A DNA stretch of 55,644 nt. Origin: Sphaerochaeta halotolerans (GTDB lineage: Bacteria > Spirochaetota > Spirochaetia > Sphaerochaetales > Sphaerochaetaceae). Under the pieces are notes generated by a model, which was not told where the DNA came from, did no database searches, and worked only from the letters and a program-made list of their open reading frames with translations. Positions 1 through 55,644 of the stretch are shown here, in pieces. Where the stretch lies: the NCBI RefSeq assembly GCF_003429665.1, contig NZ_QUWK01000004.1, forward strand, positions 110,665-166,308, written 5' to 3'. Made by a program: the position numbers and the translations under genes. Position 1 is the first letter of the stretch. The number at the start of each line of letters is the position of its first letter.

Positions 1-1
1 G

Positions 2-1663
2 GGCTACACGCTGCAGGTAAGCGTACCTGAGGATCCGGCCATTGTATCGATGATTGGAGCAACCCCGAAGCCGAAGGTAAAGGCAGCGGTCCCTGCAAAG
101 GCAGAGGCACCAGCCCCGGCACCAGCACCAGCACCAGTAGTAGAGGAGCCCAAACCTGTTGAATACCCACTTGGTGTATTTGAGATTATGAAAAACGCTG
201 ATGGCGCAAATGAGTTTGACCTCTTTGTAGTCCACACCAACGATGTTCATGGTCGTGTGTATTCCAGTGAAAACAGCGTTGGGTATTCAAAACTTGCTAC
301 CATGCTGAAGGTTGGACGCGGTATTACCGACAATATCCTATTGCTTGATGCAGGTGACGTGACTCATGGCACCAATGTTGTCAATATGTTTGAAGGTGAA
401 ACAGTAGGCGTCTTACTTGATATGCTTGGGTATGATGCAGTAGCTCCAGGCAATCATGACTTCAACTATGGCGTAGATCGTCTGCTTGAAGCTGCTGAGC
501 TTGCAGAGAAATATACTGACATCAAGGTTCTGAGTGCCAACGTATTGGATGAGAACGGCTATATGTTGTTCCAGCCTTATCAGGTCTATAATTTCAACGA
601 CTTTACTGTTGGAGTTGTTGGCTTGACCACCCCAGACACTGCTACCAAGACCCATCCGAAGAATGTTGAAGGCGTGTATTTCGCCAACGAAGAAATCTTT
701 GAGATTGGCCAGCAGGCAATTGATATTGCTAAGCAGTATGTTGATTACATCATCGTACTCGGTCATATTGGTATGGATCCTGATGGTGCAAGTGGTTTGA
801 CAACGGATAAGATTGTTAACAACATTAAGGGTATCGACCTGTTTGTTGACGGTCATAGCCACACCTTGCTGAAGCAGGGGATGAAGATTGGTGATACAAT
901 GGTTGTCTCAACCGGTGGATACATGGAAAATCTTGGCTTAGTCCAAATCCATGTCAAGAACGATGAGGTGACTGCTGTTTATCCGATGGTGATTCCTGCT
1001 GCAGATGTATGGAATGCCAAGGATTCTGATCTGGCCAAACAGTATGGTATTGCTGAAGTACCAAACGATGCTGAAGTTGATGAGTACCTCGGTTATATGA
1101 CCGCGAAGCTCGATTCTAAGCTCAATACAGTTATCGCAACGGTACCGGAAAAGCTTGATGGTGAGCGTGCAAACGTTCGTACCAAGCCGACCAACCTTTC
1201 CAGGTTGATTACCAGAGCAATGACTGCTGCGAGTGGTGCAGACTTCACCATTACCAATGGTGGTGGTATCCGTGCATCCATAGATGCTGGAGAGGTTACG
1301 ATCGGCGAAGTGATTAATGTTCTGCCGTTCACTAACATCATCACTGTTGTCGAGGCAACCGGAGCAGATGTCTATGCCGCACTTGAGCATGGCTACAGCA
1401 TGTTGCCAGAGACCAACGGGGCGTTCTCCCAGACTGACCTACAGGTTGTTTACAACCGTTATGGTAAGCCCGGTAGTCGTATCCTGCGAGTCCTCCTCAA
1501 CGGTAAGCCGATTGATAAGAATGCAACCTATAAGGTCGCAACTAATGACTTTATGGCTGCCGGTGGTGATGGATATACCATGTTCGGTAAGGTCCTTTCT
1601 GAAGGTTCCTTGCTAAGCGATGTGTTCATCGAGTTCCTCTCGGAGAACTACCCCGCAAAGTAA
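2..1663 (+). CDS. 5'-nucleotidase / 2',3'-cyclic phosphodiesterase family protein, 5' partial
   Basis: The reading frame is open from base 2, so the true start and any signal peptide lie outside the window. After a Pro/Ala-rich linker (about residues 20-60 of the visible part) comes a calcineurin-like metallophosphoesterase domain with the metal-site motifs HTNDVHGR, LDAGDVTHG, PGNHDF, GHIG and VDGHSH in the usual order. A C-terminal 5'-nucleotidase domain carries NGGGIRASI. This order is that of UshA/YfkN-type enzymes, which dephosphorylate extracellular nucleotides in the periplasm. The low-complexity PAPAPA linker suggests a preceding domain or an export/tethering segment. A hairpin follows at 1682. 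Substrate specificity cannot be read from sequence. Confidence 0.9.
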   Translation, partial: GYTLQVSVPEDPAIVSMIGATPKPKVKAAVPAKAEAPAPAPAPAPVVEEPKPVEYPLGVFEIMKNADGANEFDLFVVHTNDVHGRVYSSENSVGYSKLATMLKVGRGITDNILLLDAGDVTHGTNVVNMFEGETVGVLLDMLGYDAVAPGNHDFNYGVDRLLEAAELAEKYTDIKVLSANVLDENGYMLFQPYQVYNFNDFTVGVVGLTTPDTATKTHPKNVEGVYFANEEIFEIGQQAIDIAKQYVDYIIVLGHIGMDPDGASGLTTDKIVNNIKGIDLFVDGHSHTLLKQGMKIGDTMVVSTGGYMENLGLVQIHVKNDEVTAVYPMVIPAADVWNAKDSDLAKQYGIAEVPNDAEVDEYLGYMTAKLDSKLNTVIATVPEKLDGERANVRTKPTNLSRLITRAMTAASGADFTITNGGGIRASIDAGEVTIGEVINVLPFTNIITVVEATGADVYAALEHGYSMLPETNGAFSQTDLQVVYNRYGKPGSRILRVLLNGKPIDKNATYKVATNDFMAAGGDGYTMFGKVLSEGSLLSDVFIEFLSENYPAK

Positions 1664-1681
1664 GGTAGAATTACAAGTTCA

Positions 1682-1713
1682 AGAGCGGCTATCTTTGGAT
1701 AGCCGCTCTATTT
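1682..1713 (+). terminator. Hairpin terminator after the 5'-nucleotidase gene
   Basis: A perfect 12-bp stem (AGAGCGGCTATC / GATAGCCGCTCT) with a 4-nt loop sits 18 bases after the stop codon. The T-run is short (ATTT), so termination may be partial. Confidence 0.7.
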
Positions 1714-1777
1714 AGGTAGACAAAGTAACATGCTCCAGTACTACATGGATTTTTTGGTATAACTTATTTCAAAATGC

Positions 1778-1806
1778 TTGACATAACTAGTACTATCGGG
1801 TAATGT
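1778..1806 (+). promoter_or_regulatory. Promoter of the tRNA-Asn gene
   Basis: A perfect -35 TTGACA, 17 bp, then a weaker -10 TAATGT ending 22 bp before the mature tRNA. Position and spacing fit a sigma-70-type promoter for the tRNA alone. Confidence 0.6.
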
Positions 1807-1827
1807 TCCTATCGTTCGAAACGTTAT

Positions 1828-1900
<73 letters not shown>

Positions 1901-1905
1901 CAAGG

Positions 1906-1940
1906 AAAAAAGACAATCCTAATAGGGTTGTCTTTTTTCA
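1906..1940 (+). terminator. Rho-independent terminator of tRNA-Asn
   Basis: A-rich bases, then a GACAATCC/GGGTTGTC stem and a run of six T directly behind the tRNA. Typical intrinsic terminator. Confidence 0.85.
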
Positions 1941-2616
1941 CATCAATGCGTTTATGGATAAATCCAGAACCAAAAATCATGAAGAAATCAAACCTTTTCG
2001 CTTGTTTAGACATCTACTTTTACTGAAAGTATAGCCATGAGATTGTAGTATTGAAGAGAATGTAACGATCATTGAAAGCAGAATGCCACTAAGAAAGGCC
2101 TTGGATGTTGTTGTGATACTTCAGGCAATACGCATAATACTTTAAACCAAATGTGCAAAATCCATGTCTCTGAACATGAATCCGAAATTGATTCCTGTCT
2201 CAGACATCAAGGAGTACTGCCAAACAGAAAGCCTAGGATGCCAATACCCCCAGCTTCAATGAGTAGGAGTAATATAGATGATGTTCATGTATAACCACTG
2301 CCACACATCATTCCAATCTCTGTCGTCTTTCTGTATAGCGCTAACAGTTTAGTTGGAGGTAAGTATCTTTAAGCACTTTCACGGGTAGAATTACGTGAGG
2401 CAGTTTTATACCACCGAAAGTTTTTCTTAGATTTCAGTAGTGCTCCCAAGAAGATAGAGATAACAGCTAAGAATGACATAGTCCCTACAGAAATTGCTGT
2501 TGTTGTATTGCGGTAGTTCGCTTTTCCCGATTGAGGTTTTTAATGGCAGGTTGGAATATGAATGTTATACTGTGCTCCTCTGGTATGTTTGCCTCAGGAC
2601 TAGCCCTTCATCAAAT
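1941..2616. other. Gene-free intergenic stretch
   Basis: About 680 bp between the tRNA terminator and the galE terminator. I see no reading frame with a ribosome-binding site or recognisable product, no tRNA-like fold and no obvious repeat. A 62-codon frame near 2531 overlaps the galE terminator and the end of galE and looks like chance. A small RNA or decayed gene cannot be excluded. Confidence 0.5.
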
Positions 2617-2646
2617 AAAAAACGACAGCCAACAAACTGTCGTTTC
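2612..2646 (-). terminator. Terminator of galE
   Basis: Read on the minus strand, a 9-bp stem (AAACGACAG / CTGTCGTTT, 2620-2628 and 2637-2645) is followed by a T-rich run. It lies 27 bp downstream of the galE stop. Confidence 0.85.
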
Positions 2647-2672
2647 TGAAAGTGAGGAATTTCTAGTGAAGT

Positions 2673-3659
2673 CTATCTATATACATGCTTCTGGTTGGCC
2701 TCATAGACCATCCATGTAGTCTTGATGATATTCTCCAAAGAAGAATGCTCAGCCTTCCATCCGAGGGCCTTATAGGCCATCTTAGAGGAAGCTACAAGTT
2801 TTGCTGGGTCCCCTGGGCGACGATCGACATACTGTGCTTCAATCGGTTTACCGGTTATCTCTCTTGCAGTATCAATAATTTGTTGCACGCTCAGTCCTTC
2901 CTCACTACCCAGATTCACCACCAAGCTATCGCTTCCTGCCAAAAGATGTTCAGCCGCGAGCACATGGCCTTTTGCTAAATCAGTAACATGAACGTAATCA
3001 CGAACACCGGTCCCATCCACTGTGTCATAGTCATTGCCGAAGACCAATAGGTTGGGGCGGATACCACTGGCAACCTCCATAACAACTGGGATGAGATTGG
3101 CTGGGTTATTTTCCAATCCAAGCATACGTCCTTCACCGTCATAACCAGCAGCATTGAAGTATCGTAGAGAGACATATCGGAGTCCCTTGAGTTCACTGTA
3201 CCACCTTAGATTTTCTTCAATACAAAGCTTTGTATATCCATAATAATTAGTAGGATTTTTTGGGTGTTTCTCATCCACGGGTAGGTATGAAGGCTCTCCA
3301 TATACTGCGGCAGAGGAGGAGAGGATGAAATACTTCACTCCAGTTTCTATACAACCGGTGATCAAGTTCAATGAACCTGTAATATTGTTCTCTGAATACT
3401 TGATGGGCTTTATCATCGATTCTCCGGCTGCCTTGAAAGCAGCAAGGTGAATAACGACATCCCATCCTTCCTGCAGTACTTCAACGACCCTTTTTTTATT
3501 CATGACGTCACCTTCATAGAACAAAGCCCGGTCATCGACATTGCTCTTGAGGCCACTGGAAAGATTATCAAAAATACCAACAGTATCCTTGCGGTCAAGG
3601 AACTCTAGAGCTACATGGGTGCCAATATAACCGGCACCTCCGAATAGTAATACTTTCAT
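2673..3659 (-). CDS. galE: UDP-glucose 4-epimerase
   Basis: A 328-residue short-chain dehydrogenase/reductase that interconverts UDP-glucose and UDP-galactose with bound NAD. The N-terminal Rossmann motif GGAGYIG is at residues 7-13, the SSAAVYG segment at about 115-121 and the catalytic YxxxK (Y140-GYT-K144) follow family order. Length matches bacterial GalE (about 330-340). The start has AAGGAAG seven bases upstream. It lies 16 bp downstream of the phosphomannomutase gene and is probably co-transcribed with it, giving a sugar-nucleotide supply pair for surface glycans or galactose use. Confidence 0.95.
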   Translation of the reverse strand: MKVLLFGGAGYIGTHVALEFLDRKDTVGIFDNLSSGLKSNVDDRALFYEGDVMNKKRVVEVLQEGWDVVIHLAAFKAAGESMIKPIKYSENNITGSLNLITGCIETGVKYFILSSSAAVYGEPSYLPVDEKHPKNPTNYYGYTKLCIEENLRWYSELKGLRYVSLRYFNAAGYDGEGRMLGLENNPANLIPVVMEVASGIRPNLLVFGNDYDTVDGTGVRDYVHVTDLAKGHVLAAEHLLAGSDSLVVNLGSEEGLSVQQIIDTAREITGKPIEAQYVDRRPGDPAKLVASSKMAYKALGWKAEHSSLENIIKTTWMVYEANQKHVYR

Positions 3660-3675
3660 TGTGTATCTTCCTTAC

Positions 3676-5013
3676 TTAGTTGAATTGTTTGATAATCGTG
3701 GAAAGTTCTTTTGTTCTTTCCTGGAGTTCTTCCTTCGTTTTTGCCTCTACCACCAAGCGTAGATAGGGTTCTGTATTGCTCTTTCTAACATTGAACCACC
3801 AAGAAGAGAATTCAATGCGATACCCATCAAAGTCCATCACCTTTTCCGGCTTGTCATTGGTGACATAGCGATCAAAGAGGGCCTGCATGGCCTCATCTTT
3901 TTGTTCCAATTTGAAATTCATCTCACCACTATTCGCGTAGACGATAACAGTATCAATGAATTCTCCGATAGTCATTCCCTGTTTCTTGAGCTCTGCGACC
4001 ACTTGCAATACCAAGAGGGAGGCTAGGAAACCACTGTCACAGTTATAAAAGTCCCTGAAGTAGTAATGTCCTGCAAGTTCTCCTCCGAAAATTGCCCTGA
4101 GGTCGCGGAGTTTTGTCTTGGCAAATGCATGGCCTACCTTCCAGACATGTACCGTAGCACCAAGGTTTGTCAAGTATTCAGTGGTTGAACGACTGGTGCG
4201 AATATCGACAAGGACATTCCCTTTTTCCTTGCGTAGATAGTAATATCCCAGTACGGCGGTTATATAATCGGGTTGGAGGAACCTGCCTTTCTCATCAAGG
4301 AACATAACTCGGTCGGCATCACCGTCATAAATAACTCCAATATCGCTCTTGTTCTGCAGGACCGCATTCTGCAAATCCTCGCAATTCTCTATTTCAAGAG
4401 GATTGGGTTCATGGGCCGGAAAGGTGCCGTCGAAATGGTCGTACAGATAGTGATGATCACTACCAAGGAGGTCCTTGACCAAGAGATTAGCCATCCCATG
4501 AGAACAGTCGATTGAGAGGTTCAACCCACTGGTGTCTGGAACGTATTGCTTTAGGAAGGCAAGATAAGGTTCTTTTGCATCCTTTTTTTGTATCGACCCC
4601 TTCTGTTCAGAAATAACCACTGGGTCATTGTTCACCATCATTTCCAGTTCTTTCAACCCACTGTCAGAACCAACGGGAACGGCCTTTGCCCTACTGATCT
4701 TCAATCCGTTGTAGATTGCAGGGTTGTGGCTTGCGGTAATCTGAACAGATGCATCAACGTTGAAATGTACCGTGGAGAAGTACACCATGGGAGTGGTTGC
4801 AAGTCCAATATCATATACATCAGCTCCGCTGTCGGTGATTCCATTGCACAAAGACTCGAATATTTCCTCACTGCTGGTCCTTACATCACGACCTACAAGA
4901 ACCACCTTGCTTTTCAATAGTTTGGGAAGAAAGTACCCAATCTTGTAGACAGTTTCTTTATTGAAATCCTTGTTATAGATTCCTCTGATATCATACGCCT
5001 TGAATGCGCCCAT
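3676..5013 (-). CDS. manB: Phosphomannomutase/phosphoglucomutase
   Basis: A 445-residue alpha-D-phosphohexomutase that moves phosphate between C6 and C1 of mannose or glucose phosphate. The start is FKAYDIRG. The phosphoserine loop is TASHNP with S95, the Mg-binding loop DGDADR is near residue 230, and the C-terminal phosphate-binding loop RKSNTEPYLRL is near 410. This set is diagnostic. The ATG has GGAGG eight bases upstream. It sits between a small unknown gene (3-bp gap) and galE (16-bp gap) in one minus-strand operon. Mannose versus glucose preference is not resolved, so the symbol is provisional. Confidence 0.92.
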   Translation of the reverse strand: MGAFKAYDIRGIYNKDFNKETVYKIGYFLPKLLKSKVVLVGRDVRTSSEEIFESLCNGITDSGADVYDIGLATTPMVYFSTVHFNVDASVQITASHNPAIYNGLKISRAKAVPVGSDSGLKELEMMVNNDPVVISEQKGSIQKKDAKEPYLAFLKQYVPDTSGLNLSIDCSHGMANLLVKDLLGSDHHYLYDHFDGTFPAHEPNPLEIENCEDLQNAVLQNKSDIGVIYDGDADRVMFLDEKGRFLQPDYITAVLGYYYLRKEKGNVLVDIRTSRSTTEYLTNLGATVHVWKVGHAFAKTKLRDLRAIFGGELAGHYYFRDFYNCDSGFLASLLVLQVVAELKKQGMTIGEFIDTVIVYANSGEMNFKLEQKDEAMQALFDRYVTNDKPEKVMDFDGYRIEFSSWWFNVRKSNTEPYLRLVVEAKTKEELQERTKELSTIIKQFN

Positions 5014-5016
5014 GCA

Positions 5017-5490
5017 TTAGTCCTCCTTGCTGATAGCTTCCAGCTCTTTGATAAATTGCTTACGATCCATAAGTTCAAAAAAGTGAACCGTTCCGTTTTT
5101 GAGTACTACCATCTCTACCATCTGTCTGAATAGTCTATCCAGAGATGTTGCTTGACGGACTCGGTCCACCGAAACTGTTCCCTGCGAAACCTTATATGCT
5201 ATAGCTTTGGGAATGGGACGGGTGGTAGCAACCTCATCTACAGCAAAAGAACCCTCGTACTTGCTGAATGGTTCCTTTTTCTTTTTTGGTTTGAGACTGA
5301 TTCCAAACATTGATGGAGTTCGCTCAAAATCTTCAAAATACAATGTGTTTCTTACTCTATAGAGAAATACTCCAAATTCCCGCATGATTTCCTTGTTATT
5401 ACCATACCATGTAGCATAGGTTCTCCAGGTAATAGGAGCTTCGTGCCGTTTCTCAAGATTTTCAATAAAAGCCTGTGCATCATCTTCCAT
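5017..5490 (-). CDS. Conserved hypothetical protein, 157 aa
   Basis: I do not recognise the family. The product is soluble, mixed alpha/beta in appearance, with a lysine cluster (KPKKKK, about residues 67-72) and no signal peptide or membrane segment. The ATG is preceded by AAAGGA at a normal distance. It is the first gene of a minus-strand operon with manB and galE and is divergent from the methyltransferase gene at 5569. The tight coupling (3 bp) to manB supports real expression. Confidence 0.75.
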   Translation of the reverse strand: MEDDAQAFIENLEKRHEAPITWRTYATWYGNNKEIMREFGVFLYRVRNTLYFEDFERTPSMFGISLKPKKKKEPFSKYEGSFAVDEVATTRPIPKAIAYKVSQGTVSVDRVRQATSLDRLFRQMVEMVVLKNGTVHFFELMDRKQFIKELEAISKED

Positions 5491-5568
5491 GAATTTTTCC
5501 TTTGCTTCTCTAGCTTTTTTCTATAGTACCATATACACTGCGTTGCAGAAAGAGCTATTGGGATTGTC

Positions 5569-7962
5569 ATGGATTATACAGAAAAGGATTTTGGAAAGAT
5601 TTTAAAGCAAAATGCTCTCAAGATGCGTCGGATGATGTTGCAAAGCAACACGACCTGTATGAGGGTGTATGATCGAAACCTGGAACGTTTTCCTGTAACT
5701 GTTGATCTCTATGGTCCCTATGCAAGAATCACCGATTACAGCGATGATGGGTTGGATGAAGAGGATGAGAGGATTTGCTGCGATATCGTCTCACGAATGC
5801 TCTACGTACAGACCAACCATGTGGTGTTCCACCGACGTTCAAAGCGGACAGGGAAGGAACAGCACAGCTTGCAGAGCGAACAATCCCTGGAAGTGCAGGT
5901 CAATGAAAATGGACTTTTGTTTACTGTTGACCTGACCAAACGGATTGATACCGGCTTATTCTTGGATCACATGCTTACGAGAATGGTGGTTGAAGGAATG
6001 AGTCGGGGGTGCAAGGTGTTGAACTTGTTCTCCTACACAGGATCCTTCTCGGTATATGCTGCCCGTGGTGGAGCTGAACGTGTAGAATCGGTGGACTTGT
6101 CCAGTACCTATACTGCATGGGCAGAAAAAAATCTTGCCGACAACGGATTCCCCCTGACAGTGTTCCCTTGCATTGCTGCCGATGCATGGACATATGTGAT
6201 GGAAGCATATGTACTAGGCAAGAAGTATGACCTGATCATTTTCGACCCTCCGAGTTTTTCGAACAGTCGAAAAATGGATCATGATTTTGATGTCCAAAGG
6301 GACTATTTGCGATGGATGAAGGTGCTGAATGCACTACTTGCGATGGGTGGAAAATTGGTGTTTTCAACAAACTTGGGAACATTCAAGATGGATGAGAAAG
6401 CAATACGTGGATTTGAGATCAAAGAAATTACCAGACGAGTTGCAGCACCGGGCTTCACCCGCCGTCTGGGAACTGCGAGGACGTGGTTGCTGACGAAACA
6501 CGAAGATATACGGATACCAGAAAGTTGGGTAGTTACCGTACAAGAAAAAGCTGGTAAAAATGACCAGCACGATGAGAATGGGCAAGAAGCCCGTATACTA
6601 AACAAAGAAGAAAAGATTATGAAAGAAGAAAAGAAAGAACCAGTAGAACTGGAAACAGAAGAAAAAACCGTAGAGGAAGAAGCAGCAAACACAACTGTAG
6701 CAGAACCCGAACAGGCAGAAGAAGATATGGTGCTTCTCAATGATGAAGCAGACCAGGCAGTTGAAGATCTCAAAGATGAGAACGCAGAATTAGCACAATC
6801 TGATGATGAAGAAGTTGAAACAGAAACTGACAATTCTAATGATGAAGAAACCCCTGTGGTTGAACCAAATGAAGTTGAGGATGACCTTCTAACGCTTAGT
6901 TGGGATGACCATGAGTTTGTCCCTTTCATGCAGAAAGCTCCATCTGAAGAGTCCTCTGAGAAAAGAGAGACTGAAAATCGGGAACCTCGTAGAGATGACC
7001 GCCCAAGCAGTGACCGTCCTTCCTACCGAGATAGAAACGACAGACGCCCAAGTGGTGACCGCCCGTCCTACCGAGATAGAAACGACAGACGCCCAAGTGG
7101 CGACCGTCCGTCCTTCAGAGACAGAGATGACAGACGCCCAAGTGGTGACCGTCCGTCCTATCGTGACAGGGATGACAGACGTCCAAGCGGCGACCGTCCG
7201 TCCTATCGTGACAGGGATGACAGACGTCCAAGCGGCGACCGTCCGTCCTACCATGACAGAAACGACAGACGCCCAAGCGGTGACCGGCCTTCCCACAGAG
7301 ACAGAGATGATAGACGCCCAAGTGGTGACCGTCCGTCCTACCATGACAGAGATGACAGACGCCCAAGCGGTGACCGCCCTTCCTATCGTGACAGGGATGA
7401 CAGACGCCCAAGTGGTGACCGCCCATCCTATCGTGACAGGGATGACAGACGCCCAAGTGGTGACCGCCCGTCCTACCGTGACAGGGATGACAGACGCCCA
7501 AGTGGTGACCGCCCGTCCTACCATGACAGAAACGACAGACGCCCAAGTGGCGACCGTCCGTCCTTCCGCGACAGGGATGACAGACGCCCAAGTGGTGACC
7601 GTCCGTCCTACCGCGACAGGGATGACAGACGCCCAAGCGGTGACCGCCCGTCCTTCCGAGACAGAGACGACAGACGCCCAAGCGGTGACCGCCCGTCCTT
7701 CCGAGACAGAGACGACAGACGCCCAAGCGGTGATCGTCCTTCCTACCGCGACAGGGATGACAGACGCCCAAGTGGTGACCGACCTTCCTTCCGCGACAGG
7801 GATGACAGACGCCCCCCATTCTCCAAGGAAAAAAGTGGGAGAGATGGTGGCAGTGATGAACGTCGTCAACGTAAATCTGGTCCGAAGCCTTATGGGTTTG
7901 ACTCTTTCCGGCAGACCAAGACCAGAGGAGAAAACGAAGACGATCCGTTCCTCTCTGAATGA
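5569..7962 (+). CDS. Class I SAM-dependent rRNA methyltransferase (RlmK/RlmI-like) with acidic linker and Arg/Asp repeat tail
   Basis: Residues 1-312 form a methyltransferase like the C-terminal half of RlmKL. The SAM-binding motif LNLFSYTGSFSVYAA is at 151-165 and the catalytic-type FDPPSFSNS at 225-233, so it probably methylates a 23S rRNA base. Residues 335-465 are strongly acidic (Glu-rich). Residues 482-751 are 18 tandem copies of a 15-residue unit of the form DRPSYRDRDDRRPSG, followed by a short basic end. The tail looks like an intrinsically disordered RNA-binding region as seen on some RNA helicases. An internal ATG near residue 351 opens the acidic part, so two ancestral genes may be fused. 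No clear Shine-Dalgarno precedes the start. Confidence 0.85.
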   Translation: MDYTEKDFGKILKQNALKMRRMMLQSNTTCMRVYDRNLERFPVTVDLYGPYARITDYSDDGLDEEDERICCDIVSRMLYVQTNHVVFHRRSKRTGKEQHSLQSEQSLEVQVNENGLLFTVDLTKRIDTGLFLDHMLTRMVVEGMSRGCKVLNLFSYTGSFSVYAARGGAERVESVDLSSTYTAWAEKNLADNGFPLTVFPCIAADAWTYVMEAYVLGKKYDLIIFDPPSFSNSRKMDHDFDVQRDYLRWMKVLNALLAMGGKLVFSTNLGTFKMDEKAIRGFEIKEITRRVAAPGFTRRLGTARTWLLTKHEDIRIPESWVVTVQEKAGKNDQHDENGQEARILNKEEKIMKEEKKEPVELETEEKTVEEEAANTTVAEPEQAEEDMVLLNDEADQAVEDLKDENAELAQSDDEEVETETDNSNDEETPVVEPNEVEDDLLTLSWDDHEFVPFMQKAPSEESSEKRETENREPRRDDRPSSDRPSYRDRNDRRPSGDRPSYRDRNDRRPSGDRPSFRDRDDRRPSGDRPSYRDRDDRRPSGDRPSYRDRDDRRPSGDRPSYHDRNDRRPSGDRPSHRDRDDRRPSGDRPSYHDRDDRRPSGDRPSYRDRDDRRPSGDRPSYRDRDDRRPSGDRPSYRDRDDRRPSGDRPSYHDRNDRRPSGDRPSFRDRDDRRPSGDRPSYRDRDDRRPSGDRPSFRDRDDRRPSGDRPSFRDRDDRRPSGDRPSYRDRDDRRPSGDRPSFRDRDDRRPPFSKEKSGRDGGSDERRQRKSGPKPYGFDSFRQTKTRGENEDDPFLSE
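7012..7821. repeat. 45-bp in-frame minisatellite, 18 units
   Basis: Eighteen tandem 45-bp units encode 15-residue repeats inside the methyltransferase gene. Units vary mainly at a Tyr/Phe/His site, an Arg/His site and an Asn/Asp site; the last unit ends RRPP. The unit length is a multiple of three, so copy-number change keeps frame. All reading frames remain open through the array, which makes long spurious antisense frames. Confidence 0.95.
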
Positions 7963-7990
7963 TTTTGTTACCTATAGTGTAAATATGTTT

Positions 7991-8013
7991 AGAACCCCCG
8001 TTTTGGGGGTTCT
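7991..8013 (+). terminator. Hairpin terminator after the methyltransferase gene
   Basis: A perfect 9-bp stem AGAACCCCC / GGGGGTTCT around GTTTT, 28 bp after the stop codon. The T-run is weak. Confidence 0.65.
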
Positions 8014-8056
8014 ATGCTGATTACATGAAAGATTATTTTCTTCAGATTGTATCATA

Positions 8057-8085
8057 TTGACAGTGTAGTTCACTTGGAGTAAGAT
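8057..8085 (+). promoter_or_regulatory. Promoter of the perR-rubrerythrin operon
   Basis: TTGACA, 17 bp, TAAGAT, ending 35 bp before the Fur-family start codon. I see no clean PerR/Fur palindrome over it, though the AT-rich 8086-8115 stretch could hold one. Confidence 0.7.
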
Positions 8086-8120
8086 AACTATTGAGATAAA
8101 ATATCATTTAGGAAAAACCC

Positions 8121-8519
8121 ATGAAAGATAAGCGACAAACAATACAAAAGGGACTGGTGTGGGATGCCGTAACCAACACTACCAACCATCCAAATGCTGA
8201 ACAAATCTACGAGCGTATTGTTGAGAAACATCCATCGATTAGTAGAGCTACAGTCTATCGAAATCTAAACTCACTTGTTGAAGAAGGTAAGGTAAAGCGT
8301 GTTAGGGTACTTGGCGGTCCTGACCATTTTGATCACACGTTGCGGAACCATTACCATATACAATGCATTCATTGTAAACGTGTAGACGATATAGAGTTAT
8401 TTGAGGATATCAATCTATCCGAACAGAATATCGACACCTCTGGATATACTCTGGAATCATATGAAATAGTCTTCAACGGGATCTGTCCCGAATGTAAAAA
8501 TAAGCGTGCTGCTCAATAG
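8121..8519 (+). CDS. Fur-family transcriptional regulator, PerR-like
   Basis: 132 residues. The winged-helix DNA-binding half includes RATVYRNLNSL (42-52). The metal-binding half has His/Asp clusters (DHFDH, HYH) and two CxxC pairs (C82/C85 and C122/C125) forming the structural zinc site of PerR/Fur. The N-terminus is short. The next gene, 23 bp downstream, is rubrerythrin, a peroxide-reducing protein, so peroxide sensing (PerR) is more likely than iron sensing. It probably represses its own operon, but this is inferred from context. Confidence 0.88.
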   Translation: MKDKRQTIQKGLVWDAVTNTTNHPNAEQIYERIVEKHPSISRATVYRNLNSLVEEGKVKRVRVLGGPDHFDHTLRNHYHIQCIHCKRVDDIELFEDINLSEQNIDTSGYTLESYEIVFNGICPECKNKRAAQ

Positions 8520-8542
8520 GCAGCTACTGAAAGGAGCAATGA

Positions 8543-9085
8543 ATGGAATTGAAAGGATCAAAAACAGAGAAGAACTTGCATCAGGCTTTTGCCGGCGAGT
8601 CAATGGCTCGGAATAAGTATACCTATTATGCTTCCAAGGCAAAGAAAGAAGGGTATGTACAGATTGGAAATCTCTTCGAAGAAACTGCTTCAAATGAGAA
8701 GGAACATGCAAAAATCTGGTTCAAACTTCTGCAGGAAGCTGGTGAAATCCCTACTACAACTTCCAACCTAAAGGATGCTGCAGCAGGAGAGCACTATGAA
8801 TGGACCGACATGTATATAAACTTTGCAAAGGAAGCTCGGGAAGAAGGCTTCACCAAGATTGCTACCTTGTTTGAAATGGTTGCTGCCATCGAGAAACATC
8901 ATGAACAGCGCTACCTTGATCTCTTGAAGAATATTGATGGTGGCTTGGTATTCAGTCGTGATGGAGACCAGATGTGGAAATGTTCCAACTGTGGCCATAT
9001 CGTTATTGGCAAGAAGGCTCCTGGCATTTGCCCCGTATGTAACCATCCCCAGGCATATTTCGAGATTGTAGCAAAAAACTATTAA
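8543..9085 (+). CDS. rbr: Rubrerythrin
   Basis: 180 residues. The N-terminal ferritin-like di-iron domain has ExxH-type helices ([32 protein letters not shown]). A C-terminal rubredoxin-like domain has two CxxC knuckles (CSNC, CPVC, about residues 147-165). It reduces hydrogen peroxide in the cytoplasm of anaerobes. It shares an operon with the PerR-like regulator, has an AGGAG site before ATG and a strong terminator behind it. Length is normal. Confidence 0.95.
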
Positions 9086-9103
9086 ACTTTTGGTAGTTTT
9101 TAG

Positions 9104-9133
9104 AAAAGAGCAGGCCGCAGTGCCTGCTCTTTT
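9104..9133. terminator. Bidirectional terminator between rubrerythrin and the amidohydrolase gene
   Basis: A perfect 12-bp stem AAAAGAGCAGGC / GCCTGCTCTTTT with a 6-nt loop. A/T tails on both sides serve both convergent genes. Confidence 0.92.
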
Positions 9134-9134
9134 C

Positions 9135-10370
9135 CTACCCATCGGTGTCTAGATGCATGAACCGGAGTGGATTGCTATGAACCATCTCATGAATATCGTC
9201 ATCACTGAAAGGTGACTCCTCAAAGATCCGATAATAGGATGTGTATGATTCCACCTTCACAAGGTTAACCGAAAAGTCAGTACCAAACAGGCTCCTGGAA
9301 AGTACCGTCTGCTTTTTTTCTACATCCAGTGTTTTCATGTAATTGGAAAGCAACACGTAGAAATCAGGATTGCTGCCACTGAAAGAGACATCTGCATACA
9401 CATTTGGATAGAGTAGCATGAGTTCAACAAGATCATAAAACCACGGAGAGTCGGGTACTCTGCTTGTTAAGCTAGATAGTAGTGACAAGGGATTTTTTTG
9501 CAGTTGGTTGTACTGCCAACCATAATGGGCAAAATCAATCCTAAGCATAGGGTAACGTGCAAGTACCGGCTTGTAGGAGGATGGGGCAGTGTATTTCCAT
9601 GCCTCCTTCGCTGGTACTCCTCTGAACCCTTGATCGTCACAATGGGTCATAATAGGGATGTCGTGTTTCGTACAAAACTCATAGATCATGATGACTTTGT
9701 CACGCTGTTCTGGGTCTGTTGGCCACGGGTCATAACCCAGTGGGGGATAGAGCTTGACTCCGTAGAATTGTTTCTTCTCATTACCTGTACGAATATAGGT
9801 ATTCAGTAGTCCTTCAATGAAGGAAGGGGAATGAACCTGTGGGTTGATGCCTAAAAAGGGAAAGAACTCGAACAATCCATCTGGATGGGTTGTCCGATAA
9901 TAATCAAAACCCTCTAGGGTGTCTTTCACATAATCAAGGATTTTTTCTTCTTTGGGGGCAGGATAGTAGAGCGAGTCGTTCCTAATTTTGCTGCTGGAGA
10001 AGTCCATCAAGAGTGGGCACATTGCCATCTTGTCGTAAGTACGGGAACGCATGTGCATTTTCCCATCGTGGATATAGGGCTTTTCAGGTCGGATGGCTTC
10101 TTCATCATGACTGGAAAATTTCCCCATGAGATCATCTTCCATCATTACCAGGGTCTCTCCGATGGTCTGTTCAAATGTGGTCAATGTATTGGTGATGCGG
10201 TTGAGCAGGGCTGCGCTCTTACGATTCTTGTTGGTCAAGATATAGCTCGGGGAAAGGGTCCCGCTGGTCACCAAGTCCCCGATACCTCCCTCCAATGAGG
10301 AAAAGAACGACAGCAAATTTGGATGCACGATATTCATCACATGAAAATGCTGGTCAAAGAAGTAATGCAT
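9135..10370 (-). CDS. Amidohydrolase-family metal-dependent hydrolase (TIM barrel)
   Basis: About 411 residues. Metal-site segments of an amidohydrolase-2-type barrel appear in order: FDQHFHV at the N-terminus, GVKLYPPLGYDP, a central THCDDQGF, DFAHYGW, and a late GTDFSVN. The frame can be read 15 codons further up, but AGGAGG lies five bases before the ATG at 10370, so that start is chosen. The substrate is unknown; it may be a decarboxylase or hydrolase. It ends four bases into the shared terminator region and lies about 50 bp downstream of glnS, possibly co-transcribed. Confidence 0.8.
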   Translation of the reverse strand: MHYFFDQHFHVMNIVHPNLLSFFSSLEGGIGDLVTSGTLSPSYILTNKNRKSAALLNRITNTLTTFEQTIGETLVMMEDDLMGKFSSHDEEAIRPEKPYIHDGKMHMRSRTYDKMAMCPLLMDFSSSKIRNDSLYYPAPKEEKILDYVKDTLEGFDYYRTTHPDGLFEFFPFLGINPQVHSPSFIEGLLNTYIRTGNEKKQFYGVKLYPPLGYDPWPTDPEQRDKVIMIYEFCTKHDIPIMTHCDDQGFRGVPAKEAWKYTAPSSYKPVLARYPMLRIDFAHYGWQYNQLQKNPLSLLSSLTSRVPDSPWFYDLVELMLLYPNVYADVSFSGSNPDFYVLLSNYMKTLDVEKKQTVLSRSLFGTDFSVNLVKVESYTSYYRIFEESPFSDDDIHEMVHSNPLRFMHLDTDG

Positions 10371-10419
10371 ACCACCCTCCTCAGAAGGTAATGGGGGGGT
10401 TATACGACCCCTCAAGGAA

Positions 10420-12132
10420 TCACATACCCATCTTCTTTTTCAACTTTGCCCAAGAATCCTTGAGTGTTACTGTCCTGTTGAAAACGAGATGGTCTTCACT
10501 ACTTGCCTTGCTATCAACACAGAAGTATCCATTACGGATGAACTGCAGATAATCCCCTTCCCGTGCTTGCCTGATATATGGCTCTGCTTTTGCATTGCTT
10601 ATAATCTGCAAGGAATCGGGGTTTAAGTCATCCAAATAGTTGCCTGTTTCCTTCCCTGGATACTCAGTGAGGAAGAGCTTGTCATAGAGGCGAGCCTCGA
10701 TGGTGACCCCTTCAGAGGCACTGACCCAGTGACTGGTTCCCTTGACCTTTCTCCCATCAGGAGTGGAACCCCCTCTTGATTCAGGGTCATAGGTGCAATG
10801 GACTTCAACGATGGTTCCCTCGTCATCTTTTACTACTGAATGAGCCGTCACATAGTAAGCATACTTAAGTCTGATCTCATTGCCGGGATAGAGTCTGTGG
10901 TATTTCTTCGGAGGATCTTCCATAAAGTCTTCCCTTTCGATGTACAGCTCCCGTGAAAAAGGTATCAGGTGTGTTTCGCTGCTTGGGTCTTCAGGATTGT
11001 CCACAGCCTCAAAGTATTCGACCTTATCTTCAGGATAGTTGTCGATGACCAGTTTTAGAGGGTCCAGTACCACCATCAAGCGCTGTGCACGTTTATTCAA
11101 ATCTTCCCGAACACAGAACTCCAACAAGGAGAAGTCAACAACGCCCTCAACCTTTGCCACTCCAACGCGGCTGATGAAATCTTTCATCGATTCAGGAGAG
11201 TATCCTCGTCTTCTGATACCGCTGATGGTAGGCATTCTAGGGTCATCCCATCCATCCACGATTCCCAGCTTAACCAAGTTGAGAAGTTTCCTTTTGCTCA
11301 TCACAAAATAGTTGATGTTCAAGCGGGCAAATTCATACTGATGTGGAGTATGCTCAATACCATCAATGCTGGTTGCCCAATCATAAGCAGGTCGGTGATC
11401 TTCGAATTCCAGTGTACAGATAGAGTGGGTCACGCCTTCAATGGCATCACTGATGGGATGGGTGAAATCATACATAGGATAGATGCACCAGGTGTCCCCG
11501 GTTCGTGGATGTGAAGCAAACTTGATACGGTAGAGTGCCGGGTCTCGCAAGTTGAGATTGGGACTGGACATATCAATTTTTGCTCGGAGAATGTACTTCC
11601 CCTCTGGGTGTTTGCCTTCATGCATCTCATGGAACAATCTCAGATTTTCTTCAATACTCCGCTCTCTGTCGGGACTGTTTTTCCCGGGTTCCTTCAACGT
11701 TCCCCGGTACTCCTTCATCTGCTCGGCTGTCAGACTGTCCACATACGCCTTGCCTTGTTTTATCAACTCCAATGCTATCTCATATAATTGCTGATAATAA
11801 TCTGAAGCATGGTACTCGTATTCACCCCAGTCGTAGCCAAGCCATTTGATGTCACGCTTGATGGAGTTGATGTACTCCATATCTTCCTTCTCGGGATTGG
11901 TGTCGTCAAAACGGAGGTGGCAGCGGCCTTGGTATTTTTCAGCAAGCCCGAAATTGATGCAAATCGACTTGATGTGTCCGATATGCAGGTATCCATTGGG
12001 TTCAGGGGGGAACCTGGTTACAATGGTGTTATTAGGAACCCGGCCGCTCGCCAGGTCATCTTCGATGATTCGTTCCAAAAAATTAAGGGGTGTTTTTTCT
12101 TTCATCCCCACTTCATTGTTCTCTTCCATCAT
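10420..12132 (-). CDS. glnS: Glutaminyl-tRNA synthetase
   Basis: 570 residues, a class I synthetase that charges tRNA-Gln. The HIGH motif is in PPEPNGYLHIGHIKS (about 43-57), the KMSKS equivalent is MSKRK (about 278), and the substrate-site FDDTNP is present. The C-terminal anticodon-binding beta barrel is complete, and length is close to E. coli GlnRS (554). AAGGAAGG precedes the first ATG; a second ATG follows directly. Its presence suggests direct glutaminylation rather than sole reliance on the GatCAB route. Confidence 0.96.
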   Translation of the reverse strand: MMEENNEVGMKEKTPLNFLERIIEDDLASGRVPNNTIVTRFPPEPNGYLHIGHIKSICINFGLAEKYQGRCHLRFDDTNPEKEDMEYINSIKRDIKWLGYDWGEYEYHASDYYQQLYEIALELIKQGKAYVDSLTAEQMKEYRGTLKEPGKNSPDRERSIEENLRLFHEMHEGKHPEGKYILRAKIDMSSPNLNLRDPALYRIKFASHPRTGDTWCIYPMYDFTHPISDAIEGVTHSICTLEFEDHRPAYDWATSIDGIEHTPHQYEFARLNINYFVMSKRKLLNLVKLGIVDGWDDPRMPTISGIRRRGYSPESMKDFISRVGVAKVEGVVDFSLLEFCVREDLNKRAQRLMVVLDPLKLVIDNYPEDKVEYFEAVDNPEDPSSETHLIPFSRELYIEREDFMEDPPKKYHRLYPGNEIRLKYAYYVTAHSVVKDDEGTIVEVHCTYDPESRGGSTPDGRKVKGTSHWVSASEGVTIEARLYDKLFLTEYPGKETGNYLDDLNPDSLQIISNAKAEPYIRQAREGDYLQFIRNGYFCVDSKASSEDHLVFNRTVTLKDSWAKLKKKMGM

Positions 12133-12184
12133 GGTCCTTCCTTATACCCTTTCAAAGGGGCTTCTCTGAGGATAGCACATAGTA

Positions 12185-12205
12185 GCACAACCCTAGTGGT
12201 TGTGC
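12185..12205 (-). other. Hairpin between the 12739 gene and glnS
   Basis: An 8-bp stem GCACAACC / GGTTGTGC with a 5-nt loop, just after the stop of the upstream gene and before glnS. There is no T-run, so it may be a processing or weak termination site. Confidence 0.4.
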
Positions 12206-12214
12206 GAGTGGCTA

Positions 12215-12739
12215 TCAGATTTCTTTCTTATAATCCAATGCGCTCATGGATGCCTTTGCATCCTCACTCCCTTCGTTAGCAAAATAGGGACCGAAACTTA
12301 CGGATTTCTGGATCCCTGGAAGCGTGTAACTGCCTACCCAGGTTACAGAGTCTGAACTCTGTCTCCTGTATCCGATCGATAGATGGGAACCTCTGCGTTT
12401 CATACTCCATATTGCTTGGTTGCTTCCTTCCTTTAAGGGAATTCTACTATAGTTGAGGAAACCATTGATCATCACGTGTATTTCCAAGGATTCTGTGCTT
12501 ATTCCAATGCCTATGTAATCGGTATCCAGATGGTAGAAGCAAACTCCTGCAAAGACATGATTCCCAGAGCTGGAGAGTGTCATGTTGCAAGAAAAGTCAT
12601 CATCAGAAACTGCAAGCAACAGAGGCCCATCAGGCAAGTGCATCTGAGGTTCAACAGAGAGGGAAACCGTTCGATGGTCTTTATCCCATGATCTGGGTTT
12701 TCCCATCCATCTAAAATCGCGCATCGTAATCTTTCTCAT
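12215..12739 (-). CDS. Hypothetical beta-rich protein, possible DUF1349/concanavalin-like fold
   Basis: About 174 residues. Alternating hydrophobic strands and segments such as GVCFYHLDTDYIGIGI resemble the concanavalin-like DUF1349 proteins (jelly-roll), but I am unsure of this. No signal peptide or membrane segment. The frame extends 14 codons upstream of 12739, but a TATACT hexamer ends six bases before the ATG at 12739 and no Shine-Dalgarno is seen, so a leaderless start there is preferred. Divergent from the HD-domain gene. Confidence 0.65.
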   Translation of the reverse strand: MRKITMRDFRWMGKPRSWDKDHRTVSLSVEPQMHLPDGPLLLAVSDDDFSCNMTLSSSGNHVFAGVCFYHLDTDYIGIGISTESLEIHVMINGFLNYSRIPLKEGSNQAIWSMKRRGSHLSIGYRRQSSDSVTWVGSYTLPGIQKSVSFGPYFANEGSEDAKASMSALDYKKEI

Positions 12740-12817
12740 ATACGCAGTATAGGAGAGTTGCTTCATTTTATCCATAACCACTTTATGTTCGGAAGAAGTT
12801 GTTGTACCTTATAGTGT

Positions 12818-13624
12818 ATGAAGTCACCAAAAGAATACGCATTGGAAAAGTATTTACTGTCACAGCTGGATAGGGATTCTGACAGCTATCGTCTGGCAAC
12901 ACTGCTCGTACAGGACCCTGAGATCGAGGCATTGCAAGAGTATGCGAACAGTGTTTCAATCAAGCGGCTGAACTACAATGACCACGGTCCGGTACATATG
13001 CGCCAAGTGGCCATCAACGGAGTCAAGATGCTCACCCTCCTCAAGGATGCAGGTATCAAGACGTCCTTGGAACAAGAGGAGAGTGGCAGTTTCGAAGATA
13101 GTATGCTTGCTTTATTGCTTGCGTCATTCGTACACGATCTTGGTATGAGTATTGGGCGAAGTGATCATGAATTGACTGGCTTGGTGATTGCACGTCCTAT
13201 CATGAATCGTATTCTCACCCAGCTTCTCGGCGACCAGTTGACCCGTAAGATAGCCATTATTTCGGTTGCCAGTGAAGGAGTGCTCGGGCATATGGCAAAT
13301 AGGAGAGTACACTCCTTGGAGGCAGGAATGCTTCTGGTTGCTGATGGATGTGACATGGAAAAGGGAAGAGCTAGAATTCCTATGAGTATCATGAGCCATG
13401 CAAAGGTTGGTGATATCCATAAATACTCTTCCAATGCAATTGAGAAGGTGACGATTACAAAAGGTGATTCGGTCCCCATCCTCATCGATATCGCCATGAG
13501 TAGTGATGTAGGATTTTTCCAAGTTGAAGAAGTATTGCTACCCAAGATTTCAATGAGCCCTGCCAAGGTATATGTACAGGTTCATGCTGGGGTAATCGGA
13601 AAAGAGCGAAAGAAGTACTTGTAG
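12818..13624 (+). CDS. HD-domain metal-dependent phosphohydrolase
   Basis: 268 residues. HD superfamily metal ligands are visible: NDHGPVHMRQV (H56, H60) and SFVHDLGMS (H106-D107). A further His occurs in SDHELTG. Such proteins hydrolyse phosphate esters, often of nucleotides or cyclic nucleotides; the substrate is not evident. The gene lies 8 bp before the PfkB kinase, so the two are likely co-transcribed. There is no Shine-Dalgarno; TACCTT ends seven bases before ATG. Confidence 0.82.
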   Translation: MKSPKEYALEKYLLSQLDRDSDSYRLATLLVQDPEIEALQEYANSVSIKRLNYNDHGPVHMRQVAINGVKMLTLLKDAGIKTSLEQEESGSFEDSMLALLLASFVHDLGMSIGRSDHELTGLVIARPIMNRILTQLLGDQLTRKIAIISVASEGVLGHMANRRVHSLEAGMLLVADGCDMEKGRARIPMSIMSHAKVGDIHKYSSNAIEKVTITKGDSVPILIDIAMSSDVGFFQVEEVLLPKISMSPAKVYVQVHAGVIGKERKKYL

Positions 13625-13632
13625 GAGGAATC

Positions 13633-14604
13633 ATGATAGGTGTAATTGGAGAAGCATTGATAGACTTTATTGCCAAGGGAACGCTGGGACCATCGGTTCC
13701 CTATGACTCGGTGGTTGGCGGATGTGCCTTGAATACGGCCGTTGCTACCTCTAGGCAGAATTCTCCTGTTGTGTATATAGGGAAAATCTCGGGAGACATT
13801 TTCGGGCAGCGAATGCTCAACCATCTCATCGAGAGTGAGGTGTTATTCGATCCAAGTCTCTGTGCTGCACCCCAGCCATCTTTACTTGCCATGGCAAGCC
13901 TTGATGCAGAAGGGAAAGCAAATTACACCTTTTATACAGAAGGAACAGCAGTGGCCAGTATGACCAAAGCAGAATTGCTAGCTGCCCTCCAGGAACATAC
14001 CGATTTGAAAGTGGTACACATCGGTTCAGTGTCCTTGGCTCTGGAGCCTCTCTCTGAGGTAATCATCTCGGCTTTGCAATCCTATGAACCAAAACCTGTG
14101 ATATTCCTCGATCCCAATGTCAGGCCAGATGTTATTACCGATATGAATGCATTGAGAAGTAGGATTGAAGAAGCAATGGACTTGGCATCCTTGGTCAAGA
14201 TTAGTGATGAGGATCTTCTGTTGCTCTACGAAGGAAAGGATGCAAAGAAAATGGCTCAGTCCCTTGCCAGGGAGAAGCAGGCTCATATCATTCTTACTCT
14301 TGGCAGGAAAGGAAGCATTTGGTACACCCCTGAAGGGGAATCAGCTTCCATGGAGATTATTGACCTTCCGGTTGTCGATACGGTGGGGGCTGGGGACACC
14401 TTCAGTGGAGGTCTCCTCTCCTATCTCTATGAGAGGGACTGTTTCGGCAAGGATGGGGAAATCCCACAACTAAAAAACCTATCACTTGATCTAATCAAGG
14501 ATGCGTTGGTTTGGGCGACAGCCTCCAGTGCCATCACCTGCTCCAGGAGGGGGTGTGATCCTCCTCGGTCCGAGGAGATACGTTCCTTGCTCTCCAGCCT
14601 CTAG
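13633..14604 (+). CDS. PfkB-family carbohydrate kinase (fructokinase-like)
   Basis: 323 residues, ribokinase fold. The N-terminal signature IGEALIDFI and GGCALNTAVA bind sugar. The C-terminal ATP/anion-hole motif DTVGAGDTFSGG is at 249-260 with catalytic D255. The AGGAGG site is close to the ATG. It probably phosphorylates fructose or a related sugar. It follows the HD gene by 8 bp. Confidence 0.9.
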   Translation: MIGVIGEALIDFIAKGTLGPSVPYDSVVGGCALNTAVATSRQNSPVVYIGKISGDIFGQRMLNHLIESEVLFDPSLCAAPQPSLLAMASLDAEGKANYTFYTEGTAVASMTKAELLAALQEHTDLKVVHIGSVSLALEPLSEVIISALQSYEPKPVIFLDPNVRPDVITDMNALRSRIEEAMDLASLVKISDEDLLLLYEGKDAKKMAQSLAREKQAHIILTLGRKGSIWYTPEGESASMEIIDLPVVDTVGAGDTFSGGLLSYLYERDCFGKDGEIPQLKNLSLDLIKDALVWATASSAITCSRRGCDPPRSEEIRSLLSSL

Positions 14605-14605
14605 G

Positions 14606-14635
14606 TTGCCTTAGCATCTTCTTTGGAAGTACACT
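14606..14635 (+). promoter_or_regulatory. Promoter of the HtrA protease gene (leaderless arrangement)
   Basis: TTGCCT, 18 bp, TACACT, then seven bases and the ATG at 14643. Transcription would start at or next to the start codon. No Shine-Dalgarno is present. Confidence 0.6.
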
Positions 14636-14642
14636 AAGCCTT

Positions 14643-15932
14643 ATGCTGAAGAATACCCGTAACAGAATTATACGCACATTGCTCCTGATTGTAGGGGGTG
14701 TGTTTTGTGTATTCATCGGCTTGTTGCTATTCCGTTGGACAGACAGTATTGCGGAAGATAAGCAAAGAAAAGAACTCTCAAAAGTGCTCCATACCATTGC
14801 CGAGGAACAGGGACCAGAAGGAGTGCTTGCACTTTCTGGATTGCATGTGGCAGACATTCTCTCAGGAGAAGATGGCTTGATATTATTTGAAGAAAATGAC
14901 GCCATCTATTATAGTGCTACAGAGAAACAACAGATGAGTGTCTATGAAAACGTGAACAAGAGCGTTGTACATATCACTACGGTGGGAGAGACAGCGGTGA
15001 GCGCTTTCATGGATGTCCTCCCCGCTAAAGGGACTGGCAGTGGCATCATTCTTTCCAAGGATGGGTACATCCTTACCAATGCCCATGTGGTAGAGAAAAG
15101 TGCAAGCCTGCAGGTTGGTTTGTATAACAACCAATCCTATGCTGCAACTTTGGTTGGTATGGATAGTGAGGATGATCTAGCAGTAATCAAGTTAGTTTCA
15201 GCCAAGGATGTTGTGTTGTATCCTGCCTCCTTAGGGACCAGTGAGGATTTGCAGATTGGGCAACGGGTAATTGCAATTGGAAATCCTTTCGGGTATGACC
15301 GTACGATGAGTGTAGGTGTGGTAAGTGGGTTGAATCGTCCGGTAAGAACCAGCGAAGGCAAGGTGATTATGAACGCAATCCAGACCGATGCCGCAATCCA
15401 TCCTGGAAACAGCGGTGGGCCCTTGCTCAATACCCGTGGGGAAGTCATAGGGATAAACTCTGCAATATTCACTACTTCAGGGAGCTCACAGGGGTTAAAC
15501 TTTGCAATTCCTGTTGATACTGCCATTGCAGTCATACCGGATCTGATCAAGCAAGGAAAGATCAGCCGGGGATGGCTCGACCTTGCTGCAGTACAACTTA
15601 CTCCCCAGCTGGTTGCCTATGCAAAACTTCCTGTTGAAAAAGGTGTTCTGGTCAGTGAAGTCACCAGTGGAGGGTTTGCTGAGAAAGCAGGCATACAGGG
15701 TGGGAGCCGAAAGGTCCAGTATGGATCCTCGGTTATCAATCTAGGAGGTGATGTGATCACCGCTATCAATGGTGAGACGATTGAAGATCTCAACGATCTC
15801 TATCTGGCATTACTCCCGATGAGAAGTGGGGAAAAAGTCTCGGTGACAATCAATCGTGACGGAAATGTAAAGAAGATGGAAGTGCAGCTGATTGAACGAA
15901 CAGCGCAACATGTGAGCGCATTGGTACGATAA
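14643..15932 (+). CDS. HtrA/DegP-type serine protease with PDZ domain
   Basis: 429 residues. A single N-terminal membrane anchor (about 10-32) is followed by a trypsin-like domain with the catalytic triad H148 (TNAHVV), D178 (EDDLAVIKL) and S257 (GNSGGPL), then a C-terminal PDZ domain (about 325-420). It acts as a periplasmic quality-control protease, held to the inner membrane like DegS. UvrB follows one base later, so the two genes are co-transcribed. Confidence 0.93.
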   Translation: MLKNTRNRIIRTLLLIVGGVFCVFIGLLLFRWTDSIAEDKQRKELSKVLHTIAEEQGPEGVLALSGLHVADILSGEDGLILFEENDAIYYSATEKQQMSVYENVNKSVVHITTVGETAVSAFMDVLPAKGTGSGIILSKDGYILTNAHVVEKSASLQVGLYNNQSYAATLVGMDSEDDLAVIKLVSAKDVVLYPASLGTSEDLQIGQRVIAIGNPFGYDRTMSVGVVSGLNRPVRTSEGKVIMNAIQTDAAIHPGNSGGPLLNTRGEVIGINSAIFTTSGSSQGLNFAIPVDTAIAVIPDLIKQGKISRGWLDLAAVQLTPQLVAYAKLPVEKGVLVSEVTSGGFAEKAGIQGGSRKVQYGSSVINLGGDVITAINGETIEDLNDLYLALLPMRSGEKVSVTINRDGNVKKMEVQLIERTAQHVSALVR

Positions 15933-15933
15933 G

Positions 15934-18006
15934 ATGAAAGATACAGTATATGTTGATGAAAAATGGGGAGGTGAAGCCGTTTCCAATATCCATGGACAGG
16001 TTTCCTACCAAAGTAAACCTTTCAAGGTAGTATCGTCCTATGAACCTGCAGGGGATCAGGGAGAAGCAATCAAGGCACTGAGTGCTGGCTTGCTTGCTGG
16101 GGACCGCTCTCAGACCCTCAAGGGTGTTACCGGCAGTGGTAAGACCTACACGATGGCGAAAATCATTGAACAAGTGCAGAAACCTACCTTGGTGCTCTCG
16201 CACAACAAGACACTCGCAGCACAATTGTATCGGGAGTTCAAGACCTTCTTCCCGGAGAATGCGGTAGAGTACTTTGTTTCAACGTATGACTACTATCAAC
16301 CTGAAGCATATGTTCCAGGGAAAGATTTGTATATCGAGAAGGATGCCTCGATCAACCAGGAGATTGACAGGCTTCGGCTTTCTGCCACATTCTCCTTGAT
16401 GGAGCGTCGTGATGTCATCGTAGTCTCTACAGTTTCCTGCATTTATGGACTGGCAAATCCGGTGTCAGTCCGTGATATGGTATACACCTTTCACACCGGG
16501 GATGCCTTCAACCATCGTGAAGTACTTGAACAGTTGGTGCGTATGCAATATGAACGAAATGATGCTATTCTCCAGCGAGGCTCATTCCGAGTTCGTGGAG
16601 ATGTAGTGGAGATTTGCCCATCCTACCTGGAAAATGCAGTAAGGATCTCCATCGATTGGGACGAAATTGCCTCCATTCAATGGTTTGATCCAGTAAGTGG
16701 GGAAAAGCAGGAGATAGTCGATAGCTATTCCCTATACCCCGCTAAACAATTTGTTATGCCGCATGAGCAGGTCAAGGCAGCCATTTCGAAAATCCGGAGT
16801 GAAATGGAAGATCAGGTTGAGTATTTCACCTCCATGGGTAAGCCGCTGGAGGCCGAACGAATCAAGACCAGAGTAGAATATGATTTGGAGATGCTTGAGG
16901 AGATCGGGTACTGTTCAGGCATCGAGAACTATTCACGTCCACTCTCTGACCGGAAGGCAGGTGAGAGACCGGCTGTTTTGTTGGATTACTTTCCCCCAGA
17001 CTTCATCACCTTCATCGATGAGTCACACGTTACGCTTCCTCAAGTAGGGGCGATGTATGAGGGAGACCGCTCACGGAAATTGAATCTGGTGAACTTTGGG
17101 TTCAGACTGCCCTCAGCGTTGGACAACCGCCCTTTAAAGGCCTCCGAGTTTGAACAGGTCGTGAAACAACGAATCTATGTTTCAGCAACACCGAATCAGA
17201 AGGAAGTGGAAGAGAGTACACGTGTAGTAGAACAGATTATTCGGCCCACCGGCTTGCTTGACCCAGAAATCGATGTTCGTCCCACCGAAGGCCAGATGGA
17301 GAACCTGTACGGAGAGATTCGCTCTGTTATCAAGAAAAAACAGAGAGTACTGGTTACAACGTTGACCAAGAAGATGAGCGAGGATCTTACCGATTACTTT
17401 GCCTCCCTCGGTTTGAAAGTTCGCTATCTGCACTCCGAGATAGAGACCATTGAACGGGTGGAGATCCTCAGGGATCTGCGCCTGGGTGTTTATGATGTGT
17501 TGGTTGGAATCAACCTACTCAGAGAGGGCCTGGACCTTCCTGAGGTTGCCTTGATCGCCATTCTTGATGCAGACAAAATCGGCTTCCTTCGCTCTGCTAC
17601 TTCCCTGATCCAGACCATAGGCCGTGCTGCCCGTAATGCAGAGGGACGGGTTATCATGTATGCAGACCGTATGAGTCCAGCAATGGAAGAGGCAATCAGA
17701 GAAACCAACCGACGCCGTGCAATCCAGATGGCTTACAATGAGGAGCATAATATTACTCCTACGACCATCGTCAAAGCAATTCATGATATGCTGGAACGTG
17801 AACAGCATGAACAGCATGAGATCCAGAAACACGATCTCGAGCTTCTTAAAGGCGGTTACAACCTGCTTAGTGCAACGGATAGAAAGAACTACATCAAGGC
17901 ACTGGAGAAAGAGATGCTAGAAGCAGCAAAGAATCTGGAGTTCGAACGTGCAGCAGTCATTCGTGATGAGATTCAGGACGTAAAGGCAGGCAAATTCACC
18001 AGCTAG
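15934..18006 (+). CDS. uvrB: Excinuclease ABC subunit B
   Basis: 690 residues; damage verification helicase of nucleotide excision repair. The Walker A GVTGSGKT ends near K70, the beta-hairpin YYQPEAYVPG follows, DESH is the Walker B, and the helicase motif QTIGRAARN is present. The C-terminal UvrB/UvrC interaction motif (LEKEMLEAAKNLEFERAA) is intact. The first about 25 residues are longer than in E. coli UvrB (673), so an internal start is possible. It begins one base after the htrA stop. Its stop codon interlocks with that of the convergent caspase gene in a CTAG. Confidence 0.97.
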   Translation: MKDTVYVDEKWGGEAVSNIHGQVSYQSKPFKVVSSYEPAGDQGEAIKALSAGLLAGDRSQTLKGVTGSGKTYTMAKIIEQVQKPTLVLSHNKTLAAQLYREFKTFFPENAVEYFVSTYDYYQPEAYVPGKDLYIEKDASINQEIDRLRLSATFSLMERRDVIVVSTVSCIYGLANPVSVRDMVYTFHTGDAFNHREVLEQLVRMQYERNDAILQRGSFRVRGDVVEICPSYLENAVRISIDWDEIASIQWFDPVSGEKQEIVDSYSLYPAKQFVMPHEQVKAAISKIRSEMEDQVEYFTSMGKPLEAERIKTRVEYDLEMLEEIGYCSGIENYSRPLSDRKAGERPAVLLDYFPPDFITFIDESHVTLPQVGAMYEGDRSRKLNLVNFGFRLPSALDNRPLKASEFEQVVKQRIYVSATPNQKEVEESTRVVEQIIRPTGLLDPEIDVRPTEGQMENLYGEIRSVIKKKQRVLVTTLTKKMSEDLTDYFASLGLKVRYLHSEIETIERVEILRDLRLGVYDVLVGINLLREGLDLPEVALIAILDADKIGFLRSATSLIQTIGRAARNAEGRVIMYADRMSPAMEEAIRETNRRRAIQMAYNEEHNITPTTIVKAIHDMLEREQHEQHEIQKHDLELLKGGYNLLSATDRKNYIKALEKEMLEAAKNLEFERAAVIRDEIQDVKAGKFTS

Positions 18007-18914
18007 CGGAGGATCAGATCCAGCGGCCCCCCAGTGATGGTGGGGTGCTGGTACTCCCATGAATTCACACTGTTTAGTGCAATATCCTGATGGTAGTACA
18101 CATATTGGTAGAGGTAGTCCACAGAAATGGTTTGGTCAACTTCTCGCTGCCTTTGGTTTTCTTCATCCCAGCCGAGTCCTTCAAGTAGAGCTTGTGTGAA
18201 ATGACCGTGTGATGCTGTTTCACTAGCCGTGTTGTCATACGTAGTAGCAGCCAGTACAAATACAGGACGGGTATATGAACCTTCAGTGAAGTATTGGTCA
18301 TATATTTTCTGTAAGTACGCATTTCTCTCAATGAGAGAGTAGGAGGTTTCACTCTCCAGCACAAAGTTTCCGCTATAGCAGCTGTCCATTAGTAAGAGAA
18401 CACTCCCTTTAGCGGAATCAAGGGCATCATAGAGTTCTTCAACGGTCAGAAGCACATCTGTGTACATAGAGCCTGATTTGGAGAAGATGGACCCATCATT
18501 ACGTGGGGGATACAACACCAACGAACCATCTTCCATTCCATGACCACTGTAGCTGATGATGAGGATGTCTTGCTCGTCCATTGCATCTGATAAAGACTCA
18601 ATTTTCTCGATTACATGGGCTTTGGTAGGAAGCAAAAGGTCATCCAAATCATCATTGCCATCTTGGAGCATAAGGGTGGATGTATGTTCCTTTCCTGCAA
18701 ACAGAGCATCAAATGCTTTCTCCAGTTCTATGGCATCAGGAAGTGTACCGTCAAGGTAATCGTCGCTTCTGATATTTGTACCTACATAGCTGAGCGCAAT
18801 GGCAAGGTGATGGGTTTTCCCTTCTGTAGGTGACGGGGTTATCAACTCACAACCCAAAAAAAGTGATAGGGACAGAAGCATCAGAAAATGGAGTTTCATA
18901 TTTCTAAAGTTCAA
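18003..18914 (-). CDS. Caspase-fold (peptidase C14-like) lipoprotein, second of a pair
   Basis: 303 residues. A signal peptide ends in a lipobox (SLFLGC, C22), so the protein is probably lipid-anchored. The caspase dyad is present: His125 in ISYSGHGME and Cys179 in LLMDSCYSGNF. A C-terminal QHPTITGG motif is shared with the neighbouring paralogue. The start is TTG at 18914, with AAAGGA eight bases upstream; an ATG five codons inside (18899) has no ribosome site. The 17-bp gap from the upstream paralogue marks an operon. Its stop shares CTAG with the convergent uvrB stop. Substrate and partners are unknown. Confidence 0.85.
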   Translation of the reverse strand: MNFRNMKLHFLMLLSLSLFLGCELITPSPTEGKTHHLAIALSYVGTNIRSDDYLDGTLPDAIELEKAFDALFAGKEHTSTLMLQDGNDDLDDLLLPTKAHVIEKIESLSDAMDEQDILIISYSGHGMEDGSLVLYPPRNDGSIFSKSGSMYTDVLLTVEELYDALDSAKGSVLLLMDSCYSGNFVLESETSYSLIERNAYLQKIYDQYFTEGSYTRPVFVLAATTYDNTASETASHGHFTQALLEGLGWDEENQRQREVDQTISVDYLYQYVYYHQDIALNSVNSWEYQHPTITGGPLDLILR

Positions 18915-18931
18915 TTCTCTGTTCCTTTGCT

Positions 18932-19903
18932 TCAGTAGCTGAAGAGTACCATATCCATGGCTCCACCGGTAATCATGGGGTGTTGTACATTCTCCCCGAT
19001 GGTAAACAACGACCAGCGTACTGGGAACGCTTGATGCTTCTTGATATATTTGTAGAGGGAGTCAATACTCAGTAATTCATTTTGCGCTGCAGGTGGGGCA
19101 CCGTTTGCAATCTTTTTGGTAGTATGGTTCCATCCCAATGCTGCAAGCAGTGCTGAGGTAAACACGCCATGATTATGGTCACCGAATTGTATTTCATACG
19201 AATCAGAATCAGCACTGGCGGTAAATACTACAAACGAAGGTATCTGATACTCTTCATCCGAGAAGTACTTGCCATACCAATCATCGATACCATTATCATA
19301 GACCCAGCTTGAACTCGAAGGGGACTCAGGGACAAAGACGCCACTGTAGCAGCTATCGAGGATTAGGAGTTTTTTCCCCTTGATAGGACTTATACGAGCA
19401 TGCAACCACTCTGGGGTTACCACAATTGGAGAGTCTTCTGATATGTCCACTGGTCCAGAGGTCTGAGTATGTGCCATCAGGAGTTCCCCTGTCCCTTCAA
19501 TTCCGTGACCACTGTAGGTAATGATGGTCAGATCATCTGCTGTTGCCACTCCTGCAATGGTAGCAAGCGTGTTCTCCAGATGATTCCTGGAGGCATATCC
19601 TAGGTCATCAAAGGTTTTTTGGGTATGATCAGTCCCTTCCTGAAGGAGCAGGGTTACTTCAATATCTGTACTATCCCAGCCAGCTCTCATAGCCTGTTGA
19701 CTGAGTGCATCTGAAAGTTCCCTTGCATCAAAGACAGTACCAGGGAGGTCTCCCAGGTAGTCATGCCCATCAGGTTCATTCTCATACGTGATTCCTATCG
19801 AGACAATGTGAACGGTTCCTGTCTGTACTGGCTCCTCGTAGTACAACTCACAGGATGCCATGAGGAGTATTAGGATGGGTAACAGAAGGAATACTCGTCT
19901 CAT
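18932..19903 (-). CDS. Caspase-fold (peptidase C14-like) lipoprotein, first of a pair
   Basis: 323 residues. Lipoprotein signal with lipobox MASC (C18). The dyad is His133 in ITYSGHGIEG and Cys185 in LILDSCYSGVF. HGVFTSALLAALGW and C-terminal QHPMITGG match equivalent segments in the paralogue (HGHFTQALLEGLGW, QHPTITGG). Both enzymes therefore descend from a duplication and keep both catalytic residues. The start overlaps the stop of the upstream exported-protein gene by four bases (ATGA). Caspase homologues cleave after Arg/Lys or Asp; which applies here cannot be read. Confidence 0.85.
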   Translation of the reverse strand: MRRVFLLLPILILLMASCELYYEEPVQTGTVHIVSIGITYENEPDGHDYLGDLPGTVFDARELSDALSQQAMRAGWDSTDIEVTLLLQEGTDHTQKTFDDLGYASRNHLENTLATIAGVATADDLTIITYSGHGIEGTGELLMAHTQTSGPVDISEDSPIVVTPEWLHARISPIKGKKLLILDSCYSGVFVPESPSSSSWVYDNGIDDWYGKYFSDEEYQIPSFVVFTASADSDSYEIQFGDHNHGVFTSALLAALGWNHTTKKIANGAPPAAQNELLSIDSLYKYIKKHQAFPVRWSLFTIGENVQHPMITGGAMDMVLFSY

Positions 19904-20463
19904 GTATCACCTCTTTTAAAAGGGAAGAGCAGGTAGCGTATACCAATACCTGCCTGTAGTGCAGTAATCTCCTTCCTGAGATGCACTGAGAGTGGAACTA
20001 TAAGGTGCATCTGGTAAGTAGGTTCCTCAGCAATGAGGAATTGGGGGCCTAGTTTAAATGAGAAGGAGGCGAATACTTCTTCAATCTGCTTGTAGAAGTT
20101 TACTTCACTCCCACCCTGGATGAAAAGTGAGAATCTATCACTCAGTGACCAGCTTGCAAGGATACTGAGCCCGAGGGAGTTGAATCCACGCGCACGATAG
20201 TTCCCAAAGGGGAGAGAGTCGGAGACAGAGTAGATATGTGCCTGAAGTACTGTTTCCCAGTTGCTTCCCTGATATCCAAGAAACCCGACGGTAGTGGAAA
20301 CGGCCAAGGAGGACCGAGCTGGTATCTCATCCTCGAAGTGGGGGATGCCAAGGTAGTAGGAGAGTGAGGAAGACGCAGCATAATATTGCTCTCCACTTGC
20401 AGCAGGCAGGCCGGCTGTAACGAGAATCAGAAGAACGATAAGATACAGTCGTTTGCCTTTCAT
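19900..20463 (-). CDS. Small exported beta-rich protein, possible outer-membrane barrel
   Basis: 187 residues from the ATG at 20463. A classical signal peptide (KGKRLYLIVLLILVTAGLPAASG) ends near residue 24. The rest alternates aromatic/hydrophobic and polar residues in short strands (for example SLSYYLGIPHF, FSLFIQGGSEVNFY) as in outer-membrane barrels, ending in a strand-like segment. No family recognised. A TATACT hexamer ends six bases before this ATG and no Shine-Dalgarno is seen. It heads the operon with both caspase lipoproteins, so it may anchor or be processed by them. Confidence 0.7.
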   Translation of the reverse strand: MKGKRLYLIVLLILVTAGLPAASGEQYYAASSSLSYYLGIPHFEDEIPARSSLAVSTTVGFLGYQGSNWETVLQAHIYSVSDSLPFGNYRARGFNSLGLSILASWSLSDRFSLFIQGGSEVNFYKQIEEVFASFSFKLGPQFLIAEEPTYQMHLIVPLSVHLRKEITALQAGIGIRYLLFPFKRGDT

Positions 20464-20518
20464 ATTCTTAGTATACAGAAATCCTAGGACATGCCTATTG
20501 CCCAACCATGGGAAGTTT

Positions 20519-21580
20519 TCATTTTGTCATGAGTGCCCCATCAAGATATTCACTGACTGCCTTGATTCTAACCCCTAGCGTTACATGGTCAGCAATAGGA
20601 CGGTGAGACGCATGGGCGATGATCGTATGACCTTCCCAACTACACGTGAGTCGATAGTGGTCTCCTTGGAATTCACAACTGACTAGTTCTGCATCCTTGA
20701 ATTTGAGATGTGGAAGGTATTCAGCCAGTGGTAGACTCGCATCATCTTGGACCGATACCTCTTCTGGTCTGAAGAAAATGGTATGTTGACCCTCCTGAGG
20801 TTTGAAGACAAACGGTTCGAATGACCCAATCTTGACTAAAGTCTTGGGAATAACGCTATAGGGAAGTATATTTCCTTCTCCCATGAAGGTGGCAACAAAG
20901 AGATTCGCTGGATTGGAGTAGATGGCTTCCCCAGGTCCCTCCTGCATCACCTTCCCCTCATTCATCACGATGATTCGGTCAGCTATTGAGAGTGCCTCTT
21001 CTTGGTCATGGGTCACATATATGGTCGTGATACCCGTTTCATCATGGATTCTTCGTATTTCCTCACGAAGATGCTTGCGGAGTTTTGCATCCAGGGCAGA
21101 GAGTGGTTCATCCAGCAACAAGAGCTGGGGCTGTGAAGCAAGCGCCCTTGCCAAGGCAACCCGTTGCCTTTCCCCACCACTGAGTTCTTGGCTCCGTCTT
21201 TTTTGATATCCCTCGAGGGCCACCAATGAAAGGAGGCGGTTGATCCGCTCCGCCCGTTTTGTTTTTGAGAGTTTACGGAGCTTCAAGGGATAGGCTATAT
21301 TTTGTTCCACGCTCATATGGGGGAAAAGCGCATAATCCTGGAATACCATGGCGATCTGGCGTTGATGGACCGGGGTTTGGGAAAGATCCTTTCCGTTGAG
21401 GACCAAGGACCCTGAGTGTAGAGGGAGTAAACCGGCGATCAACTGGAGTGATGTGCTCTTCCCACATCCTGAAGGACCTATGATACAGGCGAGTTCCCCT
21501 GCCTGCACGGAAAATGACACATCCAGTGAAAAATCCTTATAGAATGCCTTCAGTACACAACTCAGACCCTCAGCGGCCAT
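20519..21580 (-). CDS. thiQ: Thiamine ABC transporter, ATP-binding protein
   Basis: About 353 residues. Walker A GPSGCGKS, signature LSGGERQRVALARAL, Walker B LLLLDEPLSALD and the switch His (VTHDQEEA) are all present, followed by a C-terminal regulatory (TOBE-like) domain. The start at 21580 has AGGAGG five bases upstream and overlaps the end of the permease gene by 11 bp. The TPP riboswitch at the head of the operon and the binding protein identify thiamine or its derivatives as the substrate. It is longer than E. coli ThiQ (232) and resembles PotA/FbpC-type ATPases. Confidence 0.88.
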   Translation of the reverse strand: MAAEGLSCVLKAFYKDFSLDVSFSVQAGELACIIGPSGCGKSTSLQLIAGLLPLHSGSLVLNGKDLSQTPVHQRQIAMVFQDYALFPHMSVEQNIAYPLKLRKLSKTKRAERINRLLSLVALEGYQKRRSQELSGGERQRVALARALASQPQLLLLDEPLSALDAKLRKHLREEIRRIHDETGITTIYVTHDQEEALSIADRIIVMNEGKVMQEGPGEAIYSNPANLFVATFMGEGNILPYSVIPKTLVKIGSFEPFVFKPQEGQHTIFFRPEEVSVQDDASLPLAEYLPHLKFKDAELVSCEFQGDHYRLTCSWEGHTIIAHASHRPIADHVTLGVRIKAVSEYLDGALMTK

Positions 21581-23264
21581 ATGTCCCTCCTCTCGCAAAT
21601 TCACTCACAATAAATACCAGTACACTGACAGCAATCAAGATGGTTCCCAGTGCACAGGCGCCTTGGAAATTATAACTTCCAATGAGCCGATACATAACCA
21701 CGGGCAGGGTAATGATTGAACTGTTTGCCAACGTCAGGGTTGCATTGAACTCTCCCATACTTAAGGCAAAGGCAAAAATCGCCCCTGTGAACATGGCACC
21801 CTTCAGCAAAGGGAGTTCTATGGAAAGAAAAGTCCTGAAAGGTCCAGCTCCAAGCGTCAATGAACTATGCATGTAGGTGAGGGGAATCTTACGATACTCA
21901 GGGAGAATGGTCCTCAGTACAAAGGGGATTGCTATCACAAGATGCGCCAATACAACCAAGGTATAACTCAATGCAAGACCTCCCCTGAGCCTACTTGCAA
22001 TCAAGTAATATCCCAAACCTATGATTACGGAACTGACGGTCATGGGAAGCATCCCTGCCAATTCCAAGAAGGAGTTGGTATGTTTCTTTCTCCTGATGGC
22101 TAGTGAGAGCGTGAGAGCAAGAGGAACCGTTAGAACGGCAACCGCAAGTGCGATAAGCAGGCTGTTCGTCAATGCACCCAGGGCAGATCCCATATGGCCT
22201 GTTGCATGTTCCAAGCTGAGTAACTGACGATACCACTTGAGGCTGAAAACTTCCTGTGCTGAACGGGATGGAGCTGCCATGAAGGATCGTACCACTACCG
22301 ATACAATAGGACCGAGAATAAAAAGGAACGAGATAATGGTGTACAAGAATGCGAGCACGCTTCCAACCAGTGTTGCCGGTCTCTTCTCTGCCTTACGGTG
22401 GGAAGTGCTATAGGTTTCGCTCTGTCCCAACTTCTTCTGGGTTGCATTGTACCAAAGCAATAAGAGGCTGGTTATGAGTATGGAGAACAGAGATAGGGCA
22501 CTTGCCGCAGCGGGGTTTCCCATCATTCTGGCCTGCCGGTAGATTTCCACTTCCATCGTCGTGAACTGAGGGCCACCTCCGAGTACCAAAATGATGGCAA
22601 AACTGTTGAAGCAGAACAAGAACACCAGGCTGGCAGAGGAGACAATTGCAGGAATAAGCCTGGGGAGTGTAATGGAGAAAAAGGTCCGTACCTTGTTTGC
22701 TCCCAATGTCCAGCTTGCTGCCTCGCAATTTTCATCCATATGCTCCCAATAGGAAGATACAAGGTTCATGATGATCGGAAAGTTGTAAAATGTATGTGCG
22801 AGGATGATAGCAGGAAATGAGTAAAGAATTTTCAGGGGTGGTTCCTCAAGCTGAAAAAGAGCCATCAATGCACGATTGAGGAAGCCGTTGTTGCCGAAGA
22901 AGATGACAAAACCGAGTACTACCAAAATGGAAGGGATGACAAAAGGAATGGTACTCAGGGCAAGAATCATACGTTTGCCTTTGAATGAGTATGTTGCAAT
23001 CAAGTAGGCTCCAGGCAGTGCTACGGCAAGAGAGGCAAGTGTAGAGAGTGTAGCCTGCAACAGCGTGAACCCCATGATCCTCTGGGTATACGGGTCACTG
23101 AAAACACTGATAATCCGGGAAAATGAAAAGCCCTCCTCGGTGATAAAAGCTGAGGAGAGCGTGAAAAAGAGAGGAACAAAGAACAGCATCAGCAAGACAA
23201 CCATCGAAGGAATGGGCATGGTACGATAGAAACGTCTGTACTGAATGCTGTTGTTCTCTCTCAT
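21570..23264 (-). CDS. thiP: Thiamine ABC transporter, fused permease
   Basis: 564 residues with about 12 membrane segments in two homologous halves, each with a permease EAA-type loop (EAASWTLGANKVRTFFSITLP in the first half; the second has SLTLGAGPFRTFLSIELP). This duplicated layout is that of ThiP/FbpB permeases. It overlaps the binding-protein stop by four bases and the ATPase start by 11, so translation is coupled. Confidence 0.9.
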   Translation of the reverse strand: MRENNSIQYRRFYRTMPIPSMVVLLMLFFVPLFFTLSSAFITEEGFSFSRIISVFSDPYTQRIMGFTLLQATLSTLASLAVALPGAYLIATYSFKGKRMILALSTIPFVIPSILVVLGFVIFFGNNGFLNRALMALFQLEEPPLKILYSFPAIILAHTFYNFPIIMNLVSSYWEHMDENCEAASWTLGANKVRTFFSITLPRLIPAIVSSASLVFLFCFNSFAIILVLGGGPQFTTMEVEIYRQARMMGNPAAASALSLFSILITSLLLLWYNATQKKLGQSETYSTSHRKAEKRPATLVGSVLAFLYTIISFLFILGPIVSVVVRSFMAAPSRSAQEVFSLKWYRQLLSLEHATGHMGSALGALTNSLLIALAVAVLTVPLALTLSLAIRRKKHTNSFLELAGMLPMTVSSVIIGLGYYLIASRLRGGLALSYTLVVLAHLVIAIPFVLRTILPEYRKIPLTYMHSSLTLGAGPFRTFLSIELPLLKGAMFTGAIFAFALSMGEFNATLTLANSSIITLPVVMYRLIGSYNFQGACALGTILIAVSVLVFIVSEFARGGTYGR

Positions 23265-24286
23265 TTACTCATTACCTGTGTCCATTCAGTAAGCCACCTA
23301 TCCAGGTTTTTTGCAAGAGTTTCGCTGTCCATGGAGAGGTTCTTTTCCGGTTTAGGAGCGTAATTGAAAGCATCAGGAAGTTCTGTCTTGCTGTTGACCG
23401 GATACATTGAGTTTGCTATTGCAATGGTCAATTGCCCCTTGGTCAAGATGAAGTCAATGAACTGCCGGGCTTCATCCTTCTTATTGCTTGATGCAAGCAG
23501 GCCAACTCCCTCAATGGTAGTGCTGTGTCCTTCTTCAAAGAGTGCTACCTGGTAGCGGGTAGTATCCTCGTAGGTCACATGATACACAGGACTGGTCGTA
23601 TAGCTGAGCACCAAGGGAGCTTCTCCCTCAGTGAACAGACCATAGGCGCTTGACCAACCATCGGTGATGGTCAGTGCCTGATCCTTCATGATCTCCCACC
23701 ATGAGAGGTATCCCTCTTCCCCAAAGACCTCGATTGTCCAAAGTAACAAACCAAGACCGACAGAACTCGTTCTGGGATCGATTAGGATAACCTTGTCCCG
23801 ATAAATTGGGTCGGTCAAGCTAGCAAGAGAGGTCGGGACCATGTCACTGTCCATGGCCTCTGTATCCACTACAAAGGCAAAGTTGCCATAGTCGAAGGGG
23901 AGCAACTGATAGGTAGGATCAAAATGCAGGAAGGATGGGATTTCTGAGAGGGCCTCGCTCTTATAAGGTTCCAACAACCCTGCCTTATAGATTTTTGAGG
24001 CCATGTCGTCACTGATACCCACCACTACATCTGCCCATGGGTTGTTTGCTTCCGAGATGAGTTTGTTCATCATCTCCATACCATCACCCGAGCTCACCAA
24101 GTTGACCTTGATGCCGGTCTCTTCTTCAAATTGCTCGGCCAAGACAGGGCCAGGGCCCCAGTCTCCAGTGAAGGAGTCATAGGCATAGACTACGAGCTCC
24201 TGCTGTTCCTGCACCCCTTGTGCTGTAAGCGGGATGAAAAGTGAAAGGATGGCAACCAATACACATACGAACTGATGCTTTTTCAT
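23261..24286 (-). CDS. thiB: Thiamine ABC transporter, substrate-binding protein
   Basis: About 341 residues. A signal peptide (KKHQFVCVLVAILSLFIPLTAQG) precedes a periplasmic binding fold with TbpA-like segments (VVYAYDSFTGDWGPGP, PFDYGNFAFVVD, TDGWSSAYGLFTEGEAPLVLSY). The frame is open to an ATG at 24298, but GGAGGT lies four bases before the ATG at 24286, which is the better start. It is the first gene after the TPP riboswitch. Confidence 0.92.
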   Translation of the reverse strand: MKKHQFVCVLVAILSLFIPLTAQGVQEQQELVVYAYDSFTGDWGPGPVLAEQFEEETGIKVNLVSSGDGMEMMNKLISEANNPWADVVVGISDDMASKIYKAGLLEPYKSEALSEIPSFLHFDPTYQLLPFDYGNFAFVVDTEAMDSDMVPTSLASLTDPIYRDKVILIDPRTSSVGLGLLLWTIEVFGEEGYLSWWEIMKDQALTITDGWSSAYGLFTEGEAPLVLSYTTSPVYHVTYEDTTRYQVALFEEGHSTTIEGVGLLASSNKKDEARQFIDFILTKGQLTIAIANSMYPVNSKTELPDAFNYAPKPEKNLSMDSETLAKNLDRWLTEWTQVMSK

Positions 24287-24340
24287 AAGCACCTCCATAT
24301 AATTTAGTTTGCCATGGGGATTGATTTTGTAAGATATGAC

Positions 24341-24413
24341 TGTCTCCCTACGCTGGTATTATCCAGATCAGGTTAACGGGTGTAATCTCAGGCCAAGAGG
24401 CCACCCCAGGACA
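24341..24413 (-). promoter_or_regulatory. TPP (thiamine pyrophosphate) riboswitch
   Basis: Read on the minus strand, the conserved THI-box cores are present: GGGGTG, CTGAGA followed by ACCCG, and AACCTGATCTGGATAATACC then AGCGTAGGGA. The outer P1 stem pairs TGTC with GACA. It lies 55 bp upstream of thiB. No terminator hairpin with a T-run follows, so control at the thiB ribosome-binding site is more likely. This confirms the thiamine assignment of the ABC operon. Confidence 0.95.
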
Positions 24414-24418
24414 ACCCT

Positions 24419-24447
24419 AGCCTAACGGGATGAGGGGAAACTGTCAA
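24419..24447 (-). promoter_or_regulatory. Promoter of the thiB-thiP-thiQ operon
   Basis: On the minus strand TTGACA, 17 bp, TAGGCT, directly upstream of the riboswitch aptamer. The -35 of the divergent nnr promoter begins 12 bp away. Confidence 0.65.
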
Positions 24448-24458
24448 TATACGTTCTG

Positions 24459-24487
24459 TTGACCGCTGTCGTTCGCTCATGTACAGT
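24459..24487 (+). promoter_or_regulatory. Promoter of the nnr gene (leaderless arrangement)
   Basis: TTGACC, 17 bp, TACAGT, then seven bases to the ATG at 24495. The transcript would begin at the start codon. Confidence 0.65.
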
Positions 24488-24494
24488 GATGATT

Positions 24495-25997
24495 ATGAAA
24501 AGACTTGTTCGTTCCCTTGATGTTGCAGCCATTGATGCAAAGGCTCAAAGTGTGGCAAAGATTCCCGCTCTCTGCTTGATGGAGAGTGCAGGGTTGCAGA
24601 TCTACCAGAAGTGGAAATCACAGCTGGATACCAGCAACCGTTTGGTCTTTCTGTGTGGTGGGGGCAATAACGGAGGAGATGCTTTGGTGGTCGCCCGATA
24701 TGCCTACAATGATGGATTTCGGAACATGGTATTAGTCTATACCAGCTCTCACCTTTCCCCATCTTGTGAAGTGCAACGGAGTATCGCCAAAGCCTACAAG
24801 ATTCCCCAAGTTGACTGGGATACTGTCGATGAATCTGGTCGTCATGCCTTGTTTGAGCATGCTTCCTGGATTGTAGATGGGTTGGTCGGTACAGGATTGA
24901 GAGGACCTCTGAAGGAATCCATGCAGGTCTTGGTTTCACAAGCGAATATGAGTCCTGCAAAACGATTGGCCATCGACATTCCCAGTGCCATAGGCGATGA
25001 TGTTCCTGTCTCTTCTGTCCATATCCATGCAGATATGACAGTCACAATGGGCCACGAAAAGTTGGCAATGTACCACCCCATCAGTCGTGCTTCCTGCGGT
25101 CGCATTGTCTTGGTGAATCCATCCTTTCCTCCTTTTCTCTTGGACCAGTGTACTGCCGCTGCCCAGCTTTGTGAGCGTGTGAGTCCATCACTGCCCTCAC
25201 TTGCAGAGCATGAATACAAGAATAGTAGAGGCCATGTGGCGATTTTTGGAGGAAGCAGCCTGTACAGTGGAGCTGGACGTCTTTCTTCCCGTTCTGCTTT
25301 TGCCTCACGAGCAGGATTGGTAACCATGTTTTGTGATAAAGAGGTGTACCCGGTGGCTTCAGCTGAATCACCGTCAGTCATGGTCCAGGTGTATGCAGGC
25401 CAAACCTTGAGTCGTTTTGATGCAATTCTTGCAGGTCCTGGGTGGGGAGAGGGAAGAGAAGCTCTCCTTGAGACGCTCTTTGCTTCCAAACTACCTGTAG
25501 TTCTTGATGCTGATGGAATCAGAGCATATGCATCTCTGTTGAAAGGAGGGAAACCCCCAGTGCATGGCCCCTTGATCCTCACGCCGCACATCGGTGAACT
25601 ACGCCTTCTAGCTCAATCGCTTTTCCCTGAAGATGCACACGATGTAGCCAAGAGCGATACCCCTTCTACGTTCTTCCAGGTATTGGAGCGTATTGCTACT
25701 CATCTGCAGGCTACGCTGGTGGTGAAAAGTCAGTTGGTGTATATAGCCTCTGTAGGAAAGCAGACTGTGGTTGTGGAGGGAAACAACCCCTCCTTGGGTG
25801 TTGCTGGAAGTGGAGACGTTCTCTCCGGTATTCTTGTTGCATTACTTGCAAAACTGAAGGATTGTGACCAGGCTGCACTGGAAGGTACCTTGATCCATCA
25901 GCGGGCGGGGAGTCTTGCTGCGGCACAATACGGGTATTATGACAGTGAAACACTCATCTCTTTTGTAGGGCGAGCAACCCAGGAGGCTGAGGTTTGA
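24495..25997 (+). CDS. nnr: Bifunctional NAD(P)HX epimerase / ADP-dependent dehydratase
   Basis: About 500 residues. The N-terminal YjeF_N epimerase domain has FLCGGGNNGGDALV. The C-terminal ribokinase-like dehydratase domain has GLVTMF, AGPGWGEG, LDADGI, LTPHIGEL and GVAGSGDVLSGIL. Together they repair hydrated NAD(P)H. The frame is open from 24459, but that ATG lies inside the -35 element; the ATG at 24495 sits seven bases after the -10 and starts the conserved MKRLVRSLDVAAIDAKA. It overlaps the next gene by one base (TGATG). Confidence 0.9.
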   Translation: MKRLVRSLDVAAIDAKAQSVAKIPALCLMESAGLQIYQKWKSQLDTSNRLVFLCGGGNNGGDALVVARYAYNDGFRNMVLVYTSSHLSPSCEVQRSIAKAYKIPQVDWDTVDESGRHALFEHASWIVDGLVGTGLRGPLKESMQVLVSQANMSPAKRLAIDIPSAIGDDVPVSSVHIHADMTVTMGHEKLAMYHPISRASCGRIVLVNPSFPPFLLDQCTAAAQLCERVSPSLPSLAEHEYKNSRGHVAIFGGSSLYSGAGRLSSRSAFASRAGLVTMFCDKEVYPVASAESPSVMVQVYAGQTLSRFDAILAGPGWGEGREALLETLFASKLPVVLDADGIRAYASLLKGGKPPVHGPLILTPHIGELRLLAQSLFPEDAHDVAKSDTPSTFFQVLERIATHLQATLVVKSQLVYIASVGKQTVVVEGNNPSLGVAGSGDVLSGILVALLAKLKDCDQAALEGTLIHQRAGSLAAAQYGYYDSETLISFVGRATQEAEV

Positions 25998-26419
25998 TGC
26001 AGCTCTATGTACTGTCCATTGCCTATCTGCTTTTTGGGGCAGGGCTCTTGCTTGCTGATAGCTATGGCCTTTCCTTTGCGTTGTTGCTCTCAATGCGTTA
26101 TGCATTTAGAACCAAGAGGGGATTGAGAATAGTCCTGATTATCCTGGGAATACTGATAACACTTGGTTTGTGTTTTTTCCCCATGGACCCAGGTCCTGTT
26201 TTCCTTGGGGATTTTGTTCCCATGTTCAACATCTTCTCACTGATGCTGTATTATATATTTAGATCCATGAGAGGACTGGAAGAGGAGAAAACCAATGATG
26301 GGGATTCAGTGTTGGATGCAACCGGTCGCTATATGGAACGGAACAAACGGAACGTTGGAGTCTTGACAGTTGTGGTAGCATCAGTACATTTTTTGGCACC
26401 TCAATTGGTTCTACTCTAG
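25997..26419 (+). CDS. Hypothetical integral membrane protein
   Basis: About 140 residues with four hydrophobic segments (near 5-30, 40-58, 66-84 and 115-140) and a charged loop (LEEEKTNDGD). No family recognised. The ATG overlaps the nnr stop (TGATG) with AGGAGG ten bases upstream, so it is translationally coupled to nnr and part of the nnr-Nudix-mscS run. Confidence 0.7.
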   Translation: MQLYVLSIAYLLFGAGLLLADSYGLSFALLLSMRYAFRTKRGLRIVLIILGILITLGLCFFPMDPGPVFLGDFVPMFNIFSLMLYYIFRSMRGLEEEKTNDGDSVLDATGRYMERNKRNVGVLTVVVASVHFLAPQLVLL

Positions 26420-26432
26420 GAGGAAGCGTGAT

Positions 26433-26837
26433 ATGCAAGAGCGGATAACAACAGCAGGAATATTGATTCAAAATGGAAAGTATCTTGTTGCAAAAAGGGA
26501 AGAGAAGGGATCTATTGGGGGGCTTTGGGAATTTCCTGGTGGGAAAAACCGTTATACAGAAACCGAGGAGGAGACGCTCAAACGTGAGTTCCAGGAGGAA
26601 CTCGGGCTTTCCATATCTGTAGGGCCACTCATTCATACCCATGATTTCACCAACAAGGATACACGGTATCACCTGAAGGCATACTTGGTTTCAGCTCCGA
26701 TGATAGAACATCTTGATCTATTGGTTCATAGTGAGTTCCGCTGGGTCGCTCTGGAAGATCTGTCATCTTATGATTTCGCTCCAAGTGACCAGGAGATTGT
26801 AAAGACGCTACTTGCCGCCAGGAACAACCAAGACTGA
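26433..26837 (+). CDS. Nudix hydrolase, MutT-like
   Basis: 134 residues. The Nudix box GGKNRYTETEEETLKREFQEELGL fits GX5EX7REUXEEXGU, with the flanking GLWEFPGGK typical of (deoxy)nucleoside triphosphate pyrophosphohydrolases that clear oxidised dGTP. AGGAGG precedes ATG. It overlaps none of the next gene once the mscS start is set at 26854. Confidence 0.9.
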   Translation: MQERITTAGILIQNGKYLVAKREEKGSIGGLWEFPGGKNRYTETEEETLKREFQEELGLSISVGPLIHTHDFTNKDTRYHLKAYLVSAPMIEHLDLLVHSEFRWVALEDLSSYDFAPSDQEIVKTLLAARNNQD

Positions 26838-26853
26838 CCTTGAGGAGGTTGCC

Positions 26854-27864
26854 ATGAACGTTTTAGGTTCTTATACCAGTACGATTCTTGTAGTTTTCGC
26901 TACCATCATCTTGGTGACGGTAATCCATTTCCTATTCAAGAAAACGGTGGAAAGCTCAAAGCGTTGGCCATATCAACGTCAATTTTTGGTGTTCTTGATC
27001 GTACTTGTGGGGTTGTTCTTGTCTATTGCATTCCTCCCCATCCACAATGATGTCAAGAATCAGATACTCAGTGTTCTAGGAATTTTACTGAGTGCAATCA
27101 TTGCCCTTTCCTCCACAACCTTGGTAAGTAATGCGATGGCTGGCCTAATGCTCCGGGTTACAGGTGAATTCCGGGGTGGTGATTTTATTGAGGTCGGCTC
27201 TTGGGTGGGCAGAGTGACAGATTTGGCAATCTTCCATACCGAAATCCAATTGATCAACCGTGATGTAGTAAGTCTCCCCAATCTTTTTCTGGTCCAGCAA
27301 TCAGTGCATGTAACACGAAGAGATGGCACCTTTATCAACCTTGCAGTCTCCATCGGGTACACGGTAAGCAGAACTGAAGTAGAGGATGCTCTATTGGAGG
27401 CTTCAAATCGTTGTGGCCTCACTGATGGGTTTGTCTTCATCGAAGCTTTTCTCGACCATGCAGTTTCCTATCGTCTGTACGGACTTCTCAAAGAGTCTGG
27501 AGAGCGGTTGAGCAAGCTCAGTGAGCTCCACAAGACAGTGCTGGATGTGTTCTATGAGCGTAGAATAGAAATTGCCTCTCCTTCCCTGAATGATAGAAGG
27601 GAGTTGGATAAGGACAGTATATACCTCCCCAAGGCTTCGACAAAGAAAGAGAAATCAGCAAAAGAGACAATTGCTGCTGAGAAGGTTGCCTTCGACAAGG
27701 CAGATGAAGCGCAGTCGATTGAAGATCTGAAGCAACAGCTGGAAAAATCCACCAAGAAACTCGGGGAAGCCAGTAAGACAGCAAAAGAGAAACTGGAGAA
27801 GCAGATCGAAGGATTGCAAGCAGAGATTACAAAGCGTGAAGCGAAGAAAAACGAAGAACCGTGA
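26854..27864 (+). CDS. MscS-family mechanosensitive channel
   Basis: About 336 residues. Three N-terminal membrane helices are followed by the MscS pore/beta segment (STTLVSNAMAGLMLRVTGEFRGGDFIEVG) and the motif NRDVVSLPNLFL. The C-terminal about 80 residues are charged and coiled-coil-like (KKEKSAKETIAAEK). The ATG at 26854 has GAGGAGG five bases upstream; the frame further up has no ribosome site. It releases solutes under hypo-osmotic stress. Confidence 0.88.
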   Translation: MNVLGSYTSTILVVFATIILVTVIHFLFKKTVESSKRWPYQRQFLVFLIVLVGLFLSIAFLPIHNDVKNQILSVLGILLSAIIALSSTTLVSNAMAGLMLRVTGEFRGGDFIEVGSWVGRVTDLAIFHTEIQLINRDVVSLPNLFLVQQSVHVTRRDGTFINLAVSIGYTVSRTEVEDALLEASNRCGLTDGFVFIEAFLDHAVSYRLYGLLKESGERLSKLSELHKTVLDVFYERRIEIASPSLNDRRELDKDSIYLPKASTKKEKSAKETIAAEKVAFDKADEAQSIEDLKQQLEKSTKKLGEASKTAKEKLEKQIEGLQAEITKREAKKNEEP

Positions 27865-27869
27865 CAACT

Positions 27870-27889
27870 CTCCCGCCTAAAGTCGGGAG
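27870..27889 (+). terminator. Weak hairpin after mscS
   Basis: A 6-bp stem CTCCCG / CGGGAG followed by a CT-rich stretch, just after the stop codon. Confidence 0.5.
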
Positions 27890-27942
27890 TCTTCTCGTGC
27901 TCTTTCTTATAAAACATTTCAAGCCTTGGGTTATAACAAGGT

Positions 27943-28980
27943 TCAGGGTTTTAGATAGGTATCAGGTTCTTCCATCAAGTTTTCAGGGAGAATGATATCA
28001 ATAGGAACACAGATGGTCGTTTCAGGAAGCTGATTCAGCAATCCTTTGCGATACAGCTGATAGATAGCCGTATATCCCTGGAACTCAGGGCGCTGGCTGA
28101 TCAAGCAATCTACCTGTTTGTTTCTCATGGCTTTGCAATTCTGTGCAATTGCATCATACCCTATCATGACAGTCTGACTTTTTCGGCCAAGCTGGACAAC
28201 GAGTTCTGCTACTCTATGGATTGCATCGCTGACCACGAAAATACCACTCATGTCAGGATGGTTCCTATAAAATGTATCCAGGTCGCCAAGAGGATTTTCC
28301 CCTGCGAAATGGATTTCCATGTCATACGTTTGGTAGCCAGGCTTATCTGCGAAATAGCTGAGAAAACCCCGTACACGTTCTGATGAGTTGTATGCAGTAC
28401 GGTGGGTCTGTATCGCAAGCAGTGTGCCTCCTCCTGGTTGGAGAAGATGCATCATTCTGCCTGCAAGGTACCCCCCTTGATAGGGGTTCTGTATGACGCT
28501 GCATACAGGAATTGTATCAGGGAGTGGGCTGTCGATGAATGCGTAATCGAGCGAAGGGTAGTCAGCGAGCAAGGCTTTTGCCTCAGCAGGAACGACAGGA
28601 GCAAGCAGCAATGCATCCACTGACTTTTCCAGAAGTCGTCTCCCTTGTGTTAATAAGGATCCTCCCTTCGTCCTGTCAAACTCAAGCATATCTATAGATA
28701 CAGCGAGGGGTGAGAGCTCTTTTGCTGCTTTCAGTATTCCCTCATACATCAAATTCCAGTAGCCGTATTCGCTGTGGAGAAGAGGAAGCAGTACTCCAAT
28801 AGTGAATTGCTTGCTCAACTTGAGGTTTCTGGCATACGCATTTGGTTGGTACCCATGTTCCTCAATGATACTCATCACTTTCTCGACAGTTTTAGGAGCT
28901 ACCCGCCCTCGTTCATGGAGTACCCTGTCGACAGTCCCAATTGATACGTTTGCAAGTTTGGCAATCTCAGCTATAGTCAT
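27943..28980 (-). CDS. LacI-family transcriptional regulator
   Basis: About 345 residues. The N-terminal helix-turn-helix (IAEIAKLANVSIGTVDRVLHERGRV) is of LacI type and is followed by a periplasmic-binding-like sugar-sensing domain (IGVLLPLLHSEYGYWN...). AGGGGATTT precedes the ATG at 28980. It is divergent from araA, and two similar AACGC-containing sites lie in the shared intergenic region, so it probably represses arabinose genes and itself. The inducer is likely arabinose or a related pentose, from context only. Confidence 0.88.
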   Translation of the reverse strand: MTIAEIAKLANVSIGTVDRVLHERGRVAPKTVEKVMSIIEEHGYQPNAYARNLKLSKQFTIGVLLPLLHSEYGYWNLMYEGILKAAKELSPLAVSIDMLEFDRTKGGSLLTQGRRLLEKSVDALLLAPVVPAEAKALLADYPSLDYAFIDSPLPDTIPVCSVIQNPYQGGYLAGRMMHLLQPGGGTLLAIQTHRTAYNSSERVRGFLSYFADKPGYQTYDMEIHFAGENPLGDLDTFYRNHPDMSGIFVVSDAIHRVAELVVQLGRKSQTVMIGYDAIAQNCKAMRNKQVDCLISQRPEFQGYTAIYQLYRKGLLNQLPETTICVPIDIILPENLMEEPDTYLKP

Positions 28981-29019
28981 AAATCCCCTGCACATCTACA
29001 TGTTTGTTGTACTATTATT

Positions 29020-29035
29020 AGGTAACGATAACGCA
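29020..29035. promoter_or_regulatory. LacI-type operator half-palindrome near the regulator promoter
   Basis: GGTAACGATAACGCAA contains ACGATAACGCA, which matches ACGTTAACGCA in the araA-side operator apart from one base. It lies 40 bp upstream of the regulator gene, consistent with autoregulation. Confidence 0.5.
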
Positions 29036-29128
29036 ACTATAGTATACCATATCACAGTGTAGGTACAGAGAAATGGTTTGCCATATTTCCCTTCATTCAG
29101 CGATATTATAGGTTTTTTTCATTCTTAC

Positions 29129-29157
29129 TTGACAGAATTATATCCAGGGACAACAAT
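29129..29157 (+). promoter_or_regulatory. araA promoter
   Basis: TTGACA, 17 bp, AACAAT. The operator at 29169-29186 falls just downstream of the expected start point. Confidence 0.65.
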
Positions 29158-29168
29158 GGAATTATATT

Positions 29169-29186
29169 TGCGTTTACGTTAACGCA
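29169..29186. promoter_or_regulatory. LacI-family operator of araA
   Basis: TGCGTTTACGTTAACGCA is an 18-bp palindrome with only one mismatched pair. Position just after the -10 fits repression by blocking initiation. Confidence 0.7.
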
Positions 29187-29229
29187 CAGTACTATTTCAT
29201 TCTTGTGCAATGAGCTTAAGGGGGCAACC

Positions 29230-30714
29230 ATGCAAAGAAAAACAATTGATAGGTATGAGTTCTGGTTTTTGGTAGGATCACAATTTCTCTATGGGCCAGA
29301 GACTCTCGATGAAGTAGCGCGCCATGCACAAAAGATGGTGGAGGGGTTGAATGGTTCTGGAAAGCTTCCTTGCAGGGTCGTGTACAAAGCGACACTCAAG
29401 ACCCCCGAAGAGATTGAGCAATGCATAAAGGATGCAAATTATAATGATTCTTGTGCTGGTATTATTACCTGGATGCATACCTTCTCGCCTTCCAAGATGT
29501 GGATCAATGGTTTTTCCTTGTTGCAGAAACCCTATTGCCATCTCCATACCCAGTTCAATCGCATGATCCCGGATACCGAAATTGACATGGATTTCATGAA
29601 TTTGAATCAGTCGGCACATGGGGACCGTGAACATGGGTTCATTGCTGCCAGGATGCGTATGGGCCGCAAGATCATCACTGGTTTCTGGGAGGATGATGAT
29701 GTGCAAAAAAAACTTGGCTCCTGGATGCGCTCAGCCATTGGAGCTGTAGAGAGCAGGAAGCTGAAAGTGATGCGATTCGGCGACAATATGCGGAATGTAG
29801 CAGTTACTGAAGGAGATAAGGTCGGGGTGCAGATGCAGCTTGGCTGGCAGGTGAATACGTGGGGTGTAGGGGACTTGATCAAGGAGATTGAGGCAGTCAC
29901 CGATGCAGAAGTTGATGCACAGATGGAATCCTACCGAAAAAAGTATGCATTTTCCACCAATGATCTGGAAACAGTTCGCTATCAGGCTCGGGAAGAGGTC
30001 GCCATGCGACATTTCTTTGAACGAGAAGGCATTTCTGCCTTTTCGAACACGTTTGAAGACCTTCAAGCAATGCGTCAGCTACCAGGTCTGGCAAGCCAGG
30101 ATTTGATGGCTGAAGGGTACGGCTATGGCGGTGAAGGCGACTGGAAGGTTTCTGCCATGACCAGTCTGGTCAAAAGAATGACCGAAGGTATGGAAGGGGG
30201 AACTACCTTCATGGAGGACTATACCTATCACATGGAAAAAGGTAATGAGCTTTCACTTGGGGCGCACATGCTCGAAATCTGTCCTTCCATCACCAATGAG
30301 AAAGCACGAATTGAGGTACATGAACTAGGTATCGGGGGAAAAGAACCTCCAGCTCGTCTTGTGTTCGAGGGTCATCCAGGGAGAGCAATACTTGCTTCCC
30401 TGATCGACATGGGAGGGCGTTTGCGTCTTATCGTGAATGAAATCGAGGTGGTAAAGCCAATCTACAAGATGCCCAATCTCCCGGTAGCAAGGGTCATGTG
30501 GAAACCCGAGCCCGATTTGTACCAGGCAGCACATCTATGGATGCTCGCAGGTGGTGCTCACCATGCAGTGCTGAGTTATGATGCCACAGCAGAGATGCTG
30601 GAAGACTGGTGCGAGATCATGAATATTGAGTTTGTGCATATCCATAAGGATGTAACCGTTGCTTCCATGAAGCAGCAGTTGTTCCTTTCTGATCTTGCTT
30701 GGAAACTCAAGTAA
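29230..30714 (+). CDS. araA: L-arabinose isomerase
   Basis: 494 residues, close to E. coli AraA (500). It converts L-arabinose to L-ribulose. Recognisable family segments are FWFLVGSQFLYG, CAGIITWMHTFSPSKMWI, LHTQFNR, the metal ligands in AEGYGYGGEGDWK and GAHMLEICPSI, and the late GGAHHAVLS. AAGGGGGC lies five bases before the ATG at 29230; an upstream in-frame ATG lacks a ribosome site. Expression should be controlled by the divergent LacI protein. Confidence 0.95.
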   Translation: MQRKTIDRYEFWFLVGSQFLYGPETLDEVARHAQKMVEGLNGSGKLPCRVVYKATLKTPEEIEQCIKDANYNDSCAGIITWMHTFSPSKMWINGFSLLQKPYCHLHTQFNRMIPDTEIDMDFMNLNQSAHGDREHGFIAARMRMGRKIITGFWEDDDVQKKLGSWMRSAIGAVESRKLKVMRFGDNMRNVAVTEGDKVGVQMQLGWQVNTWGVGDLIKEIEAVTDAEVDAQMESYRKKYAFSTNDLETVRYQAREEVAMRHFFEREGISAFSNTFEDLQAMRQLPGLASQDLMAEGYGYGGEGDWKVSAMTSLVKRMTEGMEGGTTFMEDYTYHMEKGNELSLGAHMLEICPSITNEKARIEVHELGIGGKEPPARLVFEGHPGRAILASLIDMGGRLRLIVNEIEVVKPIYKMPNLPVARVMWKPEPDLYQAAHLWMLAGGAHHAVLSYDATAEMLEDWCEIMNIEFVHIHKDVTVASMKQQLFLSDLAWKLK

Positions 30715-30728
30715 TTTGCATAATAGTG

Positions 30729-30765
30729 AAGAGGCCGATTCCTCGCGGAGTCGACCTCTTTCCGT
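30729..30765. terminator. Bidirectional terminator between araA and the FGGY kinase
   Basis: Stem AAGAGG-C-CGA pairing TCG-A-CCTCTT with a loop of about 12 nt, between convergent genes. Confidence 0.75.
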
Positions 30766-30766
30766 C

Positions 30767-32368
30767 TTACTTGAGATGTGCTACTGCCGCTTTTTCAACA
30801 GGAAGACCCTGCTTGTAGCGAGCAAGGAATGCGTTGAAACCGGCAATATCCTCTTCAGTTGGCTCTATCGTAGTAACTTCGGCAGAGGCAAATACCTTTT
30901 CATTAAGATATTCAGAGAGCGTTTCATCACTCTTTCGTGCCATATAGGCAGCAAGCAGTGCAATACCCCAAGCACCACCTTCTCCGGCAGTTTTTAACAC
31001 TGAAATGGGTGTATGCAGAGCACTTGCCATCATCTTCTGTCCGACTTCAGCAGTTTTGAAGAATCCCCCATGCCCGTTGATAGTATCGATTGCAACATGT
31101 TCCTCTTCAAAAAGAATATCCATACCGATGCGTAGTACGCCAAGTGCAGTAAAGAGCTGGGAACGCATGAAATTTGCAAGTGTAAAGGAATTCTTGGTCT
31201 CTCTGACAAAGAGAGGACGCCCTTCACTGATGCCGGTCATGGTTTCTCCGCTGATGTAGTTATAGGGTAGGAGTCCTCCACAATCCTTGTCTCCTTCAAG
31301 GGCCTTGAAGAGGAGCTTGTCGTAGAACTCACCTTTGGGGACTGAGAATCCAAGTGTCTGTACCACTTCATTGAACAATCGCATCCAAGCATCATATTCA
31401 CCGGTACAGTTGTTGCCGTGACTCATTGCCACCAAGGATCCATCGGGAGTAGTAACCAGGTCAATGAACTTGTTGTAGCTCTTGGAAAGAGGTTTCTCAA
31501 GCACAATCATGGCAAATACTGAAGTTCCTGCTGATACATTTCCTGTGCGCTTTGCAACGGAATTGGTTGCAACCATCCCGGTACCTGCATCTCCTTCCGG
31601 TGGGCAGAGAGGAACTCCTGCTTCCAGCACGCCACTGGGATCGAGGAGTCTTGCGCCCTGTTCGTTCAATATTCCGGCCGGTTCTCCTGCAAGTAAGATG
31701 GAGGGAAGAATACTGGGTAGATTCCATGGAAAATGGTAGCTTTCAACCTGTTTCGCAAAGCTTTCAAGCATCTTTGCGTTATATTTCTTTGTTTCAGTAT
31801 CAATGGGGAACATGCCTGAAGCATCTCCGATTCCCAGTACTTTTTCACCGGTCAATCGCCAATGTACATACCCCGCGAGGGTAGTGAGGAATGAAATGTC
31901 TTTGACATGGTCCTCCCCACTTAGTATGGCATGATAGAGATGGCTGATCGACCAGCGTTCAGGAACCGGATAGGCAAACAGGTCACTCAATTCTTCTGCC
32001 GCTTTGGCCGTAATGGTATTTCTCCAAGTTCTGAATGGTACAAGCAATTTGTCTTGGTTGTCGAACGCAAGATAGCCGTGCATCATAGCACTGACTCCCA
32101 TTGCTTTCAGTTTTTTCAAAGGGACCCCATAGGTGCTCTGGACTGCTTCCTGTAAATTAGAAAAGCTTAGGGAGATGCCTCTCCAGACATCCTCAAGGCT
32201 GTATGTCCAAATACCATCGAGCAGGGTGTTTTCCCAGTCATGTCCCCCTTGGGCGATTGGCTGGTTTTCTGAGTTGATCAAAACTGTCTTGATTCTCGTG
32301 GAACCAAGTTCAATACCGAGCATTGTCTGGCCATTGACAATCTCTTGTGTGATTGTATTCTTCAGCAT
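30767..32368 (-). CDS. FGGY-family carbohydrate kinase, probable ribulokinase
   Basis: 533 residues. N-terminal [15 protein letters not shown] binds ATP phosphate, PEGDAGTGM and GNVSAGTS follow, and [10 protein letters not shown] with [15 protein letters not shown] marks the second half. The gene next to araA and its length suggest L-ribulose phosphorylation, but it differs from classic AraB and could be a xylulokinase-type enzyme. AAAAGGAG lies six bases before the ATG. Confidence 0.82.
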
Positions 32369-32386
32369 GTGCTACTCCTTTTGGTA

Positions 32387-32415
32387 ATTATAGCCTGTAC
32401 AGCAGATTATGAAAA
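32387..32415 (-). promoter_or_regulatory. Promoter of the FGGY kinase gene
   Basis: On the minus strand a perfect -10 TATAAT with a weak -35 (TTTTCA) 17 bp upstream, followed by a good ribosome-binding site. No copy of the LacI-type operator was seen here. Confidence 0.55.
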
Positions 32416-32433
32416 GTATTCAAACAAAGAAAC

Positions 32434-32457
32434 AGCGGAAGAATAATCTCTTCCGCT
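32434..32457 (-). terminator. Terminator of glgA-glgC
   Basis: A 9-bp stem AGCGGAAGA / TCTTCCGCT with a 6-nt loop, followed on the minus strand by a T-rich stretch. Confidence 0.75.
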
Positions 32458-32479
32458 TAGTAGGAACACCTACGTGCTA

Positions 32480-33775
32480 TTACATTACTGTTCCATTTTT
32501 AATGATTGCATTCTTGTTGATGATAATAATCCCGTCATGAATGGAATACATGGCAAAATCTCCTTCCTGGCGGGGGATGTCGTCAATTCCGATGCGGCAT
32601 CCATCTCCAATACGGGCATTCTGATCGATAATGGCCTTGCGAATAATGGTTCCTCGCCCAATACCTATGTTAGGAATACCTTTCTTTGCATTTTCTGCCT
32701 TCTGTTCCTGGGTTTCGTAGAAGGAAGCACCCATACAGTAAACGCCATCGAGGGATGCCCCTGACTCAATGATGGTTCGTACACCGATGATTGAGTTCAC
32801 TATGTAGGCATTGGTGATGATTGATCCTTCACTGGTAAGTGAGTTTGAGATATTGCAGAAATTGACCTTTGTTGCAGGCAAGTGTCGGCGGTGAGTGTAA
32901 ATCGGCATCCTCTCATCGTAGAAATTGAACTGTGGGTTAATCGAGGCAAGATCGAGATTGGTCTCATAGAATGCCTTGATTGTTCCAATATCTTCCCAGA
33001 AACCATCAAAGAGGTAGGTGGCTACTTTTCTCTGTTTGATGACATCAGGTATGATTTCCTTCCCGAAATCAGTCTTGTCGTTGTTCAGTACCTCTTCCAT
33101 CGTCTTGGTATTGAAGATGTAGATACCCATGCTTGCAAGGTACTCATTACTCGAATCGGCATGCACCCCCAAGGAAGAGAACATGAATTCATCATCAACC
33201 TTGTATTCACAGATGTCCAGATCGATGGCTGGTTTTTCATAGAAATTAGTAATCATGCCTTCCTTGTCACAGCTGATGATACCCAGACCTGTTGCCTGCT
33301 CCCTGCTTATGGGCTTGGCCGCAATAGTCAGTTCAGCACCACTCTTGATGTGTCGTTCGAGCATGAGTCCAAGATCCATTCGATAGAGCTGGTCTCCGCT
33401 AAGAATGATATAGTAGTCAGCATTCTGGTCATGGAAGTGCTTCATGTTCTTACGAACGGCATCAGCGGTTCCTTGGTACCATGTATCGGTTTGATGGGTC
33501 TGCTCAGCAGCAAGAACCTCAACAAATCCGTTGGAGAAGGTGTCAAAGATATACGTGTTGGAAATGTGGTTATGAAGGGAAGCCGAATTGAACTGGGTCA
33601 AGATGTAAATCTGCCTGATTTCACTGTTGATACAGTTTGAGATTGGAATATCTACCAACCGATATTTCCCAGCAAAGGGGACTGCAGGTTTTGCACGATC
33701 CATGGTGAGAGGATATAACCGGGTACCTTTGCCCCCGCCAAGTACAATCGCAATCGTTTTTTCTCTAGTACGCAT
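32480..33775 (-). CDS. glgC: Glucose-1-phosphate adenylyltransferase
   Basis: 431 residues. Makes ADP-glucose for glycogen. The nucleotide-binding GGGKGTRLYPLT is near the N-terminus, with PAVPFAGKYRLVDIP and LSGDQLYRMD following. A C-terminal left-handed helix domain (residues about 300-431) is present. It starts one base after the glgA stop and is therefore co-transcribed and translationally coupled with it. Confidence 0.96.
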   Translation of the reverse strand: MRTREKTIAIVLGGGKGTRLYPLTMDRAKPAVPFAGKYRLVDIPISNCINSEIRQIYILTQFNSASLHNHISNTYIFDTFSNGFVEVLAAEQTHQTDTWYQGTADAVRKNMKHFHDQNADYYIILSGDQLYRMDLGLMLERHIKSGAELTIAAKPISREQATGLGIISCDKEGMITNFYEKPAIDLDICEYKVDDEFMFSSLGVHADSSNEYLASMGIYIFNTKTMEEVLNNDKTDFGKEIIPDVIKQRKVATYLFDGFWEDIGTIKAFYETNLDLASINPQFNFYDERMPIYTHRRHLPATKVNFCNISNSLTSEGSIITNAYIVNSIIGVRTIIESGASLDGVYCMGASFYETQEQKAENAKKGIPNIGIGRGTIIRKAIIDQNARIGDGCRIGIDDIPRQEGDFAMYSIHDGIIIINKNAIIKNGTVM

Positions 33776-33776
33776 G

Positions 33777-35231
33777 TCATTTCCCCCTTAAGCTGGATCT
33801 GTATACTGTTTGATATGCCTTAGCCGACCGTTCCCATGAACTGTCCCAAAGCATGCATCGTTTCCGGATGGTTCGAAGTGTTTCAGGTCCCTTCTTCCAC
33901 CAATGAATTGCTCTTTCAACTGCCTCAAGTATACCATGAGAGCTCATACTCTCAAAGAGAATACCGGTTCCCTCATCTGGTCTCTCATCCAGGTCGATGA
34001 TACTATCAGCAAGACCTCCTGTTTTACGAGCAACCGGCAAGGTACCGTAGCGAAGGCTGTACAATTGGTTGAGTCCACATGGCTCATAACGGCTGGGCAT
34101 CAGGAAAAAGTCTGCACCAGCCTCGATACGGTGGGCAGCCTTATTGCTGAAGAGAATATTTACAGAAAGATTGTCATACCGTTCGCCAAGTTCCCTTAGT
34201 TTTCTCTCCATTGTGGAGTCTCCGGTTCCTATAATAATCATCTGCATGGTGTGGTTTTGCAGCATCAGTTCCAAGGCACAGGGAGAACCCTCGAGTAATT
34301 CAACGAATCCCTTTTGTTCAGCGAGACGGCTAATCATGGCAAATAGGGGTACTGTGGTATCCTTGGGAAGACTGAACTCCTCTTGCAGCTCTTCTTTGAT
34401 GGCTTGCTTTCCTGTTTGTGAGTGTGCAGAAAAATGGTGATCAATGAAGGGATCTGTCTCCGGATTCCACTCTTCTGGATCAATCCCATTGATGATCCCT
34501 TCCAAGACTGAAGCTCGTTCCGCGAGCAACCCATCCAAAGAGCAACCATACGTTTTGCTCTGAATCTCCTGCGCATAGGTTGGGCTGACCGTGGTAATAC
34601 GATCTGCAAATTCCAAACCAGTTTTCAACAGGTTGGTTCGTTTGGAGGGTATTTCCCCATTGAACATCCGCTTGTCTGGCATGATGTCAGCACAGAGCAA
34701 ATCCAGTCGAGAGAACTCCCCTTGGTAGGCAAGGTTGTGAATGGTAATTACACTTTTTGTTTTCTGGAAGAAGGGATCATCATGTAGAGAGAGGAGATAG
34801 GGAAGAAATCCGCACGTCCAATCATGGCAATGCATGATGTCAACCTTCCAGTCAAGAAGCTTGCAAAGGACTAAAGCGGCTTTGTTCAGAATAGTGAAAC
34901 GTTTGAGGTTGTCGTGATACGGAGTGAATGAAGTATCTCCATATATTCCTTTTCTGTCAGTGAAAAAAGGATGTTGGACAAAGTAATAGGTAACCTTTCC
35001 CAAACGAGTCTCACAAAAAGTGACTGTTTCTATGCTCCCCAAGAGGGAGACTTCTCCTTGAAAGGGCAAATCAGTGAAAGAAGTTCTATCAACACTTCCA
35101 TAGAGAGGAAGCACTACTCGCACTTCTTCGCCGATTATGGCGAGGGCGCCCGATAGTGCCCCAACTACGTCTGCAAGCCCACCTGATTTAGAGAAGGGTA
35201 CAGATTCACTTGATACCATACATATATTCAT
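33777..35231 (-). CDS. glgA: Glycogen synthase (ADP-glucose-dependent)
   Basis: 484 residues, GT5 family. N-terminal KSGGLADVVGAL binds ADP-glucose. Further motifs are HCHDWTCGFLP, NGIDPEEWNP, SRLAEQKG and the C-terminal PSRYEPCGLNQLYSLRYGTLPVARKTGGL region. With glgC it forms the glycogen synthesis pair. There is no Shine-Dalgarno at the ATG; a -10 hexamer ends six bases upstream. Confidence 0.96.
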   Translation of the reverse strand: MNICMVSSESVPFSKSGGLADVVGALSGALAIIGEEVRVVLPLYGSVDRTSFTDLPFQGEVSLLGSIETVTFCETRLGKVTYYFVQHPFFTDRKGIYGDTSFTPYHDNLKRFTILNKAALVLCKLLDWKVDIMHCHDWTCGFLPYLLSLHDDPFFQKTKSVITIHNLAYQGEFSRLDLLCADIMPDKRMFNGEIPSKRTNLLKTGLEFADRITTVSPTYAQEIQSKTYGCSLDGLLAERASVLEGIINGIDPEEWNPETDPFIDHHFSAHSQTGKQAIKEELQEEFSLPKDTTVPLFAMISRLAEQKGFVELLEGSPCALELMLQNHTMQMIIIGTGDSTMERKLRELGERYDNLSVNILFSNKAAHRIEAGADFFLMPSRYEPCGLNQLYSLRYGTLPVARKTGGLADSIIDLDERPDEGTGILFESMSSHGILEAVERAIHWWKKGPETLRTIRKRCMLWDSSWERSAKAYQTVYRSSLRGK

Positions 35232-35237
35232 GGCTTA

Positions 35238-35267
35238 ATTAGAACACTAACGTAATGCCATCGTCAA
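35238..35267 (-). promoter_or_regulatory. Promoter of glgA-glgC (leaderless arrangement)
   Basis: On the minus strand TTGACG, 18 bp, TCTAAT, then six bases and the glgA ATG. Confidence 0.6.
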
Positions 35268-35292
35268 GGAGATTTGTGTGATATATGAGTTA

Positions 35293-35321
35293 GGAAATGC
35301 ACCCTAACGGTATGCATTTCC
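35293..35321 (-). other. Hairpin overlapping the trxB stop region
   Basis: A perfect 9-bp stem GGAAATGCA / TGCATTTCC with an 11-nt loop spans the trxB stop codon. No T-run follows, so its role as terminator is uncertain. Confidence 0.4.
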
Positions 35322-36242
35322 CTCCAATTCGTCAATATATTCACTTGCACAGTGGGCTGCAATGGCACCATCACTGGCTGCAGTGACCAACTGTCTGAAC
35401 ACAGTGTCTCTCACATCCCCTGCAGCATAAAGGCCGGGAATAGCTGTCTCCATCCGTTCGTTGGTAAGAATATATCCGCTTTCATTGAGCACACTCTTGT
35501 CAAGGAGTTCCGTCTGGGGGATCATTCCGACAAAGATAAAGACAGCATCAAATTCACGTTCGTACTGCTTATTATTTGCAAGATCATTGAGTAATACAGA
35601 GGTGACTTTATTTCCATCTCCGTTAATCCTCTCGACCGTATGCTGCATCACCCTTTCAATATTCTTATTGCGTTCAATTTGCTTAACGAGATGTTCCTGC
35701 GCTCTGAAGCGATCCTTACGGTGGATCAGGGTGACATGTTCACTGAGTTTAGAAAGGTATATGGCATCGGTAAGTGCGGTATCACCGCCACCAACGACCA
35801 AGATTTTTTTTCCTTTGAAGAAAGGCCCGTCACACGTTCCGCAATAGGAGACTCCCTTGCCGTTGTACCTCTCTTCACCCTCAACTCCCAAATGGTGATG
35901 TTTTGCTCCTGTAGCAAAAATAACAGCTTTTGCCTGATAGGTTTCTCCATCAGCCGTCTCTGCAGTGAAGATATCTCCCTTTTTTTTGAGCGAGGAAACC
36001 GTTGCATAGACAAGGTTGGCGCCAAAAGCCTCTGCCTGGGTATGAAACTTCATACCGATTTCATAGCCGCTGATCGGCTTATCGATACCGGGATAGTTCT
36101 CGATCATATCGATGTACATGGTCTGTCCACCTGGAGCAATTGACTCCAATAGGGTAACTGAGCGACCAGCACGTGCTGCATATTGGGCTGCAGTCATTCC
36201 CGCAACCCCTGATCCGATGATCAGTATATCTTGTTCAATCAT
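35304..36242 (-). CDS. trxB: Thioredoxin reductase
   Basis: 312 residues. FAD-binding GSGVAGMTAAQYAAR, the redox CxxC in SYCGTCDGPFF (about 135-139), NADPH-binding GGGDTALTDAIYL and the late YAAGDVRD are all present. The active-site CGTC differs from the common CATC by one residue. GGAGG sits seven bases before the ATG. Last gene of the TPR-tsaE-tsaB-trxB run; overlaps tsaB by eight bases. Confidence 0.95.
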   Translation of the reverse strand: MIEQDILIIGSGVAGMTAAQYAARAGRSVTLLESIAPGGQTMYIDMIENYPGIDKPISGYEIGMKFHTQAEAFGANLVYATVSSLKKKGDIFTAETADGETYQAKAVIFATGAKHHHLGVEGEERYNGKGVSYCGTCDGPFFKGKKILVVGGGDTALTDAIYLSKLSEHVTLIHRKDRFRAQEHLVKQIERNKNIERVMQHTVERINGDGNKVTSVLLNDLANNKQYEREFDAVFIFVGMIPQTELLDKSVLNESGYILTNERMETAIPGLYAAGDVRDTVFRQLVTAASDGAIAAHCASEYIDELEGNAYR

Positions 36243-36948
36243 GTGAAACCTCCAATGAATGGATTATTTTTTGTAATGCAATTTCAGCGTCACTTTTACG
36301 CACATAGGAAGGACCTTTTCCAATATCATCACTCCCTTGTGACAAATACTGCGCCCTTCCCATATCTGCGAGCACCAAAGCAAGATTGGTTCCCGCATAG
36401 GCATCGACGCGTATTTTATCTTGAGTTTCATTGCTGAGTTTTTGTGCAAGGAGGGGTGCATCGATTCCCGTAAGCAGTGCAGTAGGATATCCGGCAAGCA
36501 GTTGTTCAATCTGCTCAACACTGACATCAAGATCTTCACTTGTACGTTTCCCATCTACAAACAAGGCTACGTAAAATCTCTGTTTTTTTGCATCGATGGT
36601 TGCAAGTACTGCTCCTGGGTACATTTTGACACACCCTTGGTATACATCCAAGGTTGGGACGGAAACCAAGGGTATGCCAGTCGCGAGAGAAATTCCTTTA
36701 AGGGTGCTCATGGCTATTCTGAGTCCAGTGAAGGAACCAGGTCCGCTGGTACATACAAGCAAGTCCAGATTCTTCATGTCAATGTTACAGCGAGCACACA
36801 ATTCAAGAATCCGGGGAATCAGCAACTCTGAGTGTTTGGTACCCAATGTAGTCGCGCTCGTCTCATAGAAAACAGGTGTATCTTCTTCAAAGCGTACAAG
36901 AGCTAGGTGCATCACTGCTGTTGCAGTGTCACAAGCGAGGACGTTCAT
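36235..36948 (-). CDS. tsaB: tRNA threonylcarbamoyladenosine biosynthesis protein TsaB
   Basis: 237 residues. ASKHA fold with N-terminal VLACDTATAVMHLAL, HSELLIPRI and CTSGPGSFTGLRIAMSTLKG, typical of TsaB/YeaZ. It supports TsaD in forming t6A37 on ANN-decoding tRNAs. It overlaps tsaE by four bases and trxB by eight. Confidence 0.93.
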   Translation of the reverse strand: MNVLACDTATAVMHLALVRFEEDTPVFYETSATTLGTKHSELLIPRILELCARCNIDMKNLDLLVCTSGPGSFTGLRIAMSTLKGISLATGIPLVSVPTLDVYQGCVKMYPGAVLATIDAKKQRFYVALFVDGKRTSEDLDVSVEQIEQLLAGYPTALLTGIDAPLLAQKLSNETQDKIRVDAYAGTNLALVLADMGRAQYLSQGSDDIGKGPSYVRKSDAEIALQKIIHSLEVSHD

Positions 36949-37364
36949 ACCTGGACCCCTTCAAGGGTAATGATTCTCTCTTGATTTGGCATAATGTTAA
37001 TATGCACAAAAATTGTTGAATCGGGAAGTAACTCCTCAATCTTTTCACTCCACTCAATGATGGTGACTCCATTGCCATAGAGGAGCTCTTCTCCGCCAAT
37101 CATTTCAAACTCTTCGATGCCTTCGATGCGGTAGAGGTCCATATGATAGAGGGGGAATGAGCCTTTATATTCCTGGATTAGAGTGAAGGTAGGGCTGACA
37201 ATAGATTCCACGATTCCAAGTCCTTCTGCCAAGCCCTTGGCGAAGACGGTTTTTCCTGATCCTAGACTACCGCGTAAGGAAATGACAGTGCCTGGTTTGC
37301 ATTGCTTTGCAATGCTTCTTCCAAGTTTCCTTGTCTCCTCTTCACAGCGGGTAGTTACGGTCAT
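36945..37364 (-). CDS. tsaE: tRNA threonylcarbamoyladenosine biosynthesis ATPase TsaE
   Basis: 139 residues. Walker A GSLGSGKTVFAKG (about 31-43), SPTFTLIQEYKG and HMDLYRIEG are standard. Works with TsaB and TsaD in t6A synthesis. Overlaps the upstream TPR gene and tsaB by four bases each. Confidence 0.94.
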   Translation of the reverse strand: MTVTTRCEEETRKLGRSIAKQCKPGTVISLRGSLGSGKTVFAKGLAEGLGIVESIVSPTFTLIQEYKGSFPLYHMDLYRIEGIEEFEMIGGEELLYGNGVTIIEWSEKIEELLPDSTIFVHINIMPNQERIITLEGVQV

Positions 37365-38620
37365 CGCTCCACATCCTCCAGAGAAAAGGATGCCTCTATG
37401 TCGTCGGTTTCTTCTTTTCCCTGAATAAAGAAGGGGTGTTCTTCCTTGCTTTGTGTGATGACTTCTTCTGTGCTGACAAGTTCTTCCACTACAGGGGAGG
37501 AGAGTGTTTCTCCGCTCTGGTTCTGGTAGTCTTTCATCAGCTGGATAATCACAGGATCTTTCGGGTCGATGACGCGTGCCATTTCGAGAAACTTGCGTGC
37601 TTCATCGAATTCCCCGTCTTTCAGATGGAGGTAGGCGAGATTGCTTACCAAGGTAATGTTTTCATCATCGAGATCAACGGCTGTATTGAGATAGGTCTTC
37701 GCCAGTTCCGTCTTACCGGTTTCAAGGCTGCAAAGAGCGAGTTCGTTGTAAATGTCGCTGCTTCCCTTAGACAAGGCAAGGGCCTGTACCAATGCCTCTT
37801 CAGCTTCCTGAAAGCGAGTGAGTCTGCGTAGTGCCCAACCTTTGAGGAACCATGCATTCCAGACCTTTGGGTTGTCCTTGATATAGGAAGCCAAGAGCAC
37901 CAATGCTTTTTCTTCATCATTCATTTGGATGGCATCATACGCTTGCATGAGATTTGCATCATCATTCAGTTTGGTATTGATGTCTTTCATAATATTCTGC
38001 ACATGCTTCTTTTTCTCACCATCTTCTGCGAGTTCCAGATAGTGATCGAGATACTCTTTGGCTAGTTCAACATTGCCTTGATAGAGGTGGAAGAACCCTA
38101 TTTCACTATAGAGAGTGGCATCTTCCCCCACTACTTCCAAACCTTCCTGAAGGATGTTGATCATCTTCTGCTGGTATAAGTCGTAGACCTCTCCTTTATT
38201 GCTATCTTGGGTAGCCATACTGCTGTAGAGTGTCGCGAGGTTGATGAACGAAGCACTCTGTGGTGCAAGTCGAATCACCGAAAGAAAGAGTTCTTCAGCA
38301 AAGGTATAGTTGCCTTTTTTTTCCTGGGCAATTGCTGCCAAGGTAAGTTCTTGTGGCGCATCAGGTTGTACTGCAAGTACGAAATCCCGGTAATATGAGG
38401 CATGCTCGTGTTCCCAGTTGAAGGCGATTACTTTCAACATTCCCGCAACGATCAATTCAAAAGAAATTTCGGTCTTTGAATCTATCTGGGTCTTCCCATC
38501 GGGAAGTTGGACTGGGATTTGAATGGAGCTATCGACATGGAAATCACCAATGTCTCGTTCCATGGAGGGGGGAAGGGAAATGAAGATACAATGCTTCAAA
38601 GGGTTTTGTTGTTCTGGCAT
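37361..38620 (-). CDS. Tetratricopeptide-repeat protein
   Basis: About 419 residues. At least six TPR-like helical pairs run from about residue 105 to 380 (for example NPKVWNAWFLKGWALRRLTR, SDIYNELALCSLETGKTELA). The N-terminus is not hydrophobic, so it is probably cytoplasmic, and the C-terminus is acidic. The frame is open 45 codons further upstream, but that stretch is unlike the rest and lies inside a probable 6S RNA, so the start at 38620 is preferred. First gene before tsaE-tsaB-trxB. Partner unknown. Confidence 0.82.
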   Translation of the reverse strand: MPEQQNPLKHCIFISLPPSMERDIGDFHVDSSIQIPVQLPDGKTQIDSKTEISFELIVAGMLKVIAFNWEHEHASYYRDFVLAVQPDAPQELTLAAIAQEKKGNYTFAEELFLSVIRLAPQSASFINLATLYSSMATQDSNKGEVYDLYQQKMINILQEGLEVVGEDATLYSEIGFFHLYQGNVELAKEYLDHYLELAEDGEKKKHVQNIMKDINTKLNDDANLMQAYDAIQMNDEEKALVLLASYIKDNPKVWNAWFLKGWALRRLTRFQEAEEALVQALALSKGSSDIYNELALCSLETGKTELAKTYLNTAVDLDDENITLVSNLAYLHLKDGEFDEARKFLEMARVIDPKDPVIIQLMKDYQNQSGETLSSPVVEELVSTEEVITQSKEEHPFFIQGKEETDDIEASFSLEDVER

Positions 38621-38644
38621 GGATTTTATATTCCTGTAAGCAAG

Positions 38645-38833
38645 TGAAAACCTGCGGTGTCGTACCCGGAGATTGCTCTTGAACCTGTGGTTCAAGGGGG
38701 AAACTAGTTTGGCTGAAAATTCTGTTCCGTTAAACTCCCAAGGAAGTTGGATCAATGCAAATCAGCTATACCGCATCCCGTTTGTGTATGTTGAGCCAAG
38801 AGACTATGGCTCCAAGTGCACACCGCAGGAAAA
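38645..38833 (-). ncRNA. ssrS: Probable 6S RNA
   Basis: On the minus strand about 189 nt form a 6S-like layout. A perfect 10-bp closing stem joins CCTGCGGTGT (38820-38829) and ACACCGCAGG (38651-38660). The bubble holds a GAGCC/GGCTC hairpin on the 5' side and a CTTGAACC/GGTTCAAG hairpin on the 3' side, the latter as in E. coli 6S. A long irregular terminal stem includes AACTTC/GGAGTT closed by GCTGA/TCAGC. 6S RNA binds sigma-70 RNA polymerase as a promoter mimic. It lies 25 bp upstream of the TPR start with no clear terminator between. Exact ends are uncertain. Confidence 0.72.
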
Positions 38834-38873
38834 TAACTTGTCAAATATCAGAGCAGGTGACTGCTGCACCTAC

Positions 38874-38901
38874 ATCGTACAATAAGAACCCACTTTGTAA
38901 A
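38874..38901 (-). promoter_or_regulatory. Candidate promoter for the 6S RNA
   Basis: On the minus strand TTTACA, 16 bp, TACGAT. The expected start is about 33 nt upstream of the 6S closing stem, which would imply 5' processing. Confidence 0.45.
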
Positions 38902-38911
38902 AGGGGGCATA

Positions 38912-38944
38912 GATAATAAAACGGGACCCGTAGGTCCCGTTTAC
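38912..38944 (-). terminator. Terminator of the infC-rpmI-rplT operon
   Basis: Stem AAACGGGACC / GGTCCCGTTT with loop CGTA, followed on the minus strand by TTTTATTAT. Lies 30 bp past the coiled-coil gene stop. Confidence 0.88.
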
Positions 38945-38971
38945 GACAGTGTCCAAACACTTGGACAAGGA

Positions 38972-39328
38972 TCAGAAAGAGGGACTGTCCTCTAGAAGGG
39001 CATCCAGATCGACTTCCTCATCAATAAGGGCATCACCACTGGTAAATCCATCTGCGGCTTCCAACTCAATCTGAGCATCATCTAGGAGGGGAACGTCATC
39101 CAGTCCTTCGATGGCAGACAAATTGTCCATGGCGTTTGCAATACTATCTTCAATAAGTTTGTTGCTCGTCTGGAAACTCTCAACGTACTCTTCAAGTTCA
39201 GCATTGTGTGCATGTACCAAATCAAACTTTTCCTGCAACTCTTCCTTCTCCTTGCGGAGCATTGCAATCAGGCCTGCAGCCTTCTTGGTTCGCAGTTCAA
39301 GCAATTTTACCGAATCGACAACTGACAT
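38972..39328 (-). CDS. Small coiled-coil protein, ZapB-like
   Basis: 118 residues. Residues about 5-70 are heptad-rich coiled coil (LIAMLRKEKEELQEKFDLV...), and the C-terminal 45 are acidic. Size and layout recall ZapB/DUF904 division proteins, but I cannot assign it firmly. AAGGAGG lies five bases before the ATG. It is the last gene of the IF3-L35-L20 operon, 37 bp after rplT. Confidence 0.75.
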   Translation of the reverse strand: MSVVDSVKLLELRTKKAAGLIAMLRKEKEELQEKFDLVHAHNAELEEYVESFQTSNKLIEDSIANAMDNLSAIEGLDDVPLLDDAQIELEAADGFTSGDALIDEEVDLDALLEDSPSF

Positions 39329-39365
39329 GGTTCCTCCTTACGGCATTTGAACGATTTGCCAGGAG

Positions 39366-39725
39366 CTAATTCTCCAAGGCAACCTTGACCTGTGCAACAA
39401 GAGCAGAGAATGCAGCCTTATCTTCAATAGCCATATTGGAGAGGGCTTTTCTGTTGATCTCAATGTTGGCAAGTTTCATACCATGCATAAACTGGGAGTA
39501 GTTGAGACCCTCAGCGTGCACAGCCGCATTGATTCTTGCAATCCAGAGTTTGCGGAAATCCCGCTTTCTCTCTTTACGGCCACGATAGGCATACTGCCCA
39601 GCCTTTGCAACAGCGTCTTTTGCAACTCGGTTGTTCGTGCTTCTGCGACCATAATAGCCTTTTGCTAACTCAAGAATCTTCTTTCTTCTGTCTTTGTGTT
39701 TCGTTCCGTCTACTGCTCTAGGCAT
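39366..39725 (-). CDS. rplT: 50S ribosomal protein L20
   Basis: 119 residues, normal length. Very basic N-terminus (KHKDRRKKILELAKGYYGRR) and the conserved RKRDFRKLWIARINAA. Binds 23S rRNA in early 50S assembly and in many bacteria represses this operon. Follows rpmI by 12 bp. Confidence 0.97.
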   Translation of the reverse strand: MPRAVDGTKHKDRRKKILELAKGYYGRRSTNNRVAKDAVAKAGQYAYRGRKERKRDFRKLWIARINAAVHAEGLNYSQFMHGMKLANIEINRKALSNMAIEDKAAFSALVAQVKVALEN

Positions 39726-39737
39726 ATCCCACCTTCC

Positions 39738-39935
39738 TTACGCGTAAGGAAGCATCGATTTCGCTCGTTTTGCTTCCATGTTTGCTAGGATTCCAGTTGC
39801 ACGCAGGTTAGCCTTGCGCTTGCTGCTCTTTTTGGTGAGGATATGGCGAAGACCCTGCTTTTTAAAGCGGACCTTTCCTGTTCCAGTCACACGGTACCGC
39901 TTTGCAGCGGATTTTCTTGTTTTCATCTTGGGCAT
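39738..39935 (-). CDS. rpmI: 50S ribosomal protein L35
   Basis: 65 residues from the ATG at 39935: [20 protein letters not shown] and a C-terminal [16 protein letters not shown], all conserved. A longer open frame upstream has no ribosomal-protein similarity and is not used. Lies between infC and rplT. Confidence 0.96.
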
Positions 39936-40020
39936 TGTTTTGCACCTTCCATTGTTGCGCTCGCAAGGAACAAGAACCCCTTGGAGCTGCATATTCACCA
40001 TCCCATGCGGGATACTGTTG

Positions 40021-40572
40021 CTAATTCTTTTTCTTGGTCGATCCGGCGTTGCTCTTGGATGGACTGACAATCATACTCATCATCCTTCCTTCCATCACCG
40101 CTCCTCGATCAAGGTTGTACCCTACACCATTTTCGGTGAGCTGGGCAAGTATCTTGTCCAGGACAACCTTACCCAATTCAGTATGGGCAAGTTCACGGCC
40201 GCGGAAGCGTATGCTTACCTTGACCTTGTTCCCTTCGTCAAGGAAGTCACCGATGAACTTTGATTTGGTCTCAAGATCGTGTTTTTCGATCTTGGGCTGC
40301 ATCCGGATTTCCTTCATCTTTATGATGTTCTGGTTCTTTTTGGCTTCTCTCATGCGCTTTTCTTGCTCATAGCGATACTTACCATAATCAAGAATTTTGC
40401 AAACCGGTGGTCTTGCATTTGGAGAAACCTCTACCAAGTCCAATCCCTGTTCATCTGCAAATGCGACAGCGTCATAGACGCTCATGATACCTTTTTGATT
40501 GCCATCTGCATCAATGACGAATACTTCTCGTGCACGGATCTGTTTATTGATCCTCAAATCCTTTGTAGCCAA
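40021..40572 (-). CDS. infC: Translation initiation factor IF-3, probable TTG start
   Basis: About 183 residues. The N-terminal domain ([20 protein letters not shown]) and C-terminal [28 protein letters not shown] are typical. An in-frame ATG lies at 40602, but a full AAAGGAG lies five bases before a TTG at 40572, and starting there gives the normal IF3 length. infC commonly uses a rare start codon that IF3 itself discriminates against, giving autoregulation, so TTG is plausible. Heads the infC-rpmI-rplT operon. Confidence 0.93.
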
Positions 40573-40642
40573 TCGAGCTCCTTTGTTTTCGGTGAAAACC
40601 ATTTCGTTGAAGGTAAGTCAGCCTAAAGGGCCGACGCAAAAC

Positions 40643-40672
40643 AATATAACACATGCCTAGGAACTATGTCAA
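40643..40672 (-). promoter_or_regulatory. Promoter of the infC operon
   Basis: On the minus strand TTGACA, 18 bp, TATATT, leaving a leader of about 65 nt before the TTG start. Confidence 0.75.
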
Positions 40673-40694
40673 AGTATCTCCCCTAGGGAATATG

Positions 40695-40727
40695 CGAAAA
40701 CGGCCACTAGGGTATCCAGTGGCCTTT
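40695..40727 (-). terminator. Terminator of fba
   Basis: Stem GGCCACT / AGTGGCC with a 9-nt loop, followed on the minus strand by GTTTTC. Lies between fba and the infC promoter. Confidence 0.8.
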
Positions 40728-40743
40728 CTCGATCTATAGAAAC

Positions 40744-41736
40744 TTATGCGTGATTAGCTGAGCCAAGCACGTTGATGTTTTTGTGAATGTACATCTTCTT
40801 AAGCTCATCACGAGCGGGCCCAAGATACTTACGAGGGTCGAACTCTCCGGGTTTCTCGGCCAGGGTCTTGCGGATAATAGCGGTCATTGCAAGTCTTCCA
40901 TCGCTGTCGATATTGATCTTGCAAACAGCACTCTTGGCAGCCTTGCGAAGCTGTTCCTCAGGAATACCGACGCTGTCCTTAAGCTGCCCACCGTACTGCA
41001 GAATCATGTTTACATACTGCATGGGAACAGAGGAAGAACCGTGAAGGACGATGGGGAATCCAGGAAGCTGTTTCTCGACCTCTTCAAGGATGTCGAAACG
41101 AAGTGGAGGTGGAATAAGTACTCCTTCCTCATTACGGGTGCACTGGCTAGGCCCAAACTTGTTTGCGCCATGGCTCGTTCCAATGGAGATAGCAAGTGAG
41201 TCACAACCGGTGCGGTTGACGAAGTCGACGACTTCCTCCGGTTTGGTATAGTGGCTGACTTCAGCCACCACCTCATCTTCAATGCCGGCGAGCACGCCCA
41301 ATTCACCTTCAACTGTTACATCATGCTTGTGTGCATACTCAACCACTTTCTTGGTGACTGCAATGTTTTCTTCATAAGGGAGGTGGGAACCATCAATCAT
41401 GACAGAGGAGAAACCATTGTCGATACATTCCTTACAGGTTTCGAAGCTGTCGCCGTGGTCAAGGTGCAGGACGATGGGAATCTCACAACCGAGTTCCTTA
41501 GCGTATTCACCAGCACCGCGGGCCATATTTCTCAGCAGATTAATATTGGCGTAGTCTCGAGCGCCCTTGGAAACCTGAAGAATTACTGGGGATTTGGTCT
41601 CAACACAAGCCTGAATAATAGCTTGCAGCTGTTCCATGTTGTTGAAATTGTAGGCAGGAATTGCATACCCACCCTTGATAGCTTTTGCGAACATGTCCTT
41701 GGTGTTTACCAGACCGAGTTCCTTATAGGATGTCAT
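40744..41736 (-). CDS. fba: Fructose-bisphosphate aldolase, class II
   Basis: 330 residues. Zinc-dependent glycolytic aldolase. IPIVLHLDHGDS carries the catalytic Asp and zinc His, followed by SSVMIDGSHLPYEEN, a GELGVLAGIED loop, and SIGTSHGANKF and LHGSSSVP near the phosphate site. AAGGAG precedes the ATG. It has its own promoter and terminator. Confidence 0.96.
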   Translation of the reverse strand: MTSYKELGLVNTKDMFAKAIKGGYAIPAYNFNNMEQLQAIIQACVETKSPVILQVSKGARDYANINLLRNMARGAGEYAKELGCEIPIVLHLDHGDSFETCKECIDNGFSSVMIDGSHLPYEENIAVTKKVVEYAHKHDVTVEGELGVLAGIEDEVVAEVSHYTKPEEVVDFVNRTGCDSLAISIGTSHGANKFGPSQCTRNEEGVLIPPPLRFDILEEVEKQLPGFPIVLHGSSSVPMQYVNMILQYGGQLKDSVGIPEEQLRKAAKSAVCKINIDSDGRLAMTAIIRKTLAEKPGEFDPRKYLGPARDELKKMYIHKNINVLGSANHA

Positions 41737-41775
41737 TAGTTACTCCTTGTATGATGGTAGGTTCTTTTCGCTACA

Positions 41776-41804
41776 AATGTAGCCAATATGGCAAAACTGG
41801 TCAA
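41776..41804 (-). promoter_or_regulatory. fba promoter
   Basis: On the minus strand TTGACC, 17 bp, TACATT, about 40 bp upstream of the ATG. Divergent to the promoter at 41823. Confidence 0.65.
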
Positions 41805-41822
41805 CCAGTATCCGTTTGTTTC

Positions 41823-41851
41823 TTGACTGTAGGCAACGCGATTGGTACAGT
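41823..41851 (+). promoter_or_regulatory. Promoter of the 41859 gene (leaderless arrangement)
   Basis: TTGACT, 17 bp, TACAGT, then seven bases and the ATG at 41859. Same layout as nnr. Confidence 0.65.
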
Positions 41852-41858
41852 TTTTGGC

Positions 41859-42623
41859 ATGAATAGAAGGATTGTGTTGCCCTTGTCCCTTGTATTGTTG
41901 CTTGTTGCAACATTCTTCGTGTTTCCCCTCTTCTTGCCCCGGGTAACCTTTCTTGTGGATGTCCCTTACAGTGATACAGTGCTAGCAGTCCAAAAACGCG
42001 AACTCTTTTTCACGCAGTTGCAATCTGGCTATTTGCTCGATGTTGAGGAAGTCTCTCTCACATTGGATGCGGACCAGTTGCTTGATTCAGTGAATAAACG
42101 AAGCCGATTCATCATTGCTTCCCCCTTGGTGAGTATGAAGCTGAAAAATACGAATGTTCCGGCAATGCTGGTTGGGCAAGGAAGAAGTACAGAGTATGCT
42201 TCTTTTTTTGAACACTTTTGGCAAATTGACGAAGAAGTCATGCTAGATACTATGCAATATCCCGACCTGCTCACTGCCTTGGTAGGCGAGGCAGATGCGG
42301 AACGCTTTGCTGCTTTTTTCCCAAGTGATTTAGTATTCCTCAAAGGGAAAGATGAACAAGATAGTATTTTCGCTGATCGTGTGAGTCGGATGTTGAAGGA
42401 ACGTCAAGTGATTACGATAGTAGCCCCGTCTCTCGGTCCTTGGGCAATCCCGTTGCTGAAGGATGAATCCATACAATGGGTGGTTCCTGCAGAATATCTC
42501 TCCATGATCCCTCAGAAACAACAAAGTGGGGTATTGGTACCAGATCTTGTAGCTGGGGTACATGCATTGTTCTCAGGCAAAGATGAGATCCACGTACTTA
42601 CGTGGAGGATGATCAGCCTCTAA
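41859..42623 (+). CDS. Hypothetical membrane-anchored or exported protein
   Basis: 254 residues. A signal or anchor helix (residues about 5-27, RRIVLPLSLVLLLVATFFVF) leads a soluble alpha/beta domain with no family I recognise. Spaced segments such as FIIASPLVSMKLK, PAMLVGQGRS and VITIVAPSLGPWAIPLL hint at a periplasmic-binding-like fold, which is speculative. A longer frame runs upstream from 41685 through the fba start and promoters and is rejected. It overlaps the convergent tatD end by 11 bp. Confidence 0.72.
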   Translation: MNRRIVLPLSLVLLLVATFFVFPLFLPRVTFLVDVPYSDTVLAVQKRELFFTQLQSGYLLDVEEVSLTLDADQLLDSVNKRSRFIIASPLVSMKLKNTNVPAMLVGQGRSTEYASFFEHFWQIDEEVMLDTMQYPDLLTALVGEADAERFAAFFPSDLVFLKGKDEQDSIFADRVSRMLKERQVITIVAPSLGPWAIPLLKDESIQWVVPAEYLSMIPQKQQSGVLVPDLVAGVHALFSGKDEIHVLTWRMISL

Positions 42624-43401
42624 GAAAGGAATGGAAGTTGCTTTGTACCTGCCTGATCAGATCAGCTAGCTCCATACCCCGTAATTCAGCAGCAAATCGA
42701 TAGATATGCTCCATGTTCAAGGGAGTATTGGGTCTCCCCCTCATGGGATTTGGGCTGAGATAAGGGCTGTCAGTTTCCAAGAGGATGCGCTCGGCAGGTA
42801 TCTTTACAAAGAGTTCCTGCATCCCTTTGTTTGCCTTGTAGGTTAGAGGCCCTGCAAAGGAGAGGAAGAATCCTTTATGGATGGCGAGCTTTGCAAGCTC
42901 TTCGCTGCCCTGGAAACAGTGGAAGACTCCCTCTCTGGAGAAACCACGACTTCTAAGCAGTGTTAAGAATTGCTCGTCTGCTTCGCGATTGTGGAAAATA
43001 ACGGGAAGGTTTCTCTGTTCTGCAAGGTCAATTTGCGAGAGGAGCAGCCCTTCCTGTACAGTTTTGGTCCCGTAGTCCCAGTGGTTATCCAGCCCAATCT
43101 CGCCAATGGCGACCGCGTGGGTTTCATCGAGCTGTTTTTGCAGTGTTTCCAGCTGACTCTCTACTGGCATTTCTCCTTCTTTCACTCCCCATGGCCCGAT
43201 CCCACCGCTCAGATGCACAAAAGGATAGGCGGCAAAACGCTTTGCTCGCGCAGTCAGGTCATCGGCTTCGAGCCCGATGTCGATGCCTTCCATGGAGTGT
43301 TCCTGCATGGTGTTAAGAAGGGAATCCACTTCAATGCCTTTACGCTCAATGGACAACAGATGGAAGTGAGAATCAATCATATGAAGGGGTAGTGTCTGCA
43401 T
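42613..43401 (-). CDS. TatD-family metal-dependent hydrolase
   Basis: About 262 residues. Metal ligands are visible in IDSHFHL, the Glu in AIGEIGLDNHW, VIFHNREAD, VFHCFQGS and LLETDSPYL. TatD proteins are Mg-dependent DNases (3'-5' exonuclease or AP-type). The ATG at 43401 sits seven bases after a TATAAC -10 and lacks a Shine-Dalgarno; another ATG at 43380 directly before IDSHFHL is possible. Divergent from the flavodoxin gene. Confidence 0.9.
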   Translation of the reverse strand: MQTLPLHMIDSHFHLLSIERKGIEVDSLLNTMQEHSMEGIDIGLEADDLTARAKRFAAYPFVHLSGGIGPWGVKEGEMPVESQLETLQKQLDETHAVAIGEIGLDNHWDYGTKTVQEGLLLSQIDLAEQRNLPVIFHNREADEQFLTLLRSRGFSREGVFHCFQGSEELAKLAIHKGFFLSFAGPLTYKANKGMQELFVKIPAERILLETDSPYLSPNPMRGRPNTPLNMEHIYRFAAELRGMELADLIRQVQSNFHSFLRG

Positions 43402-43408
43402 ATGCACT

Positions 43409-43437
43409 GTTATAACGCAGCCCAAACTTTGTTGCAA
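43409..43437 (-). promoter_or_regulatory. tatD promoter (leaderless arrangement)
   Basis: On the minus strand TTGCAA, 17 bp, TATAAC, then seven bases to the ATG at 43401. Confidence 0.7.
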
Positions 43438-43489
43438 GGGAGTAAAATATCCCATGGTCCGCCAGCATAACTCATGGTACACTCACTAC

Positions 43490-43981
43490 ATGAATACCGT
43501 TGCAGTTGTTTTCTATTCACTGGAAGGTCATACAAAGTATTTGGCAGAGCAGCTTGCTGAGAGGCTAGGTGCTGACCTTGTTCCGATTCAACCAAAAAAA
43601 ACGTATCCTACCAAAGGATTCGCGAAATTTTTCTGTGCAGGAAGGGATGCCATCCTTAAATGGAACATTGCACTACAACAACCGCTTCCCGAACTTGAAA
43701 GCTACGATACTGTGGTGCTCTGTACACCGGTTTGGGCTGGAACAACAAGCGCACCGGTGTACTCCTTTCTTAAGCAGACAGATCTCTCTTCCAAGAAGCT
43801 TTTCCTCATTGCCACCTGTAGAGGAGGTTCTACCAAGCGTTGCTTCGAGCGAATGCGAAAAACCGCCAAAGGAGCATCTATTCTGGGTGAAGAAAGATTT
43901 GTACATCCAAGTGAACAAACGCAGGAGCGGGATGAAGCACAGATTGAATCGATATGTAGTGTGGTACAAGAGCATAGCTAA
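43490..43981 (+). CDS. Flavodoxin-family protein
   Basis: 163 residues. N-terminal VAVVFYSLEGHTKYLAEQLAE is the FMN phosphate loop; VVLCTPVWAGTTSAPVYSFL is the second FMN loop. Resembles short flavodoxin/NADPH-quinone reductase-like proteins. The ATG at 43490 follows a TACACT by six bases, without a Shine-Dalgarno; the frame upstream overlaps the tatD promoter. Confidence 0.85.
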   Translation: MNTVAVVFYSLEGHTKYLAEQLAERLGADLVPIQPKKTYPTKGFAKFFCAGRDAILKWNIALQQPLPELESYDTVVLCTPVWAGTTSAPVYSFLKQTDLSSKKLFLIATCRGGSTKRCFERMRKTAKGASILGEERFVHPSEQTQERDEAQIESICSVVQEHS

Positions 43982-44515
43982 GTGAGTAAGGGGGGAAGTG
44001 CATGAACTCTGAGGTACTGGTAGTTTGGGGTTGTCTGAGCGCTGCTACCTTGCTTGCTAAGAGAATGGGGGTATGATGATTAATGAAACAGAAGTGATTG
44101 ACTACCTCCCACGTGTGGATGACAAGACCAAATAGAAGCGGAAAATGAAGGAAACAGAACGATTGCTCACTGTCTGGAAGAAGCATTTGCCAGAGATTAG
44201 GAATTATAATAAGACATGTAGAGATTGATACTAATAGAACCATTGAACGGTATACAATGAAAAATGGTGGGGCAGTAGCCGGTCCAAAATAGATGCTGGG
44301 AAACCGCATGTTCAAGCGACTCCACATCAAAACTGAATTTCCCAATCTCTTTTGTTGTGGTGCGTCCACAATTATGGGGGGAACCGGAACCCCGACTGTA
44401 ACAACCAGTGGATAGCTACGACAAATACGGATGAGTACAAAGCACTTGAGTCTTCCTGTATCAGGGAAGAAGCTGTCGATATTGATATGGTGTGTACGTA
44501 CATGAAGATGATTAA
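43982..44515. other. Gene-poor stretch, possible gene remnant
   Basis: About 530 bp with no convincing intact gene. On the plus strand short frames interrupted by stops (for example near 44080-44130 and 44390-44510) have coding-like composition, and could be a decayed gene, but no family is recognised. A minus-strand frame of 213 codons here overlaps the flavodoxin gene and looks like a shadow. Confidence 0.4.
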
Positions 44516-45550
44516 TCAAAGATTTATGAGATATCCACCAGTAGTATGGAACTTTACTCCATTTTTCAGCGCTTGCTGCACTTTCTTCTGTAAGCTGGTG
44601 GTTGCATTGTATGTCAACACCTCAGTTTCACCAAGCCCAAAGCCGAAGACCCGCTCATAAATCTGTGGGACTGTATAAGAAACCGGGAATTTCTTGAAAC
44701 GATGCATGAAATCTCTGGTATTGCTCTCTTGGCTGGCTACCAAATCCAGAGCAGGATCCAGGAGCCAAGAGGAGCAAGCTACTATTGAAATTGAAGGGAA
44801 ATATGCCTTGGCTAGTGTTAGTGAGTCGTCAACAGATGACGGGGTGAGAGGGCTACCGGAGGGGATGTGCAGATGCAATACTGAGGTTTCGGGGCCTAGA
44901 ATACGCAACAGTTCTGTCTTGATCTTTTGCGTTTCCTCCTTCTCGATTATGCCAAGCTTGGTATCCACCAGATGACCTGTAATGTGATTTGTATCCTCGA
45001 GTAATGTAGTACGAAATACTGCATTCTGATCACTTGTGAGATACCCGTCCTCATCACAGAAGAGTCCTCTGTTGGCAAACATAATCATCATATCATCTTT
45101 GAGGTTCAGGAAGATTTGATACGGATATCCAAATACCTTTGGCTCAAACTGCAATCGGCCAAGGCGGAGGATATTTGCACAGAGATGTCTGCAGATCCAG
45201 AACACTTGGTCTAATCCAATAGCTCCATTATGCTGGGATGCATACTGGTCCACCCAGAGGCGAACATCACTCAATGTTGCATCCCTGACAGCATCGTCAA
45301 TTCCAGCCTTTTCGTACACAGATATGACTGCATCTTCAGTCTCTCGGATTAATACGAGCGGATAGAGCACGCCAAAGCTTTGTAGTGCATCGTTTAGTAT
45401 GGTTGCTGTCTTGCCGGTGTCTCTGTATGAGATGGAAGCAGAGAGATCTGCAACCCTTTTAGCATGGTCTCTGCCTAACGTATTTGATTGCAGGAAATCC
45501 TCAATAGCACGAAGCTGGCCTGTGTCTAATCCAAATGCATTACTGTCCAT
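44516..45550 (-). CDS. Acyltransferase-domain protein (NAT_N/GNAT_C-like)
   Basis: About 344 residues. The C-terminal part shows features of the GNAT_C group: LRLGRLQFEPK, HLHIPSGSPLTPSSVDDSLTLAKAYFP and CSSWLLDPALDLV then SNTRDFMHRF. Function of the family is unknown; acyl transfer is inferred from fold names only. The ATG at 45550 is preferred by a TTGACC located 23 bp upstream of a weak -10, but an ATG six codons further up exists. No clear operon partner. Confidence 0.72.
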   Translation of the reverse strand: MDSNAFGLDTGQLRAIEDFLQSNTLGRDHAKRVADLSASISYRDTGKTATILNDALQSFGVLYPLVLIRETEDAVISVYEKAGIDDAVRDATLSDVRLWVDQYASQHNGAIGLDQVFWICRHLCANILRLGRLQFEPKVFGYPYQIFLNLKDDMMIMFANRGLFCDEDGYLTSDQNAVFRTTLLEDTNHITGHLVDTKLGIIEKEETQKIKTELLRILGPETSVLHLHIPSGSPLTPSSVDDSLTLAKAYFPSISIVACSSWLLDPALDLVASQESNTRDFMHRFKKFPVSYTVPQIYERVFGFGLGETEVLTYNATTSLQKKVQQALKNGVKFHTTGGYLINL

Positions 45551-45633
45551 GGGATGAGCTTGCACCAAGAAAGAGGAACGGTCAATCTCTCTATGGGAAA
45601 GAGAGGTCTCATCTCTTCACTGGTAGAGTAATT

Positions 45634-45980
45634 ATGAGTACTCCTAAATTATTCTATAAGGAAAGTTGGAAAGTGCCTGATAATCTGATTTCATTCCTAT
45701 TTGAAAATGCCTTCAACAAATCAATAACGGTTTCGACAAAAACACTCGGGTTGGTCAGATATGGAAAAGGTAAGAAATTGGTTATTAGCAAACCTGAGGA
45801 TAATTACAGCTGATGACAACGCTTTTTCTAAGATTATTACTTTGAATGTGAAGGGATATGCATATATGAGACTTTATAGTAGTCAGTCGTTCCTCTCCAA
45901 TTACAGTAATTCTGAAATCTTAGAAAAAATCTACATAGAAGTTCCTGATATCAACTCAACTATGTACTCTTTACCTTTAA
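45634..45980 (+). pseudogene. Possible frameshifted small gene
   Basis: From ATG 45634 a frame (STPKLFYKESWKVPDN...) stops at 45813. Another frame that overlaps it (ITADDNAFSKIITLNVKGYAYMRLYSSQSF) continues from about 45790 to the fic gene end. The two together could be one protein of about 115 residues broken by a frameshift near 45800. No family recognised. Base composition is more AT-rich than that of core genes. Confidence 0.35.
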
Positions 45981-45983
45981 CAC

Positions 45984-47096
45984 TCACAGCACTTCAGACG
46001 GATGTTTCAAAACATAGTGGGTGCTTCGTCCCTGTCCTTTCTGTTCTAGAAGTCCCTTTTGCACCAAATCCTTGATCTCTCGTATTGCTGTATCTTGTGA
46101 CACCTTACAGATCTTTGCCCATTTTGATGATGACAGATTACCCTTGAAATCTTCTAAGAGCAATGAAAGCATTTTCCTTTGGGTATCCGTAACAGTGTAT
46201 TGCGCTGCTTTCTGCCACAATCTTGCTTTTATCAGGACACTGTCTACAGTACTTGTTGATGCCTTTATTGCATGTGAAAGGCAATCGAGGAACCAGAGAA
46301 GCCATCCTGTGATATCGAGTGTGCCCTTTTGTGTTTTCTCAAGGATTGCATAGTAGCCATCTTTTTCCTTCTGGATTTGTGCTGACATACTATAAAAGCG
46401 TTTTCCTGTACCATCAGATCTGGAAAGCATCATATCAGTGATGGCTCTTGCAAGTCTTCCGTTCCCATCCTCGAATGGGTGGAGTGTGATGAACCAAAGG
46501 TGTGCAATTGCAGATCTTACGATAGGGTGTTCCTCTGATGGAGCATTGATCCACGACAAGAATTGAGAAAGTTCATAGGGGAGTTGTACTGCCTTAGGAG
46601 CCTGGAAGTGTACGATTTCCATAGGCCCCTGACTTCTTGAAACTACTTGCATACGTCCTTCTTCATCACCTCTGAGTTGCCCGACGTGTATCCTTCTTAT
46701 TCCACTAAACCCTGTGGGGAATAAGGAGGCATGCCAACCAAAGAGTCTCTCAAGCGTAAGTGGACTATTGTAGTTCTCTATGGCATCGAACATCATGGAT
46801 ACAATACCATCGATATGATGGTCAGAAATTTCTGATTGAGCGTATGGAATATTCAGATGTCTGGCTACCGAAGAACGCACTTGTCCATAATTCAAGTGTT
46901 CGCCTTCAATGGCACTGGAGCTGATGATGTTCTCTGAGACTACATGCCAATTCGATTCTCTCTGCAGTTCAAATCCAAGACTTTTCATGCGACCCAGAAC
47001 TTCTCCCTGCAAAAAGGTGGTGTTTGCTAGAGGTTCAAGTAAGGCTTCTTTTTCCCAGGTAAAATGTGGCCATGTTGGATTTTCATAGATATACAT
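45984..47096 (-). CDS. Fic-family protein with DUF4172-type N-terminus and winged-helix C-terminus
   Basis: About 370 residues. YIYENPTWPHFTW starts a DUF4172-like domain. SSAIEGE (about 60-66) fits the S/TxxxE(G/N) inhibitory helix that blocks ATP binding in class II Fic proteins. The active loop HPFEDGNGRLAR (about 207-218) is complete, so AMPylation activity is expected. A C-terminal winged-helix (about 300-365) suggests DNA binding. GGAGG precedes the ATG at 47096 by six bases. The promoter overlaps a 13-bp palindrome, so it may autoregulate. Confidence 0.92.
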   Translation of the reverse strand: MYIYENPTWPHFTWEKEALLEPLANTTFLQGEVLGRMKSLGFELQRESNWHVVSENIISSSAIEGEHLNYGQVRSSVARHLNIPYAQSEISDHHIDGIVSMMFDAIENYNSPLTLERLFGWHASLFPTGFSGIRRIHVGQLRGDEEGRMQVVSRSQGPMEIVHFQAPKAVQLPYELSQFLSWINAPSEEHPIVRSAIAHLWFITLHPFEDGNGRLARAITDMMLSRSDGTGKRFYSMSAQIQKEKDGYYAILEKTQKGTLDITGWLLWFLDCLSHAIKASTSTVDSVLIKARLWQKAAQYTVTDTQRKMLSLLLEDFKGNLSSSKWAKICKVSQDTAIREIKDLVQKGLLEQKGQGRSTHYVLKHPSEVL

Positions 47097-47113
47097 ATAT
47101 AACCTCCGCAATA

Positions 47114-47146
47114 TTTGCGTAGATTATACTACCTAATCTACGCAAA
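47114..47146. promoter_or_regulatory. 13-bp perfect inverted repeat, operator of fic
   Basis: TTTGCGTAGATTA and TAATCTACGCAAA, perfect, separated by 7 bp. It covers the spacer and -10 of the fic promoter, so a bound dimer would block transcription. The winged-helix in Fic itself is a candidate binder. Confidence 0.8.
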
Positions 47147-47151
47147 TGCAA
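47123..47151 (-). promoter_or_regulatory. fic promoter
   Basis: On the minus strand TTGCAT, 17 bp, TATAAT, embedded in the palindrome. Confidence 0.75.
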
Positions 47152-47218
47152 TGAGGAAAGTAATAGATAATAGTTCATATAGCTATTTGTGATTAAACTG
47201 GTAAACCAATACTTTGAG

Positions 47219-47227
47219 TGGTATAAT
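47219..47227 (+). promoter_or_regulatory. Candidate cas operon promoter (extended -10)
   Basis: TGGTATAAT is a perfect extended -10; the -35 is weak. Transcription from about 47234 gives a 134-nt cas9 leader that is antisense to the whole tracrRNA. Confidence 0.5.
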
Positions 47228-47235
47228 TTGGCTAA

Positions 47236-47331
47236 CAAACAAAGAAGCCTGCAAAAGCAAGCTCCCTGTACGCACATTGCGTGGTCCCGAAGGACGGTTT
47301 GAATAAATTTTTATTTGAACACTAGGTGTTG
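47236..47331 (-). ncRNA. tracrRNA
   Basis: Minus strand. The anti-repeat (47330-47313) is AACACCTA-GTGT-TCAAAT. It pairs with the repeat start GTTTGA-GA-TAGGTGTT as a 6-bp lower stem (one G-U), a 2:4 internal bulge and an 8-bp upper stem, the geometry of S. pyogenes. Downstream are a GTCC-TTCG-GGAC hairpin, an ACGCA/TGCGT hairpin and a terminal hairpin (GAGCTTGC / GCAGGCTTC, loop TTTT) followed by a T-rich run that terminates transcription. Length about 95 nt. Ends are inferred. Confidence 0.9.
47237..47264 (-). terminator. Terminator of the tracrRNA
   Basis: Minus-strand stem GAGCTTGC / GCAGGCTTC with one bulged T and loop TTTT, then TTTGTTTG. Confidence 0.8.
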
Positions 47332-47336
47332 AGTTA

Positions 47337-47365
47337 GTCTTACACCAATAGATAGGAGATGTCAA
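47337..47365 (-). promoter_or_regulatory. tracrRNA promoter
   Basis: On the minus strand a perfect TTGACA, 17 bp, TAAGAC. Transcription would begin at about 47330, right at the anti-repeat. The -35 overlaps the cas9 start region and its ribosome-binding site. Confidence 0.6.
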
Positions 47366-47367
47366 GG

Positions 47368-50300
47368 ATGAATACAGCTGTCAGCAAAGATTCCCGTGGG
47401 TCTGATTATTACCTAGGACTCGATATTGGAACAGCCTCTGTTGGTTGGGCCGTGGCAAATACAGATTATGAGCTGGTAAAGGAGCATAGGAAATATCTCT
47501 GGGGGGTAAGACTCTTTGATACTGCAGATACTGCTGCTGAAAGAAGGCTTCACCGAGCAGCACGTCGTAGGCATCAGAGAAGACTGCAACGACAAAGGCT
47601 TTTGAAAGAGATTTTTGAAGATAAAATTAGTGAAGTAGACCCTCATTTTTTTGAACGATTGAAGGAGAGTTCTTATCATAGAGAAGACCGAAGTGGAAAC
47701 TTCCTTTCTACTCTGTTCAATGATGAATCATTCAAAGATACTGACTATTTTGCGAAGTTCCCAACAATCTTCCATTTGAGAAGTCATCTTATTCATCATC
47801 CTGAGGAAAGACCTGACATTAGAATTCTCTATCTGGCTATTCATAGCATCTTGAAGCATCGTGGTCATTTCTTATTCCCAGGGGAGTCTCTGGAGAGTAT
47901 TTCTTCATTCAGCCTCCTTTTTGACGAGTTACTGAAGAACATTGAAACCTCACTACAATGCACACTTCATGTTTCATGTACGCCCGAGACCTTCGGAACA
48001 ATACTGAAAAAGAAAAGAAGGACAGATAAAAAGAATGATTTGCAGGAAGTTCTAACACTCACCCGTACAACAGAGGAAGAGATAGAGGAAACACCAAAGA
48101 AACTTACATCAGAGTTGATAAAAGCGCTCTCAGGGACTCCGTTTTTACTTTCTATGCTTTTCGAAAACGATAGTTATAAAGATAGTGAACAAGACAAGAT
48201 TGAGTTTGATAAAGAAGGTTTTGAAGACTTGAAAGAGTCCATTGAGGTGTTGCTTGAGCCGGAAGAATACGCCCTGATAGAGACTCTTGAAGGAATATAT
48301 AACTGGACACTTTTGTCAGATATCTTAAACGGAGAGAAGTTTATCAGTGATGCAAAAGTAGCTTCCTACAGAAATCATAAAGATGACTTGAAGCAGCTAA
48401 AGCTATTGGTAAAAAAATATGCAGGGAGTGCATACTACAAGGCGTTCAAGGATCCTTCTATACAAAACAACTACGCCCACTATATTGGAACAGGGAATAA
48501 ATCCGGAAAGAAGGTTCAGGTTGCTCACAAGGGTAAATGTTTGCAAGAGGATGTAAATAAATATTTTCACAATCTCCTGAAGCCCTATCAGAATGATGAG
48601 GATAGAGACTTGGATAATATGCTGGAAAAGCTAGAGCAGAAGAGCGCTCTTCCAAAACAGCGAGTAAGAGACAACAGGGTGATACCCCACCAGCTACATT
48701 TGAAAGAACTGCAGATCATCCTTGAAAATGCAAAAGCATATTACCCATTTTTGACAATTCCAGATGATGATGGATACACACCAACACAGAAAATTATCAG
48801 CATGATGACCTTTCGCATTCCTTACTATGTAGGGCCTCTAAATACCTCTCATATGGAGAAAGAGGGGAAGGAAGGATTCTGCTGGATGGTTAGACAACAG
48901 GGAAAGGAAGATGTGCCAATCTTTCCTTGGAACTGGACTGAGGTGGTCGATAAAAATGCTTCGGCAGAGAAATTTATCACAAGAATGACTAATTCTTGTA
49001 CCTATCTCTTCAACGAGGAAGTATTACCAAAATTCTCACTGCTATATAACCGTTATATGGTTCTGAATGAGTTGAATAATCTTAAGGTAAATGGCGAACC
49101 CATATCGGTTGAGTTGAAACAGAAGATTTACAATGAGCTGTTTCTGCATTCTGGCAAGAAAACAATTACTTTGAAGATGTTACAGAAATTCCTGGTGGTT
49201 AATAATATTGTTAATAAGGGAGATGTTACAACGATCGAAGGAATTGATAACGGTTTTGCAAATTCCTTAAAAAGCCACATTGATTTTGCACCATATCTTG
49301 AGGCGAATATACTTTCTGTAGAAGATGTTGAGAAGATTATCGAATGGAAAGCCTACTACGTTGATGATGCAACAATTTTAAAAGAGAAAATTACACAAGA
49401 GCTTCATGAAAAGCTTACATCAGAACAAATTGATGATATTACCAAACTAGTTAGGAATTATAAGGGGTGGGGGCGTTTGTCACGGGCTTTTCTTGAAGAT
49501 ATCTATCATGTAGATCGTGCAACCGGCGAAGGATACTCAATTATCCATATGATGTGGGAAACGAATGAGAATCTCATGGAGTTGCTGAGCAGTAAATACG
49601 ACTATCTGGATGAGATTCAGAGAATTAATAATGAAACACTTATCAACAAGAAATTTTCCTACGAATCATTGGTCAGACCACTTTCTGTCTCTCCTCCTGT
49701 CAAGCGACAGATCTGGCAGACGCTTCTCATCGTACATGAGTTGAAAAAAGTAATGGGAAAAGCGCCTAAGAGAGTGTTTATCGAGATGGCTCGTGAAGAA
49801 CGTGAGAAAAAACGAACCACAAGCAGGAAGGAGAGTCTTCGCATACTCTATGATCGTTGTAAGAATGATATCTCCTTCAATAAAGCATTGCTGGAAAGTC
49901 TTGATACAAAGACTGATACTGAGTTGAGGAATGACAGACTCTATTTTTATTACACACAGATGGGACGATGTCCCTATTGTGGTGGTAAAATCGAACTTGA
50001 TCAGATGAATAATACTCAGCTCTACGATATCGATCATATTTATCCTCAATCGCTTATTAAAGACGACTCTTTGAAAAATAGGGTACTAGCGCATAAGGCA
50101 TGTAATGGCGAGAAAGGTAATAGCTATCCAATCAATCCACAGTGGCAGAATACGATGATTGGATTTTGGAAAGTGTTGCTAGACCGTAGTCTTATTTCCA
50201 AGGAAAAATATGCTCGTCTTACCCGCACAACTCCTCTAAGTGACGAAGAGCTTTTTGCGTTCATCAATAGGCAATTAGTAGAAACTCGGCAAAGTACTAA

Positions 50301-51567
50301 GGTTGTTGCGAGTATCTTGAAGAATCTGTTCCAGGACGAGGGGACTGAAATTGTGTATGTGAAGGCAAGGAATGTTTCAAGTTTCAGAACCGACTTTGAA
50401 ATTAAGAAATCAAGATTGGTAAATGATCATCACCATGCACATGATGCGTATCTGAATATTGTTGTTGGAAATGCATACCATACCAAGTTTACAGGGGATG
50501 CGCGTAATTTCATCAAGGAGCTAAAAAGAGGGGATCAGTATTACAATGCCAGTAACATTTTCTCACGCTCTATTCAACGTAATGGAAGATTAGCCTGGAT
50601 TGCTGATGAAAGGTATGACGCTAATAAAGGTAGACCTAAAAGCGAAAAGCAAGAGACCGGTACCATTGCGACAATCAGAAAAATGTTACGTAACCATCAG
50701 GTCTTGGTGACAAGGCAAGCGGTGGAGGTATCAGGAGCTCTGTTCAAGTTGCAGCCACTAAGGAAGAAAAAGAATTTGCTTCCTTTAAAAGGTTCAAGTC
50801 AAACTCTACAAGACACTACTAAGTATGGAGGATATAATGCGCCTGCGACGGCCTACTTCGCATTAGTTCAACATGAAAAGAAAGGTAAGGAAGTGAGGCA
50901 ATTTGTTCCTGTGCCCATCCTTTATGCTGAACTGTTCAAGCAGAACCCTGGAACTCTTTTGAAATACTGTGAGGAAGAACTTGATTTGATTAATGCTAAG
51001 ATAGTAATTCCTCAGATTTTGCTTCACGAACTTGTGCAATTGAAAGGATATACTATGAGCTTAAGTGGTATTACTGGACCTCAGACTGTTGCGAATAATG
51101 AGATTCAACTTGTACTTTCAGATGAGGATTATGACTATGTAGCCCAAATAGAAAAATACCTTTCTCTATTGAAGAAGGTGAAGGATCCCGAAGTACAAGA
51201 GAATGCTGAGATTCTTGCCGAGAGTCTCCATATCTGCAAGCAGGATAATCTCACTTTGTATGAACTACTGTTAGCCAAGGAACGAGGTTCTATTTACAGG
51301 TATCGTCCTGCGAACCAAGCAAAATTTCTGGAAGAAAAAAGATCTATATTTGAGTCTTTGGATATAAAGGGACAGTGTGAGGTATTAGTTCAGATCATCA
51401 ATCTTTTTACCTGCACCCCGGAAAGTGCAAACTTAACGAAACTAGGAGGAGGGTCAAGTTCCGGTATTGTGAAATTCCAGTCTCAGATTACTGATAAAGA
51501 AGCTAGGTTGATTCATCAATCTCCCACTGGTATTTTTACTAAGTCAAGACGTGTATATGAGATATGA
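47368..51567 (+). CDS. cas9: CRISPR-associated endonuclease Cas9, type II-A (Treponema denticola-like)
   Basis: 1399 residues from ATG 47368, which has AGGAG nine bases upstream; an ATG three codons earlier (47359) abuts that site. RuvC-I is YYLGLDIGTASVGWAV with catalytic D19, then an Arg-rich bridge helix (RRLHRAARRRHQRRLQRQR). RuvC-II is FIEMAREER. The HNH domain YDIDHIYPQSLIKDDSLKNR has catalytic His near 890, with CPYC and a later C as possible zinc ligands. RuvC-III is HHHAHDAYLN. The C-terminus ends IHQSPTGIF as in type II-A Cas9. It resembles TdCas9 throughout (for example HIYPQS-KDDS-NRVL). PAM is not predictable here. Overlaps cas1 by four bases. Confidence 0.98.
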   Translation: MNTAVSKDSRGSDYYLGLDIGTASVGWAVANTDYELVKEHRKYLWGVRLFDTADTAAERRLHRAARRRHQRRLQRQRLLKEIFEDKISEVDPHFFERLKESSYHREDRSGNFLSTLFNDESFKDTDYFAKFPTIFHLRSHLIHHPEERPDIRILYLAIHSILKHRGHFLFPGESLESISSFSLLFDELLKNIETSLQCTLHVSCTPETFGTILKKKRRTDKKNDLQEVLTLTRTTEEEIEETPKKLTSELIKALSGTPFLLSMLFENDSYKDSEQDKIEFDKEGFEDLKESIEVLLEPEEYALIETLEGIYNWTLLSDILNGEKFISDAKVASYRNHKDDLKQLKLLVKKYAGSAYYKAFKDPSIQNNYAHYIGTGNKSGKKVQVAHKGKCLQEDVNKYFHNLLKPYQNDEDRDLDNMLEKLEQKSALPKQRVRDNRVIPHQLHLKELQIILENAKAYYPFLTIPDDDGYTPTQKIISMMTFRIPYYVGPLNTSHMEKEGKEGFCWMVRQQGKEDVPIFPWNWTEVVDKNASAEKFITRMTNSCTYLFNEEVLPKFSLLYNRYMVLNELNNLKVNGEPISVELKQKIYNELFLHSGKKTITLKMLQKFLVVNNIVNKGDVTTIEGIDNGFANSLKSHIDFAPYLEANILSVEDVEKIIEWKAYYVDDATILKEKITQELHEKLTSEQIDDITKLVRNYKGWGRLSRAFLEDIYHVDRATGEGYSIIHMMWETNENLMELLSSKYDYLDEIQRINNETLINKKFSYESLVRPLSVSPPVKRQIWQTLLIVHELKKVMGKAPKRVFIEMAREEREKKRTTSRKESLRILYDRCKNDISFNKALLESLDTKTDTELRNDRLYFYYTQMGRCPYCGGKIELDQMNNTQLYDIDHIYPQSLIKDDSLKNRVLAHKACNGEKGNSYPINPQWQNTMIGFWKVLLDRSLISKEKYARLTRTTPLSDEELFAFINRQLVETRQSTKVVASILKNLFQDEGTEIVYVKARNVSSFRTDFEIKKSRLVNDHHHAHDAYLNIVVGNAYHTKFTGDARNFIKELKRGDQYYNASNIFSRSIQRNGRLAWIADERYDANKGRPKSEKQETGTIATIRKMLRNHQVLVTRQAVEVSGALFKLQPLRKKKNLLPLKGSSQTLQDTTKYGGYNAPATAYFALVQHEKKGKEVRQFVPVPILYAELFKQNPGTLLKYCEEELDLINAKIVIPQILLHELVQLKGYTMSLSGITGPQTVANNEIQLVLSDEDYDYVAQIEKYLSLLKKVKDPEVQENAEILAESLHICKQDNLTLYELLLAKERGSIYRYRPANQAKFLEEKRSIFESLDIKGQCEVLVQIINLFTCTPESANLTKLGGGSSSGIVKFQSQITDKEARLIHQSPTGIFTKSRRVYEI

Positions 51568-52436
51568 GTTGGCGAATAGTTGTTATATCAAAGCGTGCAA
51601 AGCTTGAGTATAAGATGAATTATCTCGTGGTCAGAGATACTGAAATGCTTCGGATTCATTTGAGTGAGATCCATACGTTGATCATAGAGTCAACAGCAGT
51701 ATCTCTAACTGCTATGTTGGTTGCGCAATTACAGGAGCGCAAGATTAATATCATTTTTTGTGACAACCATCGTAATCCATTGAGTAATGTTCTTCCTTTG
51801 TATGGTTGCCATAATGCCACAGAAAAGGTGAAAAGTCAGATTGCTTGGAAGAGAGAGATCAAAGATCAGGTATGGACACGAATAATTTACGAGAAAATTA
51901 CAAATCAAGCAAATGTATTAAAGCAGACACGTCCTGACTTAGCTGAGAAGCTTACAGGGTATGCAAGCTCAATAACAGCAGGAGATAGGACAAACCGTGA
52001 AGCGCATGCAGCAAAGGTATATTTTAATGCACTCTTTGGTAATGAATTTTCTAGGCATAAGGATTCGCCGATCAACGCTGCATTGAATTATGGGTATACA
52101 ATTCTCTTATCTGCCATCAACAGGGAGATTGTCATAAATGGATATCTTACCCAACTAGGAATATTCCATGACAATGCTTTTAATCAATTCAATCTTTCAA
52201 GTGACCTTATTGAGCCATTGCGATCGCTTATAGACAAGGAGGTTGTCTCATGGGGATCCTTTGAAGAATTTACTAGTAATCAAAAGATGCGCCTAGTGGA
52301 TGTTATGAATTGTCAGGTAAATATGGCTGATAAACGTATGCAATTCGTGAATGCACTGGGAATATATTGTCGTAGTGTCTTGGAATCCTTAAGTGAACAG
52401 AATCTCGATTTGATTCAGTGTATGGAATATGAATAG
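51564..52436 (+). CDS. cas1: CRISPR-associated protein Cas1
   Basis: 290 residues, integrase subunit of spacer acquisition. The metal-binding residues fall in NREAHAAKVYF (Glu), and GIFHDNAFNQFNLSSDLIEPLR (His, Asp, Glu-type). Overlaps cas9 by four bases and cas2 by eight, so the cas genes are translationally coupled. Confidence 0.97.
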   Translation: MSWRIVVISKRAKLEYKMNYLVVRDTEMLRIHLSEIHTLIIESTAVSLTAMLVAQLQERKINIIFCDNHRNPLSNVLPLYGCHNATEKVKSQIAWKREIKDQVWTRIIYEKITNQANVLKQTRPDLAEKLTGYASSITAGDRTNREAHAAKVYFNALFGNEFSRHKDSPINAALNYGYTILLSAINREIVINGYLTQLGIFHDNAFNQFNLSSDLIEPLRSLIDKEVVSWGSFEEFTSNQKMRLVDVMNCQVNMADKRMQFVNALGIYCRSVLESLSEQNLDLIQCMEYE

Positions 52437-52752
52437 GTACCGTTTTATGAGAGTGATTGTAATGTTCGACCTCCCAGTTTTGACCAGTGCTCAACGGAAA
52501 GCATATCGGAAGTTCCGAAAATGGCTAGTTGGTGCCGGATTTGTTATGTTGCAGGAGTCAATCTATTCAAAGCTGGTATTGAATCCAACTGCAGCGCAAT
52601 TCTTGAAAGCACAAATACGTAGTCAAGAAGTCAAAGAAGGAATCGTTCAGGTCATGGTGATTAGCGAAAAGCAATATGAGAACATAGAGTTCATTGTAGG
52701 GGAAGTTCAGTCTGATACCCTTTCGGATATGAGGAGGCTTGTAATTCTGTGA
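52429..52752 (+). CDS. cas2: CRISPR-associated protein Cas2
   Basis: 107 residues. Ferredoxin-like fold with the first-strand Asp in VIVMFDLPV and the SIYSKLV segment typical of Cas2. Forms the integrase core with Cas1. Its stop overlaps the GTG start of csn2. Confidence 0.96.
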   Translation: MNRYRFMRVIVMFDLPVLTSAQRKAYRKFRKWLVGAGFVMLQESIYSKLVLNPTAAQFLKAQIRSQEVKEGIVQVMVISEKQYENIEFIVGEVQSDTLSDMRRLVIL

Positions 52753-53426
52753 AACTTATTCATAACCAAATTGAAACACAGATATACTTCGATTGTGAAA
52801 CGTCCTATACGCTAGTTGTTGAATCGCCCATTGTCATGAACAGGCTTGTATCTGATCTAAAATCACAAATTCGGGGTGAAGAAGGCGGGTTTGTATATTC
52901 AGAGAATAATCTTAAAGAAGTAGATATTGCTGCTGAATGTGAACTGATTATAGATCCGTTTGTGTCTGCAGACGACAACAAGAAATTCGCCTCCAAATTA
53001 TTACAATCTTTAAAAATGGTTGCCAATCAGGAGGACTTCTTTGAACGAACAGCTCAGATAAAATCTGCTTTGTTGCAGTATGCTTTGACAATCATGCAGG
53101 ATTGCGATGAATCTCTCACATATAAGGATGAGATAGATACCGGTACATTGCTGAAGGTTTTTAGTTTTATGTTTGATTTTGATGATCCCAGCCCAATTGA
53201 AAATCTCGTTACCTACGTTAAAGTTGCAAATAAGTACTTGGAAAAGAACCTTTTTGTTTTAGTGAACGTGAAGAGTTTTTTTACTGATGAAGAGCTCAGC
53301 TATCTTGTTGATACTATACATGGAATGAAGTGTAATGTTCTTTTTTTGGAGAGTTATTACCATAAACCCTTTGATAATAAGGAAAAATATAGTATAATAG
53401 ATATAGATCAATGTGAGATTTTCTAG
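52749..53426 (+). CDS. csn2: CRISPR-associated protein Csn2
   Basis: 225 residues, starting at GTG overlapping the cas2 stop. Csn2 forms DNA-end-binding tetrameric rings needed for acquisition and defines subtype II-A. Similarity is seen in overall layout (KLIHNQIETQIYF start, LEKNLFVLVNVKSFFTDEEL region, and a C-terminal YSIIDIDQCEIF) and position; it is the most divergent cas gene. Confidence is helped by gene order cas9-cas1-cas2-csn2-leader. Confidence 0.9.
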   Translation: MKLIHNQIETQIYFDCETSYTLVVESPIVMNRLVSDLKSQIRGEEGGFVYSENNLKEVDIAAECELIIDPFVSADDNKKFASKLLQSLKMVANQEDFFERTAQIKSALLQYALTIMQDCDESLTYKDEIDTGTLLKVFSFMFDFDDPSPIENLVTYVKVANKYLEKNLFVLVNVKSFFTDEELSYLVDTIHGMKCNVLFLESYYHKPFDNKEKYSIIDIDQCEIF

Positions 53427-53524
53427 AGAAGGAAAGGTTGAAAATGCTCAAACTGAAACAGCTAACGTATGTTTACATAAATCAGGCATCTGTTGTAAAA
53501 CATCAAAATACGCACGTTGTTGAT
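53427..53524 (+). promoter_or_regulatory. CRISPR leader
   Basis: 98 bp, moderately AT-rich, between csn2 and the first repeat. No strong promoter is evident. The last 27 bases form a 9-bp inverted repeat with the first bases of repeat 1. Confidence 0.8.
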
Positions 53525-55644
53525 GTTTGAGATAGGTGTTATCTCATAGGGTAGCTGACCTTGTCGTTGCTTTTATTTGTCCAGTCTTGAGTTTGAGATA
53601 GGTGTTATCTCATAGGGTAGCTGACCACAGCTCGTCGTATAGGAGGGGAACATGGAGTTTGAGATAGGTGTTATCTCATAGGGTAGCTGACCACCTCCAA
53701 AGGTAACAAGGTAACAAGGTAAGTTTGAGATAGGTGTTATCTCATAGGGTAGCTGACCACGACTTCGTTTCTGATTACATGCACATAGGTTTGAGATAGG
53801 TGTTATCTCATAGGGTAGCTGACCTGATGCCAAGGTCCATCGCCTTCTCCAGGAGTTTGAGATAGGTGTTATCTCATAGGGTAGCTGACCGTCGCGTAGA
53901 TTGCGAGATGCGCCAAGGCAGTTTGAGATAGGTGTTATCTCATAGGGTAGCTGACCCCTGCCTGCCGATGAGGGTCAGCATGTTGTGTTTGAGATAGGTG
54001 TTATCTCATAGGGTAGCTGACCAAAATAGTAGGCATCTTTACTCCTCCTTGCGTTTGAGATAGGTGTTATCTCATAGGGTAGCTGACCTTAAACCAATCT
54101 TTGTATCTTTTTGTTTCTGTTTGAGATAGGTGTTATCTCATAGGGTAGCTGACCCCACTTACGGTGATGATGCCGAGTGCCGATGTTTGAGATAGGTGTT
54201 ATCTCATAGGGTAGCTGACCCCTACGGCAAATAGGAGACAGGACAATGGGGTTTGAGATAGGTGTTATCTCATAGGGTAGCTGACCCCTCCGAAGCTGAC
54301 TGTGCGAAAATCTTCTGTTTGAGATAGGTGTTATCTCATAGGGTAGCTGACCCCCTTATTGTGGGAATGAGCTTGTCCCATGGTTTGAGATAGGTGTTAT
54401 CTCATAGGGTAGCTGACCGGGTACAGACGCACAAAACAGGGCCTTTCAGTTTGAGATAGGTGTTATCTCATAGGGTAGCTGACCAATAGGTACAATCCTT
54501 TCAGGAGCAATGAGGTTTGAGATAGGTGTTATCTCATAGGGTAGCTGACCCGGGTCTTAAAAACTATAAACGTGCTTATCGTTTGAGATAGGTGTTATCT
54601 CATAGGGTAGCTGACCAATTATCACCAAGCAGTGTGATGAAATCTCGTTTGAGATAGGTGTTATCTCATAGGGTAGCTGACCTTAAACCAATCTTTGTAT
54701 CGTTTTGTTTCTGTTTGAGATAGGTGTTATCTCATAGGGTAGCTGACCAGGGAGTCCATGCTGCAAAGCAGTTGATCGGTTTGAGATAGGTGTTATCTCA
54801 TAGGGTAGCTGACCGATAAACAGGGAGAAATGATATCTCTCTGAGTTTGAGATAGGTGTTATCTCATAGGGTAGCTGACCTCTATGGTGAGACAGTATAC
54901 TCTTTGCTTGGTTTGAGATAGGTGTTATCTCATAGGGTAGCTGACTCCGAAAGTTGTAAAAATGTACAAGGTATCGGTTTGAGATAGGTGTTATCTCATA
55001 GGGTAGCTGACTTGTCGTTCACGTTCTTCTGCAACCATACACGTTTGAGATAGGTGTTATCTCATAGGGTAGCTGACTTTGACACCGGCATATCCCAACC
55101 TGCGATATGTTTGAGATAGGTGTTATCTCATAGGGTAGCTGACCACTGATACCTTCCCGTCCGATGGTTCTTGGGTTTGAGATAGGTGTTATCTCATAGG
55201 GTAGCTGACCACAGATTGACAGCGCTACCAGTTATCAGCAGTTTGAGATAGGTGTTATCTCATAGGGTAGCTGACCGCATCCCGCCGGCCTTGGCCGTCA
55301 TGTACAGTTTGAGATAGGTGTTATCTCATAGGGTAGCTGACCTTTTTTCTTCAATCAAATTCTCATCCCTATGTTTGAGATAGGTGTTATCTCATAGGGT
55401 AGCTGACCCAGAGCCTGAAACAGCAAAGGGACCCTTTGGTTTGAGATAGGTGTTATCTCATAGGGTAGCTGACCTTACAGTTGCCTGCCTTACTTGTACA
55501 TGCTGTTTGAGATAGGTGTTATCTCATAGGGTAGCTGACTGTGTCTACTCTCTTTGGTGACACAGAGGTTGTTTGAGATAGGTGTTATCTCATAGGGTAG
55601 CTGACTATGAGAATGGTTCACTTAATCCCAATCCTTGTTTGAGA
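53525..55644 (+). CRISPR. Type II-A CRISPR array, 32 full repeats plus 8 bases of repeat 33; continues beyond the window
   Basis: Repeats start every 66 bp from 53525 to 55637. Each is 36 bp, beginning GTTTGAGATAGG and ending GTAGCTGAC plus C or T. Thirty-two spacers are all 30 bp. Repeats are otherwise identical. The final base is T in five repeats (those at 54911, 54977, 55043, 55505 and 55571). The anti-repeat match fixes transcription on the plus strand, so spacers nearest csn2 are newest. Spacers 9 (54089-54118) and 18 (54683-54712) differ by one base. Repeat number is a lower limit. Confidence 0.99.

Follow-up and report, generated by a model that had tools for sequence, protein, structure and literature searches.

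A conserved candidate internal start in a tailed RlmK-like methyltransferase gene of the Sphaerochaetaceae predicts a separate disordered tail protein

Comparison across the family suggests that a single gene of Sphaerochaeta halotolerans encodes two proteins, a tailed RNA-modifying enzyme and, through an internal start, the tail on its own, a reading to which we assign a probability of roughly 0.72. The gene lies in the window, by which we mean the whole 55,644-nucleotide stretch of DNA that was analysed. Ribosomes starting at 5569 would make an RlmK-like RNA methyltransferase carrying a long disordered tail, rich in Arg and Asp and spaced by aromatic residues; ribosomes landing on a second Shine-Dalgarno (SD) sequence, set in the codons of the last beta strand of the enzyme, would produce only the tail, with TTG 6487 as the most likely start in the window. 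In 11 other genera, codon comparison indicates that this internal site is conserved at the nucleotide level beyond what the protein needs. The features of the gene are the following.

5569-7962, + strand: open reading frame of 797 codons (797 aa), a real frame in the ORF listing of the window
5569..6504, + strand: RlmK-like SAM-dependent RNA methyltransferase domain, residues 1-312 (Pfam, NCBIfam, PDB, AlphaFold2)
6477..6481, + strand: Shine-Dalgarno-like GAGGA in the codons of A303-R304-T305, counterpart of the AGGAG found in 11 other genera
6487..6489, + strand: proposed internal start TTG (Leu307), 6 nt after GAGG, SD energy -5.9 kcal/mol
6487-7959, + strand: predicted nested tail product, 491 aa
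6505..6876, + strand: acidic linker, with residues 318-355 predicted helical
6509..6540, + strand: outer stem TACGG (6509-6513)/CCGTA (6536-6540), pairing over 16 loci
6550..6568, + strand: hairpin GCTGG/CCAGC, its pairs showing compensatory changes within the genus
6619..6621, + strand: second candidate start ATG (Met351), in-frame, weak SD (-1.8 kcal/mol)
6877..6909, + strand: short motif EDDLLTLSWDD, of LxLxW type after an acidic residue
7000-7809, + strand: repeat array of 18 units x 15 residues, RPSGDRPSYRDRDDR type (Tandem Repeats Finder, in-frame units)
7885..7959, + strand: C-terminal motif KPYGFDSFRQTKTRGENEDDPFLSE with a PYG[FYM]-type core (family comparison)

The folded part of the protein is probably an RlmK-like enzyme that methylates ribosomal RNA. 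It matches PF10672 (90 bits, Pfam), and its closest solved structures, 3v8v and 3v97, are those of E. coli RlmKL, recovered both by sequence (residues 6-309, E 6.6e-56, phmmer) and by fold (Foldseek rank 1, E 2.2e-29, queried with an orthologue model). Sequence family and fold are thus both shared with the K domain of E. coli RlmKL, unlike which the enzyme here stands alone and is tailed. The score against the NCBIfam RlmKL equivalog model stays below its cut-off (275 bits vs 466); that model covers a bifunctional protein of 704 aa, and only the K half is present here. In the AlphaFold2 model, most ten-residue blocks up to residue 320 score above 80, confidence dipping at 91-100, 231-240 and 291-300, and the last beta strand of the enzyme spans residues 304-310. 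Along the reading frame the methyltransferase is followed by the acidic linker, the EDDLLTLSWDD motif, the 18-unit array and a conserved C-terminus, and most of this tail has a pLDDT below 50, as is also seen in a 580-residue orthologue. The structure matches and pLDDT values bear out the first-pass annotation, which had described an RlmK-like enzyme with a disordered Arg/Asp tail. A complete, bifunctional RlmKL is encoded in the window genome as well (756 aa, 805 bits vs the cut-off of 466; G000:C47:157861-158772, loci L002 and L253), which makes the tailed enzyme the second RlmK-like protein there; as the same genome encodes both, its target may differ from that of RlmKL.

The family was searched in 139 genomes, of which 126 contain the enzyme at E <= 1e-85. 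From these, 103 loci were extracted, one per genome, 87 of them stop-terminated and 16 running off the available sequence. In four genera (g7, g8, g12 and g19) the tail comes directly after the enzyme, and the junction reads CAGGAGTTGG-NNN-ATG. Codon use was then compared at columns with an invariant residue and a choice of codon. Over the 15 loci of the four genera, 3 of 97 such columns use a single codon; where at least four codons are available (55 columns), this is true only of the adjacent AGG AGT (R, S). Widening the set by g2, g5, g9, g15, g17, g21 and g22 gave 29 loci from 11 genera, with L105 (genome G085) left out as frameshifted. Here R is encoded by AGG in 29/29 loci and S by AGT in 28/29, AGGAG is present in 29/29, and the next most fixed of the 37 columns with at least four codons reaches 83%. 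The odd row, L098, has AGG AGC, which retains AGGAG, and CTT at the start position. Once L098 is removed, the single-codon columns are 2 of 63, namely the AGG and AGT of the junction; mean codon identity over 81 comparable columns is then 0.31, with AGG and AGT at 1.0 and the next column at 0.70.

A start codon stands at a constant distance from this sequence. The codon 7 nt past AGGAG is ATG in 14 loci, TTG in 13 and CTT in one, and falls beyond the contig in one more, so that ATG or TTG is found in 27 of the 28 readable loci, L098 being the exception; in the seven genera with a TTG start, TTG accounts for 11 to 34% of all codons for Leu. Computed SD energy has a median of -6.9 in 27 loci of this set vs -2.8 for a control of 1116 in-frame ATG, GTG or TTG codons within the enzyme domain; 4% of the control codons are as strong as -6.9 and 24% lie at -4 or lower. 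Across the 11 genera, an SD and a start at usable spacing are found together with nucleotide conservation beyond the protein. The site is also present (CAGGAGTTGGATGATG) in G048 (L256), a locus found later through its tail and outside the discovery set. In G085, a frameshift just upstream truncates the enzyme frame and leaves the tail ORF, the SD and the start intact; this frameshift may be real or a draft-genome error.

In the window genus, Sphaerochaeta, the perfect AGGAG site is absent and a shifted, weaker form is present. In the core set of 19 loci, a single codon is used at 4 of 104 columns; three of these invariant codons fall at residues 301-315 (G301, L307 as TTG, and R315), and the chance of this clustering is 4e-4, a figure that ignores relatedness and uses a residue window picked after the result. 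L307 is encoded by TTG in 19/19 core loci, and R304 by AGG in 16 and AGA in 3; with R304 not fixed, the shifted form is weaker on codon conservation than the site of the 11 genera. Extending the count to 23 genus loci, the start codon is TTG in 19, GTG in 3 and ATA in 1, and SD energies of the 22 TTG or GTG loci range from -4.0 to -8.4 kcal/mol. A separate tail protein had been suggested at first reading, with ATG 6619 as its start. The idea of an internal start gains from the SD and start codon conserved in the comparison, but the best-supported start lies at the end of the enzyme domain, at TTG 6487 in this genus and at an ATG or TTG one codon later in the 11 other genera, rather than at ATG 6619. 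A counterpart of the ATG occurs in all 23 genus loci that reach that position.

Two candidate RNA stems lie downstream of the window-genus site. The hairpin at 6550..6568, which sits between TTG 6487 and ATG 6619, was aligned in 16 of the 23 genus loci; 96.3% of cells are paired and 6 are changed on both sides. Its covariation of 0.257 compares with at most 0.10 in slid versions and was not reached in any of 500 shuffles, while the number of pairs changed on both sides (2) was matched by 65 of 500 shuffles. Folding energy at the hairpin is unexceptional, its z of about -1.5 being matched in other parts of the gene, so the case for this structure rests on covariation. Four of the five pairs of the outer stem are invariant in the 16 loci and the fifth pairs in 5/16; the CGG codon of R315, one of the four invariant codons of the core set, is part of this stem. 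In g4, a hairpin was seen by eye ahead of an SD-like stretch and an ATG.

Rfam returned no family above its gathering score, and a sub-threshold match to the rimP leader (29.9 bits vs 47) spans the 3' end of the gene at 7958-8042. Promoter-like sites number three vs 2.8 expected. One promoter-like site at 6572-6599 (9/12 matches) is placed just upstream of ATG 6619, where such a site is expected by chance; a separate tail transcript from an internal promoter is possible on this sequence. The hairpin was rejected as an intrinsic terminator. None was detected in the + direction; read in the - direction (6568-6550), the hairpin of the window has a T run behind it, but the A-run underlying this is, by eye, not kept in all loci.

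Across 101 family loci, the exact form of the site is found in 27, the shifted form in 22 (all g1) and neither in 51, with the motif unreadable in 1; the 51 belong mostly to g11 and g16 and include one contig ending at the site. In g4, g10, g11, g16, g18 and g20, an ATG with an SD energy of -5 or lower occurs at residues 300-350 in 61% of 49 loci vs 14% of 245 control windows, a comparison in which the linker of these six genera is purine-rich and its ATGs are doubled. This is only suggestive of an internal start in these genera as well. Mapped onto a quick tree of 76 scored rows, the exact site requires 4 changes; it occupies two clades plus g22, near the window genus. A single origin in the family ancestor followed by later shifts is the simplest account of this distribution, although not a proven one.

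The tail itself extends across the family. At least 100 residues follow residue 312 in 85 of the 87 stop-terminated loci, a count that includes G020, with its indels, and three loci interrupted by runs of N; the two exceptions are G030, which is without a tail, and G085, frameshifted before it. In the 81 stop-terminated tails without runs of N and without G020, median fractions are 0.24 for R (range 0.08-0.30), 0.16 for D (0.08-0.22), 0.10 for E (0.05-0.16) and 0.09 for Y+F (0.04-0.13), and the window tail has R 0.21, D 0.19 and Y+F 0.05. Net charge is +6 to +16 in the stop-terminated tails of g11 and g16, and most window-genus tails are negative because of their acidic insert. By eye, the units vary between genera and many genera have no regular array. 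An acidic residue followed by the LxLxW motif occurs in 49/103 loci and 13/19 genera, and is absent, over the 103 loci scanned, from g11, g16, g2, g10, g21 and g6. A PYG[FYM]-type core lies within the last 60 residues of 82 of the 85 stop-terminated tails, the three misses being two tails with runs of N and G020. Taken together, these comparisons indicate that the tail is an old family trait, translated and selected, in which unit sequence and length turn over and composition and end motif persist. As a separate observation, the acidic linker of L050 and L052 (G023 and G025) has its own tandem repeat of DEEVETETDES type, with more copies in G023.

We also looked for the tail beyond the fused gene. 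In 13 loci from other spirochaete families, the nearest match stops just past the last strand in 12, and the remaining one has a Lys/Arg-rich extension of ~45 residues; for each of these 13 loci the first three frames listed downstream included no RD-rich one. Stand-alone tail genes were sought in 16 genomes, comprising those where the enzyme was not found or was tail-less, plus fused-gene controls, and 13 of the 16 gave no match at E <= 0.01. The three matches are the controls G076 and G032, which have the fused gene, and G048, whose contig begins inside the gene.

The 18-unit, in-frame 15-mer tail that had been annotated is present at 7000-7809, and Tandem Repeats Finder reports 7000-7814 with a period of 45, 18.1 copies and 88% matches. 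The accompanying claim, that the units are so alike that expansion must be recent, does not hold, since 48% of synonymous sites differ between units (pS 0.48). Pairwise comparison of the 18 units gave 952 differences, of which 720 fall at codon position 3; by effect, 752 are synonymous and 200 non-synonymous, with a pN/pS of 0.079 in the annotated frame and of 0.20 to 2.4 in the five other frames. Codon-level comparison thus indicates translation of the array and purifying selection on it, with its units kept alike as protein and not as DNA. The other frames are open because the unit length is a multiple of three, and were rejected as genes (pN/pS 1.8 to 2.4 in frames + 1, + 2, - 0 and - 2, and 0.20 in - 1). 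Change in array length, which had been suggested between strains, is supported between species of the genus: in the stop-terminated loci most closely related to that of the window, leaving out G020 for its array indels, tails run from 366 to 654 aa. Unit sequence and copy number likewise differ between close species, compared with one genome per species and with many contigs ending inside the array. Phase variation through the G020 frameshift was considered and rejected, as the indels place the array in several frames and sequencing or assembly error is likelier. G020 (L049) is a one-contig genome in which these indels are small, and its near twin G019, 99.8% identical to it in methyltransferase DNA, is open to the contig end.

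Such turnover between close species, together with units that are 88% alike, would be expected if the array were a recent and selectively neutral minisatellite expansion without function; this explanation is contradicted by the pN/pS and pS values, by RD-rich tails in 85/87 loci and by a related end motif in 82/85, and we regard it as hardly tenable. More serious are two readings in which only one protein is made. AGGAG could slow elongation where the domain ends and so give the enzyme time to fold ahead of the disordered tail, and its position, in the final codons of the folded part, is one where a pause would be useful; L098, which has AGGAG without a start codon, points the same way. Pausing has no need of a start codon, yet ATG or TTG lies 7 nt downstream in 27/28 loci and the window genus has TTG or GTG in 22/23 at the shifted place, which makes this reading unlikely. 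Alternatively, the protein would exist only in fused form, its tail tethering RNA, and the conserved codons would be an RNA or DNA element such as a binding site or the leftover of an old gene boundary. The enzyme and tail have no stop separating them, the tail is fused in 85/87 stop-terminated loci, and the window-genus hairpins with compensatory changes would be RNA-level elements besides a ribosome site. The conserved bases, however, are AGGAGUUGG plus a start codon, which best fit ribosome recruitment, and we consider a fused-only product decidedly unlikely.

Under the favoured reading of one gene and two proteins, the internal site would be used, also in the window genus with its shifted, weaker form. 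We posit that the tail and the tailed enzyme would act jointly on ribosomal RNA, in large-subunit assembly, with the tail as a multivalent polymer that makes many weak RNA contacts and serves as an RNA chaperone or condensate scaffold. A pLDDT below 50 over most of its length and a multivalent Arg/Tyr composition give the tail the make-up of such a disordered scaffold. The free tail would add scaffold without enzyme and so set the enzyme:scaffold ratio, and the genus-specific hairpins may tune the internal start. We think it doubtful that this extends to a family-wide 'enzyme plus scaffold' gene with its ratio set at one place, in which RNA structure in Sphaerochaeta regulates the split, perhaps by product feedback.

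This role on the rRNA side is proposed because of the part that RlmKL plays in assembly, the RlmKL encoded by the window genome and a tailed DbpA-type helicase. Some DEAD-box RNA helicases carry Arg-rich disordered tails, and the window genome encodes a DEAD-box helicase (L251) that has a DbpA RNA-binding domain and ends in a short tail rich in Arg, Asp and Tyr. By eye, the make-up of this tail is similar to that of the methyltransferase tail, but it is short, has no tandem repeats and is without the LxLxW and KPYG motifs. The E. coli RlmKL protein aids large-subunit assembly beyond methylation, through its L domain; its K and L domains are able to work as individual enzymes, and RlmK and RlmL are separate proteins elsewhere, as stated in PMC11194073.

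Internal in-frame starts are already known, and the nearest published parallel that we found is the CTP1L endolysin. In the phage endolysins CTP1L and CD27L, as here, an in-frame internal SD and a GTG or ATG start lie at a domain linker; in CTP1L they make the C-terminal domain alone, in amounts reduced by synonymous recoding, and what is made is a folded domain that binds the cell wall and forms oligomers with the full protein (PMC4777826). The present case differs in that the product would be a polymer, predicted to be disordered, from the gene of an RNA enzyme, and in that the SD lies within the last strand of the enzyme and is conserved across genera. Truncated proteoforms of bacterial proteins such as ClpB and YebG likewise arise from a second start in the same frame, in a study that also scored SD and start conservation across relatives (PMC11005335), whereas the product here is nearly all predicted disordered and is repeat-rich. 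Neither a tailed RlmK nor a nested tail was present among the matches listed in searches of open-licence literature. These matches likewise included no nested, disordered and repeat-rich product on an rRNA methyltransferase such as the one predicted here from codon conservation across 11 genera.

Bacterial internal starts usually come from ribosome profiling in model species, and Sphaerochaetaceae have few genetic tools. Here, a candidate internal start is visible from codon conservation alone and predicts an unannotated disordered protein. This opens the question of what role a repeat-rich, RNA-contacting polymer plays beside an rRNA modification enzyme, and of why the unit sequence is free to vary when the composition, the end motif and the start site are all conserved.

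At the far end of the window, 32 copies of a 36-base repeat (at most one mismatch) recur at a spacing of 66 bases over 53525-55606, which leaves spacers of ~30 bases, and from its sequence this region looks like a CRISPR array.

Follow-up and report, generated by a model that had tools for sequence, protein, structure and literature searches.

The CRISPR-Cas locus and its genomic surroundings

The window, i.e., the whole stretch of 55,644 nucleotides that was analyzed, originates from Sphaerochaeta halotolerans and comprises a full type II-A CRISPR-Cas locus consisting of cas9, cas1, cas2, csn2 and a CRISPR array. Its assignment to type II-A is based on operon membership, as TIGR01865, TIGR03639, TIGR01573 and TIGR01866 each scored above the cut-off. 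All four genes are located on the plus strand: the type II-A cas9 (47368-51567, 1399 aa; TIGR01865, 946.6 bits) is followed by a type II cas1 (51564-52436; TIGR03639), cas2 (52429-52752; TIGR01573) and the II-A-defining gene csn2 (52749-53426; TIGR01866, 152 bits). The array is found on the same strand (53525-55644), possesses 36-nt repeats (GTTTGAGATAGGTGTTATCTCATAGGGTAGCTGACC) and 30-nt spacers, and continues past the end of the window. Two of its spacers (54088-54117 and 54682-54711) differ at one base only, a pattern that would fit repeated sampling of one target or of a variant thereof. The end of csn2 contains a strong promoter-like site, TTGATA-16-TATAAT (53371-53398), which is a candidate promoter of the array.

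The closest named relative of the window is Sphaerochaeta sp. S2, and the same locus was detected in three congeners with Cas9 identities of 83-88%, while no related locus was found in phage and viral collections. Comparison with known RNA families gave no match over the tracrRNA/cas9 region; the only matches in the window, to a tRNA and to a TPP riboswitch, lie outside it. The array spacers were compared to the cas region as well, and the best match (21/31) was at chance level.

Upstream of the cas locus, a fic-like gene is encoded divergently on the minus strand (45984-47111). Consequently, cas9 requires its own promoter within 47112-47367. A 14-bp perfect inverted repeat (ATTTGCGTAGATTA / TAATCTACGCAAAT, 47113-47147) is located directly upstream of the fic-like gene, whose product shows an HTH match at its C-terminus, and this repeat is likely the operator of the fic-like gene. 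A version of it is retained in the congeners, ahead of the cas promoter region.

The tracrRNA gene opposite to the cas9 leader

The original prediction had placed a tracrRNA on the minus strand at about 47331-47236. We found it at about 47330-47236 (about 95 nt), where anti-repeat pairing, a terminator, sequence retained in relatives and a fold z-score of -2.98 identify it. Its 5' end reads AACACCUAGUGUUCAAAU and is followed by hairpins and the terminator. The anti-repeat (minus strand, 47313-47330) consists of upper stem, bulge and lower stem, AACACCTA-GTGT-TCAAAT, and its partner in the array repeat is GTTTGA-GA-TAGGTGTT (GUUUGA-GA-UAGGUGUU as RNA). Both form a duplex of the standard II-A lower stem, bulge and upper stem organization at -15 kcal/mol. 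The intrinsic terminator on the same strand (47267-47242), with an 11-bp stem and a T-rich tail, was detected as a terminator-like hairpin by a consensus scan that yielded a mean of 0.5 in shuffled sequences.

The putative tracrRNA promoter comprises the minus-strand -35 hexamer TTGACA (47360-47365) and, after a 17-nt spacer, the weak -10 hexamer TAAGAC (47337-47342; 3/6), with a shifted AAGACT preceded by TG as an alternative -10. Consensus matching predicts transcription to start at ~47330, 37 nt from the cas9 start, but given the weak -10 the true start may be shifted. At standard thresholds a sigma-70 scan called neither the tracrRNA promoter, because its -10 lacks the final T, nor the cas promoter, because it has no -35; both were scored separately.

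The tracrRNA promoter is fused to the translation initiation region of cas9. The Shine-Dalgarno (SD) sequence AGGAG (plus strand, 47354-47358) is separated by a gap of 9 nt from the ATG at 47368; the -35 hexamer, read as TGTCAA on the plus strand, falls inside this gap, while the complement of the SD sequence sits between the -35 and -10 of the tracrRNA promoter, within its 17-nt spacer. A -35 overlapping the ribosome-binding site and start of cas9 had been predicted, and this holds in so far as both occupy the same initiation region, but the hexamer shares no letters with AGGAG or with the ATG at 47368. The sole start codon it overlaps is an in-frame ATG at 47359, which is an unlikely start and is out of frame in congeners. 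In a pattern search of the whole genome, 10 SD-TGTCAA-ATG sites including that of the window were found. Judged within the window alone the fused site is unremarkable; its positional conservation in relatives is far above that in shuffled sequences.

A candidate cas promoter was found on the plus strand at 47199-47227. It consists of the extended -10 element TGGTATAAT (47219-47227) and a poor -35, TGGTAA (3/6; 47199-47204), and resembles P2cas of Streptococcus agalactiae, a promoter at the tracrRNA 3' end that gives rise to an antisense leader. TGGTATAAT is the best plus-strand site in 46900-47368 and adjoins the tracrRNA terminator on its outside. Transcription is predicted to start at ~47234, i.e., at the tracrRNA 3' end, which would result in a leader of ~134 nt. 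No plus-strand site within the tracrRNA, or in the interval from there to cas9, scored above 7, and a cas promoter in either place was rejected. Thus the promoter proposed earlier at 47219-47227 is, by sequence, the only good one in the region. This promoter block is near-invariant in four congeners, and the sequence farther upstream differs. In one congener (L002) a ~26-nt tandem duplication (taccatagctatttgtgattaaactg), a possible regulator site, is found just upstream of the block; it is present as a single copy in the others.

The geometry supports a cas mRNA carrying the whole tracrRNA complement, as had been proposed, and the comparison below extends this to the whole Cas9 clade. However, the leader would be antisense to the tracrRNA over its first ~97 of ~134 nt and not, as initially suggested, in its entirety: the ribosome-binding site is left out, as 24 nt separate the tracrRNA from the SD sequence.

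Conservation of the fused promoter among cas9 loci

A census of cas9 upstream regions covered 93 loci, namely a spirochaete set (n = 32, including a single Cloacimonadota locus), a set from Clostridia and other bacteria (n = 30) and a set from Lactobacillales (n = 31). A fused promoter was defined as a minus-strand -35 matching at least 5/6 positions and a -10 matching at least 3/6, with a spacer of 16-18 nt and a distance of -1 to 4 nt between the -35 and the cas9 start; these distances may be slightly biased, because start codons of the relatives were chosen automatically by the best SD sequence, albeit independently of the -35. Promoter calls reflect consensus matching and the counted loci are related, so that the following numbers are not independent events: the fused promoter occurred in 23/32 loci of the spirochaete set (0.38 expected from dinucleotide shuffles), in 7/30 clostridial and other loci (0.47 expected) and in none of the 31 Lactobacillales loci (0.38 expected). 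If only the -35 (at least 5/6) is considered, 32/93 loci carry it within this distance, and these belong to Spirochaetota, Clostridia and Cloacimonadota.

If 23 non-redundant loci are aligned on the -35, TTGAC is near-invariant and a C/T-rich block corresponds to the SD complement. Agreement with the -10 consensus peaks at a spacer of exactly 17 nt, where 18 of the 23 loci match at least 4/6 positions (one at 16 nt, two at 18 nt). In the Cas9 clade (50 rows), presence of the fused motif depends on the position of the tracrRNA: the motif occurs in 29/36 loci with an adjacent tracrRNA, in 0/7 loci with the tracrRNA farther out and in 1/7 loci where the tracrRNA is distal or absent, the exception being TTTACA (5/6) in locus L052. 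Since the motif is nearly gone where the tracrRNA moved away, TGTCAA is to be regarded as a promoter element and not as a translation signal. On a Cas9 tree, built by a quick method with SH-aLRT support only, the corrected label of fused versus not fused is clustered, needing 8 changes compared to ~23 in shuffles. The fused layout seems to have been lost or shifted in several lineages, and is hence escapable. Two spirochaete genomes carry a damaged cas9: in one (G132; loci L013 and L048) the gene is broken, with its two parts ~39 kb apart, and in the other (G395; L046 and L047) it is interrupted by stops.

The position of the cas promoter was compared in the same manner. Among the non-redundant fused loci (n = 22), 15 had plus-strand promoter-like sites with a predicted start between -60 and +5 of the tracrRNA 3' edge (4.2 expected); such sites also occurred in 9/15 loci with a shifted tracrRNA (3.8 expected) and in 12/15 Lactobacillales loci (4.0 expected), ratios that are somewhat flattering, as the zone was chosen after viewing the binned profile and the non-redundant sets were hand-picked. 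Finer bins gave the same peak, the two next to the tracrRNA end containing 13 and 7 sites versus 2.6 and 2.8 expected. Inside the tracrRNA none of the 22 fused loci showed a promoter-like site (4.9 expected), and seven of them lacked a cas promoter-like site at threshold, such calls being noisy in A+T-rich DNA. A fully antisense cas leader, as predicted by consensus matching, thus seems to be general to II-A loci with an upstream tracrRNA and not special to the window. The arrangement had been called unusual. This does not apply to the antisense leader, given the enrichment of P2cas-like sites in every group and also in Lactobacillales; it does apply to the fusion if compared to streptococcal-type loci, yet the fusion is common in the Cas9 clade of the window.

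Known systems, competing explanations and possible function

In S. pyogenes, as in the window, the tracrRNA is encoded upstream of cas9 on the opposite strand, and the operon contains csn2. The S. pyogenes II-A system possesses a short and a long tracrRNA (tracr-S and tracr-L), and its cas promoter (Pcas) is the target to which tracr-L, acting as a guide, directs Cas9 (PMC11417352). The window, in contrast, has neither a guide match nor room for such a promoter between tracrRNA and cas9. In S. agalactiae strains without the proximal P1cas, immunity requires P2cas, which is located at the 3' end of the tracrRNA, and this promoter also suffices for it (PMC12216829). As predicted for the window, the S. 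agalactiae cas mRNA starts from the tracrRNA 3' end and its leader holds the tracrRNA complement; P2cas is repressed by CovR (PMC12216829), and an antisense RNA of ~100 nt that covers the 3' end of the tracrRNA had been observed in this species earlier (PMC4448216). Thus an antisense cas9 leader is already known and functional, and the working P2cas demonstrates that a fully antisense leader alone does not silence cas9. In contrast to the window, strains of S. agalactiae generally also possess P1cas and a long tracrRNA, and their tracrRNA-cas9 intergenic region spans 280-389 bp, so that the tracrRNA -35 lies away from the cas9 ribosome-binding site. The Lactobacillales II-A loci of the census share the enriched P2cas-like sites with the window, but none of the 31 has a -35 at -1 to 4 nt. 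Of the fusion of -35 and ribosome-binding site, and of its conservation, we found no report in the literature searched, a partial search covering few subscription papers; on an antisense or interference role of the tracrRNA toward cas9, the same search yielded the S. agalactiae work only.

We propose that the tracrRNA gene and the cas operon constitute an overlapping head-on pair, a layout common to a large Cas9 clade. The cas mRNA would start at the P2cas-like promoter outside the tracrRNA terminator and traverse the oppositely oriented tracrRNA gene over its full length before reaching cas9, whose translation start would be covered by the tracrRNA promoter. Neither function could shift without the other, because an indel between SD sequence and start would spoil both, and this mutual constraint would explain the narrow window of -1 to 4 nt. 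Polymerases on the two promoters would collide or block each other; tracrRNA and Cas9 output would therefore be coupled and Cas9 capped at the level of DNA and transcription. A limit on Cas9 levels through transcription interference or RNA pairing had been suggested originally, and interference appears plausible. Pairing of the RNAs, with the leader then being cleaved by RNase III, might contribute secondarily. Sequence and comparison show the geometry, its conservation, its dependence on an adjacent tracrRNA and where the cas promoter-like site is located. We consider the architecture taken alone highly probable, while a real regulatory effect appears slightly less probable than its absence, and interference of tracrRNA and cas transcription due to the head-on layout is about as likely as not. 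The explanation as a whole, architecture and regulatory coupling together, is the one we favor with some reservation.

Alternatively, the layout might reflect compact packing without regulation: an overlap that arose early would have put both functions under a double constraint with no meaningful effect on Cas9, the units being weak or the promoters rarely firing together. This constraint alone predicts the tight -1 to 4 nt window and could explain the conservation; in addition, the predicted fold around the ribosome-binding site is hardly altered when the tracrRNA complement is masked, and immunity is effective in S. agalactiae strains with the antisense-leader promoter only (PMC12216829). 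However, the tracrRNA has been relocated in several lineages; the layout can therefore be abandoned and is nevertheless retained in most cases. Head-on promoters in such proximity usually interfere, which further counts against mere packing, and we regard this explanation as a serious but lesser possibility. Control by antisense RNA, in which unbound tracrRNA would hybridize to the cas9 leader and the resulting duplex would be cut by RNase III, appears unlikely. It could draw on ~95 nt of perfect complementarity and on the full RNase III encoded in the Sphaerochaeta genome, and loading of tracrRNA by Cas9 would relieve the pairing and result in positive feedback, as opposed to the negative feedback of tracr-L. 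However, the tracrRNA folds tightly on itself and should mostly be in complex with Cas9 or crRNA, and the leader is structured too. Since the duplex ends 24 nt before the SD sequence and masking leaves the predicted SD access unchanged, an action of the pairing on translation is less likely in these fold models. Masking of the ribosome-binding site by tracrRNA pairing was rejected, as no change of the fold was predicted.

One might also argue that TGTCAA between SD sequence and start serves translation or occurs there by coincidence, with the tracrRNA promoter lying elsewhere, given the poor -10 of the window and the nine other SD-TGTCAA-ATG sites in the genome. The sharp coupling to a -10 at 17 nt and the loss of the motif where the tracrRNA is not adjacent make this highly improbable. 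Autoregulation of the S. pyogenes type, by a longer tracrRNA that starts inside cas9 and acts as a natural single guide to the cas promoter, is extremely improbable, although related streptococcal systems use such a tracr-L guide (PMC11417352) and a short repeat-like TTGGTGT lies just upstream of the anti-repeat. In the window, no match of ~11 nt to the cas promoter beside a PAM was found, and the upstream minus strand (47340-47650) shares no word of at least 9 nt with the promoter region. The 37-nt gap between tracrRNA and cas9 likewise offers no cas promoter as a target, and the best further candidate for a minus-strand promoter, which lies inside cas9, has a much lower score than the fused promoter. 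Across the clade, 10-12-mers expected for a tracr-L-like guide were not enriched, a test that is possibly insensitive and hence weak evidence against such a guide, as the Lactobacillales comparison gave no enrichment either. The tracr-L guide was consequently rejected, and judging from these searches an S. pyogenes-style brake appears to be absent.

Returning to the head-on pair, the layout is kept in related loci of several phyla, and production of guide RNA and Cas9 is therefore probably physically coupled. One might speculate that a built-in transcriptional see-saw sets the dosage of Cas9 throughout its clade, which spans Spirochaetota, Clostridia and Cloacimonadota: a polymerase at the tracrRNA promoter, whose -35 doubles as the spacer of the cas9 ribosome-binding site, and a polymerase arriving from the P2cas-like promoter would exclude each other; this remains tentative, and we consider it rather doubtful at present. 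In practical terms, shifting or recoding the cas9 5' end in such systems destroys the tracrRNA promoter, and cas9 may be disturbed if the tracrRNA is expressed at its native position. The conserved overlap of tracrRNA promoter and cas9 start is a concrete and testable candidate for keeping Cas9 low without a tracr-L brake, and the see-saw, if true, would stand in for the guide-based tracr-L brake of streptococci.
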